Assembly (NCBI RefSeq): GCF_014803725.1
Contig: NZ_JAAVBE010000019.1
Span: 227,877-286,433, forward strand
Source of the DNA: Desulfovibrio sp.
GTDB taxonomy: Bacteria > Desulfobacterota > Desulfovibrionia > Desulfovibrionales > Desulfovibrionaceae
Direction: 5' to 3'
DNA length: 58,557 bases
A program made the translations under genes and the position numbers. The notes beneath the pieces are model-generated. The model was not told the origin of the DNA and did no database searches. It worked only from the letters and a program-made list of their open reading frames with translations. This document shows, piece by piece, positions 1 through 58,557 of the stretch (within the stretch, counting starts at the first letter, position 1; each line of letters begins with the position of its first letter).

Positions 1-564
1 GACCAGTTCGAGTCCTCGGTGCCCAACCTCTTCAACGGCAGCGTCTTCCTCTACTGTTCCGGCGCCATGTGCGGCGGTTACGAGGCCGGCAGCCAGGCGG
101 CCATGCGCGCCGCCGGCATGAACGAGGCCGGCCAGGTGGACGAGGACATGGCGAAATCGGTCAAGGACAAGATCTTCAAGCCCATGGCCGACCCGGTGGG
201 CGACTCCGTGAGCTATGAGGAGCTGGAGCAGGCCACCCGCAACGTGATGGACTATTACATGGGCTTCCGCCGCTCCATGGCGGGCATGGAACGCGCGCTC
301 GAAAAGATCCGCTTCCTCTCCGGCGAGGCCGACCGGTTGCATGCGTCGAGCCTGCGCGAGCTCATGCGCTGCCACGAGAGCCGCGACATCCTCGCCGTCT
401 GCGAGCTGGCCATCCAGGCCACCATGGAACGCAAGGAGTCGGGCCGCTGCGTCTACCGCGTGCGCGAGTTCCCGGGCCTCAATCCCGAAATGGCAAAGCC
501 GCTCCTCCTCATCAAGGAGGCCGACGGCCCCCGCTTCCAGTGGGGCAAGGCGCCGCTCCTGTAA
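1..564 (+). CDS. Fumarate/APS-reductase-type flavoprotein, C-terminal part (5' end outside window)
   Basis: The frame is open from base 1, so the real start lies upstream; the GTG at 19 is internal. About 187 residues are visible. They resemble the C-terminal half of the succinate dehydrogenase/fumarate reductase/adenylylsulfate reductase alpha family: a glycine-rich MCGGYEAGSQAA segment as at the end of the FAD domain, then a charged helical domain with ERKESGRCVYR, as in the arginine-rich C-terminal domain of this family. It lies 26 nt before an Fe-S/FAD oxidoreductase and is probably co-transcribed with it. The N-terminal FAD-binding motif is not in the window, so the subfamily is uncertain. 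A second flavoprotein of the same type is encoded at 4360-6105. Confidence 0.8.
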   Translation, partial: DQFESSVPNLFNGSVFLYCSGAMCGGYEAGSQAAMRAAGMNEAGQVDEDMAKSVKDKIFKPMADPVGDSVSYEELEQATRNVMDYYMGFRRSMAGMERALEKIRFLSGEADRLHASSLRELMRCHESRDILAVCELAIQATMERKESGRCVYRVREFPGLNPEMAKPLLLIKEADGPRFQWGKAPLL

Positions 565-590
565 CCATCCCTGCCGCAAGGAGTTCATAG

Positions 591-2291
591 ATGCCTCCCA
601 AGTACAGCCGAGAATTGCGCGAGCCCGTCGCCCAGGGGCCGCGCCTGAAGGAACAGTTCCGCACTTCGCCCTGTGAGGGCGCCTGCCCGGCCGGCAATTC
701 CATCCAGAAGATGCAGGCCCTCGCCGAAAAGGGCGATTTCACCGAGGGCCTGCGCTATCTCAGGGCCAAAAATCCCTTCCCCGGGGTCACCGGCCGGGTC
801 TGCCCGCACTTCTGCATGGGCGCCTGCAACCGCAACAACCTCGAGGGCGCCGTCAACACCCGCGCCCTTGAGCGCGCCTGCGCCGACATGGCCGAGCGCG
901 GGGCTGTGCTCTTCCGCAACCGGCCGGCCACGGGCAAGAAGGTGGCCGTCATCGGCGGCGGCCCGGCCGGCCTCACCAGCGCCTATTTCCTCGCGCTGCT
1001 CGGCAATGCCGTGACCATCTACGAGGCCGAGCCCATGCTGGGCGGCGTGCCGCGCTACGGCGTGCCGAACTTCCGCCTGCCGCGCCACGTGGTCGACCGC
1101 GAGGTGGGCCTCGTGCTGGAGACGGGCGTGCGCGCCCACGTCAACACCCGCGTGGGCGTGGACATCACCATGGACGAGATCCGCGACCGCTTCGACGCCA
1201 TCATCGTCGCCACGGGGGTGCCGGCCGAGAACAGCCTGCCCATCCCCGGCGCGGAAAAGGCCGTGCGCGCGGTGGAGTTTTTGCGCGAGTCCGCCCTTGG
1301 GCGCAATACCGGCAAGATTGGCAAGAAGGTCGTGGTCATGGGCGGCGGCGGCGTGGGCTTTGACTGCGCCTTCACGGCCAAACGCCTCGGCGCCGACGAA
1401 GTGCACGTCATCTGCCTCGAAAAGGCCGGCGAGATGCGCGCCCCGGCCGAAGACCTGGAGCTCGCCGCCAAGGAAGGCGTTGAGATCCACAACTGCTGCA
1501 CCATGTCCGGCATCCGCACGGAAAACGACAAGGTGACCGGCGTGGACTTCTATGAAGTGAAGGAATTTCGCTTCGACGACGCCGGGCGTCCGGTCTTCGA
1601 GCCGCTGCCCGGCGGGAGCCACACCCTTGACTGCGATACGGTCATCTTCGCCGTGGGCATGAAGACCGACCTTGGCTTCCTCGGCGAGAACGCCGGCGGC
1701 ATCGGGCTCAACCCGCGCCGCTGGATCGTGGTGGACAAGCAGCAGGCCACCACGCGCCCGGGCGTCTGGGCTGCGGGCGACGTGTCCGCCGGGCCGGCCT
1801 CCATCGCCCGGGCCGTGGGCGACGGGCGCCGCGCGGCCTTCGCCGTGCATGCGGCCCTCACCGGCGAGGACGCGCGCGTGTGGATCATCAATGACGAGAA
1901 CATGCTCGAGCCGCGCGACGACATGGCAGGCACGGCCGACCCCTATGTGGTGCCCTTCGCGGAGATCTACGGCGTCTCCCAGTACGCGGAGGCGCAGCCC
2001 GAAATGGAGGCCGTCAACGACTGCGCCAAGGCCTTCGCCGAGCTCAACCTGGGCCTCACCCGCGAGCAGGCCGAGGCCGAGGCCGCGCGCTGCATGCACT
2101 GCGGCCACTGCAAGGCCTGCGGCACCTGTGTGGACGACTGCCCGGGCTATGTGCTCGAAATGGTGCCTTTTGCCGGCATCGAGCGCCCGCAGGTGGAGCA
2201 CGGCGACGAGTGCTGGCATTGCGCCAATTGCCGCACGAGCTGCCCCACGGGCGCCATTGCCTTCACCTTCCCGCTCAGGATGCAGGTGTAA
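591..2291 (+). CDS. GltD-like NAD(P)/FAD oxidoreductase with C-terminal Fe-S domain
   Basis: A 566-residue cytoplasmic flavoprotein that probably moves electrons between NAD(P)H and a ferredoxin-type partner. The N-terminus has cysteines at about 28, 32, 71, 75 and 79 (CEGACPAG, CPHFCMGAC), as in the Fe-S domain of the glutamate synthase small subunit. Two Rossmann motifs follow: IGGGPAG near 121 for FAD and MGGGGVG near 250 for NAD(P). The C-terminus adds cysteine clusters at about 501-519 (CMHCGHCKACGTC) and 541-552 (CWHCANCRTSCPTG), typical of two 4Fe-4S centres. No glutamate synthase large subunit is nearby, so it is more likely an electron-transfer partner of the flanking flavoproteins. 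The start is supported by AAGGAG 8 nt upstream. Confidence 0.85.
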   Translation: MPPKYSRELREPVAQGPRLKEQFRTSPCEGACPAGNSIQKMQALAEKGDFTEGLRYLRAKNPFPGVTGRVCPHFCMGACNRNNLEGAVNTRALERACADMAERGAVLFRNRPATGKKVAVIGGGPAGLTSAYFLALLGNAVTIYEAEPMLGGVPRYGVPNFRLPRHVVDREVGLVLETGVRAHVNTRVGVDITMDEIRDRFDAIIVATGVPAENSLPIPGAEKAVRAVEFLRESALGRNTGKIGKKVVVMGGGGVGFDCAFTAKRLGADEVHVICLEKAGEMRAPAEDLELAAKEGVEIHNCCTMSGIRTENDKVTGVDFYEVKEFRFDDAGRPVFEPLPGGSHTLDCDTVIFAVGMKTDLGFLGENAGGIGLNPRRWIVVDKQQATTRPGVWAAGDVSAGPASIARAVGDGRRAAFAVHAALTGEDARVWIINDENMLEPRDDMAGTADPYVVPFAEIYGVSQYAEAQPEMEAVNDCAKAFAELNLGLTREQAEAEAARCMHCGHCKACGTCVDDCPGYVLEMVPFAGIERPQVEHGDECWHCANCRTSCPTGAIAFTFPLRMQV

Positions 2292-2380
2292 CCGCACGCA
2301 AAAAAGGGGAAGTGCGTTGCAGCCGCAACAGACACTGTCCTGTGGATGATCTATACCATTTGCCAAGAATAGAGGGGAAA

Positions 2381-2415
2381 CCCCGCGCCGGCAGTACGGG
2401 CGTGCCGGCGCGGGG
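2381..2415 (+). terminator. GC-rich stem-loop before the porin gene
   Basis: A perfect 13-bp inverted repeat (2381-2393 with 2403-2415, 9-nt loop) lies between the oxidoreductase and porin genes. There is no T-tract, so it may be a weak terminator, an RNA-processing site or a stability element rather than a strong intrinsic terminator. Confidence 0.5.
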
Positions 2416-2454
2416 CCGACAGGAACGCCCGGACGGCATGAAAGGGGGATCGAC

Positions 2455-4044
2455 ATGCTTTCCTGTTTCTGCAAATCGCGCAAACGCGTGGTGAGCTTCC
2501 TGGCGGCGGCCCTGGCCGGCGCGGCGCTGTTGGGGGCGCCGCTCAAGGCCGAGGCCATCGACTTCAAGGCCCACGGCTGGTGGCTGTTCGGCGCCCAGTA
2601 CGGCCAGAACGGCAACTTCAGCAACAAGGGCCACACCGGCTACGACAACCTTGAGGACGACTTCGAGGCCCGCTCGCGCGTGCGCCTCCAGTTGGACGCC
2701 GTGGCCTCCGAGAACCTCAGCGGCCAGGTCTATTTTGAAATCGGCAAGTTCATCTGGGGCAAGGCCAACGACCCGCAGGGCGGCGGCGCCCTCGGCGCGG
2801 ATGCCGCCATCGTCAAGCTCAAGCGCGCCTATATCGACTGGATGGTGCCCCAGACCGACCTTTCCGTGCGCATGGGCATCCAGGCCTTCCGCTCGCCCTA
2901 TTTCGCCCTTGACGGCCCGACCGTACTCACGGCCGACGGCGCGGGCATCACGGCCAACTATAAAATCAACGACAATGCCAGCGTCACCGGCTTCTGGATG
3001 CGGCCCTACAACGACAATTACATTTCCGCAAGCGGCCGCCAGAATGGCTTTCTCGACAATACGGACTTCGGCGGCCTCTTCGTACCCCTGCGTTTTGACG
3101 GCATCGCCATGACGCCCTGGGGCATCTACGGCGCCATCGGCCCCAACACCTTCCGCACGGCCGCTGAACCCAAGGCCGGCGAAAACCGCTTCTTCGGCCA
3201 GCGCATCAACGGTGTGGACGGCAACTATTTCATGAGCGGCATGTTCCCGCTCATGGCCAACAAGACGGCCATCAACCGCAAAACGCCCAGTGAATACGGC
3301 AATGCCTGGTGGGCCGGCCTCACCGGCGAGCTCACCCTGTGGGACCCCTTCCGCATCGCCTGGGAATTCACCTACGGCGGCGTTGACTGGATGGACGACG
3401 CGGCCATGAACCGCAAGGGCTGGATGGGCGCCCTGCTCTTCGAGTACAAGCTCGACTGGGGCATCCCCGGCCTCTACGGCTGGTACTCCTCGGGCGACGA
3501 CGACGACCTCGGCAACGGCTCCGAGCGCATGCCGTACATCGTCAACGACTTCGGCGTCTCCGGCTTCTCGGACACCTTCGCCGGCCCGGACATCAACGGC
3601 CTCGAGCGCGACCGCGTCATGGCCAACACCCTCATCGGCACCTGGGGCGTGGGCGCGCGCCTCAAGGACGTGAGCTTCCTCCCGAAGCTGCGCCACACCC
3701 TGCACGTCAGCCTGTGGGGCGGCACCAACAGCTCAGGCATCCTTGAGAAGATCCACGACCGCACAGGTCAGTGGATGTCGCCCAACGTCAACGACTCCAC
3801 CAACTTCGTCGTCCCCGTGGGCCGCGACAACATCTATCTCACGGACAAGGACTACGCCCTCGAGATGGGCCTGCTCAACCAGTACAAGATCTACGAGAAC
3901 CTCTCGGTCAATCTTGAGGCGAGCTACGTCCACCTGATGCTGGACAAGTCCGACGATACGTGGGGCCTCGCCACCACGGGCGGCGGCAAGCGCGGCATCC
4001 GCGACGCTTGGAACGTGAGCGCGCTCTTCATCTACGCCTTCTGA
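2455..4044 (+). CDS. Outer-membrane homotrimeric porin, Desulfovibrio type
   Basis: A 529-residue protein with a signal peptide: a basic start, a hydrophobic core (FLAAALAGAALLG) and a likely cut after KAEA near residue 35. The mature part is rich in aromatic, glycine and alternating polar/apolar segments typical of beta-barrels and ends SALFIYAF, with a C-terminal aromatic as outer-membrane proteins usually have. Motifs such as KAHGWWLFGAQYGQ near the mature N-terminus and RMGIQAFRSPYF match the general-diffusion porins abundant in Desulfovibrio outer membranes. The start has AAGGGGGAT 6-12 nt upstream. Its position inside a redox/transport cluster suggests substrate entry, but specificity is not readable. 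Confidence 0.85.
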   Translation: MLSCFCKSRKRVVSFLAAALAGAALLGAPLKAEAIDFKAHGWWLFGAQYGQNGNFSNKGHTGYDNLEDDFEARSRVRLQLDAVASENLSGQVYFEIGKFIWGKANDPQGGGALGADAAIVKLKRAYIDWMVPQTDLSVRMGIQAFRSPYFALDGPTVLTADGAGITANYKINDNASVTGFWMRPYNDNYISASGRQNGFLDNTDFGGLFVPLRFDGIAMTPWGIYGAIGPNTFRTAAEPKAGENRFFGQRINGVDGNYFMSGMFPLMANKTAINRKTPSEYGNAWWAGLTGELTLWDPFRIAWEFTYGGVDWMDDAAMNRKGWMGALLFEYKLDWGIPGLYGWYSSGDDDDLGNGSERMPYIVNDFGVSGFSDTFAGPDINGLERDRVMANTLIGTWGVGARLKDVSFLPKLRHTLHVSLWGGTNSSGILEKIHDRTGQWMSPNVNDSTNFVVPVGRDNIYLTDKDYALEMGLLNQYKIYENLSVNLEASYVHLMLDKSDDTWGLATTGGGKRGIRDAWNVSALFIYAF

Positions 4045-4067
4045 ACCAACCCATCCCTCCTGCCTGA

Positions 4068-4103
4068 CCTTGCCGGGGCTCCCGCAGGGGAGCCCCGGCA
4101 AGG
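4068..4103 (+). promoter_or_regulatory. 16-bp perfect stem-loop whose 3' arm runs into the ferredoxin ribosome-binding site
   Basis: Arms 4068-4083 and 4088-4103 are exact reverse complements with the 4-nt loop GCAG. No T-tract follows. The 3' arm ends inside AGGGGAG, the Shine-Dalgarno of the ferredoxin at 4118, so folding could hide that site or protect a processed mRNA end. Confidence 0.6.
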
Positions 4104-4117
4104 GGAGAAGACACGCC

Positions 4118-4363
4118 ATGATCAAAAGCATCGACCGCGACACCTGTATCGGCTGCGGCGCCTGCGTGCGCATCTGCCCGCTGGACACCCTGCGCATGGG
4201 TGAGGACGACAAGGCCTATATCGCCTACCCGGACGACTGCATGACCTGCTTCCTCTGCGAGCGGGCCTGCCCCTCCGGGGCCGTTGACGTGGACCCGCTG
4301 CGCGAGGTCCTGCCGCCCACCTTCCCTGACGTGCCCGTGGAACTTGGAGGAGGCCGCGCATGA
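4118..4363 (+). CDS. Two-cluster 4Fe-4S ferredoxin
   Basis: An 81-residue bacterial-type ferredoxin. Two CxxCxxCxxxC motifs are visible: CIGCGACVRICP near residue 10 and CMTCFLCERACP near residue 42, each giving a 4Fe-4S centre. I chose ATG 4118 over an in-frame start at 4070 because AGGGGAG lies 9 nt upstream and conservation begins with MIKSIDRDTC. The stop overlaps the start of the next flavoprotein (ATGA), so the two are translationally coupled. The arrangement resembles AprB-AprA or fumarate reductase subunit pairs, with this protein carrying electrons to the flavin subunit (inference). Confidence 0.88.
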   Translation: MIKSIDRDTCIGCGACVRICPLDTLRMGEDDKAYIAYPDDCMTCFLCERACPSGAVDVDPLREVLPPTFPDVPVELGGGRA

Positions 4364-6105
4364 AAAGCGACGTGAAGATCAACCGCGTGGAGACCGACCT
4401 GCTCATCCTCGGCGGCGGCTCGGCCGGCCTGTGGGCCGCGCACCGCTTTTCCGAGCTCATGCCCGGCCGCAAGGTCACCATCGTGGACAAGGGCCCGCAG
4501 GACTGGGGCGGCCTCATGACCATGGCCGGCGGCGACTTCGAGGCCGTGCTGCCGCCGGACACGGTGGACGAATGGCTGGAGGATCTGGTCTATTACTTCG
4601 ACGGCCTCTGCGACCAGCCGCTCATGGAGGCCCTGCTCGCCCGCTCGGCCGACCGCATGCGAGACTACGAGCGCTTCGGCTGCGAATTTTTCCACACCCC
4701 GGACGGCAGGCTCAAGAGCGTGCCGCAGCGGGGGCTGCCGCATGTAAAGCTCTACCCCGCGCAGCAAAAAGGCCGCGGCGGCGAGCTCATGGCCAAGAGC
4801 CTGGTGGCCCGGCTCAAGGATGCAGGCGTCACGCGCATGGGGCGCATCATGCTCACGGACTACCTCGTGCGCGACGGCCGGGTGGTGGGCGCGGTCGGCT
4901 TCCACTGCAGGACGGGTGAGGCGTACATCTTCAAGGCCGGCGCCGTCATCGCGGCCACGGGCATGGGCGGCTGGAAGACCTCCTACGGTAAGAACACGCC
5001 CACCGGCGAAGGCATGCAGATGGCCTTCGAGGCCGGGGCCGAGCTCCAGGACCTGGAATTCTGCCGCGTGTGGAACATGCCGCGCCTTTTCGCCTGGGAA
5101 GGGCAGACCCACCTCTTCCCGCTGGGCGCGCGCTTCGTGAACCGTCTTGGCGAAAACTTCATGAGCCGCTACTCGCCCATCCTCGGCCCCAACACCGACC
5201 CGCACTTCACCACCATCGGCATGGCGCTGGAGATCCGCGCCGGGCGCGGGCCCATCATCTTTGACGTGAGCCCGCTGCGCGGCGAGGACATGATCCTGCT
5301 CAAGCCGCAGACCGGCTGGCAGAAGCTCAACTACGACAAGCTCTGCAAGCTGGGGCTCGACCTCTTCAAGGACAATACCGAATGGGTGCCGCAGATGACC
5401 GTCTCGCACGGCGGCATCCGCGCGGGCATCGACGGCTCGACGGCCGTGGCCGGCCTCTTTGCCGCGGGCACGGCGCGCAGCCTCGAGCCGGGTGTCTATG
5501 CGGGCGGCTTCGCCCTCATGACCACGGCAGTCACGGGCCACATGGTCGGCGAGACCGCCGCCGCGTGGCTCAAGGACGCGGAGGGGGCCCCGGCGCTGGA
5601 TGAGAGCGAAGCCATGGCGCGCCTTGACCGGGCCTATGCGCCGCTGGCCCGCACCGGCGCGGACACGCTCACGCCCAAGGAAGTGCTCACCAAGCTCCAG
5701 GCCGCCGTCTTCCCCTACGATGTCTCCATCGTCAAGAACGGCCCCGCGCTGGAAAAAGCCCTTGCCGAAATCAGGCGCATCCAGGCCGAGGAACTGCCGC
5801 GCATGGCCGCGGCCGATTCGCACTACCTGCTCAAGCTGCACGAGGTCAACGCCATCGCCTTTGTGAGCGAGCTCTACGTGCGCGCCTCGCTGGAACGCAA
5901 GGAGACCCGCGCGGGCCACTTCCGCGAGGATTATCCGCACATGGACCCGGCCGGGCCGGCCTGGTTCTTCATCCGCCACGGCTCGGACGGCAAGCCGGAG
6001 TTCGTGCGCGAACGCGTGCCGCTGGAAAAGTGGAAGGTGCCGCTCACCCGCTGCTATCAGGACAACTTCAACTTTGTTGAGGCCAGGGACGCGCCCAAGG
6101 CGTGA
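4360..6105 (+). CDS. FAD-dependent fumarate/APS-reductase-like flavoprotein
   Basis: A 581-residue flavoprotein. The N-terminal dinucleotide motif LLILGGGSAGLWAA (about 16-29) and the segment GGLMTMAGGDFEA mark the FAD-binding domain of the fumarate reductase/succinate dehydrogenase/APS reductase family. SHGGIRAG near 349 and GLFAAGTARSLEPGVYAGG near 363 match the second FAD contact. A C-terminal helical domain with SLERKETRAGHFREDYP near 510-526 carries arginines at the place used for substrate binding in the family. No export signal is visible, so it is cytoplasmic. It overlaps the ferredoxin by 4 nt, its likely electron donor. The substrate is unknown. Confidence 0.85.
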   Translation: MKSDVKINRVETDLLILGGGSAGLWAAHRFSELMPGRKVTIVDKGPQDWGGLMTMAGGDFEAVLPPDTVDEWLEDLVYYFDGLCDQPLMEALLARSADRMRDYERFGCEFFHTPDGRLKSVPQRGLPHVKLYPAQQKGRGGELMAKSLVARLKDAGVTRMGRIMLTDYLVRDGRVVGAVGFHCRTGEAYIFKAGAVIAATGMGGWKTSYGKNTPTGEGMQMAFEAGAELQDLEFCRVWNMPRLFAWEGQTHLFPLGARFVNRLGENFMSRYSPILGPNTDPHFTTIGMALEIRAGRGPIIFDVSPLRGEDMILLKPQTGWQKLNYDKLCKLGLDLFKDNTEWVPQMTVSHGGIRAGIDGSTAVAGLFAAGTARSLEPGVYAGGFALMTTAVTGHMVGETAAAWLKDAEGAPALDESEAMARLDRAYAPLARTGADTLTPKEVLTKLQAAVFPYDVSIVKNGPALEKALAEIRRIQAEELPRMAAADSHYLLKLHEVNAIAFVSELYVRASLERKETRAGHFREDYPHMDPAGPAWFFIRHGSDGKPEFVRERVPLEKWKVPLTRCYQDNFNFVEARDAPKA

Positions 6106-6136
6106 GCCCGCGGCTCCCACTGCACCACAAGACACA

Positions 6137-6166
6137 GGGAACCCCCGGCATCCGCCGGGGGTTCCC
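6137..6166 (+). terminator. Stem-loop terminator after the redox operon
   Basis: A perfect 13-bp stem (6137-6149 with 6154-6166, loop ATCC) lies 31 nt after the flavoprotein stop. The T-tract is poor (GTTATGG), so termination strength is uncertain, but the position suits the end of the rightward operon. Confidence 0.65.
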
Positions 6167-6440
6167 GTTATGGGCTCCAGGACTCCTGCCAGGCTGCGTC
6201 CACCGGGAGATACCGGGCGGGCACAGGGCGGTATCACCTTTCCCTGCATATGACAGACGCTTACCGGCTGCGGGATTGCCCTTGGTTCTTGCCGGTTTTC
6301 AAACCTTGATGCGCTTCTGCATCTTCTTCGTTTTCCTGCCCCTCCTCACCATCCGGCAGGCCCCCTTCCCGGCTTGTCCCTGAACCGGTGGCCGGCCCTG
6401 TGCGCCATGGCCTCGCGCCATCGCAGCGCCTTACGCAAAA

Positions 6441-6467
6441 GACCCCGGCCGCTGCACGACCGGGGTC
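6441..6467 (-). terminator. Intrinsic terminator of the TRAP operon
   Basis: Read on the minus strand, GACCCCGG pairs with CCGGGGTC (6460-6467 with 6441-6448) and is followed by TTTTGC. It lies 28 nt past the dctM stop. Confidence 0.8.
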
Positions 6468-6495
6468 TCACATGCTTTGCCGCGTGTGCGGCTCG

Positions 6496-7782
6496 TCAGT
6501 TGCCCATGAGCCAGTTCATCGGCGCGATGGACAGCTTGGGGAAGAAAAGGAGCAGGAAAAGCATCGCGATCTCCACCAGGAGGAAGGGGATGAGATGCTT
6601 GACCAGCTCCACGATCTTGATGTTGCCCACGCCGCAGACCACATAGAGCACCGTGCCCACGGGCGGCGTGATGACGCCGATGCCCAGGTTGAGGATGAAG
6701 AGCAGGCCGAAGTAATAGGGGTCGATGCCGGCCTGCTGGATCATGGGGAAGAACACCGGCGCGAAGATCAGGATGTTGGGCGTGAGGTCCATGACCATGC
6801 CGATGAGGAACAGGAACACATTGATGCACAGCAAGAGCAGGATGGGCGAATCCATCAGCGGCTGGAAGAGCGCGCCCATCTGCTGCGGGATCTGCGCCAT
6901 GGTGATGAAGTAGCCCACGGCCGAGGCCGTCGCCACGATGAGCATGACCACGGAGGTCGTGCGCGCCGCCGCGGCGCTCACCCGCAGAAGCTGCTTGATG
7001 GTCAGCTCGCGGTAGTAAAGCAGGCAGACCACGATGGCGTACACCGAGGCAAAGGCGCCGCCCTCGGTGGGGGTGAAGATACCGAAGCGGATGCCGCCCA
7101 AGAGCAGCACCGGCATGAGGAAGGCCGGGGTGGAATCGAGGATGATCTTGAGCTTTTCCTGGCGCGAGAAGCTGATGGTCTCGTTATAGCCGTCGATGCG
7201 CACGATGAAGAACCACACCGCCATGAGCGCGAGACCGATGAAGATGCCCGGGAACAGGCCAATCATGAACAGCTTGGTGATAGACAGGCCGCCCACCGTC
7301 GCGCCGAGAAGGATGAAGTTGGTGGAGGGCGGGATGATGGGCCCGAGGATGGCGCCCGAGGAAATGATGGCGCCCGCGCGGCCCGGCTTGTAGCCCACTT
7401 CCTTCATCATCGGGAGAAGCAGCGAGCCGAGCGCCGCGGCCTCACCCACGGAGCTGCCCATGAGGCCGGCAAAGATGATGCTCGAAACCACGGCCGCGTA
7501 GCCCAGGCCGCCTCGCACCCGGCCCATCATCAACTGAGCCAGCCGGACAACGCGCTGCGAAAGGCCGCCCGCCGCCATGATCTCGCCGGCGAAGACGAAG
7601 AAGGGGATGGCCATGAGCGGGTAGTTGTTGGCGCCGTCCAGCATGGAGGTGGCGATGACGATGGGGTCGAAAAAGCCCGAATACGCCATGAGCACCAAAG
7701 CGCAGATGACGAGCACGAGACAGATGGGGATGCCGAAGGCGAGGAAGAGGAAGAGCGTCAAAAGAAAGATGAAAAGTTCCAT
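6496..7782 (-). CDS. dctM: TRAP transporter large permease (DctM family)
   Basis: A 428-residue inner-membrane protein with about 12 hydrophobic segments, starting MELFIFLLTLFLFLAFG. Typical DctM features include MAIPFFVFAGEIMAAGGLSQR, GSSVGEAAALGSLLLPMM and LNLGIGVITPPVGTVLYV near the C-terminus. It forms the ion-coupled transport channel with the small permease and takes substrate from the periplasmic DctP. Length is normal for the family. The gene is 10 nt after dctQ in the same operon and is followed by a good terminator. Confidence 0.95.
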   Translation of the reverse strand: MELFIFLLTLFLFLAFGIPICLVLVICALVLMAYSGFFDPIVIATSMLDGANNYPLMAIPFFVFAGEIMAAGGLSQRVVRLAQLMMGRVRGGLGYAAVVSSIIFAGLMGSSVGEAAALGSLLLPMMKEVGYKPGRAGAIISSGAILGPIIPPSTNFILLGATVGGLSITKLFMIGLFPGIFIGLALMAVWFFIVRIDGYNETISFSRQEKLKIILDSTPAFLMPVLLLGGIRFGIFTPTEGGAFASVYAIVVCLLYYRELTIKQLLRVSAAAARTTSVVMLIVATASAVGYFITMAQIPQQMGALFQPLMDSPILLLLCINVFLFLIGMVMDLTPNILIFAPVFFPMIQQAGIDPYYFGLLFILNLGIGVITPPVGTVLYVVCGVGNIKIVELVKHLIPFLLVEIAMLFLLLFFPKLSIAPMNWLMGN

Positions 7783-7792
7783 ATCTTCCCCC

Positions 7793-8371
7793 CTACGCCT
7801 TCTTGAATTCGGAAGCGGGGCGCTTCAAAAGCGCGATGAAGTCCCGGATCAGGATGACGAGCGCGGCGGCCGCCATGATGGGCAGGGTGCCGTAAATGAA
7901 GGTCATGTTCACGCCCGTGGAGACCGATTCCTGGTCATAGGTGCTCATGACATACTCGACGCCGCCCCAGAGCAGGATGGCCATGACGATGATGCCGATG
8001 ATGCTCGCGATGACTTCGACGGTCTTCCGCGAAGCGCCATGGAGCATGTCCACGAACATGTCCACCGCGATGTGCTTCCTGCGGTAGAACGCTTCGATGG
8101 AGCCGAAGAAGGTGATATAGATGAAGAGGAACCTGGCCCACTCCTCGCTCGGGGGATAGCTGGAGGAGAACAGGTAGCGAAGCATGGCATTGTAAAACAC
8201 GAGGCCGATCATGCCAAGAAAGATAACGGCGCAAAAGATCTGAAAGAGAAATTCCCCAACGGTATCCTGGTGGGGAGTTGGCTCCGCTTCCGGCACGGTG
8301 TCCAGCACCTGTGCGTATTCGGCCGGGTCTCTGGAATTGTCCAGATGTTCCTTGTCGGGCTGTGTTGGCAT
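7793..8371 (-). CDS. dctQ: TRAP transporter small permease (DctQ family)
   Basis: A 192-residue membrane protein with four hydrophobic segments: FCAVIFLGMIGLVFYNAMLRY, a segment around FLFIYITFFGSIEAF, VIASIIGIIVMAILLWGG, and one ending IMAAAALVILIRDF. The RRKHIAVDMF motif after the second segment is characteristic of DctQ. I start it at ATG 8371, where GAGGT lies 4 nt upstream; the frame is open further but without a better site. The cytoplasmic N-terminal tail of about 40 residues is somewhat long for the family. It sits between dctP (160-nt gap) and dctM (10-nt gap). Confidence 0.92.
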   Translation of the reverse strand: MPTQPDKEHLDNSRDPAEYAQVLDTVPEAEPTPHQDTVGEFLFQIFCAVIFLGMIGLVFYNAMLRYLFSSSYPPSEEWARFLFIYITFFGSIEAFYRRKHIAVDMFVDMLHGASRKTVEVIASIIGIIVMAILLWGGVEYVMSTYDQESVSTGVNMTFIYGTLPIMAAAALVILIRDFIALLKRPASEFKKA

Positions 8372-8531
8372 AATGACCTCATCAACGGATGACCGGGGGA
8401 TGACCGGGATTGGTGGATGAAGCGGAACTCTCCGCCAGGACATCTCGGCGGCACCAGCCTTGCCGCCGGCGCCTGCCAAACGCCGCAAAGCGGGGCCCCG
8501 CGCGTCCTGCACGGAGCCCCGGCACGAGGAA

Positions 8532-9545
8532 CTACTTCGCGTAGCGCTTGGCGCTCTCGAGGATTTCCTTGGCGTTGGGCACATGCTGCTTGCTGTTCGG
8601 GTCGGTGAACAGGGTCCAGCTGCGCTCGCCGGCTTCGGTCATGTACTTCTTGAGTTCAGGCGTGGGCTCGGTGATCTTGCCCTTGCCGGCGGTGATCTTC
8701 TTCTCCGCGTCCTGGTCGGCCTGGACCATCAGCTTCCACACGTCCTCGGCGGCCATTTCGGCGGCTTCGTCGAACCACTTGCGGTCCTGCTCGGGCAGGT
8801 TCTTGTAGAACTTGTCATTGATAAACAGGGAGTGGAGCACGAGGATGTGGCCGGTCTTGGTCACTTCGGGGGCGTATTCGTACACGCCGGTGGAGGCGAT
8901 GTCGCTCAGCGGGCTGTCGCCGCCGTCAATGGCGCCGGACTCGATGGAGGTCATCACTTCCGCGAAGGGCATGGGCTGGCCGGAGATGCCGGCTTCCTTG
9001 GCGAAGTTGGTGTAGAGCGGGATGTTGGGCACGCGCATCTTGAGGCCCTTGATGTCATCGATGCTCTTCACCGGGTTCTTGGTGTAGAAGTGGCGGAAGC
9101 CCAGGGGGAACACGTTCATGGTGCGCATGCCGGACTTCTCGGTGAAGCCGTCGGTGATGAGCTTGAAGGTGTCACCCTTCATGGCGCGGTGGGCATGGTC
9201 AAGGTCTTCATAGAGCATGGGCGTTTCCAGCATGGCCATGGCCGGATGGAACTTGGACATCTGGGTGCCCGTGGCGCACATCTGGATGGTGCCGCGCTTG
9301 GTCTGGTCGATGTACGAGTCTTCCTTGCCGAGCATGCTGTTGGGATAGACCTGCACCTCGTACTTGCCGTTGGAAAGTTTCTCCAGGTATTCACCGAACT
9401 TGTGCATACCCACGGTTTCCGGCTCGCCCTCGGGCTTCATGCCGGCGATCTTGATGACCGTCTTGGCCTCGGCCGTGGGGGCGATGGAGAGCGCGAGACC
9501 GCAGAAAAGGCCCAGCGCCACGCACATGGCGACAATCCGTTTCAT
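8532..9545 (-). CDS. dctP: TRAP transporter periplasmic substrate-binding protein (DctP family)
   Basis: A 337-residue secreted protein. The signal peptide MKRIVAMCVALGLFCGLALS with a cut after PTAEA (about residue 28) precedes KTVIKIAGMKPEGE. The DctP signature is clear: PFAEVMTSIESGAIDGGDSPLSD and the helix around GAIDG; the conserved arginine that clamps carboxylates is probably in KGLKMRVPN. The start ATG 9545 has a perfect AAAGGAGGA 7 nt upstream; longer frames lack one. It is first in the operon. Ligand identity (C4-dicarboxylate, sulfonate or other) cannot be decided from sequence. Confidence 0.93.
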   Translation of the reverse strand: MKRIVAMCVALGLFCGLALSIAPTAEAKTVIKIAGMKPEGEPETVGMHKFGEYLEKLSNGKYEVQVYPNSMLGKEDSYIDQTKRGTIQMCATGTQMSKFHPAMAMLETPMLYEDLDHAHRAMKGDTFKLITDGFTEKSGMRTMNVFPLGFRHFYTKNPVKSIDDIKGLKMRVPNIPLYTNFAKEAGISGQPMPFAEVMTSIESGAIDGGDSPLSDIASTGVYEYAPEVTKTGHILVLHSLFINDKFYKNLPEQDRKWFDEAAEMAAEDVWKLMVQADQDAEKKITAGKGKITEPTPELKKYMTEAGERSWTLFTDPNSKQHVPNAKEILESAKRYAK

Positions 9546-9930
9546 CACAGAAATCCTCCTTTGATGGTGAACCCGGCTTCCGAGCCCCGAAACCGCCACG
9601 CACCAACCGGGGGATGCGATGGGCGGGACGAGGCCACGGGCCACCGGATGCGCCGGTTGCGCCCATGCCGCGCCGGGACGGATCGAAGATCCGTGGAGCT
9701 ATCGCTTGCAGCCAATTTTACTTGACGTGGCGGATAAAATTCAATGCTTTTTTTGAGAAAATTTTTTGACGCGGACTCCCGCGCCCGCCCAGCTTCGCTG
9801 AAGGAGAGCCGCGTGGCGTCACCCGGCACGCCCGCGTGCATGTCGGCTCCCCACACGGCCGCAGCGTGCAGCACCACCCGGGCGAAGACATCTTGACGAA
9901 TCCCGCGCAGCGGACTAGAAAAACCGCTGT
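9546..9930. other. Regulatory region upstream of dctP
   Basis: About 385 bases between dctP and tRNA-Leu. It contains a leftward sigma-70-type promoter (9715-9744), a 7-bp stem hairpin ACGGATC/GATCCGT at 9678-9694 just inside the transcribed leader, and an AT-rich tract at 9750-9768. No convincing gene is present. Confidence 0.6.
9715..9744 (-). promoter_or_regulatory. Candidate sigma-70 promoter of the TRAP operon
   Basis: On the minus strand TTGAAT (9739-9744) is followed after 18 nt by TAAAAT (9715-9720). It would give a leader of about 160 nt before dctP, containing the small hairpin at 9678-9694. Confidence 0.5.
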
Positions 9931-10017
9931 GCCGGGATGGTGGAATTGGTAGACGCAGCGGACTCAAAATCCGCCGGTGGCAACACCTTGCGAGTTCAAG
10001 TCTCGCTCCCGGTACCA
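9931..10017 (+). tRNA. tRNA-Leu (anticodon CAA)
   Basis: An 87-nt tRNA. The acceptor arm is GCCGGGA (9931-9937) against TCCCGGT with an encoded ACCA end at 10014-10017. The anticodon stem GCGGA/TCCGC encloses the loop CTCAAAA, so the anticodon is CAA at 9965-9967. A long variable arm (GGTGGCAACACC) and the T loop GTTCAAGTC fit a class II leucine tRNA. The first acceptor pair would be G-U. Its 3' 57 nt form the attachment core of the prophage, so the 3' end is supplied by phage DNA yet the gene stays intact. Confidence 0.95.
9961..10017 (+). other. attL core (57-bp direct repeat with attR)
   Basis: These 57 bases, from the anticodon stem to the CCA end of tRNA-Leu, recur without mismatch at 58462-58518. 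Flanking bases differ on both sides. The integrase gene lies 56 nt inward. This is the classic layout for integration into a tRNA 3' end. Confidence 0.95.
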
Positions 10018-10028
10018 GCGGAATATAA

Positions 10029-10056
10029 GGGATTGCGGACAGCAGTCCCTTTTTTT
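10029..10056 (+). terminator. Intrinsic terminator downstream of tRNA-Leu
   Basis: GGGATT (10029-10034) pairs with AGTCCC (10044-10049), followed by seven T residues. It ends the tRNA transcript but is encoded by prophage DNA, so the phage supplies a replacement terminator on integration. Confidence 0.75.
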
Positions 10057-10069
10057 GCGGGCCTGATTT

Positions 10070-10089
10070 GTATCACCATGTATCACCAT
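10070..10089 (+). repeat. Tandem GTATCACCAT repeats next to attL (candidate integrase arm sites)
   Basis: Two adjacent copies of the 10-mer GTATCACCAT (10070-10079, 10080-10089) overlap the integrase stop codon. Two more copies in inverted orientation lie beside attR (58399-58407 and 58412-58421). Position and orientation fit arm-type binding sites for the integrase N-terminal domain or an excisionase. Confidence 0.6.
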
Positions 10090-11131
10090 TTTTGGGGCTG
10101 TCCCCTGCCCCCTCCAGTCCGGGCATCAACGCCGCCGCCCGCGCCTGTCCTCCCGCTGTGACATGGGCGTATGTGCCCCCTGTCGTGGCGACATTGCTGT
10201 GCCCGAGCTGCGCGGCCACTGAGGCCAAGTCAGCGCCGCGCGCGAGCATTTCCGTAGCCGCGATATGGCGGATGTCGTAGGACCTCAGCTCAACGCAGGC
10301 CCGCTTGCATGCCAGGGTCCACGCCGTCCTGAAATTCAGGACGCGCCGCCCGTCGCCCCGGTGGCATACGAGGGGGATGCCCGCCGCCATGTCAGTCTCA
10401 TACCGCTCTCTCGCTTCCTCCATGTAGGCGGGATGAGGGACTACAGTTTTCAATCTACCGCTCTTGCCTTGCCGGACTATAACCACCCCGCGGCGCCAGT
10501 TAAAGGCATCCCACGTCAGGCCGAATAGCTCCACCTGTCCCGGTCGCAGAGCAAGAAAAAAGGCGGTTTTCACCGCCCATTGCAGGTATGCCGGAAGCTC
10601 AGGGAAGAGCCGCTTTAGGTCCTCAATTTTCGGTTGGAACACCGGGCGCACGATCTTCAGCTTTTTGAAGTCCCGCCACGGGTTGAAGCGTATGTGCTCC
10701 TGATCCACTCCCCATGCGAGAATCGCGCGAATGTAAGCCTGATACTTGTTGATGGTGTTGTTACCGGCGCCGCCTGCTCGCAGCCCCTCGCGCACCCGTT
10801 CCAAGTCTTGGCGCGTCAGGCTTTCCGCGTACTTGTCCCGCAAAAACTCCCCTACCCCGGGGATATGCACACCAGCCCTGTCATGCCCGGCCAAGAAGTA
10901 GACAATGTTCTTCTTGGTCTTGATATGCTTATCAGGATTTGAGCGGAAATAGAGAATGGTGAGCTCGCCAAGGGTAAGGCGCTCCTCCTCTTGCGTCTTG
11001 GCCTGGAGGCGTTCGGCCTCGAAAGCCCGCGCCTCCTGCTCAGTCTTGAAGTAGCGGCGTTTCTCCTTGCCGTTTTCGTCGCGCCACTTGCAGAAAAAAA
11101 GTGCGCGCTTGCTGGCCTTGTGGATGCTCAT
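10073..11131 (-). CDS. int: Tyrosine recombinase integrase
   Basis: A 352-residue site-specific recombinase acting on the tRNA-Leu att site. An N-terminal arm-binding-like segment (about 1-50, KWRDENGKEKRRYFKTEQEA) precedes a SAM-like core-binding domain (about 55-165) and the catalytic domain (about 175-330). Catalytic residues visible are Arg in LALRPGQVELF, the box YDIRHIAATEM with Arg and His, the GH of LGHSNV, and the Tyr nucleophile in GGTYAHV. The first His of the usual HxLRH box is replaced by Tyr, as in other phage integrases. It is the last gene of the leftward early operon, 10 nt after a small coiled-coil gene. Confidence 0.95.
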   Translation of the reverse strand: MSIHKASKRALFFCKWRDENGKEKRRYFKTEQEARAFEAERLQAKTQEEERLTLGELTILYFRSNPDKHIKTKKNIVYFLAGHDRAGVHIPGVGEFLRDKYAESLTRQDLERVREGLRAGGAGNNTINKYQAYIRAILAWGVDQEHIRFNPWRDFKKLKIVRPVFQPKIEDLKRLFPELPAYLQWAVKTAFFLALRPGQVELFGLTWDAFNWRRGVVIVRQGKSGRLKTVVPHPAYMEEARERYETDMAAGIPLVCHRGDGRRVLNFRTAWTLACKRACVELRSYDIRHIAATEMLARGADLASVAAQLGHSNVATTGGTYAHVTAGGQARAAALMPGLEGAGDSPKNGDTW

Positions 11132-11140
11132 TGTTTCCCC

Positions 11141-11338
11141 CTAGAAGCCGCACCCCCTTGCGAAGTCTTTGGGGGAAAGTGTTTTTTGCGCAGGCTTGTG
11201 CGTCTGTGATGTCTGCGCGACTCCAGTCAGTTCATTGATGCGCTTTTGTATTGCTGCCACCTTTCGTTGCGCTTCTGCGAGTTCAAGGTGCGCGGCGCAA
11301 AGCTCGGCAAGGCGCTCGGATGCAAGTTGCTCAATCAT
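11141..11338 (-). CDS. Small coiled-coil protein, unknown function
   Basis: A 65-residue protein starting MIEQLASERLAELCAAHLELA; most of the first 40 residues form a heptad-rich helix. The start ATG 11338 has AAGGAGA upstream and overlaps the stop of the 25-codon remnant (ATGA), so it is translationally coupled. The frame is open further upstream but overlaps that peptide without a site. It could be an accessory recombination factor because of its place before int, but nothing in the sequence proves it. Confidence 0.6.
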   Translation of the reverse strand: MIEQLASERLAELCAAHLELAEAQRKVAAIQKRINELTGVAQTSQTHKPAQKTLSPKDFARGCGF

Positions 11339-11412
11339 GCGATCTCCTTGTTTATGAGGAGCCGTGGGAAGCGAACCATATCGCCGTTCATGAGGATGGG
11401 GTGCTCTTTCAT
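11335..11412 (-). pseudogene. 25-codon remnant of a larger phage gene, kept in the coupling chain
   Basis: The frame reads MKEHPILMNGDMVR and then a short unrelated tail. The first 14 residues match the conserved start of a widespread phage protein family beginning MKxHPILFxxxMVR, normally about 150-250 residues with an ASCH-like fold (recalled knowledge). The rest is missing. Its start overlaps the previous stop and its stop overlaps the next start (both ATGA), and CGGAGAA precedes it. Either a deletion removed the body and kept the coupling, or the peptide serves only to re-initiate ribosomes. Confidence 0.55.
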
Positions 11413-11948
11413 GCGGGGTTCTCCGTGACATTGCGCGCTGTCTCGCGCCAGCAGTTGGGGCAGTTTCCCGTGCAATCCGGCCTTTTCATGACAGATGGGC
11501 AACCGCCCAGGGATAAGGCAGCCGCGGCGAGCCAGTCCACCTCTTTGTTCAGCCGCTCATTTTCTGCCTGCAATTCCCCCATGATTTCTTGCGCTTCTTC
11601 GGCGGAGACCTGGTAGCCAGTGACAATCGTTCCCAACCGTTGCACCTCGGCCCGCAGGCGCAGGATTTCGTCAACGTGCGCCTTGACGACATCCGGGGAG
11701 TTGGCGGCAATGTGGGCGGCGTCGGCCGGCCCAGACCCGACACCAGCACCATCGAAAAGATGGGGATCCCGCCTATTCGACCCCTCTGCTACCTTGGCAA
11801 CAAAGATGCGGCCATTTGGATGTTTGCTCTCCGGATGGAGAGGCCCATAGATGGATAACCCCTCTTGTATAAAAGATGGTGTGGCCTTTTCGGCAATGGC
11901 CCGGTGCTTGAGAAGGGCTTCATTGGAAAGGTCGATGTCATTCGGCAT
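11409..11948 (-). CDS. Ea22-like phage early protein with C-terminal Cys cluster
   Basis: A 179-residue protein. The central part (AAHIAANSPDVVKAHVDEIL, then LRLRAEVQRL and a coiled coil) matches the Ead/Ea22-like early proteins of lambdoid phages, whose function is poorly known. The C-terminus has CPSVMKRPDCTGNCPNC, a likely metal site. Its coiled-coil segment is nearly identical to that of the gene at 12636-13334 (IVTGYQVSxEEAQEIMGEL), so the two are paralogues with different ends. Start: ATAGGAGG 6 nt upstream of ATG 11948. Confidence 0.65.
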   Translation of the reverse strand: MPNDIDLSNEALLKHRAIAEKATPSFIQEGLSIYGPLHPESKHPNGRIFVAKVAEGSNRRDPHLFDGAGVGSGPADAAHIAANSPDVVKAHVDEILRLRAEVQRLGTIVTGYQVSAEEAQEIMGELQAENERLNKEVDWLAAAALSLGGCPSVMKRPDCTGNCPNCWRETARNVTENPA

Positions 11949-12285
11949 TGCCGCCTCCTATCCATTCGCGGATTTTCTTTTCTTCCTCGGGCGTGGGCGC
12001 ATCGCCAAAGCCCCGTTCAATCTCGCTCAGGCGGCACACAGAGACGCCAATGTGCAAGGCAAGCGTCCGCATGGAGACCTTCCGGCGCTCTCTGGTGGCG
12101 CGCAGGGATTCGGAGAAGGGCGTGGGGTTGAATTTGAGGTGGATGTCGGGAACTTCCTCATACCCGCCCACCAGGCCGCTTCCATGACATTCGGGGCACA
12201 CTTCCCGGCTGATAGAAGGGTGCCCACCTTCCCCATTACAGACGGGGCATACCCTATCCACGAAGGCATAGTTTTTAGCGGGCAT
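11938..12285 (-). CDS. Zinc-finger plus HTH (XRE-like) regulator
   Basis: A 115-residue protein. The N-terminus has CPVCNGEGG...CPECHGSG, a DnaJ-like pair of CxxCxGxG motifs likely binding zinc (about 12-40). The C-terminal half, RKVSMRTLALHIGVSVCRLS near 75-94, fits a lambda-repressor-type helix-turn-helix. Domain order resembles MqsA-type antitoxins, but no toxin partner is adjacent, so it is more likely a phage regulator. Start ATG 12285 follows AGGAGG; it overlaps the next gene by 11 nt. Confidence 0.65.
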   Translation of the reverse strand: MPAKNYAFVDRVCPVCNGEGGHPSISREVCPECHGSGLVGGYEEVPDIHLKFNPTPFSESLRATRERRKVSMRTLALHIGVSVCRLSEIERGFGDAPTPEEEKKIREWIGGGNAE

Positions 12286-12649
12286 CGGCTGCCTCCTGTG
12301 GCTCCGGGATAGGTCCGGCCCATTCGCCGCTGCTATACTCTGCATAAAAATCCACATCTTCTTGATGCAATCTGTAAAGGCGTATTTCTTTGCGCTCATG
12401 CTCGCGGCACAAATAGAGTCCTGCCACCTTCGGCGGCTCTTGGGTCCACCGCAGACGGCGCGGAAGGGAGTTCCACGCTGCCCCGGCCTCCTCGACAGTC
12501 AAGTTCCGGCGACGCGGCCCGCGCATCCCGCACTTGGAGCAGATGATGAAATAGTGGCGGCAGCCGTAGCGGTTCTTCCTGTTGGCCGTTTCAGGATACT
12601 GATAACCGCAAGAAGGGCAGGGCTTGAGGGATGGATCACTCATACTCAT
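12275..12649 (-). CDS. Lar-family restriction-alleviation-like protein
   Basis: A 124-residue protein. The first 60 residues, KPCPSCGYQYPE...CSKCGMRGPRR...TVEEAGAAWNSLPR, are the Lar/restriction alleviation zinc-ribbon pattern (two CxxC pairs and AxxxWN). Lar of the Rac prophage modulates host type I restriction. The second half (KVAGLYLCREHERKEIRLYR) is a separate small domain of unknown role. I chose ATG 12649 because GGAG lies 7 nt upstream; ATG 12643 is also possible. Confidence 0.7.
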   Translation of the reverse strand: MSMSDPSLKPCPSCGYQYPETANRKNRYGCRHYFIICSKCGMRGPRRRNLTVEEAGAAWNSLPRRLRWTQEPPKVAGLYLCREHERKEIRLYRLHQEDVDFYAEYSSGEWAGPIPEPQEAADAR

Positions 12650-13334
12650 GGACTTTCTCCACTGCTTCGCGCGCCTTGCTGCGCCAATGGCACGCCTCCA
12701 TCCATCCGCACTCAAGAGGGTCGCATTGATGAGAGCCTCGCGCGGGGCACCCTTTGCCACTTTTGCATATATTTGCGAGCAATGCCGCCAGCCAGTCTGC
12801 TTCTTCTTCCAGACTCACAGCCTTCACGGATTCGTCTGCTGCGTTTCTGGCGGCTGCATCAAAATCTTTCTCCAGCCGCTCATTTTCTGCCCTCAATTCC
12901 CCCATGATTTCTTGCGCTTCCTCGGTTGAGACCTGATAGCCTGTGACAATCGCATCCAGCCGTTCCACCTCGCCCCGCAGACGCAGGATTTCCATGATCA
13001 AGGCCGTGGTCACGCCGGGGTGGTATTCTGCGATGTAGGCGGCGAGTTTCCCAGATAAGCCCGGATCAACCTTTTCACCCTTGAGATACGCCTCTCGGGC
13101 CGCGAGCTTTTCTTCTTCCGTGACAAGGTTGGTGTTGGCGTGGGCAATGACGGAGCCTTTGAAAACGTGGCCGTTATCCAGCGTCAAGTTGGCATAGACC
13201 TCACCCCAGTCGGTGAAGTCCTTGCCGAAAAGCTCAAAGGCGTTGAGGCTCGTCCCCCACGGCCCGGCGGGCACAGCTTTTCCCAGGGCCAAGAGATGTT
13301 CCAGATATTCCGGCGTCAGGGCGATGTCGTTCAT
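12636..13334 (-). CDS. Ea22-like phage early protein (paralogue)
   Basis: A 232-residue protein of the Ead/Ea22-like group. N-terminal region GPWGTSLNAFELFGKDF with HANTNLVTEEEKLAAREAYL, then a coiled coil LRLRGEVERLDAIVTGYQVS and a C-terminal Cys region (CPARGSHQCDPLECGW). About 33 residues of coiled coil are shared with the gene at 11409-11948 while both ends differ, pointing to duplication and domain shuffling. CGGAGAA supports ATG 13334. Confidence 0.6.
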   Translation of the reverse strand: MNDIALTPEYLEHLLALGKAVPAGPWGTSLNAFELFGKDFTDWGEVYANLTLDNGHVFKGSVIAHANTNLVTEEEKLAAREAYLKGEKVDPGLSGKLAAYIAEYHPGVTTALIMEILRLRGEVERLDAIVTGYQVSTEEAQEIMGELRAENERLEKDFDAAARNAADESVKAVSLEEEADWLAALLANICKSGKGCPARGSHQCDPLECGWMEACHWRSKAREAVEKVHEYE

Positions 13335-13349
13335 TGGATTCTCCGGCCT

Positions 13350-13598
13350 TCAGTCGTCAGGATCGTTTTTGTCTTTCTGGACGCCAATAGTGCCAAAATT
13401 TTTGTAAACTTTGATTTCATCGACCCACCCGCAATTTGGGCATTTGAAAATATCACGGCCTGGAATTGTTACGGAAAGGGCCAAGAAGGCCATGATAAGA
13501 ATCAGCCATTTCGTTGCCCCGCAATACACGAGCCAGCCAATCCATGCGGTGCAAGCTATGGAGGCAATATCCACAAGAAGACAAAAGACGTAGGGCAT
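13350..13598 (-). CDS. Small membrane protein with CPNC motif
   Basis: An 82-residue protein with two hydrophobic segments in the first 50 residues (FCLLVDIASIACTAWIGWLVY and LILIMAFLALSVTIP) and a polar tail starting KCPNCGW. GGGAG precedes the start. Function unknown. Confidence 0.55.
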   Translation of the reverse strand: MPYVFCLLVDIASIACTAWIGWLVYCGATKWLILIMAFLALSVTIPGRDIFKCPNCGWVDEIKVYKNFGTIGVQKDKNDPDD

Positions 13599-13621
13599 AC
13601 GCCGCTCCCTTGATTATTCTG

Positions 13622-13936
13622 CTATTGCTTGGGAAACTCCCGCCACTCCCTGCCGTCCAGCAGGGGAGGAACCTTCTTCGTCCCGCCCCACCCCTTGAAA
13701 TAGAACGGGACGCCAGCATTCGCGCACTGATCACGCAGGAGGCGTACCCAGTCCGGGTGCATGGGGCGCGCGCCGGGGCCAGACTCGCCGCCGCAGATCA
13801 CCCAGTTGAGCCACGGAAGAAAGCGGCTCAAATCCACAGGGCCAAGCATCGGCTCCACGCTCAAAAAGTGCTTTGCCGCTTGGGTAATGATAAGGAAGGG
13901 CCGGGCTACAACGCCGCCCGGCGGGGCTCCCTGCTG
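13622..13936 (-). pseudogene. 5'-truncated Gp37/Gp68-family (DUF5131-like) gene
   Basis: Only the last part of the family is present: FLSVEPMLGPVDLSRF, WVICGGESGPGARP, GVPFYFKGWGG and DGREWREFPK. The normal protein is about 230-260 residues and begins with a radical-SAM-like cysteine region, missing here. The readable frame starts right after the in-frame TAA of the neighbouring gene (13937-13939); candidate starts (TTG 13864) lack a ribosome-binding site. I read it as a deletion remnant. Confidence 0.7.
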
Positions 13937-14662
13937 TTACGCGATGACGGAGAGCCCCGGCACGGCATGGGCGATGAAGGCCTTGATGTTCTTCATGGCC
14001 TCGGCTCTCCACGCGCCGCCGTCCGCCTCCACAAGGGAGAACTGGACGCCGTTCTCGCCGTTCTGGCGGCAGCGGAAGATGAAGCTGCTGGCGGGCTGTT
14101 CGACCTCCACAAAGGTGCGGTAGGGGCGCAGGGTGACGGGATTGGGCAGCGCCTTGACGGCCTTGCTGCTGATGCCCGTTTTCACGGCCACGGCCTGCGT
14201 GATGCCGTCGTCCGCCGTGGCGGACTCGTTGATGGCGACGATGCTGCCGATGTACTTCAGCACCAGCCCCTTGTGTGTGGCGGCCAACCCTTCCGGCTCG
14301 GCGAAGCTGGATTGCAGGATGATGTTGAAGGTCTCGGCGTCCTTCCACTGGTTGAAGGGGATTTCCAGCTGGTCCAGTTTGGCAAGGATGTAGCAGGCGC
14401 GGTCAGCGAAGTTGCCCAGGAGCGCGGAGCGGATGGAGACCTTTTCGGGGCTCTCCACATGGCAGATGAGCTTGCCGCGCTCAAGCTCGTCCACGTTGGT
14501 GTTGAGGTAGTCGGCCAGTGCCGTGAGCGTGGAGACCATGAGCGGCTGCGGGCACGGCGCATGAATGGGCTCGAGGTCTTTGTCCACATAGTCGCGGCCG
14601 CCGACCTTGACGAGGGTGGGCGCGGCGTCCTTGCGGATGGCGTTGTACAGGGCTTCAAGCAT
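13937..14662 (-). CDS. Conserved phage protein of the recombination region, unknown function
   Basis: A 241-residue acidic protein. Recognisable conserved stretches are NPVTLRPYRTFVEVEQPASS, the ending ADGGAWRAEAMKNIKAF, and VGGRDYVDKDLEPIHAPCP near the start. Similar proteins occur in many siphovirus and myovirus early regions beside SSB and recombinase genes (recalled knowledge), but no function is assigned. It precedes (in transcription order) the DUF5131 remnant in the same reading frame, separated only by TAA. Confidence 0.65.
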   Translation of the reverse strand: MLEALYNAIRKDAAPTLVKVGGRDYVDKDLEPIHAPCPQPLMVSTLTALADYLNTNVDELERGKLICHVESPEKVSIRSALLGNFADRACYILAKLDQLEIPFNQWKDAETFNIILQSSFAEPEGLAATHKGLVLKYIGSIVAINESATADDGITQAVAVKTGISSKAVKALPNPVTLRPYRTFVEVEQPASSFIFRCRQNGENGVQFSLVEADGGAWRAEAMKNIKAFIAHAVPGLSVIA

Positions 14663-14677
14663 GGTGTGTCCTCCTTG

Positions 14678-15064
14678 TTATTTCCCCGCGGCGGTGCTTT
14701 TGCCGTCCGCGAAGTTGGTGATTTTGCCGGGCATGGCGCCTTCCACGCCGGGAAGGATCTCCTGCCCCGGGTTCTCGCCCTGGCCGACTTCCGCGGCCGA
14801 GACCTCGCCGGTCTTGAGGTCCGTGGACATGGAGATGGACGTGGACAGCGGCGCCGCGGGGGCGAGGGATGCCGATGTCTCCACGCCGACCTCGGCGAAG
14901 CAGCGGCTCTTGTCCGGCTTGATCTTGAGCTTGAGGGTGACGGTGCGCAGCTTGGTGGCCTCGGTGTTCACGTCCAGGCAGTTCACCACCGCCTTCTGGA
15001 GCTCCTCGTTGAGGCGCTCGACCATGCCGCCAGAAGCGAGTGTGGCCGCGTTGAGTTCAATCAT
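14678..15064 (-). CDS. Phage protein of the 'replication terminator' annotation group
   Basis: A 128-residue protein starting MIELNAATLASGGMVERLNE. Segments KAVVNCLDVNTEATKLRTVT and KLKIKPDKSRC match a group of small early phage proteins often annotated replication terminator protein without experimental support. It lies between SSB and the preceding conserved gene. An intrinsic terminator sits 38 nt upstream of its start, and GGAGCGG supplies the ribosome-binding site. Confidence 0.55.
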   Translation of the reverse strand: MIELNAATLASGGMVERLNEELQKAVVNCLDVNTEATKLRTVTLKLKIKPDKSRCFAEVGVETSASLAPAAPLSTSISMSTDLKTGEVSAAEVGQGENPGQEILPGVEGAMPGKITNFADGKSTAAGK

Positions 15065-15093
15065 GGAATCCGCTCCTTTTCAGGGTTGAGGGA

Positions 15094-15124
15094 AAAGAAA
15101 AACCGCCCCGGGAACCAGAGCGGT
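15094..15124 (-). terminator. Terminator-like hairpin between ssb and the next gene
   Basis: On the minus strand ACCGC (15120-15124) pairs with GCGGT (15102-15106), followed by TTTTTCTTTTCC. It lies inside the leftward operon, before the gene at 14678-15064, so downstream expression needs read-through or a second promoter. Confidence 0.6.
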
Positions 15125-15198
15125 CGGTCGCTTCGTTGCCAGCCTATGAGCCGGGCTGGCGCGGGTTGAAGTGGAGGGAGGGGAGGATTGTGCGGGCG

Positions 15199-15630
15199 TT
15201 AGAAGGGCACGTCGTCCATATAATCCCCGCCTGCGGGCGGCGTTTGCTGCCTTCCCGCGTCCCGGCGCTGGTTCTGTGGCTGCTGTTCGCCGCCTTCGCC
15301 CTTACGGTCAAGGAACTGGACGCGCTGCGCCTTGATTTCCGTTGTGTAGCGTTCCGCGCCGTTCTGGTCTGTCCACTTGCGCGTCTGGAGGCTGCCCTCC
15401 ACATAGACGAGGCTGCCCTTGTGAAGGTAGCTGGCGCAGTTTTCCGCCGTCTTGCCGTAGGCGACCACGCGGTGCCATTCGGTGCGCTGCACCCGGTTGC
15501 CGTCCCGGTCGGTATAGCTTTCGTCCGTGGCAAGGTTGAAATTCGCCACGGGATTGCCCGACTGCGTGTAGCGCAATTCCACGTCACGCCCGAGACGGCC
15601 AATGAGTTGCACCATGTTGAGCGAGGCCAT
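15199..15630 (-). CDS. ssb: Single-stranded DNA-binding protein
   Basis: A 143-residue SSB. The OB-fold starts [20 protein letters not shown], continues [15 protein letters not shown] and [19 protein letters not shown], and includes [17 protein letters not shown] flexible linker ends in the acidic tip DYMDDVPF that binds partner proteins. It is one nt overlapped by the upstream annealing-protein gene (TAATG), consistent with a recombination/replication module. Confidence 0.95.
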
Positions 15631-16565
15631 TATGCGGACTCCTTACCGTTGCCGTTCTTCTGCTGCGCCTGATTCAAGTTCGCCTTGAGCAGAGACGCGG
15701 TTTCGGTTGTGGCCGCGCTGGCGTTCTTGCCCTCGTCCTGCTGGACGTAGTCGCTCCACTTGGCCTCGCCGGACTTGATGGCTGTATAGACCGTTTGCAG
15801 GTTGTCAATCTGCCCCGGGCTTGCCTTGTCAATGGGGCAGCCAAGATACTGCGAAAGGTCTTCCGGCGTGATGCGAATCTGCGCGAAGGCGTCACACACC
15901 TTGCGGATGCGTTCCTGCGGGTCGCTAACGTTGCCCTGACGGGCCTTGCGGGCCGTTTCCAGCGCCTCGTCAATGATGTCTTGCGGGATAAGCCGGAGCC
16001 CCTCATTGCGGACGACCTTGGAGATTGCCGCTGCTTCCTTCGTGGCAAGCTCGTCCTCTGTGGCGCGGACGATATAGACGGTCCTGCCGGAGGTATTGAT
16101 GCGCTCGCGCAGGATTTCGCGGCCCCGGTCATTGGAGCGCTCCACGGTCTTGTTGATGGTGATGACGCGCCCGAAGCAGGCGTTGGTTTCAAGGTCGAGA
16201 ACCTGCACCCTGATTTTGCGAATTTCGTCATTTTCAAAGGTGGTCGTCGTGTCCACCCGGATATTGCCCCACTGCTGGATCGCCAGTTCGGCAAAGCGGA
16301 TGCTCGGCCCGTTGACGGAGCCGCCGCCCACGGGCTTGGAATATTCCACCGTGGTGGCGAAGGACGGGCGCTTGCAGGCGTCCAGGATGCGCTGCCGGGC
16401 CTGCATATAGTTCCGGGGCCGATGCAGGGCCACGGTATAGGCCGCCTGCACAAGCGCCTTGGCTTCTTCCGCCGCGGCCACGGCCACGGGGTCAACCTGC
16501 GCGGGCATTGCCGGCGCCGAAATATTCGCCGCGCTGCCGCTTTCCATAATTTCCACTTCACTCAT
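15630..16565 (-). CDS. Putative phage recombination/ssDNA-annealing-associated protein
   Basis: A 311-residue protein. Segments [40 protein letters not shown] and [20 protein letters not shown] match a phage family usually encoded next to an exonuclease and thought to be a recombinase analogue of RecT/Erf (recalled knowledge, not proven). Its place between ssb and a YqaJ exonuclease supports that role. ATG 16565 with GGGGGAAGG upstream is the best start; the gene overlaps the exonuclease stop by 8 nt. Confidence 0.6.
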
Positions 16566-17415
16566 GGATGCCTTCCCCCTCTTGCTTGCTGTTGTCTCGC
16601 ACCCTTGCGATGCCCTTTTTGTCGATGCTGACCAATATATCCGCGCCCCTGACCTTCGCGCTGCCCGTGGCAATGCCCACGCTGACCAGCCTTTTGCGGC
16701 ACTGGGCCTCGTAGTCTTCCGCCTGTTTCAGGATATGCCGGGACTCCCGCCATATCCGGGCGGCTTCATTCCATTCCGGCGTGTCGATGGAGACCACTTT
16801 CCGCCCGAGCGGGGGCAGGTTGACGAGCGGGGCTGCGGGCGCTGTTTCGGGCGGAATGCCCGTCAGGACGTGCCTCTCCCAAAACTCGCGGGCAACGTCC
16901 CACATCAGGCGGATGAGTTCATCGTCCCGTTCCATGCGGACGACAAGGAGTCTGAAGGCATCCGCGTTCCACGCGCAGAAATGCGCCCATTCAAGCCCCG
17001 TCACGCCGAGATAATGCTGCATCTGCGCCTGATAGTGAGCGGGTACGCCCCCATCCTCCAGCGCGTAGAATTTCCCGGCGCGTGGGGCCTTGATTTCAAG
17101 GATGCCCGGCTGTCCCCCTTCGGCGGTTATCACACCGTCCACATTGGCGATGGCCCAGGTTTCCGTTCTGTGCCGCTGAAGTTCCGGCACGGTGACGCTG
17201 TTGCCCGTCTGGCGCATATACAGGTCGCGGATAATGGGTTCCAGGAAGTTTCCGCGCTGCATATCCACTGTTGGCTCTTTGTCCGCCGCGCCATAAACCT
17301 TTGCCTGCCAGACTCCATACGGTGTTCCGCCGAAGGGGCAGATGCCGAGGATTGAGGGCATATCAGAACCGCCAAGGCCGGAGCGGCGAAGTTCAAGCCA
17401 TTCTTTGCGGTTCAT
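16558..17415 (-). CDS. YqaJ-type viral exonuclease
   Basis: A 285-residue nuclease of the lambda Exo/YqaJ fold that resects dsDNA ends for the adjacent annealing protein. Visible motifs: LRRSGLGGSDMPSILG (about 9-24), GNFLEPIIRDLY with the catalytic Glu (about 55-66), DGVI, then GILEIKAPR (Glu-x-Lys, about 104-112) and HYQAQMQHYLGVTG. The C-terminal third is a helical tail. The start ATG 17415 overlaps the stop of the preceding gene (ATGA). Confidence 0.88.
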   Translation of the reverse strand: MNRKEWLELRRSGLGGSDMPSILGICPFGGTPYGVWQAKVYGAADKEPTVDMQRGNFLEPIIRDLYMRQTGNSVTVPELQRHRTETWAIANVDGVITAEGGQPGILEIKAPRAGKFYALEDGGVPAHYQAQMQHYLGVTGLEWAHFCAWNADAFRLLVVRMERDDELIRLMWDVAREFWERHVLTGIPPETAPAAPLVNLPPLGRKVVSIDTPEWNEAARIWRESRHILKQAEDYEAQCRKRLVSVGIATGSAKVRGADILVSIDKKGIARVRDNSKQEGEGIHE

Positions 17416-17789
17416 GATGCGCGCCGCCCGTCCCTGTAGGGCGAAGGCGGGGCCGGCCGTGCGCCGGAGCGGACCTGATTGTGGAAAAGGCGGCACGACC
17501 AGCAGAGCGTGCGCCCCGGCTCGGCGTCCTCGCGGCCGCAGTCCTGGCAGACGCCGTGCGCCTTGAGCGCTTCGCGGCGCCGGCGGGAATAGTCCGCCAT
17601 CTGGAGGCGCCGCGCCGCCTTGCGCTGCAGCATGACCTCCATGGCGTCGCAGGCGAGCTTCCACTTCTGCGTCACCTCGGCCACGGTGTGCCCCTTGAAG
17701 GGCCTGCGGCTGCCGTCAGGCATGGGGAAGGCGCCGATGACGCGGGGCTGTTTGGCGCGCGGCGGGTGGTATTCACGAATCACGGCCAT
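17412..17789 (-). CDS. Small zinc-finger phage protein
   Basis: A 125-residue basic protein. CQDCGRED...CWSC near 80-97 suggests a zinc ribbon; the rest (KWKLACDAMEVMLQRKAARR) is a basic helix. It is coupled to the exonuclease by ATGA, so it may be a DNA-binding partner. GGAGG lies 8 nt before ATG 17789. Confidence 0.6.
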   Translation of the reverse strand: MAVIREYHPPRAKQPRVIGAFPMPDGSRRPFKGHTVAEVTQKWKLACDAMEVMLQRKAARRLQMADYSRRRREALKAHGVCQDCGREDAEPGRTLCWSCRLFHNQVRSGARPAPPSPYRDGRRAS

Positions 17790-17890
17790 GCGGCCACCTC
17801 CAGAAAGTTGAAGGCCGCCAGCGCAAGGATCACGCCGACGGCCCAGAGCCAGCCCCGCGGGTTGGAACGGGGCGAAAGTTCACGCCACAC
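17780..17890 (-). CDS. Possible 36-residue single-span membrane peptide
   Basis: The frame (GTG 17890) reads VWRELSPRSNPRGWLWAVGV and ends with a hydrophobic stretch ILALAAFNFLEVAAWP. It overlaps both neighbours by about 10 nt, as early phage genes do, but no Shine-Dalgarno is evident. It contains the ribosome-binding site of the next gene. Real only if expressed by coupling. Confidence 0.35.
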   Translation of the reverse strand: MWRELSPRSNPRGWLWAVGVILALAAFNFLEVAAWP

Positions 17891-18293
17891 GGGCGGCCAC
17901 ACCGTGAGAGTGCGTTGCGGGATAGTCCACGCCGCGCCGCACGCCGTCGTAGGCGTCCATGTCTTCCGGCGTGACCACCGTTTCCTCGGCGCCGAAGCGC
18001 TCCTCCACCCTGATGACGAGGGCGACGTTTTCCCCCTCGTATTCCGCCGCCAGCCTGAGGGCGTCGGTTCGCGTCCTGCATGCCTCGTAGTTGCCGGGCG
18101 TGAGCACATACCAGCCGGGCGTGAGGTGGTTGACCACGGTCTCGAGGTCGTCGAAGCCGGCGCGCAGCCGGGCGTTCTCGGCCTGCGCTTCCTTGAGCTG
18201 CTGTTCTAGCTCGAGGATGCGCTGCGCGGTGTCCATGTGGGTCTTCCAGCCGGGGATGGTCGTGAGGTCGGTATCGTTTGCGGTCATGGTCAT
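17880..18293 (-). CDS. Hypothetical early phage protein with N-terminal coiled coil
   Basis: A 137-residue acidic protein. AQRILELEQQLKEAQAENAR (about 23-42) is a leucine-heptad coiled coil; the rest contains TPGWYVLTPGNYEACRTRTD. Not recognised. AAGGAGT lies upstream of ATG 18293, immediately after a terminator-like hairpin (18316-18346). Confidence 0.6.
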   Translation of the reverse strand: MTMTANDTDLTTIPGWKTHMDTAQRILELEQQLKEAQAENARLRAGFDDLETVVNHLTPGWYVLTPGNYEACRTRTDALRLAAEYEGENVALVIRVEERFGAEETVVTPEDMDAYDGVRRGVDYPATHSHGVAARVA

Positions 18294-18315
18294 GGTGGAC
18301 TCCTTTTTCGGGCAA

Positions 18316-18346
18316 TAAAAAAGGCCCTCCGGGAAACCGAAGGGCC
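18316..18346 (-). terminator. Intrinsic terminator in the leader of the early leftward operon
   Basis: On the minus strand GGCCCT (18341-18346) pairs with AGGGCC (18323-18328), followed by TTTTTTAT. It lies between the leftward promoter (18830-18858) and all genes from 18293 to int. The Shine-Dalgarno of the next gene starts about 12 nt beyond the T-tract. Confidence 0.7.
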
Positions 18347-18369
18347 GTGGATGTTGTGGATGTACAGGT

Positions 18370-18450
18370 TTACTTTGCGTTGCGGCTCAAATACCGAGCA
18401 TACACGGTTAGGCCAATCATGATGCCGGTAGCGAGGATCCAGTACAGCAT
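18370..18450 (-). CDS. 26-residue single-span membrane microprotein
   Basis: ATG 18450 opens a frame reading MLYWILATGIMIGLTVYARY and ending LSRNAK. It has GGAG 7 nt upstream and starts 2 nt after the stop of the 56-codon gene, so it is coupled. One hydrophobic helix with a basic tail, topology like small phage membrane effectors. Function unknown. Confidence 0.45.
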   Translation of the reverse strand: MLYWILATGIMIGLTVYARYLSRNAK

Positions 18451-18451
18451 T

Positions 18452-18622
18452 TCAATCTCCGTAGAGGCTTGTAACATACAAGCAGCAAGCCACAGTTACG
18501 ATTCCAGATATGAACCCTGTTCGGCTGTGTTCAAAAACACCGATGCCAAAGGCGATAGCCGCATAATTTGTCATGATTGCCAAAAGGGCATCAAGCCGCC
18601 TGTGTACGAGTTTCTTTGGCAT
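18452..18622 (-). CDS. Small membrane protein (56 residues)
   Basis: Starts MPKKLVHRRLDALLAIMTNY, with two hydrophobic stretches (LLAIMTNYAAIAFGIGVF and GFISGIVTVACCLYVTSLY). GAGGTG precedes ATG 18622. An in-frame GTG at 18733 would extend it by 37 residues but lacks a good site. It is the first gene after the leftward promoter. Confidence 0.5.
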   Translation of the reverse strand: MPKKLVHRRLDALLAIMTNYAAIAFGIGVFEHSRTGFISGIVTVACCLYVTSLYGD

Positions 18623-18969
18623 GTTCACCTCGTCTTCTTCATAGCCATAAATTCCGCTCCAGTCCAGCCCGCGAGGGAATGGCTCGCGGGCTGTGAGAAA
18701 CGAAATTCGCTGCTCTCTTGTGCAGGTTGTCACCCTGCGGGGTTAGTTATCTCCCCCGGAACCTACCGCCGGACTCGCGCCCACGGCCTTGCGGAACCAC
18801 GCGGGCTTTTTGCGTCGCCCGGTGGAGTATAAATAGAGTTATTTTTACTCACTGTCAATAAAAAATATGAGTTTTTTTTACTCAAATTAAAAGCGGCCCC
18901 GGATTGCCCCAGGGCCGTCCCCCCTGATAAAGAGAGGTGTCTGACAACCTCTAACCAGGAGAAAATGGT
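18623..18969. other. Control region between divergent early genes
   Basis: About 347 bases. Contents: a consensus leftward promoter (18830-18858), AT-rich repeats TTTTTACTCA (18842-18851, 18875-18884) with an inverted TGAGT, and a GC hairpin at about 18891-18915 with T-rich minus-strand tail. No gene seen apart from a possible N-terminal extension of the 56-residue protein. Confidence 0.6.
18830..18858 (-). promoter_or_regulatory. Early leftward promoter with overlapping repressor-like sites
   Basis: On the minus strand a perfect -35 TTGACA (18853-18858), 17-nt spacer and -10 TATTTA (18830-18835). The spacer contains TGAGTAAAAA (18842-18851) and a second copy lies just upstream (18875-18884). 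Similar TTTTACnC sites recur near the other two control regions, so repressor binding here would block the early operon. Confidence 0.7.
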
Positions 18970-19134
18970 ATGACAGATGGAAGTATTACTGATCTCGAAA
19001 AGGCGGTACTCGAAGTGGTGAGCGCGTATGCTTCCTCCGAGAAGGATGCGAGCATAAAAACATTATGTTTGCTCTATGAAAACTTACATCAGAGAGTGAT
19101 GGAAGTCAGAAAGGCTGAAACCAATCAGAGTTGA
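18970..19134 (+). CDS. Hypothetical 54-residue protein
   Basis: Starts MTDGSITDLEKAVLEVVSAY, acidic and helical, no recognised domain. AGGAG lies upstream of ATG 18970 and a rightward intrinsic terminator follows at 19267-19289, so it looks like a complete monocistronic unit opposite to the early operon. Codon use is AT-richer than neighbours. Confidence 0.55.
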   Translation: MTDGSITDLEKAVLEVVSAYASSEKDASIKTLCLLYENLHQRVMEVRKAETNQS

Positions 19135-19266
19135 CGGATAAATCACATCCGAAAATGCAGCGGAGGGCAAGGAGTTTTGCTTTGTCCTCCGTTACATTCC
19201 ACTCAATAACAAAAAATTCTTTGAGCTTTTTTAGATTCTCTATTTTTTCATCCATCTTTCCTCCTC

Positions 19267-19289
19267 GCCCCACTTCGGGGGGGCTTTTT
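19267..19289 (+). terminator. Intrinsic terminator of the 54-residue gene
   Basis: GCCCC (19267-19271) pairs with GGGGC (19280-19284), followed by TTTTTATTT. Its T-tract overlaps the stop codon of the opposing gene. Confidence 0.7.
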
Positions 19290-19581
19290 ATTTGCTCGCT
19301 GCCTTCACGGCCTTGAGGGCCTCACGGCCAACATCCACCCAGGATAGCCCCAAGGCATCGCAGAGCGTAATCACATCAGGGAAGCGCATATTCTGAGGCT
19401 TGCGCTTGCCGGGCGCACCCTGCCCCACCAAAAGGGCCTGCACCTTGCCACGCGGATAGGGCATAAAAGGAAAGGCTGCCTTGCCGAGCTTTTCATCCGA
19501 GAAGCCGAGAAGGTCTTTTTGCGCGATAAGCTGCTCCCGGATGGAGCGCTCGAAAACGTCCATGTCTTCTTTGGTAAGCAC
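19288..19581 (-). CDS. HTH-type small regulator (possible Cro/antitoxin-like)
   Basis: A 97-residue protein. SDEKLGKAAF followed by KVQALLVGQG and FPDVITLCDALGLSW suggests an XRE-type helix-turn-helix with a long central loop. I use GTG 19581 because AAGGAG lies 7 nt upstream; the longer frame from 19590 has its site too close. A leftward promoter TTGTAA-18-TATGCT lies at about 19613-19642, inside a cluster of TTTTACnC sites, so it is probably autoregulated or controlled by the CI-type repressor. Confidence 0.6.
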   Translation of the reverse strand: MLTKEDMDVFERSIREQLIAQKDLLGFSDEKLGKAAFPFMPYPRGKVQALLVGQGAPGKRKPQNMRFPDVITLCDALGLSWVDVGREALKAVKAASK

Positions 19582-20331
19582 TTCCGCCACTCCTTTTTTG
19601 CCCTCCTTTTAGCATAAATTTTACGCAAAGGGGATTACAATAAAATTTACTCATTGACAACGGTGTAAAATTTCCTCAATATCAGGCCCGGCACCTCCTT
19701 GAGTTGCCCCGCTCATTGACAACCGAACCCAGCGATCCATCCAAGCCGGCGCGGCCACGGGTTGCTCCCGCCCTAGCTGTGAGGATGATGAGGGAAACGC
19801 GCTTGGACGGCATAAAGACCAGGGCGCGAAACTCCGCTTCATTCCTTCCCACGTCACGGGGACGCGGGAAGTAAGAAACAAAATTCCTTTGATGTTCAGG
19901 CCCTGTTGGTCGGTTCGGCCCCCGTCGCCCCGGTGCGCGTTTGCGCTGCGGCCTTCTTTCCAGCCGCTTTTCCGTCCCGCGACCGTGAAGCCGTCGCACG
20001 CTTTCCATTATCTCTTGAACCTCCGCCCTTCTCGCGCCTCGTTCCAGCTTGCGGGGGCGGCTCTTTTCCGGCCCCACCGGGCTCTCAGTCCCGGCCTCCC
20101 TGCCGCGCAGGCGGGTTGCCGCTGGTTCCTGGCTTTCGGCTACTCCGGCCCGTGGGCGCTGTTCGCCGCCATTCCCCGTTGGCAAGGTCAGTGTCTCAAA
20201 TAAGAAACTAGCCGTCAAGATAAAAGTTGATTATTTTATACATACCACTTAAAAAGGAATCGCGCCTGAGAGAAAATTTTTATCCCGCAGGCACAAAAAA
20301 GCCCCTCACGGGGAGGGGCGGGGGGAATTAA
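19582..20331. other. 750-base region without a supported gene
   Basis: The left 100 bases carry regulatory sites: TTTTACGCA (19619), TTTACTCA (19645), inverted GTGTAAAA (19663), and two copies of CTCATTGACAAC (19650-19661, 19712-19723), the first heading a plausible rightward promoter TTGACA-17-CAATAT. From 19780 to 20210 the plus strand is C/T-rich; a 178-codon TTG frame on the minus strand and frames on the plus strand cross it but lack ribosome-binding sites and look low-complexity. At 20231-20259 there is a possible rightward promoter TTGATT-17-TAAAAA. Confidence 0.5.
20289..20313 (-). terminator. Intrinsic terminator for the leftward repressor operon
   Basis: GCCCCTC/GAGGGGC stem with minus-strand TTTTTTG tail. 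It lies beyond the repressor and zinc-ribbon genes, and just before the rightward gene at 20332. Confidence 0.65.
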
Positions 20332-20553
20332 ATGGAGAAGCTATCGCTCGGCATATCCTGCGGCAGCGTGGGATTCATCCTCGGATGGGCCTTGCGTGAA
20401 TGGCTGGCGTTGCGGAGAAGCGAGTGGCAGGAGAGGAAGAAGCGGGAAATGGAGGAGCGGTGCGCGTGGCTGCTCTATGAGGCGCAGAAGACAGTGCACC
20501 ATGACGGGCCGCCACCGCGTCCGCCGCAACCGAGGATCAGACTGAACGGATAA
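20332..20553 (+). CDS. Small membrane-anchored basic protein
   Basis: A 73-residue protein: N-terminal hydrophobic helix MEKLSLGISCGSVGFILGWA, then a charged amphipathic helix (SEWQERKKREMEERC) and a proline-rich end. Preceded by GGGGGG 8 nt before ATG. Same layout as the next gene, so the two may act together. Unknown function. Confidence 0.5.
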   Translation: MEKLSLGISCGSVGFILGWALREWLALRRSEWQERKKREMEERCAWLLYEAQKTVHHDGPPPRPPQPRIRLNG

Positions 20554-20576
20554 ACTTCAATCTTTGGAAGCAGACT

Positions 20577-20783
20577 ATGTGGACATATATACTATGTGGA
20601 GTGGTGTGCTACTTCATTGGCATAATTCATTCGGCATATTACTATGACAGATTTGCAGCAAAGATTTTTAGAGAAGCGTTGGAGATAATTAGAAAAGAAC
20701 GAGAGGAAATGAGAAAAAAAATCGAATGGGAAAAAGAGCGGGCTACTTTTAACATTTTTTTAAAGCGAAATACTCCTTCATAG
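20577..20783 (+). CDS. Small membrane-anchored coiled-coil protein
   Basis: A 68-residue protein: hydrophobic helix YILCGVVCYFIGIIHSAYYY followed by a highly charged helix (RKEREEMRKKIEWEKERAT). AT-rich. Its 3' end overlaps the opposing zinc-ribbon gene by 35 nt. The ribosome-binding site is weak (GGAAGC). Not recognised. Confidence 0.45.
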   Translation: MWTYILCGVVCYFIGIIHSAYYYDRFAAKIFREALEIIRKEREEMRKKIEWEKERATFNIFLKRNTPS

Positions 20784-21129
20784 CTTTATGAACGAGATTT
20801 GCTTCTGCATCATACCCACATGATGCACACTTGTACCAAACTCCAAATTTTGTCATGACCTTGGTACAGTTTGGACATCGTGGCGCAGGGGAGACTATAT
20901 AATTTTTGGGAAGGAGGCAGAACTCAAGATTTACATATTTATCCCTATCTTCATATTCTTGCAGCTTGGCAGATGTCTTTGCAAGCTCCTCCTCTAAAGA
21001 TTTACAGCGTATTTTATACTCATCCCGTTCTTCCTTGCAATATTTTAAACGATCTTCGCACAGATGGAGCCTATCACGAGCTGCTTGACCAAAAATATCT
21101 TTTATCCATTGCCATACCCTATCAAGCAT
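20749..21129 (-). CDS. Coiled-coil plus zinc-ribbon protein co-transcribed with the repressor
   Basis: A 126-residue protein. An N-terminal amphipathic helix (LDRVWQWIKDIFGQAARDR) and a long coiled coil (about 20-65) precede a zinc ribbon RCPNCTKVM...CASCGYDAE (about 84-107). It starts 11 nt after the repressor stop with AGGGGGG upstream, so it is part of the lysogeny operon and may be expressed in the lysogen; an immunity or exclusion role is possible but unproven. Confidence 0.55.
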   Translation of the reverse strand: MLDRVWQWIKDIFGQAARDRLHLCEDRLKYCKEERDEYKIRCKSLEEELAKTSAKLQEYEDRDKYVNLEFCLLPKNYIVSPAPRCPNCTKVMTKFGVWYKCASCGYDAEANLVHKAMKEYFALKKC

Positions 21130-21140
21130 CTATTCCCCCC

Positions 21141-21794
21141 CTACACCACCCGCCCGAACCAGCGGACGCGGCCATACACACGCAGGCTGTTCAAGTCCTC
21201 GCCAGTAATATCGACGTCGCCCTTTTCCTTGTTCTCGGAGTGCAGCCGCCAGCCGTTGGGTATCTTGATAAGCCGCTTGACCATCAGCTCATCGTCCACG
21301 CCTATGACGGTAATCTGGTTATCCCTGGGGACTCGCCCGGCCTCGGATTCATCGACAAGGATGGTGTCCCCGTCACGGATCAGCGGTTCCATGGAATCCC
21401 CCACCACACGCATGAGTACACATTTCTCGGGGTGGAGGCCTTCTCGCTCCATGAAGGATTCCCGGAAGGCATACTGGCCGACAGTTCGCCCGGATGTTTC
21501 CAGACTTGCCCCGGCTCCGGCCTTGGCCTCCACCATGCGGACGAGGGTGAAGCCCTCCATTTTTTCATCGGGGGGAGTGATGGTGAAGCCAAGCCGGTCG
21601 AGCCATTCGAGAAGGGTGTCCCCCTGCGGGACGCTCTGGCCGCTGAGGAACTTATAAAATTTTGACTTCTCGGCATCCGGGTCGGTGGTGGCTATGCGCA
21701 GGAGGTCAGCCTTGTTCCCGCCACGCCGGGCGAGGAGATCCTCAACCTGATTCTTGAGATTTTCGTAACTTTTCATAGATTTTTCATACCTCAT
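21141..21794 (-). CDS. CI/LexA-type phage repressor with S24 peptidase domain
   Basis: A 217-residue repressor. The N-terminal region (LLARRGGNKADLLRIAT, KFYKFLSGQSVPQGDTL) fits an HTH. The linker AKAGAGASL contains an Ala-Gly typical of the self-cleavage site. The C-terminal S24 domain has the catalytic Ser in GDSMEPLIRDGD (about 137-148) and Lys in ELMVKRL. It should maintain lysogeny and be inactivated by RecA. Start choice is uncertain: ATG 21794 has GGAG only 3-4 nt upstream; ATG 21776 is an alternative. Confidence 0.88.
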   Translation of the reverse strand: MRYEKSMKSYENLKNQVEDLLARRGGNKADLLRIATTDPDAEKSKFYKFLSGQSVPQGDTLLEWLDRLGFTITPPDEKMEGFTLVRMVEAKAGAGASLETSGRTVGQYAFRESFMEREGLHPEKCVLMRVVGDSMEPLIRDGDTILVDESEAGRVPRDNQITVIGVDDELMVKRLIKIPNGWRLHSENKEKGDVDITGEDLNSLRVYGRVRWFGRVV

Positions 21795-21869
21795 TGTCTC
21801 CAAAAGTAAACTTGCTAAAAAGATTTTTTACTCTTGCTTTTTTGTATCTTTATAGAGAAAATAGCCTCC
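21795..21869. promoter_or_regulatory. Intergenic operator region between repressor and rightward early gene
   Basis: AT-rich 75 bases with TTTTTACTC at 21825-21833 and an inverted AAAAGTAAAC at 21802-21811, the same core as in the other control regions. A rightward promoter TTTACT-18-TATAGA is plausible at 21827-21856. Confidence 0.5.
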
Positions 21870-22130
21870 ATGAAGTACACGCCATATATCCGTGGCTACC
21901 TGGACGACTCGCCCGAAACGTGGTGCGAGTTTGCCGCGCGGGCAGGTGTTTCGCGGGCTGCTCTCTACAAATTCCTCAGCAGTAAGAACGCGCCGCGTAT
22001 TGACACGCTGGAGAAGCTCCTGCGGGCAGCCGGGTTTTCGCTCGTTGTCACGCCAGCCACCCCCACCACGCCACCCGGAGACGCCGGGGCTGAATCTGAA
22101 CCCGCCCCGCAGGAGGCGCAGGATGCCTGA
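21870..22130 (+). CDS. Cro-like HTH protein
   Basis: An 86-residue protein divergent from the repressor. WCEFAARAGVSRAALYKFLS (about 18-37) is a clean helix-turn-helix followed by PRIDTLEKLLRAAGF; the last 30 residues are proline/alanine-rich. Position opposite the repressor with shared operator-like repeats suits a Cro-type function. The ATG at 21870 overlaps conserved sequence; the ribosome-binding site is weak. Confidence 0.7.
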   Translation: MKYTPYIRGYLDDSPETWCEFAARAGVSRAALYKFLSSKNAPRIDTLEKLLRAAGFSLVVTPATPTTPPGDAGAESEPAPQEAQDA

Positions 22131-22446
22131 CGCGCTCCTGAACTTCGGCGTGGCTGTGGCGGTTCTCGCGCTGTGCATCGTCGGCTTCCGGCGTTGGTAA
22201 CCCAGGAGGAGGCACTGAATGGCCTTCACCACCTCCGTTCTCGGCGTGGTTCTGGTGCTGGGTGTGGCGCTCCTGATGCTGGACTAGACCAGCGAGGCAA
22301 CGCCGCAGCACCTGCTCCGCGTCCGGGTACGCCTCGCGCCTGTAGGTGCGCCAGCGGATGCGCCCGGGCGTGATGACGGCCACGCGCCAGTAAGCCGGGC
22401 GCCGGGTGAGACGAAGAAGGACGGGCACGGTGTGGGGAAATGGCAT
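22048..22446 (-). CDS. Uncertain antisense open frame, 132 codons
   Basis: Starts MPFPHTVPVLLRLTRRPAYW with GGAGG 7 nt upstream. Its first 53 codons fill a stretch (22288-22446) with no rightward gene, but it continues antisense through both microprotein genes and the Cro-like gene end, where it looks like shadow translation. Kept at low confidence because of the good start site. Confidence 0.25.
   Translation of the reverse strand: MPFPHTVPVLLRLTRRPAYWRVAVITPGRIRWRTYRREAYPDAEQVLRRCLAGLVQHQERHTQHQNHAENGGGEGHSVPPPGLPTPEADDAQRENRHSHAEVQERVRHPAPPAGRVQIQPRRLRVAWWGWLA
22123..22200 (+). CDS. 25-residue single-span membrane microprotein
   Basis: ATG 22123 is preceded by AGGAGG at ideal spacing and overlaps the end of the Cro-like gene. 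It reads MPDALLNFGVAVAVLALCIV then GFRRW: one membrane helix with a positive end. Directly followed by a second such gene. Confidence 0.6.
   Translation: MPDALLNFGVAVAVLALCIVGFRRW
22219..22287 (+). CDS. 22-residue single-span membrane microprotein
   Basis: ATG 22219 follows a strong AGGAGG. The product MAFTTSVLGVVLVLGVALLM plus LD is almost wholly one hydrophobic helix. It is 18 nt after the 25-residue gene, so they form a pair. Confidence 0.55.
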   Translation: MAFTTSVLGVVLVLGVALLMLD

Positions 22447-22505
22447 GGGCCATCCTCCCATGCTGTAGGCCGCAGGAATACGACAATTCAAGAGGATTGT
22501 TTGCC

Positions 22506-22979
22506 ATGAGGGAAATACTGGAATCCGCGCACGGCATCCTCAAGCGCTCCAGCCTGGGCGTGGAAGAGATCGTGGAGCGCGCCTTCGGCGTGGACGAGAA
22601 TGGCAGCCCGCGCAAGAGCCACTGGACGCTCTACAAGGAGCTCAACCCCAATGACAGCTCGGGCAAGCTCGGGGCCGTGGACCTGTTCCTCCTCATGCAG
22701 GCCACTGGCGACGTGGCTCCGCTGGAGGTCATGGCCCGGCTGCTCGGCTATGCGCTGCTGGACAAGCGCACGGTGACGCCGGATCGTTCCACATGGGCGG
22801 CCGAGCACGCGCAGGACAGTTGCGACATGGGCGCAATGGCCCGCCTCATGGACGAGGGCGCCACACCTGCCGAGGTGCAGAGCGCCGGATGCCGCCTCAT
22901 CAAAAACATCGAGGAGACGCTGGTGCAGTACGGGCGCGACTATGACGCGGGCGTGATTACCCGGCGCAAGGCGCAGTAG
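22506..22979 (+). CDS. Phage regulatory protein, CII/CP76 type
   Basis: A 157-residue protein. AHGILKRSSLGVEEIVERAF, SHWTLYKELNPNDSSGKLGA and LFLLMQATGDVAPLEVMARL match the P2-type CII/CP76 family of transcription regulators (DNA-binding HTH followed by a helical domain). In this rightward early position it probably sets the lysis-lysogeny balance. ATG 22506 has AAGAGG about 10 nt upstream. Confidence 0.7.
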   Translation: MREILESAHGILKRSSLGVEEIVERAFGVDENGSPRKSHWTLYKELNPNDSSGKLGAVDLFLLMQATGDVAPLEVMARLLGYALLDKRTVTPDRSTWAAEHAQDSCDMGAMARLMDEGATPAEVQSAGCRLIKNIEETLVQYGRDYDAGVITRRKAQ

Positions 22980-22989
22980 GGACGTGGGA

Positions 22990-23259
22990 ATGCCCGCGGA
23001 AGATGCCCCGCGCTTACGCTGCCGCCACCGGCTCCCGAGCCCGAAACTGGCCGGCTATACCACCTGGGAAGGCTTGAGCAAAGCCGCCACGCGCTCGCCG
23101 GATTTGCGGCCCTGCCCGCGGCAGAAGGGCAGCCGGGGAACGTGGAACTGGATCTACCGCGAGACGTGCCGGAAGTGCCCGGACGCGGTAGGGGAAACAG
23201 CCAACGAAAAAGCCCCGCAGAAGCGGGGCAGTTCAAGAGGCGAAGGTGCGAAGCTCTAA
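22990..23259 (+). CDS. Possible small Cys-containing protein
   Basis: An 89-codon frame (MPAEDAPRLRCRHRLPSPKL...) with AGGGA upstream, following the CII-like gene by 10 nt. RETCRKCPD is the only motif. Its 3' end runs through a terminator hairpin that serves the opposing gene, which weakens the case. Confidence 0.35.
   Translation: MPAEDAPRLRCRHRLPSPKLAGYTTWEGLSKAATRSPDLRPCPRQKGSRGTWNWIYRETCRKCPDAVGETANEKAPQKRGSSRGEGAKL
23204..23232 (-). terminator. Intrinsic terminator of Bro-N antirepressor gene 1
   Basis: On the minus strand GCCCCGC pairs with GCGGGGC (about 23211-23230), followed by TTTTTCGTT, 30 nt past the gene stop. Confidence 0.8.
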
Positions 23260-23260
23260 T

Positions 23261-23902
23261 CTATCGGCAGAAGCTCACATGCGCCCTGATGTTGTAAATC
23301 ATGCGCAAGGCGTAAATGGCCTGATTGAGCGAGGTGACAGCCACATTGGCCGCCTCATTGGCGTTGTCATACAGCATCTGCTTTTCACTGGAGAGTACCG
23401 CAGCACGTCCGCCGGGGCGGGCAAAAAAGTGCAGAGCTTCACGGATGCCCTCAGCATTGCGCCGGAGCTTGTCCACATCATCGAAAAACTGCTTGCCGGT
23501 GGCATAGGTTTTGGCATCAAGCGTGATGGCGTTCAGCGTCGATTCCGCTGCGGCCTCGATGGCCTTCTGCTGGGGCATGGCCTTGTACTCACCGCCCTTG
23601 CGGATGGCCGGAAGCACCTCGGAGGCGACCCAGTTGGTGAAGGCGTCGGCCTCGGGCTTGTTGGAGCGGAAGGCCAGCTTGTAGACGGCGGGCTCGGAGA
23701 TGAACACCAAGTCACGGGTGGGGAATCCTTCCATGCAGAATTTCTGCATGGAACGCTTCCACTGCTCCGGCAGAACGTCCAAGCGGTTAATACGCCACGC
23801 CAAGCCAAGGGCTCGGCACACATCAACGGCTGCGAACCAAATTTCGTTGTTTTCGGCGACGGTGCGAATCTGGCGGGAATTGAAGGCGAAAACCTGGGAC
23901 AT
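23261..23902 (-). CDS. Bro-N domain antirepressor-like protein 1
   Basis: A 213-residue protein. N-terminal BRO domain: FAFNSRQIRTVAENNEIWFA, AAVDVCRALGLAWR, RDLVFISEPAVYKLAFRSNK and FTNWVASEVLPAIRKGGEY (about 1-105), typical of phage antirepressors. The C-terminal half is helical and unknown. The ribosome-binding site CGGAGG lies within a segment complementary to an upstream antisense RNA (23954-24027). It has its own terminator, so with the RNA it forms a self-contained cassette. Target repressor not known. Confidence 0.85.
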   Translation of the reverse strand: MSQVFAFNSRQIRTVAENNEIWFAAVDVCRALGLAWRINRLDVLPEQWKRSMQKFCMEGFPTRDLVFISEPAVYKLAFRSNKPEADAFTNWVASEVLPAIRKGGEYKAMPQQKAIEAAAESTLNAITLDAKTYATGKQFFDDVDKLRRNAEGIREALHFFARPGGRAAVLSSEKQMLYDNANEAANVAVTSLNQAIYALRMIYNIRAHVSFCR

Positions 23903-23909
23903 GGGAACC

Positions 23910-23930
23910 TCCGATGGATTGATGATGAAC
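23910..23930 (-). promoter_or_regulatory. Antisense target site (a2/b2-like) over the antirepressor 1 RBS
   Basis: On the mRNA GTTCATCA (23923-23930), 5 nt, then CCATCGGA (23910-23917) covering the Shine-Dalgarno. Both 8-mers are exactly complementary to TGATGAAC and TCCGATGG in the upstream C4-like RNA. Confidence 0.75.
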
Positions 23931-23953
23931 GCCTGATGAAGGGCGCAAAAAAA

Positions 23954-24027
23954 TCCGGGTGTTCATCACAGCCATCGGACTGCTGGCCGCCTTTAGCTTG
24001 CGCCTGGACATATCGGCCACACCCGGA
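23954..24027 (-). ncRNA. C4-type antisense RNA, module 1
   Basis: A 74-nt element closed by a perfect 9-bp stem (TCCGGGTGT 23954-23962 with ACACCCGGA 24019-24027). On the minus strand it contains ATATGTCCAGG and CTAAAGGCGGCCAGCAG, also present with small changes in module 2 (41242-41317), and the pairing segment TCCGATGG-CTG-TGATGAAC. This matches the known C4 antisense RNA of phages P1/P7, which is transcribed in the same direction as the antirepressor mRNA and blocks its translation. A possible promoter TTGTCA (24061-24066)-15-TAAAAG (24040-24045) precedes it. Confidence 0.8.
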
Positions 24028-24080
24028 AATACAGAAGCACTTTTACCCCAAATTTCCGGCTGACAACGGAAAAAGGGCGC

Positions 24081-24107
24081 AAAAAAAGCCAATGCTTTCG
24101 GGTTGGC
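24081..24107 (-). terminator. Terminator insulating antisense module 1
   Basis: On the minus strand GCCAA (24103-24107) pairs with TTGGC (24088-24092), followed by seven T. It stops leftward transcription from the DUF4145 gene before the C4 promoter. Confidence 0.65.
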
Positions 24108-24150
24108 GTGGCCGCCGATGGAGGTGTGATGAGCACCGTCAAGGCCACGC
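24106..24150 (-). ncRNA. C4-a1b1-like element, module 1
   Basis: An 8-bp stem GCGTGGCC/GGCCACGC (24106-24113, 24143-24150) encloses a second copy of the target: TCATCA (24127-24132) and CCATCGG (24115-24121) on the minus strand, again separated by 5 nt. The same kind of target mimic lies upstream of module 2. P1/P7 C4 loci carry an equivalent a1/b1 segment. Confidence 0.65.
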
Positions 24151-24172
24151 TACCCGCGCCCTCACGGAAATG

Positions 24173-24775
24173 TCAAGACTTTTTGCGGCGCTCCTCAATC
24201 ATTTTGGGCAGTTTGTACAAGTAGGTGAAAAGCATCTCCGCGAAATAGACAGCCTGCTCGGCGTCTTCTTTTGTAATCACAGATTCGCGCTCAGCCTGGT
24301 GCGCGGCGTCCACTCGTATTTCCCTGAGTTCCTGCGCCCAGTCGGCAAGACTCTGGGTAATGATTCCGTCATCATGCAGCTTCCTGATCTTTCCCTTCAG
24401 ACCGCCATCTACCGCCCCGAACTGGACGCAAGCAGTTTCTATCGAACTTCCGGCCATGATGCAGGCAGATTTATACTTACCATGTATCAAATTAAATTTT
24501 GCTTCCTCAAAATCCTTTGCGACAGGTTCTGGTGTATATTCTGGCGCTTTATCCCTATCAGGATGAGGGAAATAACCAGATATATCAGAAAATTTAATTC
24601 TTCGTCCCTCTAATAGTGGACCACGAAATGCAGCAACTACTGGAGATTGACAATGGCCACACATTAATAACATATAGGTATACTCATTTCTGTAATAAGA
24701 ATGCACATAATAAAATGCTACATCATGCTGACCACAATGTGGACACAAAGGAAATCCTATGATTTGTCCCGACAT
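24173..24775 (-). CDS. DUF4145-like protein with zinc finger
   Basis: A 200-residue protein. The N-terminus has CPHCGQHDVAF and CGHCQSP, a probable zinc finger; the C-terminal helical domain (FEEAKFNLIHGKYKSACIMA, ELREIRVDAAHQAE, then TKEDAEQAVYFAEMLFTYLY) matches DUF4145, a domain found alone or in restriction/defence proteins. GGAGAGG precedes ATG 24775. It is AT-richer than neighbours and sits beside an antirepressor cassette, so it may be a moron gene expressed in the lysogen. Confidence 0.7.
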   Translation of the reverse strand: MSGQIIGFPLCPHCGQHDVAFYYVHSYYRNEYTYMLLMCGHCQSPVVAAFRGPLLEGRRIKFSDISGYFPHPDRDKAPEYTPEPVAKDFEEAKFNLIHGKYKSACIMAGSSIETACVQFGAVDGGLKGKIRKLHDDGIITQSLADWAQELREIRVDAAHQAERESVITKEDAEQAVYFAEMLFTYLYKLPKMIEERRKKS

Positions 24776-24830
24776 GGATGACCTCTCCAATGATAGGTGC
24801 CAATTATCGCATTTTTCAGGGCTCATTCTC

Positions 24831-24983
24831 ATGGCCCTCATGAACGACGCAGACCCGATTGAAGGCATCGTGCGCCATTACGATGCCGCAGAAGACAAGG
24901 ACGCCTTTGTGCTCGCCCTCGCCGGTACTTTACTTTTGCGGCACCGGCAATGGCAAGCGGCGCAGGGGAAGACAGGGGAATAA
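24831..24983 (+). CDS. Short acidic protein at the head of the replication operon
   Basis: A 50-residue product (MALMNDADPIEGIVRHYDAA...) without recognised domain. The start is uncertain (24831 or 24840); neither has a strong ribosome-binding site. It is followed by a GC-rich stem-loop (24989-25012). Confidence 0.4.
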   Translation: MALMNDADPIEGIVRHYDAAEDKDAFVLALAGTLLLRHRQWQAAQGKTGE

Positions 24984-25012
24984 AAAAAGCCCCGGCTGGG
25001 GAAGTCCGGGGC
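24981..25012 (-). terminator. Stem-loop before the replication initiator (T-tract on minus strand)
   Basis: GCCCCGG (24989-24995) pairs with CCGGGGC (25006-25012). The T-run lies on the minus strand only, yet no leftward gene reads into it; it may block leftward transcription from reaching the DUF4145/C4 cassette. Confidence 0.5.
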
Positions 25013-25050
25013 CAGTGGGCAACCGCCCAAACAATCAAAGCGAGGATAGT

Positions 25051-25113
25051 ATGCAGAAAAATCCCGTGGATTGTCAACTTTCGGCCATGCAAGGTCAGAG
25101 CGGGGTGGCGTGA
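25051..25113 (+). CDS. 20-codon leader peptide coupled to the replication gene
   Basis: ATG 25051 with GAGG upstream gives MQKNPVDCQLSAMQGQSGVA, whose stop overlaps the initiator start (TGATG). This looks like translational coupling that sets initiator level. Confidence 0.4.
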   Translation: MQKNPVDCQLSAMQGQSGVA

Positions 25114-26051
25114 TGGACTGGTTCCGCGCCTATCATGGCATAACATCCGACCCCAAGTGGCCCATTGTCGCCCGCAAGGCCAAGGTCTCCATCGGCGTGG
25201 TGGTGTCCGTGTGGATCGCGCTCCTTGAATCGGCCAGTCAGGCGGAAGAGCGCGGCAGCGTGGCAAACTTCGATGCCGAGACCGTGGACGCCCTCTACGG
25301 CTTCGAGGACGGCACCAGCGAGGCGGTTTTCACTGCCCTGCTGGAAAAGGGGCTCATCTGTGACGGCCGCATCTGCGCGTGGGACAAGCGCCAGCCTAAA
25401 CGCGAGGACGACAACGCCGAGCGGATGCGCAGGTGCCGGGAACGGAAACGCCAAGAGACGCAGGGTAACGCAGGTGTGACGCCTTGTGACGCCGATGTGA
25501 CGCACGGTGACGCACATGTGACGCAGGGTAACGCAGGTGTGACGCCCCAGAGAAGAGAAGATAAGAGAAGAGAAGAAATATTAAATACACACCCCTTACC
25601 CCTCGCAAGCGAGGGGGAGAACGACGCGCTTCCTCCCCCTTTCCCCGTGAGCAGGGAAGCCGGCGCCAAGCCACGGGCGCAAGGCACGAACCCGAGAGCG
25701 CAGGGAGAAAACCCTCGCGCCCTGGGAGAAAATCCCCGCGTTCAGGGCACCAATCCCCGTAAGGCCCGTGCCTCGCCGCCCTACACGGCGGACTTTGAGG
25801 CCTTCTGGCAGGCCTATCCCCGCAAGGTGGGCAAGGACGCGGCCTTCAAGGTCTGGAAGCGCAAGGAGCACGAGCTGCCGCCGCCTGCCGAGCTTGCGGC
25901 CATCCTCGCCAGGCAATGCCACTGCGAGCAATGGCAGCGCGATGGCGGGCAGTACATCCCGCACCCGGCGACGTGGCTCAATCAGGGCCGCTGGCAGGAC
26001 GAGCTTGCGCCCGAGCAGGCCCCGGTCATGGACTATCCCGAAGGCTGGTGA
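25113..26051 (+). CDS. Phage replication initiator / replisome organiser
   Basis: A 312-residue protein. The N-terminal domain (MDWFRAYHGITSDPKWPIVA, GVVVSVWIALLESAS, DDNAERMRRCRERKRQE) is a winged-helix-type DNA-binding region found in phage replication proteins. The middle contains two low-complexity repeat blocks: four 7-residue units ending in VT and four units of the type RAQGxNP. The C-terminal domain FEAFWQAYPRKVGKDAAFKV...PHPATWLNQGRW is common at the ends of phage replication proteins. The DNA of the first repeat block probably is the origin. ATG 25113 follows GGGGTGG. Confidence 0.75.
   Translation: MDWFRAYHGITSDPKWPIVARKAKVSIGVVVSVWIALLESASQAEERGSVANFDAETVDALYGFEDGTSEAVFTALLEKGLICDGRICAWDKRQPKREDDNAERMRRCRERKRQETQGNAGVTPCDADVTHGDAHVTQGNAGVTPQRREDKRREEILNTHPLPLASEGENDALPPPFPVSREAGAKPRAQGTNPRAQGENPRALGENPRVQGTNPRKARASPPYTADFEAFWQAYPRKVGKDAAFKVWKRKEHELPPPAELAAILARQCHCEQWQRDGGQYIPHPATWLNQGRWQDELAPEQAPVMDYPEGW
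25461..25597 (+). other. Likely phage replication origin (four 21-bp iterons plus AT/purine-rich tract)
   Basis: Four tandem 21-bp units run from 25461 to 25544; units 1 and 4 are identical (CAGGGTAACGCAGGTGTGAC+G) and units 2 and 3 keep the GTGACG end. A purine-rich then AT-rich tract (25549-25597, including AAATATTAAATA) follows. Lambda ori has the same plan: iterons inside gene O followed by an AT-rich unwinding tract. Confidence 0.6.
25674..25762 (+). repeat. Second 21-bp repeat block in the initiator gene
   Basis: Four degenerate 21-bp units encode RAQGTNP, RAQGENP, RALGENP and RVQGTNP. Each unit carries a small dyad (GGG...CCC). May be extra binding sites or only a flexible linker. Confidence 0.5.
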
Positions 26052-26056
26052 GCAAG

Positions 26057-26605
26057 ATGGACGAGCGTTTTTTCGACAGCATGCTGGACGAGATCTACAG
26101 CGCCTTTCAGCGGCAGCGGCCCACGCGCGGCACGCCCGCCTATCGCAGCCTGTGGCGGCGCGTGTGTGAGGAGCGGGCCGTGCCCAATGAGGCGGCCAAG
26201 GCCATAGCCTACGCCCTCACTGACCGGGACAGCCTGCCGCTCAATCTCGGCAAGGCCATCCTGGCCGAGTTCGAGAACTGGCTCGCCGACCACCCGCAGC
26301 GGCGCGCCAAGGCCACGGCCTGCCGGGACTGTGACCCGGCCATTCCGGGATTTTTCTGGGTCTGGGATGCTACGGGCTACAGGATGCTTTGCAAGTGCGC
26401 CTGCAATCAGGACAGGCGCCTGGAGAACATGCAGGCATGGACACGACGGCAAGCGCAGGAGGCCGGGCTCTTGCTCACCGACCCGGGAGTGGAGCCCGCG
26501 CCCCGCACCCTGCCCCCACCGGCGCGCAAGGCCCTTGGCCATACGGAGCCGCCGCGCCGGGACCATGTGGCGCAGAGGGAGTACAGCAATGCCGGGGGCT
26601 GGTAG
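26057..26605 (+). CDS. Replication-associated protein with Cys-rich centre
   Basis: A 182-residue protein immediately after the initiator (a GTG at 26048 overlaps its stop and is an alternative start). Helical N-terminus (ERFFDSMLDEIYSAFQRQRP) and a probable zinc site CRDCDPAIPG...CKCACNQDRR (about 93-119). Position suggests a helicase-loader-like partner, but there is no ATPase motif, so the role is open. Confidence 0.55.
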   Translation: MDERFFDSMLDEIYSAFQRQRPTRGTPAYRSLWRRVCEERAVPNEAAKAIAYALTDRDSLPLNLGKAILAEFENWLADHPQRRAKATACRDCDPAIPGFFWVWDATGYRMLCKCACNQDRRLENMQAWTRRQAQEAGLLLTDPGVEPAPRTLPPPARKALGHTEPPRRDHVAQREYSNAGGW

Positions 26606-26894
26606 GGGCGCCCCGTGCCGGGATTGCGCCGACGCCATCTGGGGCGATTTGTGCTGCGTTGGCTGTGAAAAACATGAGGAGGGAAAGTATATGCATTATA
26701 CTTACGAAGAATATAATGTTGTATTAGAAGAAAAAGCATATCAAAAAATATGCCCAATCACCAAAGAAGGCCATTGTTATGGGAAAAAATGTATGGCGTG
26801 GATTATTGAGTATGACAGTGAAAAAGATGTACAAGATGGATATGGTCGATGTGGATTGCTCGGGCCAATCGAAACATTTCAAGAATCAGAGTAA
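26589..26894 (+). CDS. Cys-rich protein with an AT-rich foreign-looking second half
   Basis: A 101-residue frame: CRDCADAIWGDLCCVGCEKH near the start and CPITKEGHCYGKKCMAWIIE later, probably metal-binding. GAGGGAG precedes ATG 26589, but an internal ATG at 26691 has an even better GGAGG and begins a sharply AT-rich segment, so a 67-residue product is possible instead or as well. Unknown function. Confidence 0.5.
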   Translation: MPGAGRGAPCRDCADAIWGDLCCVGCEKHEEGKYMHYTYEEYNVVLEEKAYQKICPITKEGHCYGKKCMAWIIEYDSEKDVQDGYGRCGLLGPIETFQESE

Positions 26895-26899
26895 CGGGC

Positions 26900-27292
26900 A
26901 TGAGTGGAAAGCCGGCGGGAAAATACAAAAACGGCAACATCCCCACGGAACACGCGGAGCAGAAGGCGCTCTTTGCCTGGTGGCGTACGCAGTACCGGCA
27001 CATGGAGCCTTTGCTCATCGCCATCCCCAACGGCGGCGCGCGCAACCTCATCACCGGGGCCATGCTCAAGGCGGAGGGCGTGCGCCGCGGCGTGCCGGAC
27101 ATCTTCCTCGCGTATCCCGCCGGCGGCTACCACGGCCTGTGGATCGAGCTCAAGCGCCGCGCCCACGGCTACGCCACGCCGGAGCAGAAATTCATGCTCG
27201 GCGTATTCAGGAAGGCGGGCTACGACTGCGCCGTGTGCCGTGGCTGGGACGAGGCGCGGGAGAAAATTCAAAGCTATCTGGGGGCGAAATGA
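26900..27292 (+). CDS. VRR-NUC domain nuclease
   Basis: A 130-residue nuclease of the PD-(D/E)xK superfamily. Motifs: EHAEQKALFAWW, IPNGGARN, RGVPDIFLAYP with the metal-binding Asp, and GLWIELKRR with Glu-x-Lys. Phage VRR-NUC proteins act as Holliday-junction resolvase-like enzymes in replication/packaging. Coupled to the next gene by ATGA. Confidence 0.85.
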   Translation: MSGKPAGKYKNGNIPTEHAEQKALFAWWRTQYRHMEPLLIAIPNGGARNLITGAMLKAEGVRRGVPDIFLAYPAGGYHGLWIELKRRAHGYATPEQKFMLGVFRKAGYDCAVCRGWDEAREKIQSYLGAK

Positions 27293-27603
27293 GCGCACAG
27301 CCTGAGCAGTCCATGAGCTACCGCCGGGCGCTTTTGGCCTTCGGCAATGGCGACCTCGGCCGCGGGCAGCAAAATCTTTTCATGCTGGCGCGGCGGCTGG
27401 AGGAAGCCCGGAAAAAGCATCGGCACTTCGCCGACGACAGGTTCCATGCCCTGCGCGTCGTAAGTTGCGAGTTCCATGAGCTCTGCTATGCCGTGACCCA
27501 TGAAAGCCCCGACCGCCAGCTTGATGAGGCGCTTGACGTGGCCTGCACCTGCATGCGGTTCGTCAACCGCGAATACCGGATGAAAGGAGGAAAACATGAC
27601 TGA
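27289..27603 (+). CDS. Hypothetical phage protein
   Basis: A 104-residue mainly helical protein (SYRRALLAFGNGDLGRGQQN, RRLEEARKKHRHFADDRFHA) with three Cys in the second half. Overlaps the nuclease by 4 nt and the HTH gene by 8 nt, so it belongs to the same operon. Not recognised. Confidence 0.55.
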   Translation: MSAQPEQSMSYRRALLAFGNGDLGRGQQNLFMLARRLEEARKKHRHFADDRFHALRVVSCEFHELCYAVTHESPDRQLDEALDVACTCMRFVNREYRMKGGKHD

Positions 27604-27799
27604 ACCGGATATTTTGCGCGGCTGGAAGGAGATCGAGCGCTATTTGGGCATGGGCCGCAAGGCCATCCTGCGCGCGGGCTATCCCATCCGCTGCGAGGGT
27701 GGCGATGGCGTCACGCGCCGGAACATTTACGCCATCCGCAAGGAGCTTCTGGACCATGCCCGCAGGGGCGCTCGCTTCTTCATCGACGGGGCGGCCTGA
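27596..27799 (+). CDS. HTH DNA-binding protein, possible late-gene regulator
   Basis: A 67-residue protein: LRGWKEIERYLGMGRKAILR fits a helix-turn-helix and GVTRRNIYAIRKELLDHARR a second helical element, a layout like small excisionase/AlpA-type binders. It is the last gene before the late operon and lies 5 nt from the conserved 32-bp block at 27805, so it is a candidate for the late activator (inference). Confidence 0.6.
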   Translation: MTEPDILRGWKEIERYLGMGRKAILRAGYPIRCEGGDGVTRRNIYAIRKELLDHARRGARFFIDGAA

Positions 27800-27804
27800 A
27801 ATGC

Positions 27805-27835
27805 CCTGAATTGTCCACAAATGCCCATAACACCC
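27805..27835 (+). promoter_or_regulatory. Conserved late-operon block, copy a
   Basis: CCTGAATTGTCCACAAATGC followed by CCATAACACCC closely matches copy b at 45504-45535. It has C-rich steps (TGTCC, TGCCC, ACCC) spaced about one helical turn apart. It precedes the lysis/terminase/head operon. Confidence 0.55.
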
Positions 27836-27883
27836 TGACGGCGTGACAGGCTACGCTTGCTCTCAAATCAAGGGAGCAAGCCA

Positions 27884-28543
27884 GTGGCAGACATCGACTA
27901 TATCTCCGACTTCCTGACCCGCGTCGAAGGCCCGCGCCAGCGCCGCGGCTATGTGCCGTCCAATCGCCGTTCCGACGGCAAGGGGCGCAACTATATCGGC
28001 CCCGTGGGCACCGAGCCGCTTGGCGTGCAGTTCCCCGCCACGGGTGCCCCGGCGGCCTTCACGGCCATGGGCGCATCCGGCGTGACCATCGCCACCGGCT
28101 GCGACCTCGGACAGACAGACGCGGCCACTCTGCGCGGCTACGGCCTTCCCGAGGACATCATCCGCATCTTCACGCCCTACCTGGGCCTCAAGACATCCGC
28201 CGCCCTCAACAAGCTCTTTGTGGCACCCCTCGCCATTTCCGAGGCTGATGCCACGATCACTGATCATTGCGTCCACAACGGCTACCTCAACCGCTACGTC
28301 CGCCCCGCCTATGACCGGGATTCTTCCGTGCCCTTCGACGACCTGCCGAAGCAGGCGCAGGCCGTGATCTTTTCCTGCTGCTTCCAGAAGGGCTGCACGG
28401 GCGTGCGCCGCGACTGGCCCAAGACGTGGCAGTATCTCACCACCCAAAACTGGTGCAAGGCCGCGGACGAACTCCTCCACGGCTTCCGCCAATACGCGCA
28501 GCGCCGCGCCATCGAAGGCCGCCTGCTCAAGGAGTTGTGCTGA
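27884..28543 (+). CDS. Endolysin-like muramidase
   Basis: A 219-residue protein at the start of the late operon, followed by two membrane proteins as in lysis cassettes. VTIATGCDLGQTDAATLRGY and YLGLKTSAALNKLF, then FDDLPKQAQAVIFSCCFQKG and WQYLTTQNWCKAADELLHGF, resemble the lysozyme-like C-terminal domain of pesticin. The start is GTG 27884 with GGGAG 8 nt upstream. Confidence 0.7.
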   Translation: MADIDYISDFLTRVEGPRQRRGYVPSNRRSDGKGRNYIGPVGTEPLGVQFPATGAPAAFTAMGASGVTIATGCDLGQTDAATLRGYGLPEDIIRIFTPYLGLKTSAALNKLFVAPLAISEADATITDHCVHNGYLNRYVRPAYDRDSSVPFDDLPKQAQAVIFSCCFQKGCTGVRRDWPKTWQYLTTQNWCKAADELLHGFRQYAQRRAIEGRLLKELC

Positions 28544-28794
28544 TGGGCATTCTCAAGACGATTGGCGGCGCGCTCGCCGGGCTCTTTGTCAAGAAGGTCA
28601 CCACCGTGGCCCCGGACGGGGAGGAAATTACCAAAACCCAGGCTCGCGAGGGCACCAAGGGCCTCGGCTGGATCATGGGCTTTCTCGTGGTCTGGCACTT
28701 CCTCGCCTATCCCATCCTGTCCTACCACTTCCCGCACTACCAGTTCCCGTCGCTCGACGGTGGCTGGCTCTCGGGAATCTTCTTGGGGCTCTAG
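28543..28794 (+). CDS. Holin-like membrane protein
   Basis: An 83-residue protein with an amphipathic N-terminus (MGILKTIGGALAGLFVKK), a central hydrophobic helix GWIMGFLVVWHFLAYPILSY and a hydrophobic end. Its ATG overlaps the endolysin stop (TGATG). Position and topology suggest a holin-type protein. Confidence 0.65.
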   Translation: MGILKTIGGALAGLFVKKVTTVAPDGEEITKTQAREGTKGLGWIMGFLVVWHFLAYPILSYHFPHYQFPSLDGGWLSGIFLGL

Positions 28795-28795
28795 G

Positions 28796-29119
28796 ATGGA
28801 GCAGAAGGTCAAGGAAACGCTGGCGAAAGGGGGGATACCCCTGCTCTGCGTGTTGCTCTCCGCGGGCATCACCATCGGCGGGGGGCTGGTGAATGACAAA
28901 ATCCAGACAGCCCGCACCGAGGAGAAAATCGCCATCCTCCAGCGGGATGCCGCCCGGCACGAGATGGAAAAGGGCGAACAAATCAGAAGCAACACCACCA
29001 AGGCGGAAGAGCACGAAAAGCGCATCATCCGCCTGGAAGCGAATTTTGGCGTCATCCAGGAAACGCTCGCGGACATGAAGAGCGACCTCAAAATCCTGTT
29101 GCGTGGCGCAAAACAATAA
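28796..29119 (+). CDS. Membrane-anchored coiled-coil lysis protein (spanin/holin-associated)
   Basis: A 107-residue protein: one N-terminal transmembrane helix (IPLLCVLLSAGITIGGGLV) followed by a long coiled coil (KIAILQRDAARHEMEKGEQI...). This is the topology of an inner-membrane spanin subunit or accessory holin; no overlapping lipoprotein partner was seen. Confidence 0.55.
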   Translation: MEQKVKETLAKGGIPLLCVLLSAGITIGGGLVNDKIQTARTEEKIAILQRDAARHEMEKGEQIRSNTTKAEEHEKRIIRLEANFGVIQETLADMKSDLKILLRGAKQ

Positions 29120-29363
29120 CCGGCATTTTTCAACTTGCGCGGCGCCACACCCCCCGGGCGCCGATCGGCCCCTGGGCGGGCGTAACGGATAAACGGGCGC
29201 GGTCCTGAAAGGCTGGCACTTCGACGACGGGAAGCCGGCGCCCCTCGCGGGGAAGCGGTCGGGAGAGCTCCGCAGGCCCGATAATTCGCGCAAGGGAAAG
29301 CCCCCGGGCGGCTGAGAATGGCCGCCGTGATTTCGCCCCTTCGGGGGGCTTGTTGGAGTAGGT
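29120..29363. other. Gene-free segment before terminase, candidate packaging site
   Basis: 244 bases, GC-rich with several short inverted repeats (for example around 29146-29163 and 29331-29346), between the lysis and small terminase genes. This is the usual place for cos or pac. No gene seen. Confidence 0.4.
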
Positions 29364-29903
29364 ATGGCAGCGCGTTTTGACTGGGAAACCATCCGGGCGG
29401 AGTACGAGACGGGAAGCACCATGGGTGCCCTTTCTCGGCGCCATGGCGTCACCAAGGCCGCCATTTCCCAACGCGCCAAGCGGGAAGGATGGGTTCAGGA
29501 TATTTCCGGGGCGGTGAACCGGCTGGCCGAAGCGAAGGTTAACGGCATCGTTAACACCGTTAACCCCCAAAAAAAGGCCGAGGCACTTGACCGCGCGGCC
29601 GACGCCAAGGCCGCCGTCATGCGCCGCCATAAAGAGGAATGGGAGCGGCACCAGCAGCTCATCGACGAGGCTTTGGCCGCAGGCGATTTCGACAAGGCCA
29701 AGCTCGCGAAAATCACCGCCGAGACCCTGAAGATACGGCAGGAGGGCGAGCGCCGGGCATGGGGCATCAAGGACAGCGCCGAGGAGGCCCGCGCCGCGGA
29801 TGTCTCCGTCAAGGTGGACTTGGGCGCCGCGTCGCCGGAGAAAATTTCGTCCCTCGTGGATGCCGCCTATGGCGAGGGCCTGGGCACGAGGGTACGGCAA
29901 TGA
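29364..29903 (+). CDS. Terminase small subunit
   Basis: A 179-residue protein. GALSRRHGVTKAAISQRAKR (about 21-40) is a helix-turn-helix for packaging-site recognition; the middle (KAEALDRAADAKAAVMRRHK) is a helical oligomerisation region. Its stop overlaps the large-subunit start (ATGA). Three GTTAAC palindromes lie inside the gene at 29538, 29550 and 29559. Confidence 0.82.
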   Translation: MAARFDWETIRAEYETGSTMGALSRRHGVTKAAISQRAKREGWVQDISGAVNRLAEAKVNGIVNTVNPQKKAEALDRAADAKAAVMRRHKEEWERHQQLIDEALAAGDFDKAKLAKITAETLKIRQEGERRAWGIKDSAEEARAADVSVKVDLGAASPEKISSLVDAAYGEGLGTRVRQ

Positions 29904-31390
29904 ACGGCATTTCCCCGCGCAAGCTTGGCCTCGCGCTCCGGCGCGAGCTGGCGGCCCTCAACTTCCGGGCCTTCATCCACGAGACCACGCCCGGCTATGT
30001 CATGGGCTGGGTGCACCGTGAGATATGCGAAGAGCTCGACGCCTTCCTGCGCGCCGTGCACGCGGGCGAATCCCCGCGCCTCATGCTCTGTATGCCGCCG
30101 CGCCACGGCAAGAGCGAGCTCGCCAGCCGCCGCTTCCCGGCCTATGTGTTCGGGCGCTTCCCGGATATGTCCATCATCGGTACGTCCTACAGCGCCGACC
30201 TGTCCTCCCGCCTCAACCGCGACGTGCAGCGCGTCATGGAGCAGCCGGAATACCAGGCCATCTTCCCGGAGACGCGCCTTTCCGCCAAGAACATCCGCAC
30301 CGTGGCATCCGGCAACTACCTGCGCAATTCCGACCTGTTCGAGATAGTGGACCACCGGGGCAGCTACCGCTCCGCCGGCGTGGGCGGCGGCATCACCGGC
30401 ATGGGCGGCGACATCCTCATCGTGGACGACCCCTTCAAGGACCGCGCCGAGGCCGACAGCCCCACCATCCGCCGCAAGGTGTGGGAGTGGTACACCTCCA
30501 CGCTCTACACGCGCCTGGCGCCCGGCGGGGGCATCCTCGTCATCAACACGCGCTGGCACATGGACGACCTCTCCGGGCGGCTCCTCGAGGCCGCGCGCAC
30601 GGGCGAGGGCGATGCGTGGCGCGTGGTCAACTTTCCGGCCATCGCCGAAGAGGACGAGAAGTACCGCATGCGCGGCGAGGCCCTGCACCCGGAGCGCTAC
30701 CCGCTCGCGCAGCTCGCGGCCATCAGGAAGGCCATCGGCTCGCGCGACTGGGAGGCGCTGTACCAGCAGCACCCCACGCCCGACGGCGGCAACATCTTCA
30801 AGGCCGAGTGGCTGCGCTACTGGCTCCCCAAGGATCTGCCCGCGAAGTTCGACCAGCTGCTCATCTCGTGGGACATGACCTTCAAAGACGGCGACGACAC
30901 CGACTACGTTGTCGGGCAGGTGTGGGGCCGCAAGGGGGCGGACCGCTACCTGCTCGATCAGGTGCGCGCCCGCATGGGCTTCACGGACACGCTGGCGGCC
31001 TTCCGCGCCCTTGCCGACAAGTGGCCCCGCGCCACGCGCAAGCTGGTGGAGGACAAGGCCAACGGTCCGGCTGTCATCGACAGTCTCAAGCACCATGTGC
31101 CCGGCATCATCCCGGTGGAGCCGGACGGCAGCAAGACCGCCCGCGCCCATGCCGTGACCGCCCTCTTTGAGGCCGGGAACGTCCACATCCCGCATCCGCA
31201 GCATTGCGAATGGGCGTCCGACTATGTGGCCGAGCTCACGCAGTTCCCAGGCGCTGCCCACGACGACCAGGTGGACGCCACCACGCAGGCCCTGCGCGAC
31301 ATGGAGCGCAAGCGGGGGCTCAACATCAATCCCGCCATTTTGCGCCCGGCCATGCCGCCCAACCTCTCGCGCTTCGGGGGCCTCGCATGA
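29900..31390 (+). CDS. Terminase large subunit
   Basis: A 496-residue packaging motor. Walker A LMLCMPPRHGKSEL (about 61-74), Walker B GGDILIVDDPF (about 168-178), motif VINTRWHMDDLSG, then an RNase H-like nuclease: LLISWDMTFKDGDD, RKLVEDKANGP and the late Asp in AAHDDQVDA. It cuts and translocates DNA through the portal encoded next. Confidence 0.95.
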   Translation: MNGISPRKLGLALRRELAALNFRAFIHETTPGYVMGWVHREICEELDAFLRAVHAGESPRLMLCMPPRHGKSELASRRFPAYVFGRFPDMSIIGTSYSADLSSRLNRDVQRVMEQPEYQAIFPETRLSAKNIRTVASGNYLRNSDLFEIVDHRGSYRSAGVGGGITGMGGDILIVDDPFKDRAEADSPTIRRKVWEWYTSTLYTRLAPGGGILVINTRWHMDDLSGRLLEAARTGEGDAWRVVNFPAIAEEDEKYRMRGEALHPERYPLAQLAAIRKAIGSRDWEALYQQHPTPDGGNIFKAEWLRYWLPKDLPAKFDQLLISWDMTFKDGDDTDYVVGQVWGRKGADRYLLDQVRARMGFTDTLAAFRALADKWPRATRKLVEDKANGPAVIDSLKHHVPGIIPVEPDGSKTARAHAVTALFEAGNVHIPHPQHCEWASDYVAELTQFPGAAHDDQVDATTQALRDMERKRGLNINPAILRPAMPPNLSRFGGLA

Positions 31391-32976
31391 GCCGCCGCAA
31401 GCGCCGCCTTTCCCTCCCCGCCACGCCGCAGGCCGCGCCCTGCGCGCCCTCCCCGCAGGGCCGGCCCGTCCCGTCGCCCCGTCTGTCACTCCACCCGGAC
31501 GTGGGCGGCGGGATGCCCGGCGGCGTGCCGCTCACCCCGGACGAGGTGCGCCGGCTCTACGGGCCGCCGCGCACCCTCGGGGCCAGCGAAAAGGTGCGCC
31601 TCGCGCTGGACAGCCAGCTCGCAGATGGCGGCGTCTATACCCTGCTCCAGCACACCTTCCAGCTCGGGCAGGCTGCGGCGCCGCAGTTCATGGGCTACGG
31701 GGCGTTGCAAAACATGGCGCAGAACGGCCTTTTGCGGGCCTGCATCGAGACCGTTGCCGACGACATGACCCGCGAATGGATCACCCTGCGCGGTGGATCA
31801 TCGGACACGGAGGACGCGGGTGACGCCAGTGACCGCCTCAAGGAGCTGGAAGCGGCGCTCGCGCGCTACGACCTCCAGAGCGTGTTCCACGAGGCGGCCG
31901 AGCTCGTGGGCTATGAGGGCGGGGCCTTTGTGTTCATCGACACGGGCGCGGACGGCGACCAACTCATTGACCCGCTCCACCTCGGCCCCTCAAGCGGGGA
32001 ACTGGCCCCCGGCCGCCCGCTGCGCTTCACGGTGATTGACCCGGTGAACGTCTTTCCCGGCGAGTACAATTCCATTTCCCCGCTCCGGGCTGACTATTTC
32101 CGGCCGCGCTGGTGGTGGGTGCTCGGCGAGCGCGTCCACAAGAGCCGCCTCATCCGTCTGGTGGCCAATGAGCTGCCCATCCTGCTCCGGCCGGCATACA
32201 ACTTCATGGGCCTCCCGCAGGCGCAGATCCTCTGGGACTACATCCTCCACTTTCAGGAGTGCCGCACCGCCGAGGCGCGCCTGCTCAAGAAGTTCTCCAT
32301 GACCGTGCTCAAGACGAACCTGCAGGAAATCCTGCTCTCGGCGCAGGGCACGGCGAACCTCGACCGGCGCGTGCGTTACATGGTGCAGACCATGAGCAAC
32401 GACGGCGTTCTGGCCGTGGACAAGGACAGCGAGGACGTCATCAAGCTGGAGACCCCGCTTTCCGGGGTGACGGACATCGTGCGCCAGGCGCTGGAATTTC
32501 TCGCGGCGCTCAACCGCACCCCGGCCGTGAAGCTGCTCGGCATCTCGCCCTCGGGCTTCAACGCCACGGGCGAGAGCGACATCCGCAACTACTACGACCA
32601 CATCACGAGCCAGCAGGAAAAGGTGCTCCGTCCCGGTATCAGGCGGGCGCTCGAGTGCATCCAGCTGCACGAGTTTCGGGCCATCGACCGTGGCCTCGAC
32701 TTCGACTTCGCCCCGCTCGGCGAGGAGGACCGCGCGGCGCTGGCCACACAGCAGAAAACCCGTGCGGACACCGTGGCCGTCTATCTCGACCGCGGCGTTA
32801 TCAGCGCCGAGGAAGCGCGTGCGGCGCTCGTCAAGGACAGCGACAGCCCCTTTGCGGACATCGACCCCGAGGCGGTTCCCGAGGGCGTGGGCGAAGTCGG
32901 GGCCGTGCCGCCGGGCATGGAGGACGAGCCGGGGGACGTGGACGACGTGGACAAGGCGGGGGCAGTGTATGGCTAA
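31387..32976 (+). CDS. Portal protein (DUF1073 type)
   Basis: A 529-residue protein forming the head-vertex ring. Conserved stretches: FMGYGALQNMAQNGLLRACI, VADDMTREW, LNRTPAVKLLGISPSGFNAT and the following DIRNYYDHITSQQEKVL. The C-terminus is acidic (EDEPGDVDDVDK). Overlaps terminase by 4 nt. Confidence 0.92.
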   Translation: MSRRKRRLSLPATPQAAPCAPSPQGRPVPSPRLSLHPDVGGGMPGGVPLTPDEVRRLYGPPRTLGASEKVRLALDSQLADGGVYTLLQHTFQLGQAAAPQFMGYGALQNMAQNGLLRACIETVADDMTREWITLRGGSSDTEDAGDASDRLKELEAALARYDLQSVFHEAAELVGYEGGAFVFIDTGADGDQLIDPLHLGPSSGELAPGRPLRFTVIDPVNVFPGEYNSISPLRADYFRPRWWWVLGERVHKSRLIRLVANELPILLRPAYNFMGLPQAQILWDYILHFQECRTAEARLLKKFSMTVLKTNLQEILLSAQGTANLDRRVRYMVQTMSNDGVLAVDKDSEDVIKLETPLSGVTDIVRQALEFLAALNRTPAVKLLGISPSGFNATGESDIRNYYDHITSQQEKVLRPGIRRALECIQLHEFRAIDRGLDFDFAPLGEEDRAALATQQKTRADTVAVYLDRGVISAEEARAALVKDSDSPFADIDPEAVPEGVGEVGAVPPGMEDEPGDVDDVDKAGAVYG

Positions 32977-33832
32977 GGTCCTGCGCCTCGTGCACCCCAA
33001 TGCGGGCGTCCGCGCCGCCTACCGCCGCCAGTTGCACCGCCTCATCGACGAGATGCAGCGCTCGACAGTCTGGTGGCTGCGCGCGGCCTACCGCAAGGAC
33101 GAGGCCCGCATCGTGGCCGACAGCGTCATCGACTCCGCGCTGGCCTTCGCGCAGGACGCCTCCCCCGCGCGCATGATGCAGAAGGTGCTCAGCCGCCTCT
33201 TCCGCTACTGGATGCGCCGCTGGAGCGAGAAGGCCCGGAAGATCGCCGAGGACTTCGTCCGCAAGTCGGCCCGGCATACCACCAGCAGCTACGAGCAGGC
33301 CTTCAAGGATGCGGGCTTCACCGTGAAGATGGACCCGAGCCGCGCAAAAAACGACGTGGTGCAGGCGCTCATCGCGGAAAATGTCAGCCTCATCACCTCC
33401 ATCCCGAAGCAGTATTACTCCGACGTCACGGGCCTTGTGCAGCGCTCCATCAGCATGGGGCGCGACCTCGCCTTCCTCACCGACGAGCTTGAGAAGCGCT
33501 ATAAGCTCACGCGCCGCCGCGCCGACCTCATCGCCCGCGACCAGGCCAACAAGGCAACCGAGGCCATCAAGCGCGTGGAGAGCGAGCGCCTGGGCGTCAA
33601 GGTGGGCATCTGGGTGCACATCCCCGGCAAATATACCAGCCGCGCCACGCACAAGGCCATGAACGGCAAGCCCTTCCTGCTCTCCGAAGGCATGTGGGAC
33701 AGCGAGGTGAAGCGCAAGGTGCTTCCCGGCGAGCTTGTGGCCTGCCAGTGCACCTATCGGGATTTCGTGCCCGAGTTCGGGGACGAGGTGACGCCCGAAA
33801 TCGCGAAGCTGCTCAGGAGGGCATCGGCATGA
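32969..33832 (+). CDS. Mu F-like head morphogenesis protein
   Basis: A 287-residue minor head protein. The C-terminal domain ([44 protein letters not shown] and [12 protein letters not shown]) matches the phage Mu F/SPP1 gp7 family (PF04233). Overlaps the portal gene by 8 nt and the next gene by 4 nt. Confidence 0.88.
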
Positions 33833-36303
33833 GGGACGCAAAGCTCACCTTCGACGCGGCCCCCAGCGCCCGCAGCGTGGACGCCAACGGCTTTCTGCAC
33901 GTGGCAAGCTCGCACATCACCAAGGCCACGGTGAACCCGTACTATGGCCGGGAAATCCCCGGCTGGGAGCGGCTGGGGCTGGACCCGGAGCGCATCTATT
34001 ACGGCTTCCGGGCGCCGGACGAGCTCAAGGCCTCGCTGCCCACCTGGGAGGGCCTGCCCCTGCACATCGAGCACCACCCGGACAGCGCGGACGAGCCCGA
34101 AAAGCTCACCCGCGTGGGCGCCGTGGGCAAGGCCGTGTGGAACGCGCCCTACATCGACGCGCCGCTCACTGTCTGGGACCGCGAGGCCATCGACGCCATC
34201 CGCGACGGCTCCTTCCGCGAGCTTTCCTGCGCCTACCGCTACGAGCCGGAATTCACGCCGGGTACACACGAGGGCGTCGAGTACGACTTCATCATGCGCC
34301 ACATCCGGGGCAACCATGTGGCCCTGGTGGAGGAGGGCCGCGCCGGGCCGGACGTGGTGGTGGCCGATGCGGCGCTGGATGCAAAAGAAGGCGACGGCTG
34401 GGCCACAACCGAGAACGGCAAGCGCATCCATTTCAAGGACGGTCAAATCGACAAGGGGAATGTGGGGCAGAAGCCCAAAGGGGAGCCCTACCAGTCGCGC
34501 CCGATCGAGTCCACGGCGCCGGATACCGCGCATTTTGACGCTCTGGTGCAGAAGCATGGCGGCAACCACAAGAAAGCCGCCCATGAGTACTATAAGGAGA
34601 AATTGCAGGGCAGACACGTTGAGGCGCGGACGGACGCAGGGCCGATAGAAGCCGCCTTCACGGGCCGCGGGTGGCGTGAACTGAAGAAGGATATGACAGC
34701 AGACCCGGTGAAGGCAGCGCTCGTGCCTCATATGCCTGAAATCATCAAGTCGGGAGACTACCGCCCGGAGGCGCCGGCTCACGGGCATTCAGAGATTTCG
34801 AGGTTCCACACCTACCGCAAGACTGTGGACACGACAGAGGGTCCCAGGGAGGCCATTGTCGATGTGGCAGAGCGTCATGCAGCTACACCGCGGCACAACG
34901 TCTATAACCTCAGCCGTGAGGGAACAAAGAATTATGAGGAGAGGACGGGAAAAAACAAAAACGCAGCCGATTCTGTCCCCCTGCCTTACGGGCGGAACCG
35001 CATCATGCGGGACAAAATCGGCTGTGACGAAGAAAAAATAATCCCGCAAATGGAAGTTGTCAATGTGCGCCCTGCGGAACGGCCTGCCAAGGCCCCCGCG
35101 GGCGACCATGCCACTGCCCAAACCCACAAACCCAACCTCATCAAAGGAGCTGTCATGAGGGTGAAAAACTGGTTCCGGGGCGCGCGCGACGCCAACCCGG
35201 ACATCGAGCGGCAGGAAGTGGACCTTGCGCAGGCCATCATCGACCTGCACAAGGTAGACCCCCAGACCGGGGAAATCGTGGACATCACCGAGGACGAGGA
35301 CAAGGCGGCCGAAATCCGCAAGCTCATGGGCGAGCTTTCCGCCAAGCTCGAGCCGGACGAGGTGAAGAAGCTCACCGATGCGCTCAATGGCCTCGCCTAT
35401 TCCAAGGCCACGGGCGACGCCGACCCGGCCCCGGAAAAGGGCGCCGTGGACGAGGACATCAGGCAGGCCATGGACAAGTGCGGCCTCGATTCCGACGACG
35501 AGGACGCGCAGGAGGCCTTTGCCGAGGGCGTCAAGTACGGCGAGGCCCTGATGCGCGACCCGGCCGAGCGGGAAAAGCTCGACCGCGAGCATGAATCCGA
35601 AGGCATGAAGAAGGCCATGGATTCCTGCGGGCTGGACGCCGAGAACCCGCAGGAGAGCCGCGCCTTCGCCGAAGGCGTCAAGTACGGTGAAAAGCTGGAG
35701 CGCAACCCCGAGGAGCGCAAGAAGCTCGACGCCGAGCACGAGGCCGAGGGCGCGAAAAAGGCCATGGGCAAGGACGAGGACAAGGCGGCCGCCATCCGCC
35801 GCATCCTCGACGAGGTGCCCGGCCTCACGCCCGAGCAGCGTGCCAAGCTGGAGAGCAGCCTTTCCGACCTCGCCTATGATCCGGCCACCGGGGACGAGGA
35901 CCTCACCGCGCAGGATGCCGCCCTGCGGCGCTTTGGCCGTGCCCGCGGCCGTGGCCCGAAGCCGCTCATGGCCTCCGACGCCGCGCTCATCCAGGCGCGC
36001 GCCGTGGCCCAGGCGCAGGACAACATGCGCGCCATCGCCAGGGCCGTGCGCGATGTGCGCCCGCTGGTGGGCGAGCTCGACATGCTCACCTTCGACTCGG
36101 CGGCCAATGTCTATGGCTATGCGCTCACGCAGAGCGGCGTGGACGCCCGCGCCTACAGCCGCAGCGCGTGGCGCGGCATGGTGGAGATGCTCCTGCGTCA
36201 GAAGCAGGGCCTCGCCTCCACCCAGGCCCGGCTCGCGCAGGACCACGCCCCGGCCAAGTATGACGGCCCCTTCAAGGGCCTGAACAATATCAACATCGGC
36301 TAA
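33829..36303 (+). CDS. DUF2213 capsid protease/scaffold with an inserted BECR-nuclease-like domain
   Basis: An 824-residue protein, about twice the usual length for DUF2213. Residues 1-185 are the DUF2213 prohead-protease-like domain ([48 protein letters not shown]). Residues about 186-440 are an insertion starting [20 protein letters not shown] and containing [28 protein letters not shown] and [15 protein letters not shown], resembling the PBECR (Barnase-EndoU-ColicinE5-RelE-like) domains of phage polyvalent proteins. From residue 443 the scaffold part begins; its Met (35155) has AAAGGAG upstream. The scaffold has two internal duplications. Confidence 0.8.
35155..36303 (+). CDS. Internal translation unit: probable separate scaffold protein (382 residues)
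   Basis: ATG 35155, in frame inside the 33829-36303 gene, is preceded by AAAGGAGCTGTC, the best ribosome-binding site in the region. Initiation here would make [20 protein letters not shown]... alone, as lambda Nu3 is made inside gene C. The region is acidic, helical and repeat-containing, as scaffolds are. Confidence 0.55.
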
Positions 36304-36315
36304 AAGGAGGCCATC

Positions 36316-36834
36316 ATGCCCTTGCAGAACAAGGTGAGCCTTGACGTGGCGCCCGGCGTTGCCGGGGACAAGGCCACGCCCGGCCAGAGCGTCTATACCC
36401 CGCAGAACCCGCTGGCGGCCGTGGACCTGCCCGTGGGCGCCTTCGTGTTCCCGGTGGTCGAGGACGGCGTGCGCGACGATTCCCGCGCCACCAACGTGGC
36501 CGAAGATGCCACCGAGGTGCTCGGCTTCGTGGAGCGCGTCATCAACTATGTGAACTACGACCTCACGGAGAGCGGCACGCTCACCGTGCCCGAGGGCTCG
36601 GCCCTCACCGTGGCCGTGCGCGGCGACTACTGGGCCGTGTCCTCCACAGCGGCCACCGTGGGGCAGGCCGTGCTCGCCTCCACCGAGGACGGCTCCGTTT
36701 CCACGGGCACGGCGGACGCCACGCACCTCGACACCGGCTGGGTGGTCAAGACGGCCGGGGGCGCCGGCGACCTCATCCTCATCAGCAACTGGAACCCCAT
36801 GACCAAGCCCGCGGCCACGCCGCCGAGCGCATAA
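36316..36834 (+). CDS. Head decoration/structural cement protein
   Basis: A 172-residue, beta-rich, cysteine-free protein between scaffold and major capsid genes. It begins MPLQNKVSLDVAPGVAGDKA and has GFVERVINYVNYDL. Placement and composition fit a capsid decoration or cement protein; the family match is tentative. AAAGGAGG precedes ATG. Confidence 0.7.
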   Translation: MPLQNKVSLDVAPGVAGDKATPGQSVYTPQNPLAAVDLPVGAFVFPVVEDGVRDDSRATNVAEDATEVLGFVERVINYVNYDLTESGTLTVPEGSALTVAVRGDYWAVSSTAATVGQAVLASTEDGSVSTGTADATHLDTGWVVKTAGGAGDLILISNWNPMTKPAATPPSA

Positions 36835-36843
36835 GGAGGCAGC

Positions 36844-37866
36844 ATGAACCCCACCTTTGAACAGGTCGCCGAGCTCGGCTTCATCTTCCCGGGGGCGCGC
36901 ATGTGGGCGAGCCGGGAGAACATGGCCCGCATCGCCCAGGACGCGGCCCTCGTGACCACGCCCAACACCACGGTTCCGGCCGAGCTCATGGCCTACATCG
37001 ACCCCACGGTCATCGAGATTTTGACCGCCCCGCGCCGGGCACGCGAAATCTTCGCCGAGCAGAAAAAGGGCGACTGGACCACGCCCTACATGAAGTGGCG
37101 CGTGGACGAGATCACGGGCACGACGCAGCCCTATTCGGACTATGCCGACGGCACCACCAGCGGCGTGAACTCCGAGTGGCAGACGCGCCAGCAGTACATC
37201 TTCCAGACCTCCATCACCTATGGCGACCTGGAAGCGGCCATGAGCTCGGCGGCCAAGGTGAACCTCGCGGCGGCCAAGCAGCGGGCGGCGGCGCGCGTCA
37301 TCGACATCGACGCCAACCGCTTCGCCCTGCGCGGCGTGCTCGGCAAGGAAATCTACGGCATCCTCAACGACCCGAACCTGCCGGCCTCCATCACGGCGGC
37401 GGCGGTTGACACCGCAGGGGGCGCCACGTCCACCAAGTGGGCGGACAAGACCACCACGCAGATCTACAACGACGTGCTGGCTCTGTTCGCGCAGCTCTCC
37501 GAGCAGTCCAGCGGCATCATCGACAAGGACACGCCGCTCAAGCTGGTGCTCTCGCCCGAGATGGCGGTCAAGCTGGGCGCCGCTACGGACTTCAACGTAA
37601 GCGTGCTGGACATGCTGACCAAGTATTTCAGCAGCCTCACCATCGTGACGCTCCCCGAGATGCACAGCGCCACGGCGGGCGAAACGGTGATGCTGGTCGC
37701 GCCCGAGGCCGGCGGCCAGGAGACCGGGGCGCTGCCCTACGGCGACAAGCTGCGCGCCGGGCGCATCGTGCCGGAGCTCTCCAGCTTCCGGCAGAAGTTC
37801 AGCGCCTCAACCTACGGCGGCCTTATCCGCCAGCCGTGGGCCGTGGCGACCATGACGGGCATGTAA
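36844..37866 (+). CDS. Major capsid protein (DUF2184-like)
   Basis: A 340-residue capsid subunit. Conserved segments: YIDPTVIEILTAPRRAREIF, GVNSEWQTRQQYIFQTSITY, RVIDIDANRFALRGVLGKEI and TYGGLIRQPWAVATMTGM. Length and position after scaffold and decoration genes fit. GGAGG precedes ATG 36844. Confidence 0.85.
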   Translation: MNPTFEQVAELGFIFPGARMWASRENMARIAQDAALVTTPNTTVPAELMAYIDPTVIEILTAPRRAREIFAEQKKGDWTTPYMKWRVDEITGTTQPYSDYADGTTSGVNSEWQTRQQYIFQTSITYGDLEAAMSSAAKVNLAAAKQRAAARVIDIDANRFALRGVLGKEIYGILNDPNLPASITAAAVDTAGGATSTKWADKTTTQIYNDVLALFAQLSEQSSGIIDKDTPLKLVLSPEMAVKLGAATDFNVSVLDMLTKYFSSLTIVTLPEMHSATAGETVMLVAPEAGGQETGALPYGDKLRAGRIVPELSSFRQKFSASTYGGLIRQPWAVATMTGM

Positions 37867-37939
37867 CAACAACTGACCGGGCCCCTCGCGCCCAGAATCA
37901 TGCAGGAGCGCGGGGGGCCGGAAAATGGAGGGAAAACCT

Positions 37940-38434
37940 ATGGCACGAGCCGCCAAGACCGAAGCCCAAGCCGCGCAGAATACAGGCGCAACCCAGAACA
38001 CCCCGCAGGCCCCGGCCGTCAACACCACGGCTGCCGAAGCCGCCAAAACCGAAGCGCAGGCCGCCAAGGCCAGTGGCACGGCCATGGTGGCCGTGGCCCT
38101 CAACCGCGCCACGGGCATCCAGTTCTCCATGCCGGACGGCCGCAAGGTCGTCATCAACGGCAACGCCGCCCACCTGCGCGGCAAGGAAAAGGGCGTCCTG
38201 CCCGTGGGCGCCTTCGGGCTCACCATGGTGCCCGCAACGGACTGGGAGTACATCAAGAAGACCTACGGCGGCATGGAGATCTTCCAGCACGGCCTCATCT
38301 TCGCGGCGGAGCGCAAGGCCGACGCCGTGGACGAGGCGGCCGAAAAGGCGGAGCTTCGCCACGGCATCGAACCCATCGACCCGGAGAACACCACCACCAA
38401 GCCGGATGAAGCAGGGGCGGCGGTAGGGGCGTAG
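37940..38434 (+). CDS. Hypothetical head protein
   Basis: A 164-residue protein with an Ala/Thr-rich N-terminal tail (about 1-48) and a compact domain (NRATGIQFSMPDGRKVVING, KGVLPVGAFGLTMVPATDWE). Likely a head or connector component by position. GGAGG supports ATG 37940 over ATG 37925. Confidence 0.6.
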   Translation: MARAAKTEAQAAQNTGATQNTPQAPAVNTTAAEAAKTEAQAAKASGTAMVAVALNRATGIQFSMPDGRKVVINGNAAHLRGKEKGVLPVGAFGLTMVPATDWEYIKKTYGGMEIFQHGLIFAAERKADAVDEAAEKAELRHGIEPIDPENTTTKPDEAGAAVGA

Positions 38435-38436
38435 GC

Positions 38437-38862
38437 ATGGCCGTTGTCGTCTTTGATGCCAAGGGCTTCCTCGAGGCCTACCCAAAGTTCGCGCCGGGCG
38501 GCAAGCCGCTGCTCACGGACGGCCAGCTCGAACAGGCCTTTGAGGTGGCCTGCCTGCTGCTGGACAACACGGACGCCTCGCCCGTGCCCTACGACCCGGA
38601 AAAGGGCATATTGAAGCGGCGGACCCTGCTGTGGCTCATCGTCTGCCACCTCGCCACGCTCGCCCTGTGGCCCACGGGCCAGAGCGGGCCGGTGGCAAGC
38701 GCCACCGAAGGGAGCGTGAGTACGAGTTTCAGCGTGCCCACCACCACGGGCAAGGCGTTCTGGAACGCCACGCCCTGCGGCCAGACTTACTGGCAGGCCA
38801 TCCAGCCTTACCTCGCCGGTGGGCGGTATTTCGCCGTGAAGCATTACCACCCGTGGGGGTGA
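38437..38862 (+). CDS. DUF4054-like head completion/connector protein
   Basis: A 141-residue protein. FLEAYPKFAPGGKPLLTDGQ at the start, LLWLIVCHLATLALWP in the middle, and TGKAFWNATPCGQTYWQAIQ towards the end match DUF4054, the head-tail connector family. It is the last gene of the head block. Confidence 0.75.
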   Translation: MAVVVFDAKGFLEAYPKFAPGGKPLLTDGQLEQAFEVACLLLDNTDASPVPYDPEKGILKRRTLLWLIVCHLATLALWPTGQSGPVASATEGSVSTSFSVPTTTGKAFWNATPCGQTYWQAIQPYLAGGRYFAVKHYHPWG

Positions 38863-38954
38863 GGGAGAGGGGCAACTGTTCGGAAATTCCGAAGAGCTCA
38901 AAAATGCAGCCGGGGAACTTGTCTGAAATCCTGACAGGTTCAGTGAAGGTAGTG

Positions 38955-38997
38955 CAGGACGCCCGCATGTGCTGAAACGGCATGTGCGGGCGTCCTG
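38955..38997 (+). terminator. Large hairpin at the end of the head operon
   Basis: A perfect 13-bp stem (38955-38967 with 38985-38997) with a 17-nt loop, 93 nt after the DUF4054 gene. No T-tract. It marks the junction between head genes and the leftward accessory island. Confidence 0.55.
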
Positions 38998-39018
38998 GCG
39001 TGGTCGGGCAGGGGGGGG

Positions 39019-39543
39019 CTATTTCACGCGCTGCGGGCGCTTCATCTTCCGCCACGTCCACGGGGGCACCGGCGCGTCATCGGCCCACAGGCCGCGCCGG
39101 GCGGCTTTGGCCTCGCGCTGGTGCAGCCGCCAGAGGTCGCAGACCGGCAACTTGCAAAAGCGGTCGTCCACCCAGGCCAGGCCCGCGCTCACGAGAGTAT
39201 CCTGGATGACCAGCATATCCCCCAAAAGGACGATGCCGCCGACCTCCCGCCGGTAGCTTTTGCCCTTCTGCGCTGGCACGATCTCCACAGTCTTGCCGTC
39301 GAGGATGCGGGCCGTAAGCTCCCGCGCCTCCTCGCCATAGGGCTGGTCCAGTTCCGGGCAGTCGATGCCGTACACCCGCACCTTGTCCGACTTGTGCCGC
39401 ACCGGGCCCACGCGTCGGGCCGTGATGCTGTCCCCGTCATGGACGGAGAGCACCTCCGCCGGGAAGGCGTGGGCGATACGCGCCGTGAAGAGGGCGAAGC
39501 CCACGGCGCAGAGGAAAATGAGGGGAAAAGGAAGATGCCGCAT
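39019..39543 (-). CDS. Secreted thermonuclease-family nuclease
   Basis: A 174-residue protein with a signal peptide (MRHLPFPLIFLCAVGFALFT, cut near AHA-FPAE). The staphylococcal-nuclease domain shows LSVHDGDSITARR, VRVYGIDCPELDQPYGEEAR (Asp and Glu metal/catalytic residues) and AKAARRGLW. Two extra cysteines (RFCKLPVC) may form a disulphide. It is opposite to the late genes, so it is an independently expressed cargo gene. A minus-strand TAGTATAG just upstream may be its -10; its ribosome-binding site is weak. Confidence 0.85.
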   Translation of the reverse strand: MRHLPFPLIFLCAVGFALFTARIAHAFPAEVLSVHDGDSITARRVGPVRHKSDKVRVYGIDCPELDQPYGEEARELTARILDGKTVEIVPAQKGKSYRREVGGIVLLGDMLVIQDTLVSAGLAWVDDRFCKLPVCDLWRLHQREAKAARRGLWADDAPVPPWTWRKMKRPQRVK

Positions 39544-39546
39544 AGG

Positions 39547-39729
39547 CTAGTCTATACTATGCGACGGAAGTTCACAAGCCGAACAGAAGATTTGCTCTCC
39601 GTAAGTGAAAGCATAGGGGCGGGAGACACCGTACTCACAAAAAATTTTTTCGTGCCATTTGACTTTTGGGTTGTGTTTAGCTTCGCCCGTGATACTTGGG
39701 AATACGGCAGCCTTCTTCAGGGAGGACAC
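39547..39729 (-). CDS. Uncertain 60-codon frame with CxxC
   Basis: Starts at GTG 39729, reads MSSLKKAAVFPSITGEAKHN and ends with IFCSACELPSHSID. AT-rich and in line with the nuclease gene downstream, but no convincing ribosome-binding site. It could be leader sequence only. Confidence 0.25.
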   Translation of the reverse strand: MSSLKKAAVFPSITGEAKHNPKVKWHEKIFCEYGVSRPYAFTYGEQIFCSACELPSHSID

Positions 39730-39733
39730 GCAG

Positions 39734-39820
39734 ATGGACTACCTCTGGAGCGCGATCATTCAAATTGTTTCGGGCGTAGTGGTGGCCTTGATTTGCAGCT
39801 ATTTGCGGAAAAAACAATAA
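39734..39820 (+). CDS. 28-residue hydrophobic peptide, type I toxin-like
   Basis: ATG 39734 follows GGGAGG at good spacing. The product MDYLWSAIIQIVSGVVVALI plus CSYLRKKQ has one membrane helix and a basic C-terminus, the layout of Ldr/Fst/TxpA-type toxins. An 11-bp perfect hairpin follows 4 nt after the stop. No antisense RNA could be assigned with certainty. Confidence 0.5.
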   Translation: MDYLWSAIIQIVSGVVVALICSYLRKKQ

Positions 39821-39824
39821 GGAC

Positions 39825-39852
39825 GCCGCCGGGAGTGGAGGCTCCCGGCGGC
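39825..39852 (+). terminator. Hairpin after the 28-residue gene
   Basis: GCCGCCGGGAG (39825-39835) pairs with CTCCCGGCGGC (39842-39852), 6-nt loop. No T-tract follows. Confidence 0.6.
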
Positions 39853-40029
39853 ACTGGGGCAAAGGCCTGATTCACCCTTAAAACCAGAGGGCATGCCGAG
39901 GGCGCCGGGTGCGGACACACCCGGCGCCCGACTCATCCGACCATCCGGAAGGACGAGCGGGCTTCCCGTCCATTTTTGTGGCAGGCGAATCGCCGGCTCA
40001 CAAAAATTGCATTCAGCATAGTGCAAATA

Positions 40030-40103
40030 GTACAGGGGAAACGGCATATTATTTGTGACGAGGTATTTCTTTTTTTCTGATAAAGATGCCGTTTCCGCTG
40101 TAC
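40030..40103. repeat. 18-bp inverted repeat, 38-bp AT-rich centre
   Basis: GTACAGGGGAAACGGCAT (40030-40047) and ATGCCGTTTCCGCTGTAC (40086-40103) are reverse complements with one mismatch. The centre contains CTTTTTTTCTG. Each arm read outward encodes MPFPLY, so it could also be a duplicated gene start. Confidence 0.65.
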
Positions 40104-40204
40104 AGGGTACGGCATAATCGGGGGAAGTCAAGCGGCCATTGGGGGGCACGGGAAAAGGGCCGAGATTTCTCCCGGCCCTCGTTTTTCCTCTACCTTCTCG
40201 CCCC

Positions 40205-41194
40205 TTACCTGTTCAGCGCCGTCGCCATGCTGGTCGCCATCCGCATGTGCAGCCGCGCGAGGCGCAGGGCCTCCTTGAAGGATTCGCGCGCCCTGTCCTC
40301 GGCGGAGTAGAGGCCTTCCAACATGCACGAGATGCTGAACATGGTGTCGGCGTCCCGGCCGATTGCCGCCACGGCCTGGTGGATGGTGTCGCCCATGGCC
40401 GTGTCAATGCCCTCCATGAGCTTCTTGAAGCGCTCCTCGATTTCCGCTTCCCGGCGCGGGTATTCGTAAGACCAGAAGTCCACCATGGCCTTCTCGCGCG
40501 GCCCCACGACGTGCTTGTGGTTCCTGCGCATGGGATAATACTTGCCGTCCCGGTACACGAGGGGGCGCTCCTCCGGGGCCGGGGGAAGCTCGGCAGCCGG
40601 CGCAGCATTCGGCAGCCCCTGCACGCACTGGTCGATCTTCTCCTGCACGAAGGCGAGCGCATCCGGCAACCAGCTTTCCGGCAGGTCGTCGATGCGCGAA
40701 AGCTGGAAGTGCGCCCGCACCTGCGGCCACAACGCGGAATGCGAAATGCCGGACACCTGCGCCCAGGCATGGACGAGACTGCGCAGCGGGGCGCGGCTGG
40801 CGGCTGTGGAGAGGCCGTCGGGAATTTCCTTGACATTCCCGCAAAGCGCCGCGCGCTCTTCCTCCGCGAGCTTGTCAAGGATGTCCAGAACCCACTTCCT
40901 GAACGCCTTGGCAATAGCGGTGCGGGCGAGCATGGCGAGAAGATGGCAGCCGCGCAGGGAGAAGATGCGGCAACGCCCATTTGCCAGAACCCCATTTTGG
41001 GGGTCTGCGGTGATTTCAATGACTTGTGTCATGTCCGGGGTGAATTCGTCCGCATTGCGCTGGTACAGGCGCGAAACTTTGTCCTCGCGGGCGTACCCGA
41101 GGGCTCGGGCAAGCTCGGCCGCACGAATCCACAGGCTATTTTGGTAATGGATGGGAGTAATGGTGACGTCGTTGAAGGTCAGGGCCATTTCCAT
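40205..41194 (-). CDS. Bro-N domain antirepressor-like protein 2
   Basis: A 329-residue protein. Bro-N domain: LTFNDVTITPIHYQNSLWIR, AAELARALGYARED, GRCRIFSLRGCHLLAMLART and IAKAFRKWVLDILDKLAEEE (about 1-115). The following region (APLRSLVHAWAQVSGISHSA, WPQVRAHFQLSRIDDLPESW) matches the ORF6C/P22 antirepressor C-terminal type, and a further helical domain follows. The ribosome-binding site TAGGAG is covered by a target of its own C4-like RNA (41242-41317). Unlike antirepressor 1 it is inside the late-gene region. Confidence 0.85.
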   Translation of the reverse strand: MEMALTFNDVTITPIHYQNSLWIRAAELARALGYAREDKVSRLYQRNADEFTPDMTQVIEITADPQNGVLANGRCRIFSLRGCHLLAMLARTAIAKAFRKWVLDILDKLAEEERAALCGNVKEIPDGLSTAASRAPLRSLVHAWAQVSGISHSALWPQVRAHFQLSRIDDLPESWLPDALAFVQEKIDQCVQGLPNAAPAAELPPAPEERPLVYRDGKYYPMRRNHKHVVGPREKAMVDFWSYEYPRREAEIEERFKKLMEGIDTAMGDTIHQAVAAIGRDADTMFSISCMLEGLYSAEDRARESFKEALRLARLHMRMATSMATALNR

Positions 41195-41203
41195 AATGTC
41201 AAC

Positions 41204-41218
41204 TCCTACGTTTGTGAA
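41204..41218 (-). promoter_or_regulatory. Antisense target site (a2/b2-like) over the antirepressor 2 RBS
   Basis: On the mRNA TTCACA (41213-41218), AA, then CGTAGGA (41204-41210) covering the Shine-Dalgarno. These are complementary to TGTGAA and TCCTACG of the C4-like RNA at 41242-41317. Confidence 0.75.
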
Positions 41219-41220
41219 TT

Positions 41221-41244
41221 GCGCTTTCTGAAAAAAGAAAGCGC
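41221..41244 (-). promoter_or_regulatory. Hairpin between C4 RNA 2 and the antirepressor
   Basis: GCGCTTTC (41221-41228) pairs with GAAAGCGC (41237-41244), loop TGAAAAAA. It lies at the 3' edge of the RNA, where processing or termination would release it from the antirepressor mRNA. Module 1 has no equivalent. Confidence 0.6.
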
Positions 41245-41317
41245 CGGGTGTTCACACGGCGTAGGACCGCTGCCAGCCTTTAGGACAAAGCCCTGGACAT
41301 ATCTGGCACACCCGGCG
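41242..41317 (-). ncRNA. C4-type antisense RNA, module 2
   Basis: A 76-nt element closed by a perfect 10-bp stem (CGCCGGGTGT 41242-41251 with ACACCCGGCG 41308-41317). It shares ATATGTCCAGG and CTAAAGGCTGGCAGC (minus strand) with module 1, but its pairing segment is TCCTACG-CCG-TGTGAA, matching only its own antirepressor. A perfect TATAAT lies at 41329-41334 on the minus strand, so transcription would begin just before the element. Confidence 0.85.
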
Positions 41318-41380
41318 TTAGTGCAATGATTATAGCCCTAAATACTGTCAAAATATATCTTGACTTTGGAAAAAGGGCAT

Positions 41381-41408
41381 AAAAAAGCGCCAAACTTACG
41401 GGTGGCGT
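41381..41408 (-). terminator. Terminator insulating antisense module 2
   Basis: On the minus strand the 41403-41408 arm (ACGCCA) pairs with 41387-41392 (TGGCGC), one G-U, followed by TTTTTT. Same position relative to C4 as in module 1. Confidence 0.65.
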
Positions 41409-41416
41409 CAATACCG

Positions 41417-41440
41417 CCTACGGGGTGTGAAGCCCGTAGG
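41417..41440 (-). ncRNA. C4-a1b1-like element, module 2
   Basis: A perfect 8-bp hairpin CCTACGGG/CCCGTAGG (41417-41424, 41433-41440). On the minus strand it carries TTCACA (41426-41431) and CGTAGG (41417-41422), a second copy of the C4 target separated by 3 nt. Confidence 0.65.
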
Positions 41441-41530
41441 GATAGAGAGACACAGATTTCTGAAAAAGTCAAGAGGAAGTTTTAAAAGGGGTTGACGAAG
41501 ATGAAGCAGGGATACCTTACAACATGGAAC

Positions 41531-41785
41531 TTAATCAAGCGGAAGCCCATTAAGGCGTTTTAATAATTTTCTTCTCGGGGTAAATCCAAGATATTTGAAA
41601 TTTTCTTCGCCTTCGACATTCGACGGTTTTATATAAAATCTTCCAACATGGGGGATATTAACGGCATGAGCATCAGCTAGAATATTTGACATTTGAGCGC
41701 AGAGGGCATCCCACAACTCTGATGATTCCTGAAAAGATAATCCAGTTTTTTCTTGGATTATTTCTAGCAATGTATAATTCTTCAT
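41531..41785 (-). CDS. HU/IHF-family DNA-binding protein
   Basis: An 84-residue protein. LLEIIQEKTGLSFQESSELW, HAVNIPHVGRFYIKPSN and LGFTPRRKLLKRLN follow the HU/IHF pattern (helical dimer core then beta-arm/basic C-terminus), though the long beta-arm with the usual PxTG is shortened. AT-rich and in the accessory island, so possibly acquired. ATG 41785 is the first Met of the conserved region; ribosome-binding site weak. Confidence 0.7.
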   Translation of the reverse strand: MKNYTLLEIIQEKTGLSFQESSELWDALCAQMSNILADAHAVNIPHVGRFYIKPSNVEGEENFKYLGFTPRRKLLKRLNGLPLD

Positions 41786-41918
41786 ACAAATAAGGCAGTA
41801 TGCCAAATTATGAACACGAAAAAAGCCATTGACAAACGGAATGGCGACCGTCGTTTGGGGAGTTCTGAGGCTCCGTAAGGTGAGGACGCCATAAAATCTG
41901 TGGGATGTCAAGGGAATA

Positions 41919-42113
41919 TTATCTTGTGGGGTCGTAGATGTCACCCTTATCATCAAGATCATACCAATCCTGCCCGTCATACCCCCAAATACTTATTGGC
42001 GTAGCGCCGTCTGCTTGGGCTTTGGCCGCAGCGGCACAGGCATCCTCAAAGTTATCAAAATCCGGTACTCCATTTAGTGGACGAACTCCATTCATCACTC
42101 TATATTTTTTCAT
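41919..42113 (-). CDS. Hypothetical 64-residue acidic protein
   Basis: Starts MKKYRVMNGVRPLNGVPDFD and ends ISIWGYDGQDWYDLDDKGDI plus YDPTR. AGGAGG precedes ATG 42113. Small acidic fold, not recognised. Confidence 0.55.
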   Translation of the reverse strand: MKKYRVMNGVRPLNGVPDFDNFEDACAAAAKAQADGATPISIWGYDGQDWYDLDDKGDIYDPTR

Positions 42114-42172
42114 CTCCACCCTCCTGTGAAGTTAATTCATGTGGTATTGAGTTTGGTGAGGGGAACAATTCC

Positions 42173-42349
42173 TTAATTTGAGCACCACATCTCTTGTACT
42201 GATATGACCCTTATGACACGCGCACTCGCTCCCCATTCCTTTTTTGCCTGTTCCAAGGCATCCGTTTCCGGGTTTTCCGCCTCAGATTCATACAAACGGT
42301 CAGTGCAGGTACCGTCTTTAAAAAAGATTTCAACTATCACGGTAGCCAC
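42173..42349 (-). CDS. Hypothetical 58-residue protein
   Basis: GTG 42349 with GGGAGG upstream. VIVEIFFKDGTCTDRLYESE and VIRVISVQEMW suggest a small alpha/beta fold. It follows a GC hairpin (42370-42389) and may be co-transcribed with the membrane protein gene upstream. Confidence 0.5.
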   Translation of the reverse strand: MATVIVEIFFKDGTCTDRLYESEAENPETDALEQAKKEWGASARVIRVISVQEMWCSN

Positions 42350-42369
42350 AGTCACCTCCCTTGTGGAGT

Positions 42370-42389
42370 GGCCCCGCTTGCGCGGGGCC
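42370..42389 (+). terminator. GC hairpin between genes (T-rich on plus strand)
   Basis: GGCCCCGC (42370-42377) pairs with GCGGGGCC (42382-42389), followed on the plus strand by TTTCGTTC. No rightward gene ends here, so its role is unclear. Confidence 0.45.
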
Positions 42390-42396
42390 TTTCGTT

Positions 42397-43056
42397 CTAT
42401 CTGCCTTTCGGCCTGCATTCCGGGTGATTTGTCTTCCACAAGGCGCTTGCCTCGTCCCACGTCTTGGGGGTTATGCCCTCGCAGGGGTCTTTTTTGGCCT
42501 TTTGCGATGTGGGCGCCGGGGGCGCAGCTTCGGGCGCGGCCTGTTGCTGCGTGGTCACAGGTTCTTTTTGAGCGTCCTGCTTCTTGGTATCTGGCAGCAC
42601 AGCCCCGATAGCCGCCATGACCAGAATGGCAATCGCCACCTTTTGCCAGAGTGGCCGCTTCTTTTTTACCGGGGGCAGGCCACCTTGCGCCTGCGCGCGC
42701 TGCAATTCAAACAAATGGCCCCGGATGGCGTCCATCATGGGGCCATTGGCACGCGCAAGCCCCTGCTTGCCATCGCGTGTGGTGATGACGACCGTGGTTT
42801 CAACCTGGTTGCCGCCGGCCACGCTGCCGACGATGGCACCCACGCCGCCCGTGAGGACGCCGCCGATGATGGCGCCCCCTACGGCTCCCCCGGCCTTCTT
42901 GACGTTCTCCCCGGCGCCTTGCACTTCACAGGAGGCAATATCTGACAGGGAGAGCGACTTGCCGAACAGGCCGCTGCCTGAAAATGAATCCTTGCCCGTG
43001 TAATAGTATTTCGTCTTGCCGAAGTCCCCAGCGATGAATTGGAGATAGGCCGCCAT
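42397..43056 (-). CDS. Glycine-zipper membrane protein coupled to an HsdR-N nuclease
   Basis: A 219-residue protein. Residues 1-50 form a small domain (FGKTKYYYTGKDSFSGSGLF). GGAVGGAIIGGVLTGGVGAI (about 56-75) is a glycine-zipper membrane segment like those of pore- or scaffold-forming proteins. A second hydrophobic helix LWQKVAIAILVMAAIGAVL (about 140-158) precedes a Pro/Ala/Gln-rich linker and a Cys-containing tail (DPCEGITPKTW). Its start overlaps the nuclease stop (TAATG), so both are made together. Function unknown. Confidence 0.65.
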   Translation of the reverse strand: MAAYLQFIAGDFGKTKYYYTGKDSFSGSGLFGKSLSLSDIASCEVQGAGENVKKAGGAVGGAIIGGVLTGGVGAIVGSVAGGNQVETTVVITTRDGKQGLARANGPMMDAIRGHLFELQRAQAQGGLPPVKKKRPLWQKVAIAILVMAAIGAVLPDTKKQDAQKEPVTTQQQAAPEAAPPAPTSQKAKKDPCEGITPKTWDEASALWKTNHPECRPKGR

Positions 43057-44150
43057 TATTCACCCCCCTCCTTGGCCTTTTGGGCCGTATCGTATTTTTT
43101 CGCCGTGGCGCGGATGCGGTCTGCCAGCGGCAAGATGTCGTCCAGTTTCTCGATTTCCACCCGGTCGTCCTTGGTATCGCCGTCAAAGAGGCCGACCTTC
43201 CACGGGCGCTTGTTGAAGTGCAGCCGGAAAAGCGGCTTCGTGATTTTGTCGTCCAGAAGGATATTGCAGAAGTTCACGGCGTCCCTGATTGCCACGCGCT
43301 CCGGCTCCACCGTGCCGATAAGCAGGGATTTGACGAGGTAGAAGGCCTGCAATTCCTCGGGCGTGGTCACGATGTTGGGGCCGCTCTTCGCCTCTTCCTG
43401 CGCTTCGGCGTCTTCCGCCGGCTCGGGCTCCGGCTTCTGCTGGGTCATGGCGTTTTTCAGGCGCTCGTTGATGCGGTCGTTGAGGAACTGCGCCATGGCT
43501 GTCTTGAGCACGGGCGTGAAGCGCTCGCGCACGTTCTGGGTGATCTTGCCGTCATAGACCTTGCCGATGAAGAAGCGCACGAAGTCCTCGTCCGGCTCCT
43601 CCATTTGCCTGGCCATGACCTGCTTAAACTCGCGGTTGTATTTGAGCTCATTGGCCGACACCACGCAGGCGTCCCGGTCAAAGCGGCCCTTGGCGAGCTT
43701 GCGCAGCTCCGGGATGAGCGACTCCTCCATGTCGTCCAGCGTGAACTCCATGTAGGGCTTGCTGTCCATGCGGTTGGGCGCTTCGAGGTCGGAGAAGAAG
43801 CGGTAGCGGTTGCCATCGGTCAGGATGGCGATGGGTGCCTCGGTGCCGTGGAAATAGATCTGCAACTGGTTGCAGTGTTTGAACTCCAGCGGCGTGCCAA
43901 GCGTCTTGCACTCGATGATGAGGATGGGCTTTCCATCGGCAAGGATGGCATAGTCCACGCGCGCGTCCTTGTATTCGCCGATGGGCGCGGAAAATTCCGC
44001 CACAACTTCCGCCGGGTTGAACACATCGTACCCGAGCGCCTGGATGAACGGCATGACCAGCGTGTTCTTGGTCATCTGCTCGTTCTCCAGCCTGTCCCTG
44101 TGCAGCCGGACGCGCTTTGCCAGTTCGAAGATTTTTTCCTCAAAGTCCAT
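43056..44150 (-). CDS. Stand-alone HsdR N-terminal (PD-ExK) nuclease-like protein
   Basis: A 364-residue protein. The N-terminal domain (EKIFELAKRVRLHRDRLENE, TLVMPFIQALGYDVFNPAEV, ARVDYAILADGKPILIIECK) is the type I restriction R-subunit nuclease fold with Asp and Glu-x-Lys catalytic residues. No DEAD-box helicase or S/M subunits follow, so it is not a normal type I system. The C-terminal half (PEPEPAEDAEAQEEAKSGPN linker, then FYLVKSLLIGTVEPERVAIR and VNFCNILLDDKITKPLF) is a separate domain. GGAGGG supports ATG 44150. Probably a defence or exclusion protein (inference). Confidence 0.8.
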   Translation of the reverse strand: MDFEEKIFELAKRVRLHRDRLENEQMTKNTLVMPFIQALGYDVFNPAEVVAEFSAPIGEYKDARVDYAILADGKPILIIECKTLGTPLEFKHCNQLQIYFHGTEAPIAILTDGNRYRFFSDLEAPNRMDSKPYMEFTLDDMEESLIPELRKLAKGRFDRDACVVSANELKYNREFKQVMARQMEEPDEDFVRFFIGKVYDGKITQNVRERFTPVLKTAMAQFLNDRINERLKNAMTQQKPEPEPAEDAEAQEEAKSGPNIVTTPEELQAFYLVKSLLIGTVEPERVAIRDAVNFCNILLDDKITKPLFRLHFNKRPWKVGLFDGDTKDDRVEIEKLDDILPLADRIRATAKKYDTAQKAKEGGE

Positions 44151-44252
44151 GTGTACCCTCCACCCTGAAATTTCCCCTGAGCGACCGCAGCCCACCCCGG
44201 GGCCGCGTATATCGGATGCTCTATCAGGGCCGAAAACCGGGGGGAAGTCAAG

Positions 44253-44278
44253 AAAAAAGCCCCTCCGTGGGGAGGGGC
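44253..44278 (-). terminator. Intrinsic terminator downstream of the acidic/basic gene pair
   Basis: GCCCCTCC (44259-44266) pairs with GGAGGGGC (44271-44278), with TTTTTTC on the minus strand. It separates the pair at 44394-45180 from the nuclease/membrane cassette. Confidence 0.8.
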
Positions 44279-44393
44279 TCAGGGGGCTGTCGGGGAGTGC
44301 AATCTCCCCGGCGTAGCGGCCCCGGGGACGAGCCCCAAGGACTTAGGTCACGCGTGCGAAGGTCGTCCTTTAGGACTCATACGCTGAAAGCGG

Positions 44394-44957
44394 TCATGCG
44401 GGATTATCATCAGGATGAACGAGTTCTACATAGCCAAAAATAATGGCCCATTCATCCGCACTCACATCTCTGTAGGTCGCCGAGTAGAGTATGCGGCGAA
44501 TCTCCTCTTCGTCGAGGTTTCTCCGGCAATTCAAATATCCACAAGCACAGAGAAAAGCGAACATGGCATTCGCGTTCATCTCAGCGCTTGTCAGGCGATC
44601 TGGGTTGTCAACAAGAGGCTTCACGGGCCGCATTCTGGCAATCCATTTGAATATGTAGGCCGCCTTTTTGTGCTTCTCTGCCCTGTCGATGGGATGATAT
44701 GCTTTGACCCTGAGGATGTCTTCCCAGAATGAAATTGATGCCCTCACCAAGGTCGCCTCATTCAAGACGATACCATGCCCTTGAAAAAGGGCCCCCTTCA
44801 TCTGGTAAAAAACCTTGCTCAGCCGTTCTGCCAGCTCACGGCCGCAACGTTGCGCTTCTTTAGGTAACGCCTTACGGCACGCCCTGAGCTGTTTTAAGTA
44901 TGCGGGGCTGGCCTTAATCGTGTCCAGCCCCTCCTCCTTGGGCGCTTGCAAAGCCAT
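44394..44957 (-). CDS. Hypothetical basic protein, second gene of a pair
   Basis: A 187-residue helical protein: YLKQLRACRKALPKEAQRCG, then LNEATLVRASISFWEDILRV, HIDRAEKHKK-like basic centre (HPIDRAEKHKKAAYIFKW) and an acidic end LVHPDDNPA. It starts 1 nt after the preceding gene with GGAG upstream. Not recognised. Confidence 0.55.
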   Translation of the reverse strand: MALQAPKEEGLDTIKASPAYLKQLRACRKALPKEAQRCGRELAERLSKVFYQMKGALFQGHGIVLNEATLVRASISFWEDILRVKAYHPIDRAEKHKKAAYIFKWIARMRPVKPLVDNPDRLTSAEMNANAMFAFLCACGYLNCRRNLDEEEIRRILYSATYRDVSADEWAIIFGYVELVHPDDNPA

Positions 44958-44958
44958 G

Positions 44959-45180
44959 TCACAATCTCCACGTTTTCCGAGGGTACTGTGCCCATGCGTT
45001 GAGAGTGTCTTTGATATTTTGCATGTAGCTTTCCTCATCGTCCTCTTCCCCGGAATTGGGGAGGCGCCCGCTGATCGTCTCCATGACTTCCTTATTGGCG
45101 CATAGGGCGTCAATCTTTCTCAAGCTCTCCTGGTATTCTGCCTCCAACTCCGGTGTAAGACCGTTGGGCAGTGGTGCCAT
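44959..45180 (-). CDS. Hypothetical acidic protein, first gene of a pair
   Basis: A 73-residue acidic protein (MAPLPNGLTPELEAEYQESL, then NSGEEDDEESYMQNIKDTL). AGGAG precedes ATG 45180. Size, charge and 1-nt spacing to the larger basic gene look like an antitoxin-toxin pair, but no family is recognised. Confidence 0.5.
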   Translation of the reverse strand: MAPLPNGLTPELEAEYQESLRKIDALCANKEVMETISGRLPNSGEEDDEESYMQNIKDTLNAWAQYPRKTWRL

Positions 45181-45601
45181 ACTGGGCTCCTGCTTGCTCC
45201 TGTGAGCGGTGGGGTGGTTGTGGATGGTGCGCCGATTGACACGCAAACATTCAATGCTGGGAGAGTCCACAGCCAGGCATCAGGGGCGTGAGTTCACCCT
45301 GGCAGGCCATGGCGCGGAATTAAAAAGCCAGAAATAGCCTAAAATATCCACATGAGGATTGCAAGTGTGCCTACGCCTTTCCCCTTTCCACGCTTCAATT
45401 TTCCCCGCCGGGCAACAGATACCCGCGTATGTCCGCAGATATTCACTCCACCATCGCGCCGGGGCGCGGGCGCCTGTGCTATGGTGGTTCCCAAACGGCG
45501 CGGCCTGAATTGCCCGCAAATGTCCTAAAATACCCACATGGGAAAAGCAATTCTTCGAGGCGTTATCTGGTAGGATTGGCCGCAAACGTGCGGAGACCGG
45601 C
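45181..45601. promoter_or_regulatory. Control region for the tail operon and island
   Basis: About 420 bases between divergent units. It contains two related blocks: copy c (45328-45355, AAATAGCCTAAAATATCC) and copy b (45504-45535, matching copy a at 27805). No gene seen. Confidence 0.55.
45504..45535 (+). promoter_or_regulatory. Conserved late-operon block, copy b
   Basis: CCTGAATTGCCCGCAAATGT followed by CCTAAAATACCC. It matches copy a over about 31 positions, with mainly transition differences, and lies 67 nt before the first tail gene. Candidate late activator site. Confidence 0.55.
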
Positions 45602-46126
45602 ATGGCGAACATTTCCATCAAGGGCGGCGACAAGTGGCGCAAGGCGCTCAGCAAGCTCGCGCAGGACAAGGTCATCAAGGTCCGCGCCGGGGTGCTGGAA
45701 GACGCCAAGACTACGGATGGCAAGCTCATCGCGCAGTATGCCGCCTATAACGAGTTCGGAGCCGTGGTGCGCGTGACCCCGAAGATGAAGGCATTTTTCC
45801 GGCATCGCTTCGGCATCAACCTGAAAAAACAGAAGCTAGTCATTCCTGGGCGCCCCTTCATGCGCCGGACATTGAGAAATCATCGCCAGGAGTGGGTCAA
45901 CAAGGTCGCGGCGGCACTCAAAGCCGGACGGACGCCCGAGGATGTGCTGGACTTGATTGGCAACGTCATGGCGGCTGACATCCAAGCGCAAATCAAAAGC
46001 AACATGAAGCCCAAGAACAAGCCGCTTACGCTGATGATTAAGAACGCGCAGGAGTCAGGGCGTGCAGGGACGCTTATGAATACTGGCGCGCTCATCGGCG
46101 CAATCACCTCCGAGGTCGTGAAGTGA
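45602..46126 (+). CDS. Tail completion / HK97 gp10-like protein
   Basis: A 174-residue basic protein. KVRAGVLEDAKTTDGKLIAQ, YAAYNEFG, IPGRPFMRRTLRNHRQEW and GALIGAITSEVV match the family of head-tail joining or tail completion proteins. First gene of the tail operon; GGAG 7 nt before ATG. Confidence 0.75.
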   Translation: MANISIKGGDKWRKALSKLAQDKVIKVRAGVLEDAKTTDGKLIAQYAAYNEFGAVVRVTPKMKAFFRHRFGINLKKQKLVIPGRPFMRRTLRNHRQEWVNKVAAALKAGRTPEDVLDLIGNVMAADIQAQIKSNMKPKNKPLTLMIKNAQESGRAGTLMNTGALIGAITSEVVK

Positions 46127-46581
46127 CCAACCTCCACGGGCTCGTGCGCCAGGCCATCACTGCCCTCCACCCGGACGAGACCGTGACCCTGCGGCAATCC
46201 ATCGGCCAGCGCAATGAGCGCGGGCGCGTGACGCCCGTCTATGGCCCGGCGCAGGCGGTACAGGCGCAGATCCAGAGCCTCAAGCAGGACGACCTCGCGC
46301 AGAAGGAAGCAACGAGCAACACGCGCATCGACCGCAAGGCCTATCTGTTCGCGCCGGATGCCGCCCTGCCGCCGCAAGGCATCGTGCGGCCGCTGGGCCG
46401 CACCGGCGACATGATCCAGCGCGCTGACGGCACCTGGTGGCTCGTCACGGCCATGATCGAGGATTTCACGGCGTCCGGCTGGGTATGCGTGGGTATCACG
46501 CAGCAGGTGGACGGCCCGGACCTGAGCGCTTCGGAGCCGGAAGGGGAGGATGAGGAGGCTGCGGATGCTGCCAAGGCGTGA
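46123..46581 (+). CDS. Head-tail connector protein
   Basis: A 152-residue protein starting at GTG 46123 (GTGA overlap). TVTLRQSIGQRNERGRVTPV and RPLGRTGDMIQRADGTWWLV resemble small phage neck proteins. Acidic C-terminus (EPEGEDEEAADAAKA). Confidence 0.65.
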   Translation: MTNLHGLVRQAITALHPDETVTLRQSIGQRNERGRVTPVYGPAQAVQAQIQSLKQDDLAQKEATSNTRIDRKAYLFAPDAALPPQGIVRPLGRTGDMIQRADGTWWLVTAMIEDFTASGWVCVGITQQVDGPDLSASEPEGEDEEAADAAKA

Positions 46582-47164
46582 CGCTCAGGCCAACGCCCCT
46601 CTGGACGTGCTCGGCGCCGTGCATGACTTCCTCATGGCGCATATCGGTATCGCGCCCGAGGCCATCATCCGCGGCTGGCAGAATCGCGCGGATCTGCCCC
46701 CCATGTCCTCCTATGCGGTGCTGACGCTCATCAACGCGCCGCGCCGTGGCACCAATGTCCACGTCTGGGAGCATGACCCCGCCGCAGCCGACGGCCTCGT
46801 CGAGAACGTGCGGATGCTCGTCTGCTACGAAGTGCAGGTGGATGTGTGTGGGCAGGACGAGGCCGTGGTGGGCGCGCAGGCCGCGCGGCTGGTCATGCTT
46901 TGCCGCGACGCCGTGGCCGTGGACTTTTTCCGGGCGCTGGGGCTTTCCTGCCAGTATGCGGATGACCCGCGCTCGCTGCCTTTCAGTAACGATGTGGACC
47001 AGTGGGAGGTGCGCTATTCCGTGACCCTGCACCTCTCGGCATGGCTCGGCGCGGACATCGCCCGCGCGGCCTTTACGGATGTGGACCTGCGGCTCGAGGA
47101 CGTGGACGTGCATCACCCCGCGAGCGCAGGGCCGGACAACCAGAAAAAGGAGATCGCCTCGTGA
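46565..47164 (+). CDS. Neck/tail terminator protein (gp12-like)
   Basis: A 199-residue protein. APLDVLGAVHDFLMAHIGIA, YAVLTLINAPRRGTNVH and VRMLVCYEVQVDVCGQDEAV, then RYSVTLHLSAWLGADI, match phage neck terminator proteins that cap the tail tube. GAGGAGG lies 6 nt before ATG 46565; overlaps the previous gene by 17 nt. Confidence 0.7.
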   Translation: MLPRRDAQANAPLDVLGAVHDFLMAHIGIAPEAIIRGWQNRADLPPMSSYAVLTLINAPRRGTNVHVWEHDPAAADGLVENVRMLVCYEVQVDVCGQDEAVVGAQAARLVMLCRDAVAVDFFRALGLSCQYADDPRSLPFSNDVDQWEVRYSVTLHLSAWLGADIARAAFTDVDLRLEDVDVHHPASAGPDNQKKEIAS

Positions 47165-48669
47165 GCATCCCGGCAAGTCAAATCGTCCAGGTCAACCCGC
47201 GCCTGCTCACGGCGGGCGGCACGGACCTCGAGTTCAACGGCCTCCTCCTCTCCGTCTCGCCGCTCATCCCGGCCTCGCAGCTCGTACTGCCCTTCCCGGA
47301 CGCGGAGAGCGTGGGCGAGTATTTCGGGCTCACTTCGCCCGAATACCAGGCGGCGGTGGTCTATTTCCTCGGCTACAACAATTCCTTCAAGAAGCCGCGG
47401 GCGCTCTATGTGGCCAGCCGCGTCGCCGAGGCGCGGGCCGCGTGGCTGCGCGGGGCCGCGTGGACGGGCACGCTGGCGGAGCTCAAGGGCGCGGGAACTG
47501 GCGGGCTCTCGCTCACGGTCAACGGCGAGGCCGTCACCGTGGAAAACCTGTCCCTCGCCACGGCCACGAGCCCGAGCGACGTGGCCGAACTGCTGCAAAC
47601 GGCCATCAATGCGGCCGAGGGCGGCGCGGGCGTGACCGTGGCCTTTTCCAGCCTGACCAAGGCGTGGACCATCCAGAGCCCCACCACCGGCGCGGCGAGC
47701 TCCCTGAGCTTTGCGAGCGCCCCGGAAACGGGCGCGGACTTCGCCACGCTGCTGGCCCTCACCGAAGAGGCCGGGGCCGTGCTCTCGCCCGGCATGGACG
47801 CCATGAGCCACGCGGACAACATGGAAGCCATCCTCGACCTCACCGAGAACTTCGTCTGCTTCACCACGGTGGACCAGCCCACCGAAGCCGACGCGCTGGC
47901 GCTGGCGCTGTGGGCCTCCGGCAAGGGCGTGGCCTACCTCTACATCTATTGGGACAATGATCCGAAGCTCCTCCAGCCCAACAACACGGCGACCATCGCG
48001 GCCGCCCTCACGGAGGCCAATGTGGGCGCCACCTGCGGCGTGTGGAACAGCCTCGACTACGCCGCCATGATCATGGGCACGGCCGCCTCCATCGACTGGG
48101 AGCGCCGCAACGGCACCATCACCTTCGCCTTCAAGGCGCAGGACGGGCTCGCCGCCAACGTGGTCACGGGCACGGACGCCACCAACCTCAAGGCCCAAAA
48201 CATGAACTTCATGGGCGACTACGCCACGCGAAACGACCAGTTCATCTTCCTGTATCCGGGCTCCATGTTCGGCAGCTGGACGTGGATTGACACCTACTTG
48301 AACGCCGTGTGGCTCAACAACGCCCTTCAGGTAGCCTGCATGTCCGGCTTCGAGCAGACGCCGCGCGTGCCCTACACGGACGCGGGCTACGCGCTCGTGC
48401 GCGCGTGGTTGCAGGACCCGGTCAACCGCGCCCTGTATTCCGGCATCATCGACACCGGGGTGACGCTCTCCGAATCGCAGAAGGCCGAGCTTCAGCGCGA
48501 GGCCGGGCGCGACATCTCGGGCGAGCTCTTCACCGACGGCTATGTGATCGAGGTCAACGACCCGGCCCCGGCCGTGCGCCAGAAGCGCGAGAGCCCGGAA
48601 TGCTCGATTTACTACACCTATGGCGGGAGCGTTCACCGCCTCGACATCGCCTCCACCGCGGTCGTTTAA
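47161..48669 (+). CDS. Tail sheath protein (DUF3383 type)
   Basis: A 502-residue protein starting at GTG 47161 (GTGA overlap). Segments PFPDAESVGEYFGLTSPEYQ, VVYFLGYNNSFKKPRALYVA and the C-terminal VPYTDAGYALVRAWLQDPVN match DUF3383, the contractile sheath family of this phage type. It defines the virus as a myovirus. Confidence 0.85.
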   Translation: MSIPASQIVQVNPRLLTAGGTDLEFNGLLLSVSPLIPASQLVLPFPDAESVGEYFGLTSPEYQAAVVYFLGYNNSFKKPRALYVASRVAEARAAWLRGAAWTGTLAELKGAGTGGLSLTVNGEAVTVENLSLATATSPSDVAELLQTAINAAEGGAGVTVAFSSLTKAWTIQSPTTGAASSLSFASAPETGADFATLLALTEEAGAVLSPGMDAMSHADNMEAILDLTENFVCFTTVDQPTEADALALALWASGKGVAYLYIYWDNDPKLLQPNNTATIAAALTEANVGATCGVWNSLDYAAMIMGTAASIDWERRNGTITFAFKAQDGLAANVVTGTDATNLKAQNMNFMGDYATRNDQFIFLYPGSMFGSWTWIDTYLNAVWLNNALQVACMSGFEQTPRVPYTDAGYALVRAWLQDPVNRALYSGIIDTGVTLSESQKAELQREAGRDISGELFTDGYVIEVNDPAPAVRQKRESPECSIYYTYGGSVHRLDIASTAVV

Positions 48670-48684
48670 AAAGGAGATTGAACC

Positions 48685-49125
48685 ATGAGCCAACTTGTAG
48701 GCGACATCACCAGCGCCAACGCCACGCTCGTCCTGACTGTGGACTTCCTCTTCCCCGCGGGCATCCAGCTTGAGCAGTTCGCCACGGACCAGAGCTACAG
48801 CATGGACGAGCTCACCATCGCCGAGGACCGCATGGGCGTGGACGGCAACCTCGTGGCCGGGTGGGTTCCCAGCATCAAGCCCGTGACCATCATGCTTGAG
48901 GCGTCGAGCCCCAGCTATTTCGCGCTCACACAGCTCTACCGCGCCTGCGAGCAGAAGCGCGGCTTCTACCGCTGCGGGCTGGTGGCGGCGGTGCCCAGCA
49001 TCGGCAAGACCTTCATCTGGTCGCAGGGCGTGCTCAAGAGCGGGACGCCCGTGCCCGCTGGCAAGAAGGTGCTGGACCCGACCACATGGAAATTCGACTT
49101 CGGCAAACTGGAAGTGCAGGGGTAA
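48685..49125 (+). CDS. Tail tube protein
   Basis: A 146-residue beta-rich protein right after the sheath gene. DQSYSMDELTIAEDRMGVDG, then SPSYFALTQLYRACEQKRGF and TWKFDFGKLEVQG. Position and size fit the tube subunit. Confidence 0.75.
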   Translation: MSQLVGDITSANATLVLTVDFLFPAGIQLEQFATDQSYSMDELTIAEDRMGVDGNLVAGWVPSIKPVTIMLEASSPSYFALTQLYRACEQKRGFYRCGLVAAVPSIGKTFIWSQGVLKSGTPVPAGKKVLDPTTWKFDFGKLEVQG

Positions 49126-49128
49126 ATC

Positions 49129-49644
49129 ATGCGCAAGGAAAAGAAAATCACCGTCAATGACCGCGGCCGGGAGCTGGCCTTCACGGTGCGGGAAATGCCC
49201 GCCACGAAGCTGGAATCCTTCATCGTGCGCGCGGGCCTGCTGCTGGCCGCATCGGGCCTTGCGGACGGCCTGCTCGGCGGGGCGCACGGCGAAGGCCAGG
49301 AAGCCGAAGCGCCGGACGTTGCCCACGTCATGGAGGCCGCCGGCCGGATGCTCGGGCAGGATAAGGGCGCGGGCCTCATCCGGGCGCTGGGAGCCCTCGA
49401 CTACGACAAGGCGCGGCCGCTGCTGAATGACCTGCTCGGCTGCTGCACCCTCGAAGGCTCCGTGGCCCCGCTCTCCGAGGAGACGGCCGACGCGGTCATC
49501 GAGGATGTGCGCACGCTGTTCACGCTGCGCAAGGAGGCGCTGGTCCTGAACCTCGGTTTTTTCGCACTCGCCGGGCAGTCCGGCTCACAGGAGTCCGCGA
49601 ACCCGGCCCCGTACTCGCGCAAACGCGAAATATCAGTCCATTGA
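49129..49644 (+). CDS. Tail assembly chaperone, first part
   Basis: A 171-residue protein between tube and tape measure. ELAFTVREMPATKLESFIVR and AVIEDVRTLFTLRKEALVLN fit the G-type tail assembly chaperones. Its stop overlaps the next small gene (TGATG). Confidence 0.65.
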   Translation: MRKEKKITVNDRGRELAFTVREMPATKLESFIVRAGLLLAASGLADGLLGGAHGEGQEAEAPDVAHVMEAAGRMLGQDKGAGLIRALGALDYDKARPLLNDLLGCCTLEGSVAPLSEETADAVIEDVRTLFTLRKEALVLNLGFFALAGQSGSQESANPAPYSRKREISVH

Positions 49645-49790
49645 TGGCGCTGATATTGGGCGAGCGGCTGGCGAGCCTGCGTGAGCTCGAGGAGTATTAC
49701 AGCTATGAGGATGCGCTGAACCTGGCCGAGGTCATCCAGGTGAAGGGCCATAACGAATACGTGACGGCCAAGGCCGCGCAAAAGGCGTGA
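49644..49790 (+). CDS. Tail assembly chaperone, second part (48 residues)
   Basis: MALILGERLASLRELEEYYS then YEDALNLAEVIQVKG. In lambda, P2 and others the second chaperone frame is reached by ribosomal frameshifting; here the frames are offset by -1 and overlap at TGATG, but I saw no canonical slippery heptamer. Confidence 0.6.
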   Translation: MALILGERLASLRELEEYYSYEDALNLAEVIQVKGHNEYVTAKAAQKA

Positions 49791-49793
49791 GTG

Positions 49794-51338
49794 ATGGAAA
49801 TCGACTCCCTTGTCATCTCCCTGGGGCTGGACCCGGCCAAGCTGCGCGAGGGCCTTGCGCAGGTCGAGCAGGCTCTCAAGCAGGGGGAAATCACCCTCGC
49901 GGACTTTGTGGAGGGCATCCAGGCGGGCCTCAAGGAGGCCGTCGAGGAAGCGGCCGCCGGGAGCGCCGCGGGCGTCGAGGCCGTGGGCGACGCCTCCGGG
50001 GAGATGGTGCAGCGCTTCGAGGAGGCGGTGAACCGTTTTTCGGACGGCGTGGACAGGCTCGGCAAGAAGTCGCAGGACGCGGCCAACAAGGCCAGGCAGG
50101 CCGGCAGCGAAGTGCGGGCCATGGGCCGCCGCATCGGCGGCTTCCTTCGGGGCATCATCACCACCGTGGCCGCGCCGCTCGCCGGGGCGCTCTCGGCCGG
50201 GGCCATCATGGGGAGCTACTTCTCAGACGTGGCGCAAATGGCCGAGCAGACCGGGCGCTACACCAAGCAGCTGGAGGACGCCGCCAAGAAAAAGGCCCTG
50301 CTCGCGCGCATCAACAAGGAGGACATCGAGCTCTACCGCAAGGGCAAGCTGGCCCTGCTGGACTTCAACAACGCCATGGCCGGGCTTTCCGCCACCATCA
50401 TGCGGGCGCTCTCCCCGGCCATCCGCTTCGGCATCGACCTGCTCAACTCGCTGGCGGACTGGGTGAGGAGGAATGAGCCGAACATCATCCGCTTCTTCAC
50501 GGTGCTGGCGGGGGTCATCGCCGTCAAGCTCATCCCGGCCGTCTATGCCCTCACCAAGGCCATGATGGCAAACCCGCTGGCGAAGATCATCGCCGGCATT
50601 CTGCTTGTCACCGCTGTCATTGAAGATTTCATCGGCTATGTGCAGGGAGGCGACTCTGCCCTTGCGGGGCTGTGGTCGCAGTTCGGGACGGCCGAGGAAA
50701 TCTCGCGGGCGCTCGGGGAGGCATGGGAATGGCTCAAGAGCGTCGGGCAGGCGCTGTTCGACGGCCTCCTCAGCGCCGGGCAGGCCTTCATCAGCAATTT
50801 TTCCGGGGCCATTGATGGCCTCAAGGGGATGGTGGAGAACACCATCAAGGTCATCAAGTCTCTGTTTTCCGGCAATTTCAAGGAGGCCGGGCAAGCCCTG
50901 CGCGAGGCGTTCAAGAGCGCTCTTGACTACATCGAGGGCATCTTCATGGGTATCTTCAAAACCATAAAAGCCGCCATTGCTGAACTTCTGGACATGATTC
51001 CTTCCATGGACTCCATCAAGAAGGGCGCATCCAAGGCGTGGGACGCGGCCAAGGAGTTTGGCAAGGGGCTCTTTGGTATCGGGGACGATGCCGACAAGGC
51101 AGCCGCGCCCCAGTCCGGCGTCGTCCCCACCAATACAGAAGCCACGCGGGCGGCTGTTCCCCCTTCTGCCACGGTGAACAACACCAAGAACCAACAAATC
51201 GACGCCCGCTACACCACCAATATCTATGCGCCGGGCGCGGACCCGCAAGCAATGGCGGGAGCTTTTGACAACCAGATGCGGCAGCAGAATGCCCAGCTGG
51301 GAGCAATGGCCGCCGATGGAGGAGTACGCCTGTCATGA
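49794..51338 (+). CDS. Tail tape measure protein
   Basis: A 514-residue protein, short for a myovirus, implying a short tail. N-terminal coiled coil (LREGLAQVEQALKQGEITLA), Ala/Gly-rich helices, several hydrophobic segments (VLAGVIAVKLIPAVYALTKA, AKIIAGILLVTAVIEDFIGY) and an Ala/Pro-rich end. Confidence 0.88.
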   Translation: MEIDSLVISLGLDPAKLREGLAQVEQALKQGEITLADFVEGIQAGLKEAVEEAAAGSAAGVEAVGDASGEMVQRFEEAVNRFSDGVDRLGKKSQDAANKARQAGSEVRAMGRRIGGFLRGIITTVAAPLAGALSAGAIMGSYFSDVAQMAEQTGRYTKQLEDAAKKKALLARINKEDIELYRKGKLALLDFNNAMAGLSATIMRALSPAIRFGIDLLNSLADWVRRNEPNIIRFFTVLAGVIAVKLIPAVYALTKAMMANPLAKIIAGILLVTAVIEDFIGYVQGGDSALAGLWSQFGTAEEISRALGEAWEWLKSVGQALFDGLLSAGQAFISNFSGAIDGLKGMVENTIKVIKSLFSGNFKEAGQALREAFKSALDYIEGIFMGIFKTIKAAIAELLDMIPSMDSIKKGASKAWDAAKEFGKGLFGIGDDADKAAAPQSGVVPTNTEATRAAVPPSATVNNTKNQQIDARYTTNIYAPGADPQAMAGAFDNQMRQQNAQLGAMAADGGVRLS

Positions 51339-51877
51339 GCCTTCTTCCGCAGCAATCACTCGGCAAGTGGTCCATCAACAACGCCTCGGGCGAGCGGGTG
51401 GTGGAGTTCACTTCCTTCATCAGTATGGAACTGCGCGACGAGTACAACGTCGTCACGAGCCCGGTGGAGGAAGGCAGCTTCGCCTCCTACAACAAGGTTG
51501 CCACGCCGCTCGAAATCGACTGCTCCCTCGGCATCGAGGGGGACGAAACCACGCTCAACATTGCGCTGGACCAGCTCAACGAACTGGCCGCCAGTACGGA
51601 AATCGTGAGCCTCGTCACGCCCGAGACCGAATACTACAACCTGAACCTCAAAAGCCTGAGCTACCGCCGCAAGCGCGAGGACGGCCTGGGCGTGCTCTGG
51701 CTCGACCTCAAGCTCGTGGAGGTTAGGCAGGTCAAGGCGCAATACACCAATGAAAAGTTGGGCGAGCGCAAGAACCGGGGCAAGGTGCAACCGAAGGAAG
51801 TGCAGGGACAGCAGAAGAAAACCCTGCTGGCGGGTGTGCGAGATGTGGGCAAGGGCATTTTCAAGGTGGGCAAGTGA
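51335..51877 (+). CDS. Baseplate/distal tail protein
   Basis: A 180-residue protein directly after the tape measure. VEFTSFISMELRDEYNVVTS and VEEGSFASYNKVATPLEIDC resemble the small tail proteins that link tube and hub. Basic C-terminal tail. Confidence 0.65.
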   Translation: MSLLPQQSLGKWSINNASGERVVEFTSFISMELRDEYNVVTSPVEEGSFASYNKVATPLEIDCSLGIEGDETTLNIALDQLNELAASTEIVSLVTPETEYYNLNLKSLSYRRKREDGLGVLWLDLKLVEVRQVKAQYTNEKLGERKNRGKVQPKEVQGQQKKTLLAGVRDVGKGIFKVGK

Positions 51878-52230
51878 TGCTCGAACTTCCCCTTGAGGCC
51901 ATGGTCAACCAGGAATTTTTGGTCACCCTCGGCGAGCAGGACTGCACCATCGCGCTCTACCAGCGTGGCGCTTCCATGTATCTGGACCTCAACGCGGGGG
52001 GCGCGATCATTTGCCGGGGGGCCATCTGCCAGCCGGGCATGGGCATTGTCCAGCGGGCCACGATGGCCTTTGCGGGGCAGCTCTACCTCCTTGACGAGCG
52101 CTCGCAGCCCATGGAGCAGCAGCCGCCGCAATGGCAGGGCCTCGGCACGCGCTGGAAGCTCTACTGGCTCTCTCCCGAAGAGGTGAAAGAGATAAATGCG
52201 GCCAACCTCAAGGCAGCGCTAAATGGCTGA
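51877..52230 (+). CDS. Baseplate plug protein
   Basis: A 117-residue protein. EFLVTLGEQDCTIALYQRGA, YLDLNAGGAIICRGAICQ and PQWQGLGTRWKLYWLSPEE match the small plug proteins of simple contractile tails. ATG 51877 overlaps the previous stop. Confidence 0.7.
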   Translation: MLELPLEAMVNQEFLVTLGEQDCTIALYQRGASMYLDLNAGGAIICRGAICQPGMGIVQRATMAFAGQLYLLDERSQPMEQQPPQWQGLGTRWKLYWLSPEEVKEINAANLKAALNG

Positions 52231-53122
52231 CACGAGCTTCACCCGCAAGCTCCTCGAGGTGCGCGTCACGCTTCAGGCCGGGCAATTCGAGGGCGGCAAC
52301 ACCAAGGTCATCACCGAGGTGCCGCTCAAGGTGCGCATCGAAAAGACAGGACCGCCGGACTACTGCAAGGCCGTCATCGAGGCGCGGGGCCTGCGCTATG
52401 AGGACATGGCGCAGATGTCCACCCTCGCCTTCAAGCCGCTGGCATCGGCAAAGAACACCGTGCAGGTATTTGCCGGGGATGAGCTGGATGAGGAGCTCTC
52501 GCTGGCCTTTTCCGGCTCCATCACCCAGGCAGCGGCGGACTTCAACGCCGCGCCGGACGTGGTGTTCCGCATGGAGGCCATGACGGGCTACTACGGGGCC
52601 ATCACCCCGCAAAGCCCCACGGCCGTCAAGGGCGCGCAGCCCGCGGCGGACTTCATCGCCATGCAGGCCAAGGCGGCGGGCTTCACTTTCCAGAATGACG
52701 GCGTGACCGCGCAGCTTGAGAACGCCGTGTTCAACGGCTCGCCCGTGGCGCAGGCGCGCGCGGCCGCGCGGCAGATCGGCGCGGAGCTCATCATCGACGA
52801 CGGGGCCATGATTTTGAGCCCGGCCGGGGGCGCCGGGGAAAAGGCGGGCGGCGGCCGAGGCAATGCCGTGCTGCTCAACAAGGAAAGCGGGCTCTTGGGA
52901 TATCCCGTGCTCACCAATGAGGGCGTGCAGCTCAAGGCGCTCTACAACCCGGCCTTCCGCCTCGGGGGGCTTGTCAAGGTGGAAAGCATCGTGCCCAAGG
53001 CCTCGGGCGTGTGGCGCATCATCAAGCTCACCCACGAGCTCGCAGCCTTTGATGCCATGGGCGGCCCGTGGGAAAGCCAGATGACGACCTACTACCCCGA
53101 GGTCGCAGGGGGGAAGGCATGA
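52223..53122 (+). CDS. Baseplate hub protein
   Basis: A 299-residue protein. DTSFTRKLLEVRVTLQAGQF, CKAVIEARGLRYEDMAQMST, and a C-terminal VWRIIKLTHELAAFDAMGG typical of XkdQ/gp44-type hubs. Precedes the spike gene with a 4-nt overlap. Confidence 0.75.
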   Translation: MADTSFTRKLLEVRVTLQAGQFEGGNTKVITEVPLKVRIEKTGPPDYCKAVIEARGLRYEDMAQMSTLAFKPLASAKNTVQVFAGDELDEELSLAFSGSITQAAADFNAAPDVVFRMEAMTGYYGAITPQSPTAVKGAQPAADFIAMQAKAAGFTFQNDGVTAQLENAVFNGSPVAQARAAARQIGAELIIDDGAMILSPAGGAGEKAGGGRGNAVLLNKESGLLGYPVLTNEGVQLKALYNPAFRLGGLVKVESIVPKASGVWRIIKLTHELAAFDAMGGPWESQMTTYYPEVAGGKA

Positions 53123-53871
53123 GCGACAAGGAAAACCAAGGCCTGCGCGACCCCTACACCATGGCGACGCCGTACAACCAGCTGGAGTTCATCGTCCGGC
53201 GTATCGTCTCGGAGATGGTCAACACGTCCGCGCTCGTGCGCATCGACGGCTGCACGTCGCAAGGGCCTGACGGCCCGGCTGGGACGGTTGCTGCCACGCC
53301 GCTCGTGGCGCAGACGGACGCGGAAGGCAACGCCCTTCCCATGGTCCCCTTGCCGTCGCTTCCACATTACCGCATTCAGGCGGGCATCGCGGCCATTATC
53401 ATGGACCCGGTGCCCGGTGACATCGGCGTGGCCTCCTTCTGCAAGGCGGATTCGTCCACGGTCAAGCCGGGCACCACGGAGCCGCAGCGGCCGGGCAGCT
53501 TCCGCTCCTTCGATCAGGCCGACGGGATGCTGGTGGCGAGCGTAAGCAACAAGGCCCCGGAAGTCTGGATAGAGCTCAGGCAGGACAAGACCATCGTCAT
53601 CCACGCGCCCGAGGGCTGCACCATTGAGACGGACAAAACCGTGGAAATCAAGGCGGCCGAGGGCATCGTGCTGGACGCGCCCCAAACCACCATCACCGGC
53701 AACCTCACCGCCACGGGCGAGAAGGGCGACGCCATCGGCATGACGGGCACGGTCACTCTTGACGGCAGCCTGACGAGCACTGGCGACCAGGTGGCGGGCG
53801 GCATCAGCCAGACCGGGCACACGCACACCGGCGTCGAACCGGGCGGCGGCGACACCGGGAAGCCGCAATAA
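53119..53871 (+). CDS. Baseplate central spike (Gp138/gpV-like)
   Basis: A 250-residue protein. OB-fold N-terminus (NTSALVRIDGCTSQGPDGPA), repeats of short beta-strands (CTIETDKTVEIKAAEGIVLD) that build a beta-helix, and the end SQTGHTHTGVEPGGGDTG, with the HTHTG iron-binding tip signature of spikes. Confidence 0.85.
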   Translation: MSDKENQGLRDPYTMATPYNQLEFIVRRIVSEMVNTSALVRIDGCTSQGPDGPAGTVAATPLVAQTDAEGNALPMVPLPSLPHYRIQAGIAAIIMDPVPGDIGVASFCKADSSTVKPGTTEPQRPGSFRSFDQADGMLVASVSNKAPEVWIELRQDKTIVIHAPEGCTIETDKTVEIKAAEGIVLDAPQTTITGNLTATGEKGDAIGMTGTVTLDGSLTSTGDQVAGGISQTGHTHTGVEPGGGDTGKPQ

Positions 53872-53881
53872 GGGGGCGCAT

Positions 53882-54241
53882 ATGGCAATAGGGCACACCC
53901 TCACGCTTGACCTCGACAACTGGGATCTCACGCTGGACGCGGGCGGCAATATCGCTACCTCCTCAGGGCCCTATGCCATCGCGCAAAACGTGGCCAACGC
54001 CGTGCGCCTGTTCACCAATGACGCCTATTACGACCCGGAGCGCGGCATTCCGCATTTCATCGTGGATTTGGGCCTCCTCCCCCAGCAGAGCGTGGTGCGC
54101 AGCCGCGTGGGCGCGGCTGCCCGGGGCGTGGAGGGCGTGGCCACGGCGCAGGTGGAGGCGCTGGCGCTCGAGGACCGCGTGCTCACCGGGAACATCCGGC
54201 TCACCACAACCGAGGGGGCAAGCGCCGATGTTGCATTTTGA
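53882..54241 (+). CDS. Baseplate W / gp25-like protein
   Basis: A 119-residue protein. IATSSGPYAIAQNVANAVRL, FTNDAYYDPERGIPHF and a C-terminal EDRVLTGNIRLTTTEG match the gp25-like wedge protein. Confidence 0.82.
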   Translation: MAIGHTLTLDLDNWDLTLDAGGNIATSSGPYAIAQNVANAVRLFTNDAYYDPERGIPHFIVDLGLLPQQSVVRSRVGAAARGVEGVATAQVEALALEDRVLTGNIRLTTTEGASADVAF

Positions 54242-55448
54242 CCCGCAGACAGGGCTCTCCGCCGATGCCGTGACCACGGTGCGCGAGGCCGTGCGCGAGG
54301 ACTGGAAAACCGCCTTCCGCCGCGACGGCGCGCCCGAACTCAACACCGAGCCGGAAACCCCGGCAGGCCAGCTCATCGACAGCCAGACCGCTGCCATCGT
54401 GGACAAGGACGACGAGGTGCTCTTCCTCGCCAACCAGTTCAATCCGCTGACGGCATCCGGCATCTGGCAGGACGCGCTCGGGAAGATCTACTTCCTCACG
54501 CGCAAGGTGGCGCAGCGCTCCGAGGCGGTGTGCGTGTGCAATGGCCTTGCGGGTACGGTCATCGCCGCTGGCGCGCGCATCAAGTCCGCAGCTGACGGCT
54601 CGGAGTGGGCCTGCGTGGAGGCCGTCACCATCCCGCAGGGGGGCACGGTTGAGGCGCGCTTCCAGGCACAGACGCCGGGGCCGCTGGCCGCGCAGGCGAA
54701 TACCCTCACCAATATCGTCACCGTCACGCCCGGCTGGGACAGCGTGACCAACCCCGCGGCCGCCGTGACCGGGCGCGACGCGGAAAGCCAGCTTGAGTTC
54801 GAGACACGTCGCTACGCCAGCGTGGCGGCCAATGCCCGGGGCAGCGTCAGCGCGCTTTACGGGGCCATCGCCAACCTGCCCGATGTGCTCGACGTGGTGG
54901 TGCTGGAGAATACGGGCAATGAATCCATCGTCTCCTGGGGCGTGACCATCCCGGGCCACAGTGTGTGGATCGCGGTCACCGGGGGCACGGATGCGGCCAT
55001 CGCCGAGGCCGTCTACCGCAAGAAGGACGCGGGCTGCGGCACGGCCGGGAACACGCAGGTCAGCTATCAGGACATGGAGCTGCCCGGGACGCCCATCTAT
55101 ACCTATAGCATCGAGCGGCCGGAGCCGCTGGCCGTGGGCGTGCGCGTGACCTTGCGCCTGACGCCCACAACGCCGCAGGACATCGTGCAGCAGGTAAAGG
55201 ACGCCGTGCTCGCGGACTTCAACGGCGCCGGGCCGCATAATTCCCTGCGCGTGGGCACCGCGCAGGAGGTCTATGCCTCGCGCTTTTACTGCGCGGTCAT
55301 CGGCGCGGGCGTGCAGAACCTTGTGGGCATTGAACTTGCCGCGCCCGCAAGCGGCGCCGCATGGGGCACGAGCGTCGTCATCAACGCGGACAAGGCCCCG
55401 GTGCTCAGCGCTGACGACATCCTCGTGGTCATCGAGGAGGCGGACTAG
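54228..55448 (+). CDS. Baseplate J protein
   Basis: A 406-residue wedge protein. PAGQLIDSQTAAIVDKDDEV, ARIKSAADGSEWACVEAVTI, TGRDAESQLEFETRRYASVA and the later GVTIPGHSVWIAVTGGTD are characteristic of the gpJ family. Overlaps the W gene by 14 nt. Confidence 0.9.
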   Translation: MLHFDPQTGLSADAVTTVREAVREDWKTAFRRDGAPELNTEPETPAGQLIDSQTAAIVDKDDEVLFLANQFNPLTASGIWQDALGKIYFLTRKVAQRSEAVCVCNGLAGTVIAAGARIKSAADGSEWACVEAVTIPQGGTVEARFQAQTPGPLAAQANTLTNIVTVTPGWDSVTNPAAAVTGRDAESQLEFETRRYASVAANARGSVSALYGAIANLPDVLDVVVLENTGNESIVSWGVTIPGHSVWIAVTGGTDAAIAEAVYRKKDAGCGTAGNTQVSYQDMELPGTPIYTYSIERPEPLAVGVRVTLRLTPTTPQDIVQQVKDAVLADFNGAGPHNSLRVGTAQEVYASRFYCAVIGAGVQNLVGIELAAPASGAAWGTSVVINADKAPVLSADDILVVIEEAD

Positions 55449-55450
55449 CC

Positions 55451-56092
55451 ATGCTTCTCCCCGGCGAGACCATCCAAAGCCAGTACGCGGCAAGCCCCAC
55501 CATCCGGGCGCTGGCCGAATCCGCCCGCATCCGCATCGCGCCAGACGCGGACATCGCGCTCTTCTACCGCACAATCTTCGACATCGCCACGGCCGAGGGC
55601 GTGGGCCTCGACATCTGGGGCCGTATCCTCGGCATCGGGCGCTCTATCGAGGTGGAGGCGGCCCGCGACTATTTCGGCTTCAACACCGCTGATTACGACC
55701 CCTTCGACACGTCTCCTTTCTACACGGGCGACGGCGCGACCGAGCGCTACGCCCTCTCCGATGCCGCCTACCGCCAGCTCCTGCTCTGGAAGGCAATGGC
55801 GAACATCGCCACGGCCGATGCCGCCACGCTCAACCACCTCATGGCCGCGCTCTTTCCCGGGCAGGACATCGTGGTGCATGAGTGGGGCATCATGGCGCTG
55901 GAGCTCTACATCTTCTTTCCGCTGCTGCCCTGGCAGCGCGCCATCCTGAGAAATTACGGCCTGCTCGCCAGGGGCGCGGGCGTGGGCCTCGCCTGGGTTG
56001 AGATACCGTCCCCGGTCTTTGGCTTTGCCGAGGCCGACTATGAACCATTCGACACGGCTCCCTTCTGGGGGACGCAGTACATGGAGGACTGA
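55451..56092 (+). CDS. DUF2612 baseplate/tail protein (gpI-like)
   Basis: A 213-residue protein after gpJ. QYAASPTIRALAESARIRIA, GLDIWGRILGIGRSIEV and DAAYRQLLLWKAMANIATAD match DUF2612. In gpI position it links wedge and fibres. Confidence 0.8.
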   Translation: MLLPGETIQSQYAASPTIRALAESARIRIAPDADIALFYRTIFDIATAEGVGLDIWGRILGIGRSIEVEAARDYFGFNTADYDPFDTSPFYTGDGATERYALSDAAYRQLLLWKAMANIATADAATLNHLMAALFPGQDIVVHEWGIMALELYIFFPLLPWQRAILRNYGLLARGAGVGLAWVEIPSPVFGFAEADYEPFDTAPFWGTQYMED

Positions 56093-56093
56093 T

Positions 56094-57611
56094 ATGCTGC
56101 CTGCCATTCCCACGCCCATCCCCATGCCCTTCGCGCAAAACGGCGAGCGCCGGGCCATCCTCGAGACCAACACCACGCCCGGCTCGGCCGATGCCTCATG
56201 GGCCACGGGCTTTCCCCCGGTCACGCGCATTAACAAGCAGGCGGGTGGCAAGCCGCCCTATGGGCTGGACTTTCAGGGCCTCTTTCACACCATTTGCGAG
56301 CACCTGTTCTTCGCTCAGTCCGGGAACACCGTGCCATGGGTAGGCGCCAGCGATGGCCAGCCGGGCCTCAACTACCTGAAGGGCGCCATCGTGCAGGGCA
56401 GCGACGGCGAGACTTACATAGCCGTAAAGCCCTCCGGCCCGGACACGCCCAATGCGGACGGCGCAGGCATGGTGGGCCCCGTGGACCCGGTGGGAGATGA
56501 CACGGGGCATTGGCAACGCGCCGTTACGCTTGCGGACGGCGTGACCGTCACGGTGGACGAAGATGGCCTGCTCTCCGCCCTGGGCGGCAACCTGCTCCTC
56601 AACGATGAGCTCTGGCTCACCGAGAGCGGCACCTTCACCGCGCGGGCGACGGGCTGGCACGATGTGCTGTGCATCGACGGCGGCCACGGGGCCTATGCGA
56701 CAAACCAGGGAGTATCTGGTGGCGACAGCGGCAGTTTGCGCTGGGGATTCGCGTGGCTCGTGGCCGGTGAGGAGTACCCGGTTACTGTCGGCGCCGGCGG
56801 CAATCCCATCACAATCCCGGGGACTAGCGTCAACACCGCAGGCGGCAAGACGACTTTCGCTTCGGGCGTGTTCGAGGACATGACACCAACCTACCCGGAG
56901 GCGTTGTCAGAAGATGTCATACACAACAGCCAAACAGCTTTTCGCGGCCATGAATCCCCCGTTCTATCTCAGACCTCAGGTTCTTACCACGCGAACGGCG
57001 CCGGTCTTGGTGGTGGCATTTCCGCTGGGTCGGCCGCGGCGAACGCAGGAAAATTTTTTGGAGCTGGCGGGTGCGGGTGGTGGAACAATGGAGCATCGTA
57101 CGCCGCCAAGGGTGCCCAGGGAGCCGTGCGCGTGCGCTGGCACGACCCGGCCAAGGCCGCCGGCCCAGCGCCCGCGCTCCTCTCGGCCCGGAGCATGGCC
57201 GCACCGCTTGCGGACAAGCCCGCCACGGTCAACCTCTACGACCCCGAGACCGGGCAGGGCAGCGTCTGGCGCGAGGAAGATGCCAAAGCAAAGCTCGCCG
57301 AGGGCCTGATTACTGAAGCGGCGTGGCTGGAAATTTGTGCGGCCAAGGCGGCGGAAGAGTACGACGAATGGCTCGCCAGCCCGGACACGGAGGCAGAGCG
57401 CTTCGAGTTGTTGCGGCAGGCCCGGGACGCGAAGCTCACGGATACCGACTACCTCATGGCGCCAGACTATCCGCTCGATGACGGGCAGCGCGCCGAAGTC
57501 ACGGCCTATCGTCAGGCGCTGCGCGATTTGCCGGCGCAAGCTGGCGCGCCCTGGGACGGCGGCGGCGAGATGACGCCGTGGCCGGAAATGCCAGTGGGGG
57601 TCAAGGCGTGA
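56094..57611 (+). CDS. Tail fibre with C-terminal assembly-chaperone-like domain
   Basis: A 505-residue protein. N-terminal attachment part (NTTPGSADASWATGFPPVTR, FQGLFHTICEHLFFAQSG), glycine-rich middle (GGGISAGSAAANAGKFFGAG and SGGDSGSLRWGFAWL) as in receptor-binding tips, and a C-terminal TAEQ/APC-like segment (LMAPDYPLDDGQRAEVTAYR then QALRDLPAQAG) usually found in separate fibre chaperones. The fusion is in frame. Confidence 0.8.
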   Translation: MLPAIPTPIPMPFAQNGERRAILETNTTPGSADASWATGFPPVTRINKQAGGKPPYGLDFQGLFHTICEHLFFAQSGNTVPWVGASDGQPGLNYLKGAIVQGSDGETYIAVKPSGPDTPNADGAGMVGPVDPVGDDTGHWQRAVTLADGVTVTVDEDGLLSALGGNLLLNDELWLTESGTFTARATGWHDVLCIDGGHGAYATNQGVSGGDSGSLRWGFAWLVAGEEYPVTVGAGGNPITIPGTSVNTAGGKTTFASGVFEDMTPTYPEALSEDVIHNSQTAFRGHESPVLSQTSGSYHANGAGLGGGISAGSAAANAGKFFGAGGCGWWNNGASYAAKGAQGAVRVRWHDPAKAAGPAPALLSARSMAAPLADKPATVNLYDPETGQGSVWREEDAKAKLAEGLITEAAWLEICAAKAAEEYDEWLASPDTEAERFELLRQARDAKLTDTDYLMAPDYPLDDGQRAEVTAYRQALRDLPAQAGAPWDGGGEMTPWPEMPVGVKA

Positions 57612-57622
57612 GGCGGAGCTTT

Positions 57623-57724
57623 ATGGGGCGCGAGTACCCCACCTGCGGGCATGCCTTGCGCGTGGCCCTGATTGATGGTCGCATCGTGTGGGTGTGCCCG
57701 CTGTGCGGCACTGTGCGCCGCTGA
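57623..57724 (+). CDS. 33-residue zinc-ribbon peptide
   Basis: MGREYPTCGHALRVALIDGR then IVWVCPLCGTVRR: CxxH and CxxC could bind zinc. GGAG lies 4-5 nt before ATG 57623; a GTG at 57608 overlapping the fibre stop is also possible. Confidence 0.5.
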   Translation: MGREYPTCGHALRVALIDGRIVWVCPLCGTVRR

Positions 57725-58034
57725 CCAGTGCGGCGAACTTGTTGAGGAGCGGCGCAAGATGCTCCAGGCATGGGCCGATTGGCTGGATCTTCGCTCCGCA
57801 TGGGCCATTTTGGGCAGATAGGCAAGTTATTGGCAGAGGCTGTGGCGCGGGAACAGGTCCGGGGCTTGGCTTATGTCTCAAAAAGCGGCGTTTTTGAGAC
57901 ATAAGCCTTTTTGTCTTTAATACATTGGATGACAAATCCCGATCCAATGTGGGGCACAGGATGACAACGAATGGACGGGAGCAATTCCGGCCCTTCCTGA
58001 TTGACAATCGCATGGATGCCAATGACCATGCCCC
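57725..58034. other. End of the late operon, terminator and short remnants
   Basis: About 310 bases. A 20-codon frame at 57759-57821 (MLQAWADWLDLRSAWAILGR) resembles the last residues of P4-type integrases and may be a remnant. A 17-bp perfect terminator lies at 57868-57907. No other gene is seen. Confidence 0.5.
57868..57916 (+). terminator. Strong bidirectional terminator of the late operon
   Basis: Arms 57868-57884 and 57891-57907 are perfect 17-bp reverse complements (GGCTTATGTCTCAAAAA) with loop GCGGCG, followed by TTTTTGTCTTT. Confidence 0.88.
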
Positions 58035-58355
58035 ATGGCCGCACCCTTTGACCCACTCGCCAAGCTCGCGTCACTTGGGGCATCTGTACGCCCGCAGCCC
58101 GACGCCCCGGAAGGCGAGCGCCTGCGCGTCCTTGTCATGGTCGGCATGAGCCCGCATAATAGACTTCAGGCGCGGCGTATCGCCAAAGTCTGGGAGCGCC
58201 TCATCCTGCTCCAGTTCGCGGCAGGACAGAACGGCCGCCCCCGCACGGTGCAGCAGCTTTTGGCAAGCGGGCGGCTACGGGTTGTGAATGGACGCTATGT
58301 ACTACCGGGCTCATTAGAATCTACTGAATCAGTGCCCGGTATTCCACGAGAATAA
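58035..58355 (+). CDS. Hypothetical protein at the right prophage end
   Basis: A 106-residue basic protein. RLRVLVMVGMSPHNRLQARR and TVQQLLASGRLRVVNGRYVL, no recognised family. Isolated beyond the late terminator and next to attR, so it is likely a cargo gene expressed independently. Start ATG 58035 is the best in frame; ribosome-binding site weak. Confidence 0.5.
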   Translation: MAAPFDPLAKLASLGASVRPQPDAPEGERLRVLVMVGMSPHNRLQARRIAKVWERLILLQFAAGQNGRPRTVQQLLASGRLRVVNGRYVLPGSLESTESVPGIPRE

Positions 58356-58398
58356 GTCCTATGCCCTAGACAAGAACCACTGAAGCGGATAAAAATGT

Positions 58399-58421
58399 GT
58401 ATCACCACGGAATGGTGATAC
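58399..58421. repeat. Inverted GTATCACCA pair next to attR (candidate arm sites)
   Basis: GTATCACCA (58399-58407) and its complement in ATGGTGATAC (58412-58421) face each other. The same 10-mer occurs as a tandem direct repeat beside attL. Confidence 0.6.
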
Positions 58422-58461
58422 AAAAGCGGCTAACCAGTTGAAGTGTCAGCACAAGTTACGC

Positions 58462-58518
58462 GACTCAAAATCCGCCGGTGGCAACACCTTGCGAGTTCAA
58501 GTCTCGCTCCCGGTACCA
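58462..58518 (+). other. attR core (57-bp repeat of tRNA-Leu 3' end)
   Basis: Exact copy of 9961-10017. Only the 3' part of the tRNA is present, so it is not a functional tRNA gene. The host chromosome resumes at 58519. Confidence 0.95.
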
Positions 58519-58557
58519 AGCTAGAATCCAAAACAGTCCATAGAAGGCCGAAATCAC

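Follow-up and report, generated by a model that had tools for sequence, protein, structure and literature searches.

The region analyzed here, a stretch of 58,557 nucleotides from Desulfovibrio sp. (the window), raised the question of whether the RNA-like scaffold in front of one antirepressor-type gene (ant2) is a second C4-like antisense switch, with a specificity different from that of a sister scaffold in front of another such gene (ant1). The first-pass annotation of this DNA had proposed two such switches, orthogonal to each other, in one phage. The explanation that we favor, and regard as distinctly probable, is that module 2 is the second of two C4-like switches, in which an antisense RNA would block the ribosome-binding site (RBS) of the antirepressor gene and attenuate its own leader as a feedback, with little or no cross-repression between the modules.

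Two modules in one prophage

Both modules were contained in one 48.5-kb prophage bounded by a 23-bp exact repeat (Table 1), and the second self-matched module with other letters that the annotation had placed in the same prophage was indeed located there. The genes between the attachment repeats encoded a terminase, portal, head protease, major head, tail sheath, tape measure and baseplate. A RecE-like gene (16558-17664) and the terminase gene (29639) were located on the two sides of module 1, which was adjoined by a gene for a CII-like regulator (22440-22979), whereas module 2 was flanked by head genes (to 38862) and connector/tail genes (from 45602), in line with the assignment of one module to the early region and the other to the head-tail island. 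The minus-strand island of module 2 also encoded an HSDR_N-type endonuclease (43056-44195) and a small protein whose match to the HU type was weak (41531-41980, minus).

Table 1. Positions of the prophage ends and of the parts of the two modules in the window
Feature	Position	Strand	Details
Left attachment repeat	9992..10014	+	tRNA gene 3' end
Integrase	10073-11131		Beside the left attachment repeat
Right attachment repeat	58493..58515	+	23/23 identical to the left repeat
ant1, 213 aa, Bro-N antirepressor-type	23261..23902	-	Pfam Bro-N 1.2e-19; PHROG anti-repressor Ant 6.2e-32
RNA 1 target	23910..23930	-	a2 GTTCATCA 23930-23923; b2 CCATCGGA 23917-23910
Putative C4-like antisense RNA 1, 74 nt	23954..24027	-	R1 53.4 bits at 23953-24028; fold -32.6 kcal/mol
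Pairing segment of RNA 1	23961..23979	-	b' TCCGATGG 23979-23972; a' TGATGAAC 23968-23961
Module 1 leader copy and proposed attenuator	24081..24132	-	a1 TCATCACA 24132-24125; b1 CCATCGG 24121-24115; U tract 24087-24081
ant2, 329 aa, Bro-N antirepressor-type	40205..41194	-	Pfam Bro-N 6.7e-8; PHROG anti-repressor 1.6e-36
RNA 2 target at ant2 RBS	41204..41218	-	a2 TTCACA 41218-41213; b2 CGTAGGA 41210-41204
Putative C4-like antisense RNA 2, 76 nt	41242..41317	-	R1 60.4 bits (the source alignment of R1 includes RNA 2 itself), fold, mapped coordinates
Pairing segment of RNA 2	41251..41266	-	b' TCCTACG 41266-41260; a' TGTGAA 41256-41251
Core word CTAAAGGC, module 2	41283-41276	-	One further copy, in module 1
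Core word ATATGTCCAGG, module 2	41302-41292	-	One further copy, in module 1
Proposed attenuator, module 2	41380..41418	-	X GGCG 41418-41415 (begins in b1); Y CGCC 41407-41404; computed only
Proposed terminator, module 2	41407-41403 / 41392-41388, U tract 41387-41380	-	CGCCA / TGGCG; computed only
Module 2 leader copy	41417..41431	-	a1 TTCACAC 41431-41425; b1 CGTAGG 41422-41417
TTGACT box, module 2	41467..41472	-	41 nt before a1; predicted transcript start near 41436
TTCACA-N0-20-CGTAGG, RBS	41218-41205	-
TTCACA-N0-20-CGTAGG, RNA complement	41251-41265	+
TTCACA-N0-20-CGTAGG, leader	41431-41417	-

Architecture of the modules

All parts of both modules were on the minus strand. Module 2 was arranged in the order TTGACT box, a1, b1, terminator-like hairpin with U tract (41407-41380), RNA, a2, b2 and ant2, and this order recurred in module 1 (24176 to 23902). 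RNA 2 consisted of a closing stem (CGCCGGGTGT/ACACCCGGCG), which set its ends at 41317 and 41242, an inner stem with the conserved AUAUGUCCAGG/CUAAAGGC core, the b' hairpin and the single-stranded a'. Its fold had an energy of -35.6 kcal/mol, and 3 of 200 shuffles were equally stable. The annotation had reported that this scaffold shared the closing stem and two core words with module 1, which proved correct: each word was found once per module, and ATATGTCCAGG combined with CTAAAGGC occurred at only two places in the host genome assembly, namely modules 1 and 2. The inner stem P2 differed between the two modules. The a2/b2 blocks of module 2 overlay the Shine-Dalgarno sequence of ant2, a gene of antirepressor type by its Pfam and PHROG matches. 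Three relatives of ant2 were found among the named genomes, all in Desulfovibrio. In one relative of ant2 (L246), 87% identity was confined to residues 106-329, a pattern suggestive of an exchange of the N-terminal domain. U-rich stretches were observed 3' of the closing stems (CTTTCTTTTTT in module 2, 41230-41251 minus; TTTTTTT in module 1, 23945-23962 minus), so each closing stem may double as the terminator of its own RNA.

Matching of the RNA with its two target sites

The two-block word of module 2 (TTCACA-N0-20-CGTAGG) matched exactly three sites on the two strands of the window, where 0.05 were expected, and none of 100 shuffles contained three. The word of module 1 (TCATCA-N0-20-CCATCGG) also gave exactly three window matches, at the RBS, the RNA complement and the leader (0.03 expected; 0/100 shuffles with three), and in this search neither word matched at the other module. 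The whole-window result agreed with the earlier statement that TCCTACG/TGTGAA fits only the RBS of its own antirepressor gene and an upstream copy. The accompanying claim that the letters change together at all three sites held for both words in the window and for the relatives described below (35, 66 and 57 modules).

When position was ignored, module 2 alone was only modestly unusual: shuffled targets scored as high in 34/1500 cases on the RBS side and in 64/1500 on the leader side, compared with 1/1500 and 11/1500 for module 1. The 2-4% reached by the module 2 matches in these position-free shuffles would suit the view that unrelated hairpins resemble each other by chance. This view was contradicted by the three exact sites against 0.05 expected, by compensatory changes in the stems and by permutation tests across the family. 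In these tests, the b'/a' stretch of each RNA was scored against the RBS side and the leader side as two collinear exact blocks, a procedure that recovered the annotated a1, b1, a2 and b2 of P1 as a positive control. For 35 type A modules (the scaffold type of the window), the own means were 12.7 (RBS) and 14.9 (leader), and the permutation maxima were 10.9 and 11.7. For 66 modules of four scaffold types, in which L145 and L176 were both counted although they are the same module, the own means were 12.8 and 13.8 and the non-own means 9.7 and 10.6, and none of 20,000 permutations reached the own mean. The same was found for 57 held-out modules, which were drawn from other genera of the family and comprised 56 of the 68 sRNA-Xcc1 matches obtained outside the own genus as well as the type A locus L224, with own means of 13.1 (RBS) and 14.5 (leader), permutation maxima of 10.5 and 11.4, and no permutation of 10,000 reaching the own value. 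The annotation had suggested looking in related prophages for joint change of the a1b1, C4 and a2b2 sites, and the own matches above all permutations in the 66 and the 57 held-out modules are what such change would produce. Self-matching was also found within each scaffold type (distinct modules: 39 of sRNA-Xcc1, 13 of type A and 8 of c4-2; 0/10,000 permutations each), with related modules being non-independent events in all of these counts. At the family level the match was beyond chance; the held-out set already speaks against a chance origin, to which we assign a negligible probability.

In the alignment of 34 type A scaffolds, all four pairs of P2 showed changes on both sides, and 78.7% of the cells were paired. 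P2 counts as evidence and the core words and closing stem do not, because the scaffolds were selected on the latter and not on P2. Duplex energies of whole stretches were rejected as a discriminator of own and other targets, since the own target was best in only 2/35 cases, whereas exact two-block matching separated them. By our reading, no convincing RBS match was present in 9 of the 35 viral modules of type A (L019, L028, L030, L036, L069, L083, L088, L094 and L103), whereas the leader matched in all nine. Eight of them (L019, L028, L036, L069, L083, L088, L094 and L103), with a good leader match, are perhaps leader-only or trans-acting.

Comparison with known RNA families

The folds of both RNAs had the layout of C4, in which a closing stem encloses an internal hairpin, the b' loop and a'; b'/a' could pair with a2b2 at the RBS of the gene predicted to be under control, and a second copy, a1b1, was present in the leader. 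Like the C4 RNAs of P1 and P7 (RF01695; c4-a1b1, RF03163), the window RNAs are about 76-77 nt in length, have an internal hairpin within the closing stem together with a b' hairpin loop and an unpaired a', show matches of b'/a' to one copy at the RBS and another in the leader, and lie upstream in the antirepressor operon on the same strand. Unlike them, the window RNAs have a different internal core and occur as two modules per prophage. In addition, the RBS copy is directly before ant in the window prophage, whereas it is before icd in P1, and the terminator switch computed at b1 in the window prophage has no counterpart in P1. The RF01695 model did not recognize module 2, for which no Rfam family was found up to E 5, and at gathering scores, the only threshold applied to module 1, Rfam identified nothing but a tRNA in the whole window; P1 C4 scored 68.8 bits with RF01695 as a control. 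The name C4 given in the annotation is thus apt for the mode of working and not for membership in the Rfam family. An antisense RNA of the P22 sar type is made from the strand opposite its target, and this identity was ruled out by the location of RNA 2 and ant2 on the same strand.

The c4-2 RNAs (RF02944) have the same layout and precede the ant2 relatives L124, L126 and L174, but have a different internal core, and all matches found were below the family cut-off. The sRNA-Xcc1 RNAs (RF02221) likewise differ in the internal core, although in bacteria of the family they have the same layout and self-matching and precede ant1 relatives. Neither the RF02944 nor the RF02221 model matched module 2 or the genome of the window.

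C4 itself, its b'/a' pairing and the separation of P1 from P7 are already known, c4-a1b1, c4-2 and sRNA-Xcc1 are catalogued, and several C4-like RNAs per genome have been described. Reports on P1/P7 describe b'/a' pairing with RBS blocking, specificities kept apart by a 4-nt change, and processing of a longer transcript by RNase P to give the 5' end of C4; the P1 sequence record labels the C4 leader sites "putative". Many C4-like sRNAs in one genome are reported for Acinetobacter, and a 2025 table for Xylella gives two RF01695 matches about 11 kb apart with an RF02221 match between them, as well as a cluster of five RF02221 copies. The literature presents sRNA-Xcc1 as trans-acting, with a large number of predicted targets, and such an action is reported for Xanthomonas; sRNA-Xcc1 loci in front of symE have also been reported outside the bacterial family considered here. 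Among the titles and abstract openings retrieved, with search terms that did not include the core sequence, none dealt with the type A core; none dealt with two matched C4 switches in one prophage or with sRNA-Xcc1 as C4-like, and none with a C4 attenuator, which older P1/P7 papers may discuss for the leader. What may be new here is a possible terminator switch at the leader copy, in an RNA that is predicted to work like C4 and fails the Rfam C4 model.

Distribution and exchange of scaffolds

The strict core pattern was found in 2/199 genomes of the family, one of them the own genome, and a covariance model was built because these matches were too few. Scanning viral contigs with the core pattern gave at least 120 stretches, and 35 scaffolds were kept among the matches listed. 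An alignment (A1) of 34 of these type A scaffolds, with L107 omitted for its long insert, was the source of the covariance model R1. The model found both window modules, as expected because both RNAs were among the 34 aligned, and found nothing in P1. Type A gave no Rfam match at gathering scores in a search of 14 loci, other types among them.

One layout with four scaffolds (type A, c4-2, C4 and sRNA-Xcc1) was found in the relatives, often before antirepressor-type genes. A C4 RNA preceded one ant1 relative (L133, 57 bits) and sRNA-Xcc1 preceded two (L129, 58.9 bits; L130, 61.3 bits; cut-off 53), and c4-2 preceded two ant2 relatives below its cut-off of 41 (L126, 39.5 bits; L124, 32.7 bits). 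Kinship of the cores was hinted at by one type A element (G214, 2281.6 kb), since it scored 64.1 bits with R1 and also 35 bits, below the cut-off, with RF02221. Domains were searched in 84 of 85 downstream frames (L176 was omitted as a repeat); a frame was absent for 13 of the 98 modules. In 59 frames, with domains that can overlap in one protein, these were Bro-N (12), CI-type (8), Rha (7), ORF6C (6) and P22_AR_N (5), the remaining frames being without matches to them, and anti-repressor PHROGs headed the list. In 25 viral frames they were ORF6N (6), Rha (3), Bro-N (2) and P22_AR_N (2).

Judged from the alignments, scaffolds are exchanged between close antirepressors, while the layout and its three matched sites are retained. 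The ant2 protein had 261/322 residues and 466/558 bases in common with L174, and the 160 nt before the start could not be aligned; ant1 had 156/210 residues in common with L127, and no alignment was obtained before the start. Conversely, L138 had 95/112 nt of the RNA region in common with module 2, yet the protein encoded downstream was unrelated.

Within the genus, sRNA-Xcc1 was found in 23/79 genomes (14 over the cut-off), type A in 5/79 and c4-2 in 6/79 (none over the cut-off); the wider samples gave sRNA-Xcc1 in 33/119 family genomes and type A in 4/120 order genomes. The sRNA-Xcc1 loci L150-L169, L176-L223 and L225-L244, including tight clusters in genome G108, showed C4-like matching to the leader and the RBS of the gene that follows each of them. 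A broader reading of these data is that C4-type RNAs form a superfamily with interchangeable cores (C4, c4-2, sRNA-Xcc1 and an unlisted AUGUCCAGG/CUAAAGGC core), with one two-site mechanism in the clade and with stacked cassettes. The same b' letters would close the antirepressor RBS and take the last b1 bases, thereby tripping the terminator; the copy of the Shine-Dalgarno GG would serve as the antiterminator arm, and modules with unlike letters would be independent switches exchanged before antirepressor genes. We consider the chances for and against this reading to be evenly balanced.

The leader copy as a candidate attenuator

The annotation had described the upstream copy as part of a hairpin. 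The copy was confirmed at 41431-41417, but the leader element was more than a hairpin copy. A consensus scan called no promoter and no terminator at module 1 or module 2. In the 98-module set, a terminator-like hairpin with a U tract followed b1 in 34/72 leaders (shuffled mean 3.8, maximum 8). A switch, in which Y can pair either with the end of b1 (X) or with Z on the 3' side of a second hairpin, was present in 35/70 (shuffled mean 3.1, maximum 9) and at 66/1260 other anchor positions used as a control. This set contained the doubles L136/L081, L137/L108, L140/L048 and L145/L176, and deduplication gave the switch in 32/66 leaders and the terminator in 32/68. Some viral members had the second hairpin without a U tract. 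Among the held-out leaders, the terminator followed b1 in 34/45 (shuffled mean 2.2, maximum 5).

A TTGACN box was located 30-60 nt before a1 in 50/72 leaders (control 5.3%), and at 41-44 nt in 30 of these 50, which places the transcript start 5-8 nt before a1 under the rule that the start lies 36 nt after the beginning of the box. Since this rule was fixed after the results for different start positions were known, the folding results for the sets of 21 and 23 leaders are exploratory, whereas for the held-out leaders the fixed rule was applied to new loci. Folding was computed at equilibrium and not co-transcriptionally. Blocking of a1 and b1 raised the median terminator probability in 23 leaders from 0.03 to 0.81 (up in 18, down in 2). 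The means for 21 distinct leaders were 0.28 when free, 0.71 with a1 and b1 blocked and 0.31 with a random block; blocking b1 alone gave 0.59, b1 without its last three bases 0.34, and the last three bases alone 0.57. In 24 held-out leaders, the probability was 0.41 when free and 0.78 when blocked (p 1.2e-6), compared with 0.44 for b1 without its last three bases and 0.43 for random blocks. In the window, blocking changed the probability from 0.15 to 0.96 in module 2 and from 0.00 to 0.36 in module 1. The effect was present when the start was assumed at a1-8 or a1-12 and absent at a1-16 or a1-20. At a1-45, no attenuator effect was obtained, and the a1b1 block gave less terminator than random blocks (0.25 vs 0.37, p 0.03); this difference of opposite sign came from leaders that likely include untranscribed promoter DNA. 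A mutually exclusive antiterminator and terminator, with the choice shifted by blocking, was thus computed in modules 1 and 2 and in the held-out set, in a manner dependent on the start.

These computations suggest that the leader copy may be an attenuator, in which the end of b1 would be the antiterminator arm and blocking would free the terminator. The competing explanation is plain C4 action by RBS blocking only, with the leader copy as a decoy or as a remnant of the duplication that gave rise to the antisense RNA, and with no terminator function. RBS blocking is the action described in reports on P1/P7, no switch was found in the folded P1 leader, and the variation of the effect with the assumed start also fits this explanation. 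It fits less well with the leader copy being kept at least as well as the RBS copy (14.9 vs 12.7; held-out 14.5 vs 13.1), with the terminator after b1 in 34/45 held-out leaders against 2.2 in shuffles, and with the requirement of the blocking effect for the last bases of b1 in the held-out set. We regard plain RBS blocking as unlikely to be the whole action, and attenuation at the leader copy is retained in the preferred explanation. An attenuator role for the P1 leader was rejected as unsupported, since blocking raised the terminator probability from 0.86 to 0.92 only.

In the plasmid attenuators of pT181 and pIP501, an antisense RNA acting on the nascent leader decides between antiterminator and terminator, and this RNA comes from the opposite strand. 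The window RNA, unlike these, is located downstream on the same strand and is predicted also to block the RBS with the same letters.

Predicted separation of the two switches

Each RNA ranked first of 66 at its own RBS, with pairing energies of -19.7 and -26.4 kcal/mol. At the RBS of the other module, RNA 1 ranked 14/66 (-15.7 kcal/mol) and RNA 2 ranked 11/66 (-16.2 kcal/mol), so own pairing was stronger by 4.0 and 10.2 kcal/mol. In the leaders, RNA 1 ranked 1/66 at the site of its own module and 37 at that of the other, and RNA 2 ranked 10/66 and 34, respectively. With shorter segments, the energies were -24.2 and -16.4 for own and -12.6 and -8.6 for cross pairing. Both RBS cross energies were better than the medians over the 66 RNAs (-13.1 and -11.8 kcal/mol); separation is therefore likely and, on paper, not absolute, because the own RNA ranks first and cross-pairing is above the median.

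Two modules in one viral contig were found in two more cases (36 kb, L124 and L129; 24 kb, L142 and L130). In 14 same-contig groups, a near cross-match was present in 3 of 40 ordered pairs and absent in 37; in several of these groups, some RNAs lacked a match downstream, and the grouping is by contig, which does not prove a single prophage. Another 51-kb viral contig contained two type A core places (L019 and L091), and a later stem filter kept L019 only.

The above-median cross energies and the three near cross-matches elsewhere could mean that the switches are not orthogonal in the cell, with RNA 1 also repressing ant2, or the reverse, and the two modules forming one redundant lock. Such a lock is improbable in our estimation, given the lead of own pairing by several kcal/mol at both sites, the failure of either two-block word to match the other module, the 37 pairs without a cross-match and the 4-nt change reported to separate P1 from P7. 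Each RNA probably silences mainly its own antirepressor gene, the orthogonality being predicted from pairing.

Proposed mechanism

In the proposed mechanism, the leader transcript would start just before a1b1, traverse the C4-like RNA and, if not stopped, continue into ant2. We infer that the RNA is produced, that it blocks the RBS and that the downstream proteins are active as antirepressors. The b' loop and a' strand of RNA 2 would pair with b2 and a2 and hide the Shine-Dalgarno sequence of ant2, so that the antirepressor would not be made in the lysogen. The same letters would pair with b1 and a1 in the nascent leader and capture the last bases of b1; with this antiterminator arm taken, the terminator would form and transcription would stop before the RNA and ant2. 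Such termination would probably act as negative feedback on the operon, the RNA itself included. An excess of transcripts over the RNA, as might arise when the phage enters a new cell, would allow ant2 to be made and presumably to inactivate a repressor. Protein binding and stabilization of the RNA are possible roles of the conserved core. Since the design recurs in module 1 with different letters, little or no cross-repression would be expected between the switches, and the two unlike modules would represent two separate triggers, which would let one lysogen control two wake-up genes separately. Both the attenuation and the orthogonality in this scheme are computational predictions. If correct, they would give the leader site of a C4-type module a concrete, testable job, and two unlike self-matched switches in one prophage would provide a natural set of paired RNA-target parts. 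For sRNA-Xcc1 in bacteria of the family, the self-matching points to a simple neighboring target, the ribosome-binding site of the next gene.

An operator-like dyad (TCAAGA-TATA-TTTTGACA) followed by TATAAT was observed at 41346-41363 on the minus strand, downstream of the leader terminator and upstream of RNA 2. The pattern TCAAGAN{3,6}TYTTGRCA, devised after this sighting, had one match in the window, namely the dyad itself, with 0 expected, and similar dyads were noticed by eye in L124 and L125.
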